Assembly: GCA_002733915.1 (NCBI GenBank)
Contig: NVXN01000009.1
Coordinates: 70,393-81,065 of the forward strand
Reading direction: 5' to 3'
DNA from: Aequorivita sp.
GTDB lineage: Bacteria > Bacteroidota > Bacteroidia > Flavobacteriales > Flavobacteriaceae
Length of the DNA: 10,673 bases
In this document: positions 1 through 10,673 of the stretch, piece after piece
How the letters are laid out: every line of letters begins with the position of its first letter
How positions within the stretch are numbered: the first letter of the stretch is position 1
The notes under the pieces: generated by a model
The model's input: the letters and a program-made list of their open reading frames with translations, nothing else
Databases searched by the model: none
What the model was told of the DNA's origin: nothing
Position numbers and translations under genes: made by a program

Positions 1-578
1 GCTATTTCTGGCAGATCCATTGCTTTGTTTTTGAATGAAAAGGCAGAGGTGCGCGAAGTAACTTGCAGTTCGTGTATGTTAACAAGGGAATTTAGCACTT
101 CTTCTGCCAACCCATCGGCAAAATAACCTTGCTGATTGTTAGGCGACATGTCTGAAAAAGCCAAAACAGCTATGGATTTTTCAGGATTCGTTTCCAGGGC
201 TATGGCAGATTCATTTTTTTTTGATCGCAGCCGAAACCTATCCACAAACAATAAAATTATTGCCAATGCTAAAAAAGCAATGATGAAGGTATTGAGTTTT
301 TGACCAGTTTTTTGAGCAATTGATTTTTCTTTGGGAACATTCTTCGTTTTTTTGATACCGTCGGCCGTAATTTCAAAAAACCAGGAAATACAGACCCACA
401 CTGGCAGCAAGACGATTAAAATGATTAAAATCATTTTTCCGAACCAAACGGGGGCATTAATGATAGGAGTGAGTATGGCTATAACCTGTAGCAGAACCCA
501 AGAAAAAACCAAATATGAAACCGTGCCTTTAAAAACATTCCTTCTTTTCAGCTCGTTAAAAAAATCATTAAGGTTCAT
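1..578 (-). CDS. TolB-like N-terminal domain membrane protein, partial (3' end outside window)
   Basis: An open frame starts at ATG 578-576 and runs off the left edge without a stop, giving about 192 residues. It begins MNLNDFFNELKRRNVFKG and resembles the N-terminal third of the next gene upstream (2356-575) throughout. There are about three hydrophobic segments (residues roughly 20-37, 45-66 and 95-112), a basic linker, and then the start of a TolB-N/COG5616-like domain (KSIAVLAFSDMSP, GYFADGLAEEVLN, LQVTSRTSAFSFK). By analogy with the neighbour, TPR repeats should follow outside the window. The start codon overlaps the upstream stop (ATGA, 578-575), which indicates translational coupling. 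The protein is probably anchored in the inner membrane. Its function is unknown; relatives are often annotated as TPR or 'adenylate cyclase-like' proteins without proven activity, and no cyclase domain is seen here. Confidence 0.88.
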   Translation of the reverse strand, partial: MNLNDFFNELKRRNVFKGTVSYLVFSWVLLQVIAILTPIINAPVWFGKMILIILIVLLPVWVCISWFFEITADGIKKTKNVPKEKSIAQKTGQKLNTFIIAFLALAIILLFVDRFRLRSKKNESAIALETNPEKSIAVLAFSDMSPNNQQGYFADGLAEEVLNSLVNIHELQVTSRTSAFSFKNKAMDLPEI

Positions 579-2356
579 GATGCGCCGTTATCAGTTATAG
601 GGAAGCCCATTTTGTCAATGAATTTTTGCCATCTTTTATCGTTGTGCAGATTTCTAAAGCGGGGTTCAGACAAGACCTCGTTCAATCCCACATCGTGTAC
701 TTCATATGCCTTATTCAGCCATTTAAAAGCATTTTCGGTATCATCTCTAAAGGAATAACTTTCGGCAATTTGATAGGCCATATCACTTGAATATTTTGCA
801 ATAAGTTCTCGCATATAGGCTTCAGATTTTTTCATATCGCCCATTTTGTAATATATATCAGCATAAATTTGCAGACTCCAGCCTTCATCCTCTTCTCTTT
901 TAATAGCTTCCATGGCGGCTTTTACATTGTTTTGTTGCAATAATATGCGTGCGTAGTAATAATGGACGGCATAGCGGTTGGGCTGTAATGCTATACATTT
1001 TTTTGAAGCATCCACGGCTTTGTCCAACTGGTCCGCACAATAGTATGCATTCATTAGTTGATAATACGAATCTGGATTAATCGGGTCCAGACTTGCTGAA
1101 TATTCCTGAAGCCTAACGGCACTTTCCACATTGCCCATAGCCAATGCAAGGGTAGATGTAAGGTTTATTATTTGAGGATTAGACCCGTCCAGTTTTAGGG
1201 CTATTGCATTTAATTGTTTGGCTTTTGTAAAATTCCACTCATAACTTAACTCAATATCTGCCAAATATGCATAGGCCAAAGCATTTTCGGGGTCTATCTC
1301 CAACACTTTATTTGCTGCTTCCTTGGCCAAAGTATATCCTTGCTTAAACCCTAATGTTCCATTGTTGGCCTGGGTTTCGTACACTCTTGAAAGTAGCAGC
1401 CAGGCCGGCACATACTTATTATCTATTTCCAGTGCTTTTTTGGCAAAAGAAACGGATTCAATTAATTTTTGTTCGTCACTGGAAAAATTATAGGCGTGCA
1501 CTGCCTGCAGATAAAGTCTATAAGCTTCAGGATTGGTTTTTTTGGATTTCGGAAGCGGTTTTGAATCTAACAAATTTAGTTCCAGTGCTTTTACAACGGC
1601 TTCGGAAACCTCGTCCTGGATAGCAAATATGTTGTCCAGATTTCTATCATAGGTTTCAGACCATAAGTGCTTGTCTTTTTTTGCTTCAATAAGTTGGGCG
1701 GTAATACGAAGTAGGTTTCCAGATTTGCGCACGCTGCCTTCCAAAATATACGTAACGTTTAGTTTTTCTGCAATTTCAGGAATCTGTAATTCTGAATCCT
1801 TAAACGAAAAGGTTGAGGTTCGGGAAGTAACTTTCAGATTTTTAATCTGCGATAATAAATTCAGAAGTTCTTCCGTAAGCCCATCCGCAAAATATTCGTT
1901 GTCGTTTTTTTTAGAAAAATCCTCAAATGGAAGTACCGCAATGGTTTTGGAATTCATTGCTATGGAAGGGGCGGTAAAAGTATCATTCCTTTTTTTATCG
2001 GTTATAATGAACCTGTCAACCACCAAAACAACAAGAATAAGCGCCAAAATACCAATTATAACTTTATTGAGCCTTTTTCCCGTTTTTTTTCGAATGGAAG
2101 CAGATTCGGTAACTTTACTAGTTCGCTTTAAGCCAGTGGGCGTAAATTCAAAAATCCAAGTAAGCAATAAATATATTGGAAAACCTATTAAAAGCAGGTA
2201 GAAGAGACTTTTGGAAATCCAAAGCGGCATTTCTAGAATGTCCTTTAGCAGTGCTGCAATGCGAATAAGGAGCCATGACACCACTATATATGAAATGGCT
2301 CCCTTTATTACATTGCGCCGTTTTAGTTCATTCCAAAAACTTTTCCCCCTCTTCAA
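575..2356 (-). CDS. Membrane protein with TolB-N-like domain and TPR repeats (593 aa)
   Basis: The protein starts with the family signature FWNELKRRNVIKG. Hydrophobic segments lie at about 20-36, 50-70 and 98-116. A TolB-N/COG5616-like domain follows at about 138-258 (KTIAVLPFEDFS, EYFADGLTEELLNLL, LKVTSRTSTFSF, YILEGSVRKSGNLLRITAQL, HLWSETYDR), then TPR-type helical repeats at about 275-555. The tail SEPRFRNLHNDKRWQKFIDK is typical of this family. The start must be TTG (2356-2354): an in-frame TGA lies two codons upstream, and the next ATG (residue 43) would lose the conserved N-terminus. A weak -7-like box (TACCTTTA, 2397-2390) lies about 34 bases upstream. No DNA-binding domain precedes the membrane segments, so it is not a CadC-type regulator. 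The TPRs suggest a scaffold role, which is inferred. It overlaps its downstream paralog by 4 bases. Confidence 0.93.
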   Translation of the reverse strand: MKRGKSFWNELKRRNVIKGAISYIVVSWLLIRIAALLKDILEMPLWISKSLFYLLLIGFPIYLLLTWIFEFTPTGLKRTSKVTESASIRKKTGKRLNKVIIGILALILVVLVVDRFIITDKKRNDTFTAPSIAMNSKTIAVLPFEDFSKKNDNEYFADGLTEELLNLLSQIKNLKVTSRTSTFSFKDSELQIPEIAEKLNVTYILEGSVRKSGNLLRITAQLIEAKKDKHLWSETYDRNLDNIFAIQDEVSEAVVKALELNLLDSKPLPKSKKTNPEAYRLYLQAVHAYNFSSDEQKLIESVSFAKKALEIDNKYVPAWLLLSRVYETQANNGTLGFKQGYTLAKEAANKVLEIDPENALAYAYLADIELSYEWNFTKAKQLNAIALKLDGSNPQIINLTSTLALAMGNVESAVRLQEYSASLDPINPDSYYQLMNAYYCADQLDKAVDASKKCIALQPNRYAVHYYYARILLQQNNVKAAMEAIKREEDEGWSLQIYADIYYKMGDMKKSEAYMRELIAKYSSDMAYQIAESYSFRDDTENAFKWLNKAYEVHDVGLNEVLSEPRFRNLHNDKRWQKFIDKMGFPITDNGAS

Positions 2357-2489
2357 AACTCAAAATATTTGGTTAGATATATTGAATCCTAAAGGTAGCG
2401 AATTTATTGATTATCAGTATTCATGACTGTATGGATACAATCTGAGGATTTAAATAATGCCTTTAAATAAAACTTAGCTGATTTTATAT

Positions 2490-3878
2490 TTACTTACTCA
2501 ACTCAGTAAAATAATGGTAGAATTGCGGAATGGTTTCAATGCCCTTTAAATAATTCCAAATACCAAAATGCTCGTTGGGCGAGTGTATGGCGTCACTGTC
2601 CAGCCCAAAACCCATCAAAATAGTTTTGCTTTTCAGTTCCTTTTCAAACAAAGCTACAATGGGGATGCTTCCGCCGCTTCGCTGTGGAATTGGCGTTTTT
2701 CCAAAAGTTTCCTCATACGCTTTTTCAGCGGCTTTGTAGCCCAAACTATCGATTGGTGTAACATAAGCTTGACCGCCGTGATGCGGCTTCACTTTTACGC
2801 GCACACCTTCCGGAGCAATACTTTCAAAATGACTTTTGAAAAGTTCCGTAATCTTTTTCCAATCTTGGTTTGGCACCAAACGCATACTTATTTTCGCAAA
2901 TGCTTTGCTCGCAATTACCGTTTTTGCACCTTCGCCTATGTAACCGCCCCAAATTCCGTTTACGTCCAATGTGGGGCGAATGCTATTTCGCTCGTTGGTG
3001 GAATATCCCTTTTCGCCATACACCGCGTCAATATCCAATGCCTCTTTATAATTTTCAAGATTGAAAGGCGCTTCCGCCATTTTCTCGCGTTCCTTTTTGG
3101 AAAGTTTTTCCACATCATCATAAAATCCGGGAATGGTAATGTGGTTGTTTTTATCGTGAAGCGAAGCAATCATTTTTGTCAGCACGTTTATGGGGTTTGC
3201 CACCGCACCGCCATACAACCCGCTGTGCAGGTCACGGTTTGGGCCGGTAACTTCCACTTCCACATAACTCAAGCCGCGAAGCCCCGTGGTAATTGACGGC
3301 ACATCTTTCGCGATCATTCCGGTATCGCTTATTAAAATAACATCATTTGCCAGTTTTTTACGGTTTTTGGTTACAAACCATTCCAAACTGCTACTACCAA
3401 CCTCCTCTTCGCCCTCAATCATAAATTTCACATTGCAGGGCAATTGGCTTGTAGAAGTCATATATTCCAAAGCCTTTACGTGCATATACATCTGGCCTTT
3501 ATCATCACAGCTGCCACGGGCAAAAATCGCACCTTCAGGATGTAGTTTTGTTTTTTTGATTACGGGCTCAAACGGCGGACTTTCCCAAAGATCCAATGGA
3601 TCTGGCGGTTGCACATCGTAATGGCCATAAACGAGAATGGTGGGTAATTTTTTGTCGATTAATTTTTCACCATACACTATAGGATAGCCGGGCGTTTCGC
3701 ATATCTCAACAGAATCGCAGCCCGCTTTTTTGAGTTGTTTTTTTACGGCTTCCGCAGTTTTTAGTACGTCTTTTTTGTAAGCTGAATCGGCACTGATGGA
3801 AGGTATTTTCAACAGTTCGATCAATTCATCCAAAAACCGTTTTTTGTTTTTTTCAATATAAGTTTTAGCACTTTTCAT
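2490..3878 (-). CDS. M20 family metallopeptidase (dipeptidase)
   Basis: This is a di-zinc M20 peptidase of the CNDP/PepV-like dipeptidase type, 462 aa, a usual full length. The motifs are in order: GHYDVQP with metal ligand H86 and D88; GSCDDKG with bridging D125; EGEEEVGS with general base E158 and metal ligand E159; ISDTG with D185; the lid-domain DLHSG with H218; and the C-terminal DAIHSPNE with ligand H432. These assignments come from alignment by eye to carnosine dipeptidases. The lid/dimerisation domain spans about 200-370. No signal peptide is visible, so it is probably cytosolic and hydrolyses dipeptides or short peptides for amino-acid recovery. The ATG at 3878 opens MKSAKTYIEKNKKRFLDEL, a normal start for the family. 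It lies divergent from the hydroxylase gene across a 70-base gap. Family assignment is secure; substrate is not known. Confidence 0.95.
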   Translation of the reverse strand: MKSAKTYIEKNKKRFLDELIELLKIPSISADSAYKKDVLKTAEAVKKQLKKAGCDSVEICETPGYPIVYGEKLIDKKLPTILVYGHYDVQPPDPLDLWESPPFEPVIKKTKLHPEGAIFARGSCDDKGQMYMHVKALEYMTSTSQLPCNVKFMIEGEEEVGSSSLEWFVTKNRKKLANDVILISDTGMIAKDVPSITTGLRGLSYVEVEVTGPNRDLHSGLYGGAVANPINVLTKMIASLHDKNNHITIPGFYDDVEKLSKKEREKMAEAPFNLENYKEALDIDAVYGEKGYSTNERNSIRPTLDVNGIWGGYIGEGAKTVIASKAFAKISMRLVPNQDWKKITELFKSHFESIAPEGVRVKVKPHHGGQAYVTPIDSLGYKAAEKAYEETFGKTPIPQRSGGSIPIVALFEKELKSKTILMGFGLDSDAIHSPNEHFGIWNYLKGIETIPQFYHYFTELSK

Positions 3879-3948
3879 TCTGATATATTATTTTTTCTAA
3901 AAGTACTAAAAATGATGTAATTTGGCAGGAAAACCAAGTACTTCCTTT

Positions 3949-4641
3949 ATGATAACCGCCTATTTAAAAATGCCTTTTCACTTTTCGGAAGAAATGCTTT
4001 TGATGGATTTAGAAGTTTGTAAAAACTATAATTTCACTTCCCATTTCAACAAAAATGATTATTCGGGCGATTGGACTTCCATCTCCCTGCGTTCCCCAAA
4101 CGGTGAAATGCATAATATTTTTGCACTTCCAGAGAACGGTGAAAAATATAAAGACACGGAACTGCTTCAAAAATGCACCTATTTTAAAGAAATCATTGAT
4201 TCTTTTGAATGCGAAAAGGAATCCATCCGGCTTTTAAATCTAAAACCGGACAGCGATATTAAAGAACACACAGATTATAATTTGGGTTATGAAGATGGAA
4301 TTTTCAGGATTCACATTCCAATTACTACCAATGAAAATGTTCATTTTTTTATCAATTCCGAAGAAATAAAAATGCTTCCAGCAACTTGCTGGTACGGTAA
4401 TTTCAATTTAAAGCATAGCGTTCGAAACGAAGGAAAGACAGATAGAATCCATTTGGTGATGGACTGTTTGCGAAATGAATGGTCTGATAAATTGTTTGCT
4501 AAAAATGGCTATAATTTTGAAGCTGAAAATACCCAGCCCGAATATTCCCGAGAAACAAAAATGCAAATGATTGAACAATTGAAATTAATGGATACCGAAA
4601 TTTCTAAGGAGATGATACTGCAATTACAAAAGGAACTTTAA
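3949..4641 (+). CDS. Aspartyl/asparaginyl beta-hydroxylase family protein
   Basis: The protein (230 aa from this start) has the double-stranded beta-helix signature of the Asp/Asn beta-hydroxylase (PF05118-like) 2-oxoglutarate/Fe(II) oxygenases. Metal ligands are H107 and D109 in EHTDYN and H156 in LKHSVRN; R166 in DRIHLVMD is the likely 2-oxoglutarate contact. RIHIPITTN and the WYGNFNLKHSV stretch also fit. It probably hydroxylates a protein or small-molecule substrate in the cytosol; the substrate is unknown. An in-frame TTG at 3922 would add nine residues (MAGKPSTSF), but ATG 3949 is preferred because MITAYLKMPFHF resembles the normal N-terminus. The stop shares one base with the next ATG (TAATG at 4639-4643), so the pair is almost certainly an operon. 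Confidence 0.9.
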   Translation: MITAYLKMPFHFSEEMLLMDLEVCKNYNFTSHFNKNDYSGDWTSISLRSPNGEMHNIFALPENGEKYKDTELLQKCTYFKEIIDSFECEKESIRLLNLKPDSDIKEHTDYNLGYEDGIFRIHIPITTNENVHFFINSEEIKMLPATCWYGNFNLKHSVRNEGKTDRIHLVMDCLRNEWSDKLFAKNGYNFEAENTQPEYSRETKMQMIEQLKLMDTEISKEMILQLQKEL

Positions 4642-5135
4642 TGAAGCACGAAACTGAACGCGAATTGATTTTGGACACTATTTTTAGGTTTTTGGAAAAA
4701 ATAAGCATTGCCTATAGTTTAACTGATATTGAAACAGAAACCTTTTTGCCCGGTATTCAAATTAAAAATGGCACCCTACAAATTGATTTGCAAAAACTGA
4801 AATATCCCGGAGATTTATTGCGCGAGGCAGGACATATTGCGGTAACAAAATCAGAAGAGCGAAATATTTTAAACGATAACGTAATGGAAAACAATGCAGA
4901 AAAGGCTGGTGATGAAATGGCTGTATTATTATGGTCTTATGCCGCAGCGAAGAAAATAGGTTTGGCTCCCGAAATTGTTTTTCACGAGGACGGTTATAAA
5001 GGGGAAGCGATATGGTTGCGGGAACAGTTTGAGGGTAAAAACTATATAGGCTTGCCATTACTCCAATGGATGGGATTGGCAGAAACGGAAGGGGATCATG
5101 CCTTTCCAAAAATGAAGGCCTGGCTGCGCGAATAA
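4641..5135 (+). CDS. Small protein with degenerate HExxH-like motif (REAGH)
   Basis: This 164-aa protein starts at ATG 4641, overlapping the hydroxylase stop by one base. It has the layout of a small IrrE/ImmA-like or zincin-like protein: helix, strand pair, then LLREAGHIAV (about residues 59-68), followed by an acidic/alanine-rich helix (EKAGDEMAVLLWSYAAAKK) and a C-terminal part with VFHEDGYKG and GLPLLQWMGLAE. The position of REAGH matches where a zinc-binding HEAGH helix would sit, but the first His is Arg (codon CGC, one base from CAC). If this reading is right, it cannot bind zinc in the usual way. No signal peptide or membrane segment is visible. From memory, similar hypothetical proteins are widespread in bacteria; no function is assigned. 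Linkage to the oxygenase suggests a shared process. Confidence 0.85.
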   Translation: MKHETERELILDTIFRFLEKISIAYSLTDIETETFLPGIQIKNGTLQIDLQKLKYPGDLLREAGHIAVTKSEERNILNDNVMENNAEKAGDEMAVLLWSYAAAKKIGLAPEIVFHEDGYKGEAIWLREQFEGKNYIGLPLLQWMGLAETEGDHAFPKMKAWLRE

Positions 5136-5162
5136 AAAACCTTGAAAAAATTTCAAAATAAG

Positions 5163-5195
5163 TTGGCTTTCATTTGTAAGTATTATTTATATTTG
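5163..5195 (+). promoter_or_regulatory. Bacteroidota-type promoter of the tRNA-Leu locus
   Basis: A TTG -33 element (5163-5165) is followed after 22 bases by TATATTTG (5188-5195), a perfect match to the Bacteroidota -7 box TAnnTTTG. Transcription would start near 5202 and read through the truncated tRNA copy into the intact tRNA-Leu. No coding sequence follows, so this is very likely the tRNA promoter. Confidence 0.7.
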
Positions 5196-5209
5196 CACTC
5201 CTTTTACAA

Positions 5210-5282
5210 TATGTCCTAAGTGTTGTTAAGGATTTTGATGCAGGCGTGGTGGAATTGGTAGACACGCTAGACTTAGGACATA
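5210..5282. repeat. Perfect 12-bp inverted repeat enclosing a tRNA-Leu fragment
   Basis: TATGTCCTAAGT (5210-5221) is the exact reverse complement of ACTTAGGACATA (5271-5282). The 49-base interior contains most of the truncated tRNA-Leu. The right arm includes the anticodon-loop sequence CTTAGGA of that fragment. In RNA starting near 5202 the arms could pair into a 12-bp stem; in DNA they could be recombinase core sites. Confidence 0.8.
5240..5278 (+). pseudogene. Truncated tRNA-Leu (5' half only)
   Basis: Bases 5240-5278 match the 5' half of the intact tRNA-Leu that starts 73 bases downstream: acceptor GCAGGCG (GCGGGCG in the intact gene), the identical D-arm stretch, and the anticodon loop CTTAGGA. 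Differences are one acceptor base and the anticodon stem. After the anticodon loop the similarity stops. The following ACATAGCG does not complete the anticodon stem, and there is no variable arm, T arm or 3' acceptor strand before the next tRNA begins. It cannot form a tRNA. The acceptor difference suggests that it descends from a second isoacceptor gene rather than a recent copy. Confidence 0.8.
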
Positions 5283-5312
5283 GCGAAATAAAAAACGTTA
5301 AAATATTAAAAT

Positions 5313-5394
5313 GCGGGCGTGGTGGAATTGGTAGACACGTCAGACTTAGGATCTGATGCCGCGAGGTGTGGGAGTTCGAGTCTCCCCGCCCGTA
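5313..5394 (+). tRNA. tRNA-Leu(UAG)
   Basis: This 82-base tRNA folds normally: acceptor GCGGGCG/CGCCCGT (first pair G-U), D-arm GTGGAATTGGTAGACAC, anticodon stem TCAGA/TCTGA with loop CTTAGGA (anticodon TAG, reads CUA/CUN leucine codons), a long class II variable arm (TGCCGCGAGGTGT), T stem GGGAG/CTCCC with loop TTCGAGT, and discriminator A at 5394. CCA is not encoded (CAA follows). The long variable arm and discriminator A both support leucine. Confidence 0.96.
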
Positions 5395-5396
5395 CA

Positions 5397-5424
5397 AAAG
5401 CCGAAGAGAAATCTTCGGCTTTTT
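5397..5424 (+). terminator. Rho-independent terminator after tRNA-Leu
   Basis: An 11-bp perfect stem AAAGCCGAAGA (5397-5407) / TCTTCGGCTTT (5412-5422) with a GAAA tetraloop ends in a T-run. It starts two bases after the tRNA 3' end. Confidence 0.93.
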
Positions 5425-5454
5425 CCATTTAAAAAACTCTCGAAAAAAAGGTCG

Positions 5455-5475
5455 GGTACAACATAGGTACAACAT
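5455..5475. repeat. Tandem direct repeat GGTACAACAT next to tRNA
   Basis: GGTACAACAT occurs at 5455-5464 and 5466-5475, one helical turn apart (11 bases). A degenerate third version, GGGCAACATT, is at 5489-5498. Helically phased short direct repeats beside a tRNA 3' end resemble integrase or excisionase arm sites, which is an inference. Confidence 0.55.
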
Positions 5476-5492
5476 TTTGCTAATTTCAGGGC

Positions 5493-5525
5493 AACATTTG
5501 TATTAATGTCAAATGTTTCAATTTG
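5493..5525 (+). promoter_or_regulatory. Inverted repeat overlapping a possible parB promoter
   Basis: AACATTTG (5493-5500) and CAAATGTT (5510-5517) form a perfect 8-bp inverted repeat with a 9-base spacer. The same stretch contains TTG (5498-5500) and, 17 bases on, TCAATTTG (5518-5525), one mismatch from the -7 box TAnnTTTG. If used, transcription would start near 5532, giving a leader of about 240 bases for the ParB-like gene, with the inverted repeat placed as an operator over the -33 region. Confidence 0.3.
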
Positions 5526-5565
5526 TTATTAAACCCTATTAATTTTCTAGTAAAATAATAAATTC

Positions 5566-5577
5566 TGCTAATTAGCA
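5566..5577. repeat. Perfect 12-bp palindrome TGCTAATTAGCA
   Basis: The 12 bases are their own reverse complement. A further half-copy, TGCTAATT, occurs at 5478-5485. Just downstream is a short inverted repeat CCTTA/TAAGG (5579-5583, 5592-5596). It may be a protein-binding site in the gene-free stretch between the tRNA and the ParB-like gene, but no regulator is identified. Confidence 0.4.
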
Positions 5578-5629
5578 ACCTTATTCCTTCGTAAGGGGAG
5601 TTTATTATCATACAATATAACCGCAATTT

Positions 5630-5775
5630 AAACTCGTAAAATACTTCCATCAAAAGACTACGGCATAAAGCCATTTCTTCAGCCAGCGCTTATTTATTCC
5701 GTTTCCTTTTGAGCCAAGATTTTATCTTCCGTTTGGTTCCTGCTCAAATATTGTTTAATCTAAAATTTGAGTATT
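5630..5775 (+). promoter_or_regulatory. Duplicated structured leader, copy 1 (upstream of ParB-like gene)
   Basis: This stretch ends at the ParB-like start codon and recurs at 7684-7824 ahead of the DUF932 gene. Long blocks are identical: 5630-5644, 5647-5672, 5691-5715, 5717-5736 and 5746-5764. Predicted pairing: TTTGAGC (5708-5714) with GCTCAAA (5742-5748), enclosing a hairpin AAGAT-TTT-ATCTT (5716-5728). A further weak hairpin lies at 5660-5674. TTCCGTTT occurs twice, 30 bases apart (5697-5704, 5727-5734). The conserved blocks, with position just before the start codon, indicate a cis-regulatory leader or operator. Whether it acts as RNA or DNA is open. Confidence 0.75.
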
Positions 5776-7563
5776 ATGACAACAAAAGCGAGTACCACAA
5801 AGAAGCGCAGTAGAGCGAAATCTATTGTCAAAAAAGAAGTGAATGGAATGGAAGCATCCGCACTTCAAATTCAGAACCTGGCTATAGGCAAAATAAAGCC
5901 CGACCCAGAACAACCAAGAAAAACTTTTAGCGAGGATGCATTACAGCAGCTTGCAGAGAGTATCGATAAGCACGGTGTATTACAACCGATTACGGTAAGG
6001 CAACTAAATGAACACTATGTCATCGTGATGGGCGAACGTCGGTATCGTGCAAGTATGCTGGCAGGGAAAAATACCATACCCTGTATTGTGAGGACTTATA
6101 AGAACAGTGATGTTCTGGAGGTACAAATCATCGAAAATCTGCAAAGACAGGATGTTGAGCCTACCGAAGAAGCCGAGGCGATTGCCTATCTAAGAGAAAA
6201 ATATGCGCCTACTGAAATTGCCAAACGATTGGGCAGAACGGATAACTTTATCAGACAACGCTTAAAGCTGGCAGGTTTGATAGAAGGCTTTAAACACTTT
6301 GTCCGCAATGGCGAAATGACCATTTCCTTGGGTGTAGGTGTCGCGCTCTTTGTACCTGAAGAACAGCAGATGATGTTGGAAACGATGGGCAAGGATTTCA
6401 ATGCGCACCAGATAAACAGGATGATTAAAGACCAGACCTATGATTTGGAAAAAGTATCCTTTGATGTAACCGACAAAAAATTAGTACCGAAAGCAGGGTC
6501 TTGTGTCGAATGTCCGTTCAACGCAGCCAATCAAGGGAATCTATTTGGGGATGGAAAGATGGTCTGTACAAAATCATCTTGTTACGAATCCAAGAAAAAC
6601 AAATCGTTCTTAAACCTGATTGAAAAATCAAAGAAAGAAAATGTACTGTTGATTCCTGAAATACGAAAGTATTGGGCAGATGATGAACGTAATCAGCTGG
6701 TCATTTCACAGCTAGAGAAAAATGATTTGAATGTCTATTTGCTAGACGATGTTGAAATCATTGAAAAACCGATTCAGCTCACATTGGAAGCCGTAAAAGA
6801 AGGATATCAGAATTACGACTACAATGAAGACGAGCTAAAAGAAGAATTTGACGAGGCTACCAAGACCTATAACGAGGAATTGGAAAAGTACAATTCGGCT
6901 ACAGCGAATGGATTTAGAAATGGCATCGTTTTTCATCCTGAATCTTACCTACACAAAGAAGTATTAGTGAAGGTCATCGAAAAATCAGAAGATGCAAATG
7001 AAGTACATTCTGTACCATTATCGAACAGAAAAATGGATGATTGTACACCAGATGAACAAATCATTAAAATCAACGAAAGGGAAATCCGGAAAAAGCAAAT
7101 CGAGAATAATCGACAGTTTGAAGAAGTTGTCGGGATGATTCGAGAAACTACGTACATAGAGACCAAGAAAACGCTTTCGGTAGATGAAATGGTCGCCTTT
7201 TCAATTTCGCTCTACGAAAACAATGTGGACTACTTTAGTCAGCAAAAGTACTTTACAGGATTATTGGGCGATACATCAAAGCTATCCAAAGTTGAAATCG
7301 TGGAAAATTTCAAGAAGAAGTTCAAAAAAGAAATTTTTCATAAGCTGATTCGGTATATGCTTACCAAGCAAGTGCATTTCGGCGAAAGTAATCACGTAAA
7401 TAATTTAACGAACATTTCATTCTACAATGCAATGCAAGGATATTACAAAACTAAGATTGCCGGTATTGAAAAAGAATATGCCGAAAAAAGGGACAAGCGT
7501 GAAGAACGTTTGAAAGAGCGCATCATAGTTCTTGAAAAGCAAATTCAGGAATTGAACGATTAG
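5776..7563 (+). CDS. ParB/RepB/Spo0J-like protein with four-cysteine motif
   Basis: The 595-aa protein starts at ATG 5776; an in-frame TTG at 5767 would add three residues, but the matching leader copy also ends at an ATG. Domains: basic N-terminus; ParB N-terminal (nuclease/CTP-binding) fold at about 29-127 with PDPEQPRKTF, GERRYRAS (86-93, the CTP-contact motif of ParB) and IIENLQRQDV (118-127); a helix-turn-helix at about 144-163 (APTEIAKRLGRTDNFIRQRL); then C243-x2-C246-x17-C264-x4-C269, a probable zinc site; a long charged C-terminal half ending in a coiled coil (about 560-595). The length and cysteine motif resemble ParB homologues of plasmids and integrative elements rather than the chromosomal ParB of about 300 aa. 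No ParA partner is in the window, so a DNA-binding regulator role is as likely as partition. A terminator follows directly. Confidence 0.93.
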   Translation: MTTKASTTKKRSRAKSIVKKEVNGMEASALQIQNLAIGKIKPDPEQPRKTFSEDALQQLAESIDKHGVLQPITVRQLNEHYVIVMGERRYRASMLAGKNTIPCIVRTYKNSDVLEVQIIENLQRQDVEPTEEAEAIAYLREKYAPTEIAKRLGRTDNFIRQRLKLAGLIEGFKHFVRNGEMTISLGVGVALFVPEEQQMMLETMGKDFNAHQINRMIKDQTYDLEKVSFDVTDKKLVPKAGSCVECPFNAANQGNLFGDGKMVCTKSSCYESKKNKSFLNLIEKSKKENVLLIPEIRKYWADDERNQLVISQLEKNDLNVYLLDDVEIIEKPIQLTLEAVKEGYQNYDYNEDELKEEFDEATKTYNEELEKYNSATANGFRNGIVFHPESYLHKEVLVKVIEKSEDANEVHSVPLSNRKMDDCTPDEQIIKINEREIRKKQIENNRQFEEVVGMIRETTYIETKKTLSVDEMVAFSISLYENNVDYFSQQKYFTGLLGDTSKLSKVEIVENFKKKFKKEIFHKLIRYMLTKQVHFGESNHVNNLTNISFYNAMQGYYKTKIAGIEKEYAEKRDKREERLKERIIVLEKQIQELND

Positions 7564-7576
7564 CTTTTGTTGTTTG

Positions 7577-7612
7577 AAGAAGGGTCGGCATTCGTGCTGG
7601 CTCTTCTTTTTT
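7577..7612 (+). terminator. Rho-independent terminator after the ParB-like gene
   Basis: A 14-bp stem, AAGAAGGGTCGGCA (7577-7590) with TGCTGGCTCTTCTT (7595-7608), has three G-U pairs and a TTCG tetraloop, and is followed by T's. It separates the ParB-like gene from the second leader, so the DUF932 gene needs its own promoter. Bases 7613-7683 hold no gene and no clear signal; TTTATTTG at 7625-7632 is a one-mismatch -7 box without a -33 TTG. Confidence 0.92.
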
Positions 7613-7683
7613 ATTTAGATAATTTTTATTTGAAAATGAGGAGCCAAATAGAAAAAATAATCAATCAATAGTAGCGCAAAGGT

Positions 7684-7824
7684 AAACTCGTAAAATACAC
7701 CCATCAAAAGACTACGGCATAAAGCCGTTCGCCCACTCACTATTTATTCCGTTTCCTTTTGAGCCGAGATTTTATCTTCCGTTTGGGTTTAGCTTAAATA
7801 TTGTTTAATCTAAATTCAAATATT
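7684..7824 (+). promoter_or_regulatory. Duplicated structured leader, copy 2 (upstream of DUF932 gene)
   Basis: This is the second copy of the leader at 5630-5775, ending at the ATG of the DUF932 gene. Pairing is kept: TTTGAGC (7758-7764) with GCTTAAA (7792-7798), where a C-to-T change turns a G-C pair into G-U; hairpin GAGAT-TTT-ATCTT (7766-7778), where A-to-G turns A-U into G-U; hairpin ACGGC-ATAAA-GCCGT (7714-7728), fully paired here but with one mismatch in copy 1. The TTCCGTTT pair is also 30 bases apart (7747-7754, 7777-7784). The copies diverge mainly at 7727-7740 and 7786-7795. Confidence 0.75.
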
Positions 7825-8661
7825 ATGTATTTACAAAATTTACAACAAGATGAAATCTTCGTTTCCAATGAAATGAAGTCTTTGAGAAGTATAACTCAAA
7901 TGGAATCCAGAAGAGGGCTTGAAAACGCCATAATTTCCAATGGTAAAATTGTCAATGTAGTCTCGAACAGCTATGGCCACATTCCAAATCAATTGTTCTT
8001 CAAGAAAGCTGAAGAAATGCTGACCGATGCACAATTGAACTTCCATAAACGCACCATCAACAAAAATGACAGGTCGTTTATTACCGACTTTATCATCGAC
8101 GACAAAAGCCAGTTTACGGTCAAGAACCATAAGGACTTGATTCTGCCGATGCTTCGGTTCAAGAATTCCTATGATGGAAGTGAAAAGACTTCGGGTCATT
8201 TTGGATTTTATAGAAAAGTATGTTCCAACGGACTGCACGTTTCACAAGCTGAAATCGAGTTTTCCATTAAGCACAGTAAGAACAATACCGACCTCATAAT
8301 GCCAAGGTTGAGCAACCTATTCGACAGATTTCTGGACAATGAGTTCTACACCATTACCAAGAGATTTGATAAAATGAGGAAATTTAAAATCATCGACACC
8401 AAAGAGTTCGTTAGAGCGATTCTTGACAAAACAAAACTCTTTAGATACGAGTGTAGCGATAAGAATAGTGAACCATCAAAAAAATCAAGAGAAGTCCTTG
8501 AAATTTTGAACTACGAAGCACTTTTATTAAATGAAGAACCGAATTTATGGCTGGGTTATAATGCATTCAATGCAGTATTGCACCATACATTAAAGAAGAG
8601 CTTTTCACAACAGGAAAAGTTAGATAAGAAGCTATTCAATGAAATATATGAAATGGCTTAA
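7825..8661 (+). CDS. DUF932 domain protein (phage/plasmid-like)
   Basis: This 278-aa protein belongs to the DUF932 family (PF06067-like), found on plasmids, phages and integrative elements; its biochemical role is unknown. Diagnostic stretches are the N-terminal SYGHIPNQLFFKKAEEML (49-66), FGFYRKVCSNGLHVSQ (126-141), and the C-terminal NLWLGYNAFNAVLHH (240-254). The length is near the family norm, and there are no signal peptide or membrane segments. ATG 7825 is chosen over the in-frame TTG at 7801 because it sits at the same place relative to the leader as the ParB-like ATG, and the TTG lies within the leader. Because it shares its leader with the ParB-like gene, the two are probably controlled together although a terminator separates them. 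Confidence 0.9.
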   Translation: MYLQNLQQDEIFVSNEMKSLRSITQMESRRGLENAIISNGKIVNVVSNSYGHIPNQLFFKKAEEMLTDAQLNFHKRTINKNDRSFITDFIIDDKSQFTVKNHKDLILPMLRFKNSYDGSEKTSGHFGFYRKVCSNGLHVSQAEIEFSIKHSKNNTDLIMPRLSNLFDRFLDNEFYTITKRFDKMRKFKIIDTKEFVRAILDKTKLFRYECSDKNSEPSKKSREVLEILNYEALLLNEEPNLWLGYNAFNAVLHHTLKKSFSQQEKLDKKLFNEIYEMA

Positions 8662-8675
8662 GCTATAAAAGGTTT

Positions 8676-8704
8676 ATCCAGTACCTACTTAAACTGGGTT
8701 TTTT
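8676..8704 (+). terminator. Terminator after DUF932 gene
   Basis: ATCCAGT (8676-8682) pairs with ACTGGGT (8693-8699) as 7 bp including one G-U, with a 10-base loop and six T's (8699-8704). It lies 15 bases after the stop codon. Confidence 0.75.
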
Positions 8705-8732
8705 ATTTTAAAAGTATTACAAAATCAAATAT

Positions 8733-8798
8733 TTACCATTTTATTCATATAGTGGTAATAATTAGTTTTCAAATATTCGCCACTTTTTTGTATTTTTG
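8733..8798 (+). promoter_or_regulatory. abiE promoter with candidate operator
   Basis: TATTTTTG at 8791-8798 fully matches the Bacteroidota -7 box and lies 22 bases before the antitoxin ATG. No clear TTG is seen at -33. Upstream are inverted elements: TTACCA (8733-8738) with TGGTAA (8753-8758), and AGTGG (8751-8755) with CCACT (8780-8784), the last close to the -7 box. AbiEi antitoxins are known to bind inverted repeats in their own promoter and repress it; these sites fit that role but are short. Confidence 0.5.
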
Positions 8799-8820
8799 GC
8801 AAAGTTTTGATATTAGTATT

Positions 8821-9588
8821 ATGCCAAAAATTATAGAAAATAAGATTATAGAAGTATTTAAGGAGCGTAGTTCCTTCGATAGGGACGAGCTATATCACTT
8901 TTATCTGGACTTTGAACCAGACTTGAAAGAAAGTACTTTTAGTTGGCGAATTTATGACCTTAAGAAAAAGGACATCATCAAAACCATTGGGCGAGGATTG
9001 TATGTTATATCCTATAAACCCAAGTACAAACCTGTTCTAACGGAAAATGTACTGAAAATAGCCCGTAAAATTACCGAGAGATTCGAGGATATTACATACT
9101 GCATTTGGGAAAGCCAATGGCTAAACGAGTTTACCCAACACCAAACATCCAATCAAATGATAGTCGTAGAAGTGGAAAAAGAATTTACAGAGTCACTTTA
9201 TTATTTTCTAAACGATTCAATACGAATGGATTTTTTCTTGAATCCCGATGAAAAGGAAATCGAATTCTATATTTCTGAAAGTAATGTGCCAGTCGTTATA
9301 AAACGACTCGTTACGAGAGCCCCAATAAGTAAAATAAAAGACAAAAAAACAGTTGTTCCCATTGCGACACTTGAAAAAATAATGGTAGACCTATTTGCAG
9401 ATGAAAATCTGTTCCATTTTTATCAAGGTTCTGAACTCATATACATTTTTGAAAGGATACTAGACCGCTACAGTATTAACCTTACAAAGCTGTTCAGCTA
9501 CGCAAAAAGACGTAAAAAAGAACAAGAAATCAAGCAATTTATAAGCAAACACATTCCAAATTTTTTAGAGGACATCCAATATGATTGA
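8821..9588 (+). CDS. abiEi: AbiEi-type antitoxin (DUF6577-like), type IV TA
   Basis: The 255-aa protein has an N-terminal winged helix-turn-helix (residues 1-65: IIEVFKERSSFDRDELYHF, then STFSWRIYDLKKKDIIKTIG and GRGLYVIS), followed by a C-terminal alpha/beta region (about 75-250, including TVVPIATLEKIMVDLFAD). This arrangement and its overlap with a nucleotidyltransferase gene identify it as an AbiEi-type antitoxin and transcriptional autorepressor. I recall that related Bacteroidota proteins are labelled DUF6577. ATG 8821 is chosen: an in-frame GTG at 8752 would put the -7 box inside the gene and add a hydrophobic extension unlike the family. The gene's stop (9586-9588) lies 8 bases inside abiEii. 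By family knowledge, type IV antitoxins do not bind the toxin but counter its effect. Confidence 0.85.
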   Translation: MPKIIENKIIEVFKERSSFDRDELYHFYLDFEPDLKESTFSWRIYDLKKKDIIKTIGRGLYVISYKPKYKPVLTENVLKIARKITERFEDITYCIWESQWLNEFTQHQTSNQMIVVEVEKEFTESLYYFLNDSIRMDFFLNPDEKEIEFYISESNVPVVIKRLVTRAPISKIKDKKTVVPIATLEKIMVDLFADENLFHFYQGSELIYIFERILDRYSINLTKLFSYAKRRKKEQEIKQFISKHIPNFLEDIQYD

Positions 9589-10673
9589 AAGAAAAAGTTT
9601 TACAAAAGAATGGTTGGATAGTTTCCGAGCGGAAAAAGAGCATAAATCCATTAATGTGACCATTCTGGAAAAAATGGTACACGCATTTTCGCTGTTAGAG
9701 TATTTAAAATTAGCTGGGCTTGATTTTGTATTCAAAGGTGGGACTTCCCTAGTATTATTGCTTGAAAAAGACAATCGATTTTCAATCGATATTGATATTA
9801 TTTCCAGCGTAGCCCGTGAAGCGTTAGAAAAAATTCTTGATACAGTAGTGGCCAACTCGCATTTTAAAAGACATATTTTGAACGAGAATCGAAGCTATAA
9901 AGAAGGTGTTCCGAAGGCGCATTACACGTTTGAATTCGATTCAGTCTATAACCCGAATGTTCCAGGAACAATTCTGCTGGACATTCTTTTTGACAGTCCG
10001 CATTATCCAGAACTTATAGAATCTGCCATAGAAGTATCTTGGCTTTCGGTCACTGGAACTACAACGACGATTACAACACCATCGGTAAATTCCATCTGTG
10101 GCGATAAGCTTACTGCTTTTGCACCAGAGACCATTGGTATTCCATATTACAAACAAGACCAGCTTTTTGCAATGGAAATCTGCAAGCAGTTGTTTGATTT
10201 AGGTAAACTATTTGAAAACATTACCGATATAAACATAGTGAAGAAAAGCTTTTCCGCTTTCGCGAAAGCTGAACTATCCTATAGAAGTTCTGATGAAAAT
10301 TTCAACAAAAGAAATCTTACTGAAACAGAGGTACTGTGGGATTCCATAAACACTTGTGCTATAATTTCAAAAAGGGAACGAAATTCCACCGCTGAAACAA
10401 AAAAGAAATTTGAAGATTTAAACCGTGGTATTCGCAGTTTTGGTAGTGCATTTCTAATGACGGGACATTTTAGGATAGAAGAAGCAATGGCAGCTTCGGC
10501 CAGAGTTGCTTACTTGAATGCAATCCTATTGCAACCAAAAATTATAGAAATTGAATATTATGAGGGACAAGATATAAGCGAGCTTACTATTGAAAAAGCA
10601 GATTGGGCATACCTGAATAAATTGAAACGCCAGCCGGATAAGTCCATATTTTATTATTGGTATAAGGCGGTGG
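9581..10673 (+). CDS. abiEii: AbiEii-type nucleotidyltransferase toxin, partial (3' end outside window)
   Basis: The frame opens at ATG 9581 (MIERKSFTKEWLDSFRAE), overlapping abiEi by 8 bases, and is still open at the window end (364 codons). It carries the DNA polymerase beta-type nucleotidyltransferase signature of AbiEii/AbiGii toxins: FKGGTSLVLLLEK (K52, G53, G54, T55, S56) and the metal-binding pair in FSIDIDI (D70, D72), a further acidic strand LLDILFD (D134, D138), and GDKLTAF (D175, K176). Known AbiEii/MenT-type toxins transfer nucleotides, in some cases to tRNA acceptor ends, blocking growth and giving phage defence or element maintenance. All visible motifs are intact, so it should be active if the missing C-terminus is normal. 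The start is fixed by the overlap and the absence of a better upstream ATG. Confidence 0.9.
   Translation, partial: MIERKSFTKEWLDSFRAEKEHKSINVTILEKMVHAFSLLEYLKLAGLDFVFKGGTSLVLLLEKDNRFSIDIDIISSVAREALEKILDTVVANSHFKRHILNENRSYKEGVPKAHYTFEFDSVYNPNVPGTILLDILFDSPHYPELIESAIEVSWLSVTGTTTTITTPSVNSICGDKLTAFAPETIGIPYYKQDQLFAMEICKQLFDLGKLFENITDINIVKKSFSAFAKAELSYRSSDENFNKRNLTETEVLWDSINTCAIISKRERNSTAETKKKFEDLNRGIRSFGSAFLMTGHFRIEEAMAASARVAYLNAILLQPKIIEIEYYEGQDISELTIEKADWAYLNKLKRQPDKSIFYYWYKAV

Follow-up and report, generated by a model that had tools for sequence, protein, structure and literature searches.

Each of the two copies of a conserved sequence in the window analysed here (the whole stretch of 10,673 nucleotides from Aequorivita sp.) is most probably a promoter that works in single-stranded DNA, similar to Frpo of the F plasmid, and belongs to an integrative conjugative element (ICE), whose leading region it serves. 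This reading comes from the copies themselves, their pairing and covariation, a promoter sequence that runs backward, the orientation to relaxase genes and a set of distant relatives, all of which were computed here. The copies stand before a ParB-like gene and a DUF932 gene in the following setting.

5313..5395, plus strand: tRNA-Leu at the left edge of the mobile element, probably its integration site
5607..5778, plus strand: copy 1, beginning with a conserved ATCA on its 5' side and reaching the ATG that starts the ParB-like gene (limits from alignment A1 and the conservation boundary)
5776..7563, plus strand: ParB-like gene, 595 aa, with ParB_N and HTH_ParB
7576..7609, plus strand: terminator separating the ParB-like and DUF932 genes
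7660..7827, plus strand: copy 2, up to the ATG of the DUF932 gene (limits from the repeats, the similarity search and alignment A1)
7825..8661, plus strand: DUF932 gene, 278 aa
8821..9588, plus strand: AbiEi-like gene (DUF6577), cargo in the putative leading region
9581..10672, plus strand: AbiEii-like gene, extending beyond the window end

The original prediction described a twin leader with shared blocks that ends at a start codon in both places, and a terminator between the two genes. The shared blocks were recovered as two repeats, 5629-5675/7683-7729 (94% over 47 nt) and 5691-5764/7741-7814 (92% over 74 nt); the start codons are the ATGs at 5776 and 7825, and the terminator has a 15-pair stem. 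The shared region stands as described except for its 5' boundary, since conservation begins further 5', at ~5607 in copy 1 and ~7660 in copy 2, adding an outer stem (P0) that was missing from the original prediction. Used as a whole-length query, copy 1 retrieved copy 2 with E 6.6e-40 (84% identity) and, 8.3 kb downstream at G000:C10:84356-84504, a third copy with E 2.0e-44; further copies were found in 41 of 199 genomes of the same family. Searches with nhmmer gave 103 hits, 77 of them distinct by sequence and 75 with at least 60 bits; three truncated copies and one with runs of N were omitted from alignment A1, and removing redundancy at 95% identity reduced the remaining 71 to 48. In this main family, most copies are followed immediately by a gene's start codon, and a mobile element can carry up to three copies or more. 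As to whether matches precede other genes, a check proposed earlier, the genes behind copies elsewhere include ssb, radC-like and other genes, and in those elements the arms are quite different.

Both copies form a long hairpin with interrupted arms.

5612..5754: hairpin of copy 1, with P0 5612-5618/5748-5754, a bubble, P1a 5630-5633/5731-5734 and P1b 5637-5642/5719-5724
5644..5718: inner stems of copy 1, P1c 5644-5646/5716-5718, P2 5650-5656/5706-5712 and P3 5660-5663/5699-5702
7665..7804: hairpin of copy 2, with P0 7665-7671/7798-7804, P1a 7684-7687/7781-7784 and P1b 7691-7696/7769-7774
7698..7768: inner stems of copy 2, P1c 7698-7700/7766-7768, P2 7704-7710/7756-7762 and P3 7714-7717/7749-7752

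The outermost and innermost pairs of P0 are mismatched in copy 2, and P1c is CTT/AAG in one window copy and CAC/GAG in the other, leaving therefore one A.A pair in copy 2. Covariation, which had been suspected from two copies, is strong in the 48 sequences: 89.8% of the 1,536 cells are paired and 18 of the 32 pairs carry changes on both sides, while none of 500 shuffles scored as high and slid versions of the structure were 34-54% paired. Fold energy by itself was set aside as proof of the hairpin, with weak values in the window copies. Folded as minus-strand DNA, copy 1 gives the full structure at minimum energy (z -1.8), and copy 2 alone gives P2 and P3 without P0 or P1 (z -2.1); RNAalifold returned just 14 pairs with little energy. 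Distant copies fold more strongly as minus-strand DNA, with z of -8.8 and -4.5 in two examples, and z fell below -2 in 33 of 49 folded elements.

Judged by its sequence, the left arm read on the minus strand is a promoter of the Bacteroidota type.

5623..5630, minus strand: -7 box of copy 1, TAAATTGC, of the TAnnTTGY type
5651..5653, minus strand: TTG (-33 element) of copy 1, 20 bases before the -7 box
7677..7684, minus strand: -7 box of copy 2, TACCTTTG
7705..7707, minus strand: TTG (-33 element) of copy 2, 20 bases before the -7 box

Flavobacterial promoters are known to carry both TAnnTTTG and TAnnTTGY as motifs at -12 to -5, according to the available part of PMC9723704. A single regular expression, TTG-N20..22-TAnnTT[TGC][GC], matched the minus strand of 63 of the 75 copies, with a spacing of 20 in 55 of these 63 and boxes of the types TAnnTTTG (30), TAnnTTGC (23) and TAnnTTTC (10). 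At the aligned position in the 48 non-redundant copies, the strict TAnnTTTG was present in 21 and TAnnTTGY in 16 (37 of 48 together). In duplex DNA this minus-strand promoter is directed away from the gene; once the minus strand folds into a hairpin, the promoter lies opposite the template and faces the gene.

More distant relatives were retrieved with a 17-mer of the apical loop, a probe that contains no promoter sequence. The scan of the genome collection returned at least 120 stretches, with titles for 80 of the 120. At least 146 sites of the 17-mer were listed, from which 18 without a right arm and two with too little flank were set aside, leaving 126. Among the matches listed, the backward box was present in 73 of these 126 elements and a forward box in 2, the strict backward box was missing in 53, and the side group without a right arm had a box in 4 of 18. 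Since the 17-mer set includes close copies (38 of 128 among the matches listed, some of them in genomes sampled before), distant elements were counted again separately, taking as distant at least 89 elements that score under 60 bits against the family profile. The backward box was present in 40 of 89 distant elements among the matches listed, where shuffling predicts 10.2, and the forward box in 2; 49 of the 89 lacked the strict backward box, and after thinning 28 of 64 carried it. The stems of distant copies are rebuilt, with different arm sequence and preserved pairing.

The position of the box within the hairpin is also informative. P1a stops at -12, and P0 begins at +1 (copy 1) or at +2 to +3 (copy 2), so the -7 box would lie in a ready-made bubble. 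We folded the minus strand of 49 distinct boxed elements, close and distant among the matches listed; elements that lacked a strict box, were near-identical or contained N were omitted, and in elements with two boxes we took the one whose distance from the loop came nearest to 28 nt. The mean predicted unpaired probability was 0.18-0.33 at -20 to -13, ~0.7 at -11 to -9 and 0.22 at -5, and the clean pattern of a paired -13 and open -11 to -8 was absent in 23 of the 49. In the close family the helix adjoining the box is short (P1a, 4 bp) and reaches at least 6 bp at 1 of 46 boxes. In distant elements among the matches listed, 25 of 41 boxes had a helix of at least 6 bp at their base, compared with 48 of 518 boxes outside the elements in Flavobacteriaceae loci. 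A stem of at least 5 bp was present at 63 of 73 boxes among the matches listed, compared with 33 of 73 when the right side was shuffled, and stems offset by -1 to +1 from the box numbered 43 among these 73 compared with 15 after shuffling, in a test that admitted only stems within 3 bases of the box.

The original prediction raised a cis-regulatory RNA as one option. In such a leader, a plus-strand transcript starting above 5607 would fold and act on the ParB-like and DUF932 genes by controlling their translation or termination, perhaps via a bound protein of the element. Such a role would suit the location of copies directly before start codons of several unrelated genes, the strong covariation and the terminator that divides the two genes, and cis-regulatory leaders in Rfam likewise combine conserved, covarying structure with a position just before start codons. 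Unlike those leaders, the sequence described here has no family match, no gene-strand promoter above it and no wobble bias, and its promoter is on the opposite strand. A search of the window against Rfam (E up to 1), one of the checks proposed earlier, matched tRNA only. Within 60 nt above P0, the gene strand carried TAnnTTTG in 0 of 75 copies (3.6 expected) and either type of -7 box in 1 of 75 (8.7 expected); a complete plus-strand promoter was matched in the 180 nt above in 1 of 75, and the sequence above P0 is not conserved. Substitutions had been described as running from G-C to G-U, yet the 48 sequences gave 18 G.T and 21 A.C cells with column pair 65-130 set aside, and 57 A.C cells with this pair included. 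The pair 65-130 is A.C (T.G on the minus strand) in 36 of 48 sequences, G-C in 8 and T-A in 3; because the bias sits in this single position, wobble polarity was judged only suggestive and was rejected as proof of the minus strand. An RNA leader also leaves unexplained the opposite-strand promoter that is kept in distant copies. On the Rfam, conservation, promoter and G-U results it was dropped as the first choice, and we consider it unlikely. What survives of the earlier idea is that separately transcribed genes of a mobile element share a structured control sequence, and not its RNA role.

Orientation to the transfer genes would fit a single-strand promoter. The element's own relaxase is NCBIfam MobB, and at all 20 loci showing both features (among 39 loci of at least 4 kb examined) the copies lie 5' of mobA/relaxase genes on the same strand. 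Relaxase genes are typically the last to enter the recipient, as stated in the available part of PMC11541004, and the minus strand is therefore the one expected to be transferred. A putative oriT is placed by a conserved block in the gap before mobA. From these patterns we infer the transferred strand, transcription from single-stranded DNA and transient expression in the recipient. The relaxase would nick oriT, located to the right of these two genes (ParB-like and DUF932), and the minus strand would enter the recipient led by its 5' end. As long as it is single-stranded, a copy would fold back on itself; its left arm, which has the -33 TTG and the -7 box, would serve as the non-template strand, and its right arm as the template, continuing into the ParB-like or DUF932 gene. 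With the -7 box in a preformed bubble, RNA polymerase with the primary sigma factor could start there. Second-strand synthesis would remove the hairpin and leave the promoter facing away from the gene, so that expression would end.

The same fold on the same strand could instead be an ssi/sso single-strand initiation site, at which RNA polymerase primes the second strand, with gene expression at most secondary. Both functions are reported for Frpo in the available part of PMC7690428, and such a role is compatible with a single-strand promoter. However, copies of the main family mostly stand right before a start codon and number up to three or more per element, which indicates gene expression, and several origins in one element would be redundant for priming; priming as the main function therefore seems less likely still than an RNA leader. 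An ordinary double-strand promoter or operator, with the backward promoter making an antisense RNA or divergent transcript and the inverted repeat being a protein site, is very improbable: the promoter is complete in duplex form and that of copy 1 faces the element junction, across which the circular form could have a divergent gene, but that of copy 2 points at the 3' end of the ParB-like gene, the helix boundary stays at the box in different arms, and the arms vary while pairing is kept, which is unlike a protein site. The earlier idea of an operator bound by the ParB-like protein seems unlikely, as copies also precede ssb, radC-like and other genes with quite different arms. Like parS, the sequence adjoins a ParB-like gene; unlike parS, it has interrupted arms over 150 nt whose sequence is free to vary, and copies were also found without an adjoining ParB-like gene.

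The single-strand promoters proposed here share several properties with Frpo1 and Frpo2 of the F plasmid and ssi2 and ssi3 of ColIb-P9, which likewise occur as several copies in the leading region and form long hairpins in single-stranded DNA with promoter boxes in the stem. In F, ssb, ParB-like and DUF932 genes lie behind Frpo, the kinds of gene that follow copies in the window or in related elements, with the F gene names matched to the annotation by order. The differences are that the sequence described here is about half as long (~150 nt, compared with 328 nt for Frpo in the available part of the source), that the window copies have weaker, A+T-rich stems, and that the boxes are of the Bacteroidota type (TTG, TAnnTTTG), while the search for Frpo/ssi candidates used TTGACA/TATAAT in the part of its description available. 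Copy 1 had no blastn match at E 1e-5 among 72,556 plasmid records including F (NC_002483.1), and it should therefore be regarded as working like Frpo and not as a member by sequence. The repeated region of F Frpo2 was located (90% over 528 nt); a crude sigma-70 scan of Frpo2 did not place its promoter, with a best score of 7/12 on the expected arm.

Bacteroidota are rich in integrative conjugative elements. We also consider it likely, with slightly less confidence than for the copies themselves, that their conjugative elements have independently evolved a class of single-strand promoters in which the unusual -33/-7 consensus of the phylum is combined with a pre-melted -7 box, and run with them a zygotic programme parallel to that of F, which would comprise SSB, ParB-like, DUF932, RadC-like and toxin-antitoxin cargo. 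The Frpo-type design was apparently reinvented in this phylum. Our literature search found no report of single-strand promoters in Bacteroidota; the published surveys consulted, including PMC11541004 in its available part, searched with the E. coli consensus or by similarity to known Frpo. Single-strand promoters determine the genes that a conjugative element can use before its recipient is able to respond. If our reading is correct, the motif may prove useful as a sequence-level marker for leading regions and early-entry genes throughout Bacteroidota, one and the same design would have arisen with another sigma-factor code, and an early-entry role becomes testable for two puzzling kinds of protein, DUF932 and ParB-like. 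The preformed bubble at the -7 box would also offer a clean experimental system for promoter melting.

A protein search of the plasmid collection with the ParB-like protein matched 3,796 records, the best of them from Flagellimonas and Arenibacter (52.9%). In a scan of 8 leading-region proteins for anti-defence functions, the AbiE pair was the sole recognised content.

The expectation that the leaders of the ParB-like and DUF932 genes are copies of one element was borne out: a search with copy 1 recovered both copy 2 and a further, third copy, and the three lie within less than 8.5 kb on a single contig. Conservation across copies begins at about 5607 in copy 1 and about 7660 in copy 2, with no conserved sequence 5' of these positions. 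Of 199 genomes from the same family, 41 contain at least one match, and an iterated profile search of the loci retrieved identified 77 distinct copies, with 75 scoring at least 60 bits. Copies precede at least five unrelated kinds of gene, namely the ParB-like and DUF932 genes, a small conserved ORF (about 54 aa) and the genes for two proteins of 183 and 135 aa. The small ORF follows many copies (9503-9670 in locus L033, and many other loci), ahead of DUF932 or the 183-aa protein; the one in the Aequorivita genome has no Pfam or NCBIfam match. Three loci carry second copies about 0.7 kb upstream, in which a longer inverted repeat replaces the apical loop (L095 2267-2388, L099 770-882, L103 2277-2387), and in the related locus L124 a DUF6943 gene stands behind the copy at the equivalent position.

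In an alignment (A1) of 48 copies thinned at 95% identity, a hairpin of helices P0, P1a-c, P2 and P3, named from the outermost to the apical, has 89.8% of its 1,536 cells paired. Covariation, previously judged from two copies, proved real: 18 of 32 pairs are changed on both sides across the 48 copies, and none of 500 shuffles was as high on any of five measures. Pair 45-150, for example, is T-A in 33 copies, C-G in 12, G-C in two and A-T in one; the ParB-type CTT/AAG, as in copy 1, becomes CAC/GTG in several DUF932-type copies, and for three P0 pairs there is a single copy in which both sides have changed. Counting against the hairpin, unaided RNAalifold gave just 14 pairs at -1.5 kcal/mol, and copy 2 folded alone did not form P0/P1; copy 1 alone does fold into P0/P1. 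The apical part scores as terminator-like on the minus strand (5660-5674 and 7714-7728 of the window) and could limit minus-strand transcripts.

The left arm carries a promoter-like sequence on the minus strand, TTG-N20..22-TAnnTT[TGC][GC], in 63 of 75 copies, the box being TAnnTTTG in 30, TAnnTTGC in 23 and TAnnTTTC in 10. Exact boxes in the 48 copies are TAnnTTTG (21) and TAnnTTGY (16). Bacteroidota promoters have TAnnTTTG near -7 and TTTG near -33 (PMC7366714), and Flavobacterium psychrophilum has two box types at -12 to -5, TAnnTTTG, which belongs to the primary sigma factor, and TAnnTTGY (PMC9723704). With boxes numbered by the -12 to -5 placement, P1a ends at -12, the first open base is A-11, and pairing resumes with P0 at +1 (copy 1) or at +2 to +3 (copy 2). 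The open stretch between P1a and P0 is about the extent of the transcription bubble of bacterial RNA polymerase.

In duplex form this promoter is directed away from the gene, that of copy 2 facing the end of the ParB-like gene. Folded as a minus-strand hairpin, the left-arm promoter bases would make up the non-template side, with the template side running on into the gene. On the gene strand, the 60 nt above P0 hold TAnnTTTG in none of 75 copies (3.6 expected by shuffling) and either box type in one (8.7 expected), and a full promoter match lies within 180 nt above in one of 75. The originally suggested cis-regulatory RNA is not favoured, given these few gene-strand boxes and G.T cells no more numerous than A.C cells on the plus strand, which gives no sign of selection for a plus-strand RNA. 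The duplex promoter facing away, the minus-strand hairpin facing the gene and the scarcity of gene-strand boxes point instead to single-stranded DNA. A single-strand promoter is the most likely reading, and we hold this predicted mechanism with good confidence, unchanged by a separate recount of close (at least 60 bits) and distant copies.

Under strict filters, which make these counts lower bounds, a covariance model placed the element in at least 10 genomes out of 296 in the order, 20 out of 395 in the class and 12 out of 296 in the phylum. Of the 20 class genomes, 15 belong to other families of the class and one to a different family within the order. Distant copies conserve the apical loop and differ in the stems. 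As a further test, sites were retrieved with a 17-mer of the apical loop only. Among the matches listed, 128 of 146 distinct sites have the right arm. Of those with enough flank (126, close and distant mixed), 73 have a strict backward -7 box and two have this motif on the opposite strand, against a shuffling expectation of 15.7. Taken apart, again among the matches listed, the backward box is present in 33 of 37 close copies; of 89 distant copies, 40 have it backward and two forward (10.2 expected); after thinning, 28 of 64 distant copies keep it. Among the matches listed, 25 of the 41 boxes in distant elements have a helix of 6 bp or more at their base, as does one of 46 in close elements, whose P1a is 4 bp; outside elements the figure is 48 of 518 boxes. 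In a separate survey that admitted stems up to 3 bases from the box, 22 of the 23 listed stems of at least 7 bp begin no more than one base away from -12, and these stems represent six or more different sequences. Folded as minus-strand DNA, 49 distinct boxed elements among the matches listed have a median z of -3.2; their mean unpaired probability is 0.18-0.33 from -20 to -13, rises to about 0.7 from -11 to -9 and falls to 0.22 at -5, and the pairing pattern is individually clean in 26. Two example folds have z of -8.8 and -4.5. At the 17-mer loci among the matches listed, the nearest gene of a given kind is downstream on the same strand in 27 of 32 cases for SSB, 26 of 27 and 19 of 20 for DUF932 (two queries) and 19 of 25 for RadC-like genes; the nearest ParB-like gene is always on the same strand, downstream in 13 of 24 and upstream in 11.

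The oriT of the F plasmid lies immediately before traM. In the stretch of F before traM, SSB, ParB-like and DUF932 proteins (Pfam) are all encoded on the strand reading toward traM. The single-stranded-DNA promoter Frpo2 precedes ssb, yfjA, yfjB, psiA and psiB, and Frpo1 precedes ygeA and ygeB; without Frpo1/Frpo2, fusions to ygeA, ssb and yfjA gave no significant fluorescence rise in transconjugants (PMC9849209). From gene order we infer that yfjB is the ParB-like and ygeB the DUF932 gene of F. The proteins are distant from those of the element (29% over 178 aa, 26% over 116 aa), and the element sequence had no match among 72,556 plasmid records, F included, so it would be Frpo-like in its working and is not a sequence member of Frpo. 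Among the open-licence papers listed, none was seen to describe promoters of this kind in Bacteroidota; Frpo and Bacteroid- words occur apart in PMC9024699, and the surveys PMC11541004 and PMC12826799 have no word beginning 'Bacteroid'.

The Aequorivita genome has, in order, tRNA-Leu, the ParB-like and DUF932 genes, an AbiE pair, cargo, the third copy, the small ORF, the 183-aa protein, two SSB genes, DUF6876, a gap, a BfmA-like mobA, a MobB relaxase and a coupling protein. This whole series is on the plus strand; further on, most genes, a TraG-like one included, lie on the minus strand. Copies and mobA/relaxase are visible together in 20 of the 39 examined loci that reach 4 kb, and in all 20 the listed copies share the strand of mobA/relaxase and lie 5' of it. 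A candidate oriT is the non-coding block before mobA that is conserved over 12 aligned loci (12301-12742 in L033). A relaxase gene is typically within the last-entering region (PMC11541004), and leading genes are expressed off the transferred strand (PMC9849209). With the copies 5' of the relaxase, gene orientation and these published systems lead us to expect the minus strand to be the one transferred. Two details of this layout are given below, the first possibly left behind by a previous integration event:

5238-5278, truncated tandem copy of the tRNA-Leu 5' half (41 nt, 93%), 73 nt ahead of the intact tRNA-Leu (5313-5395)
8821-10672, plus strand, AbiEi (DUF6577)/AbiEii pair within the putative leading region, after the DUF932 gene and before the third copy
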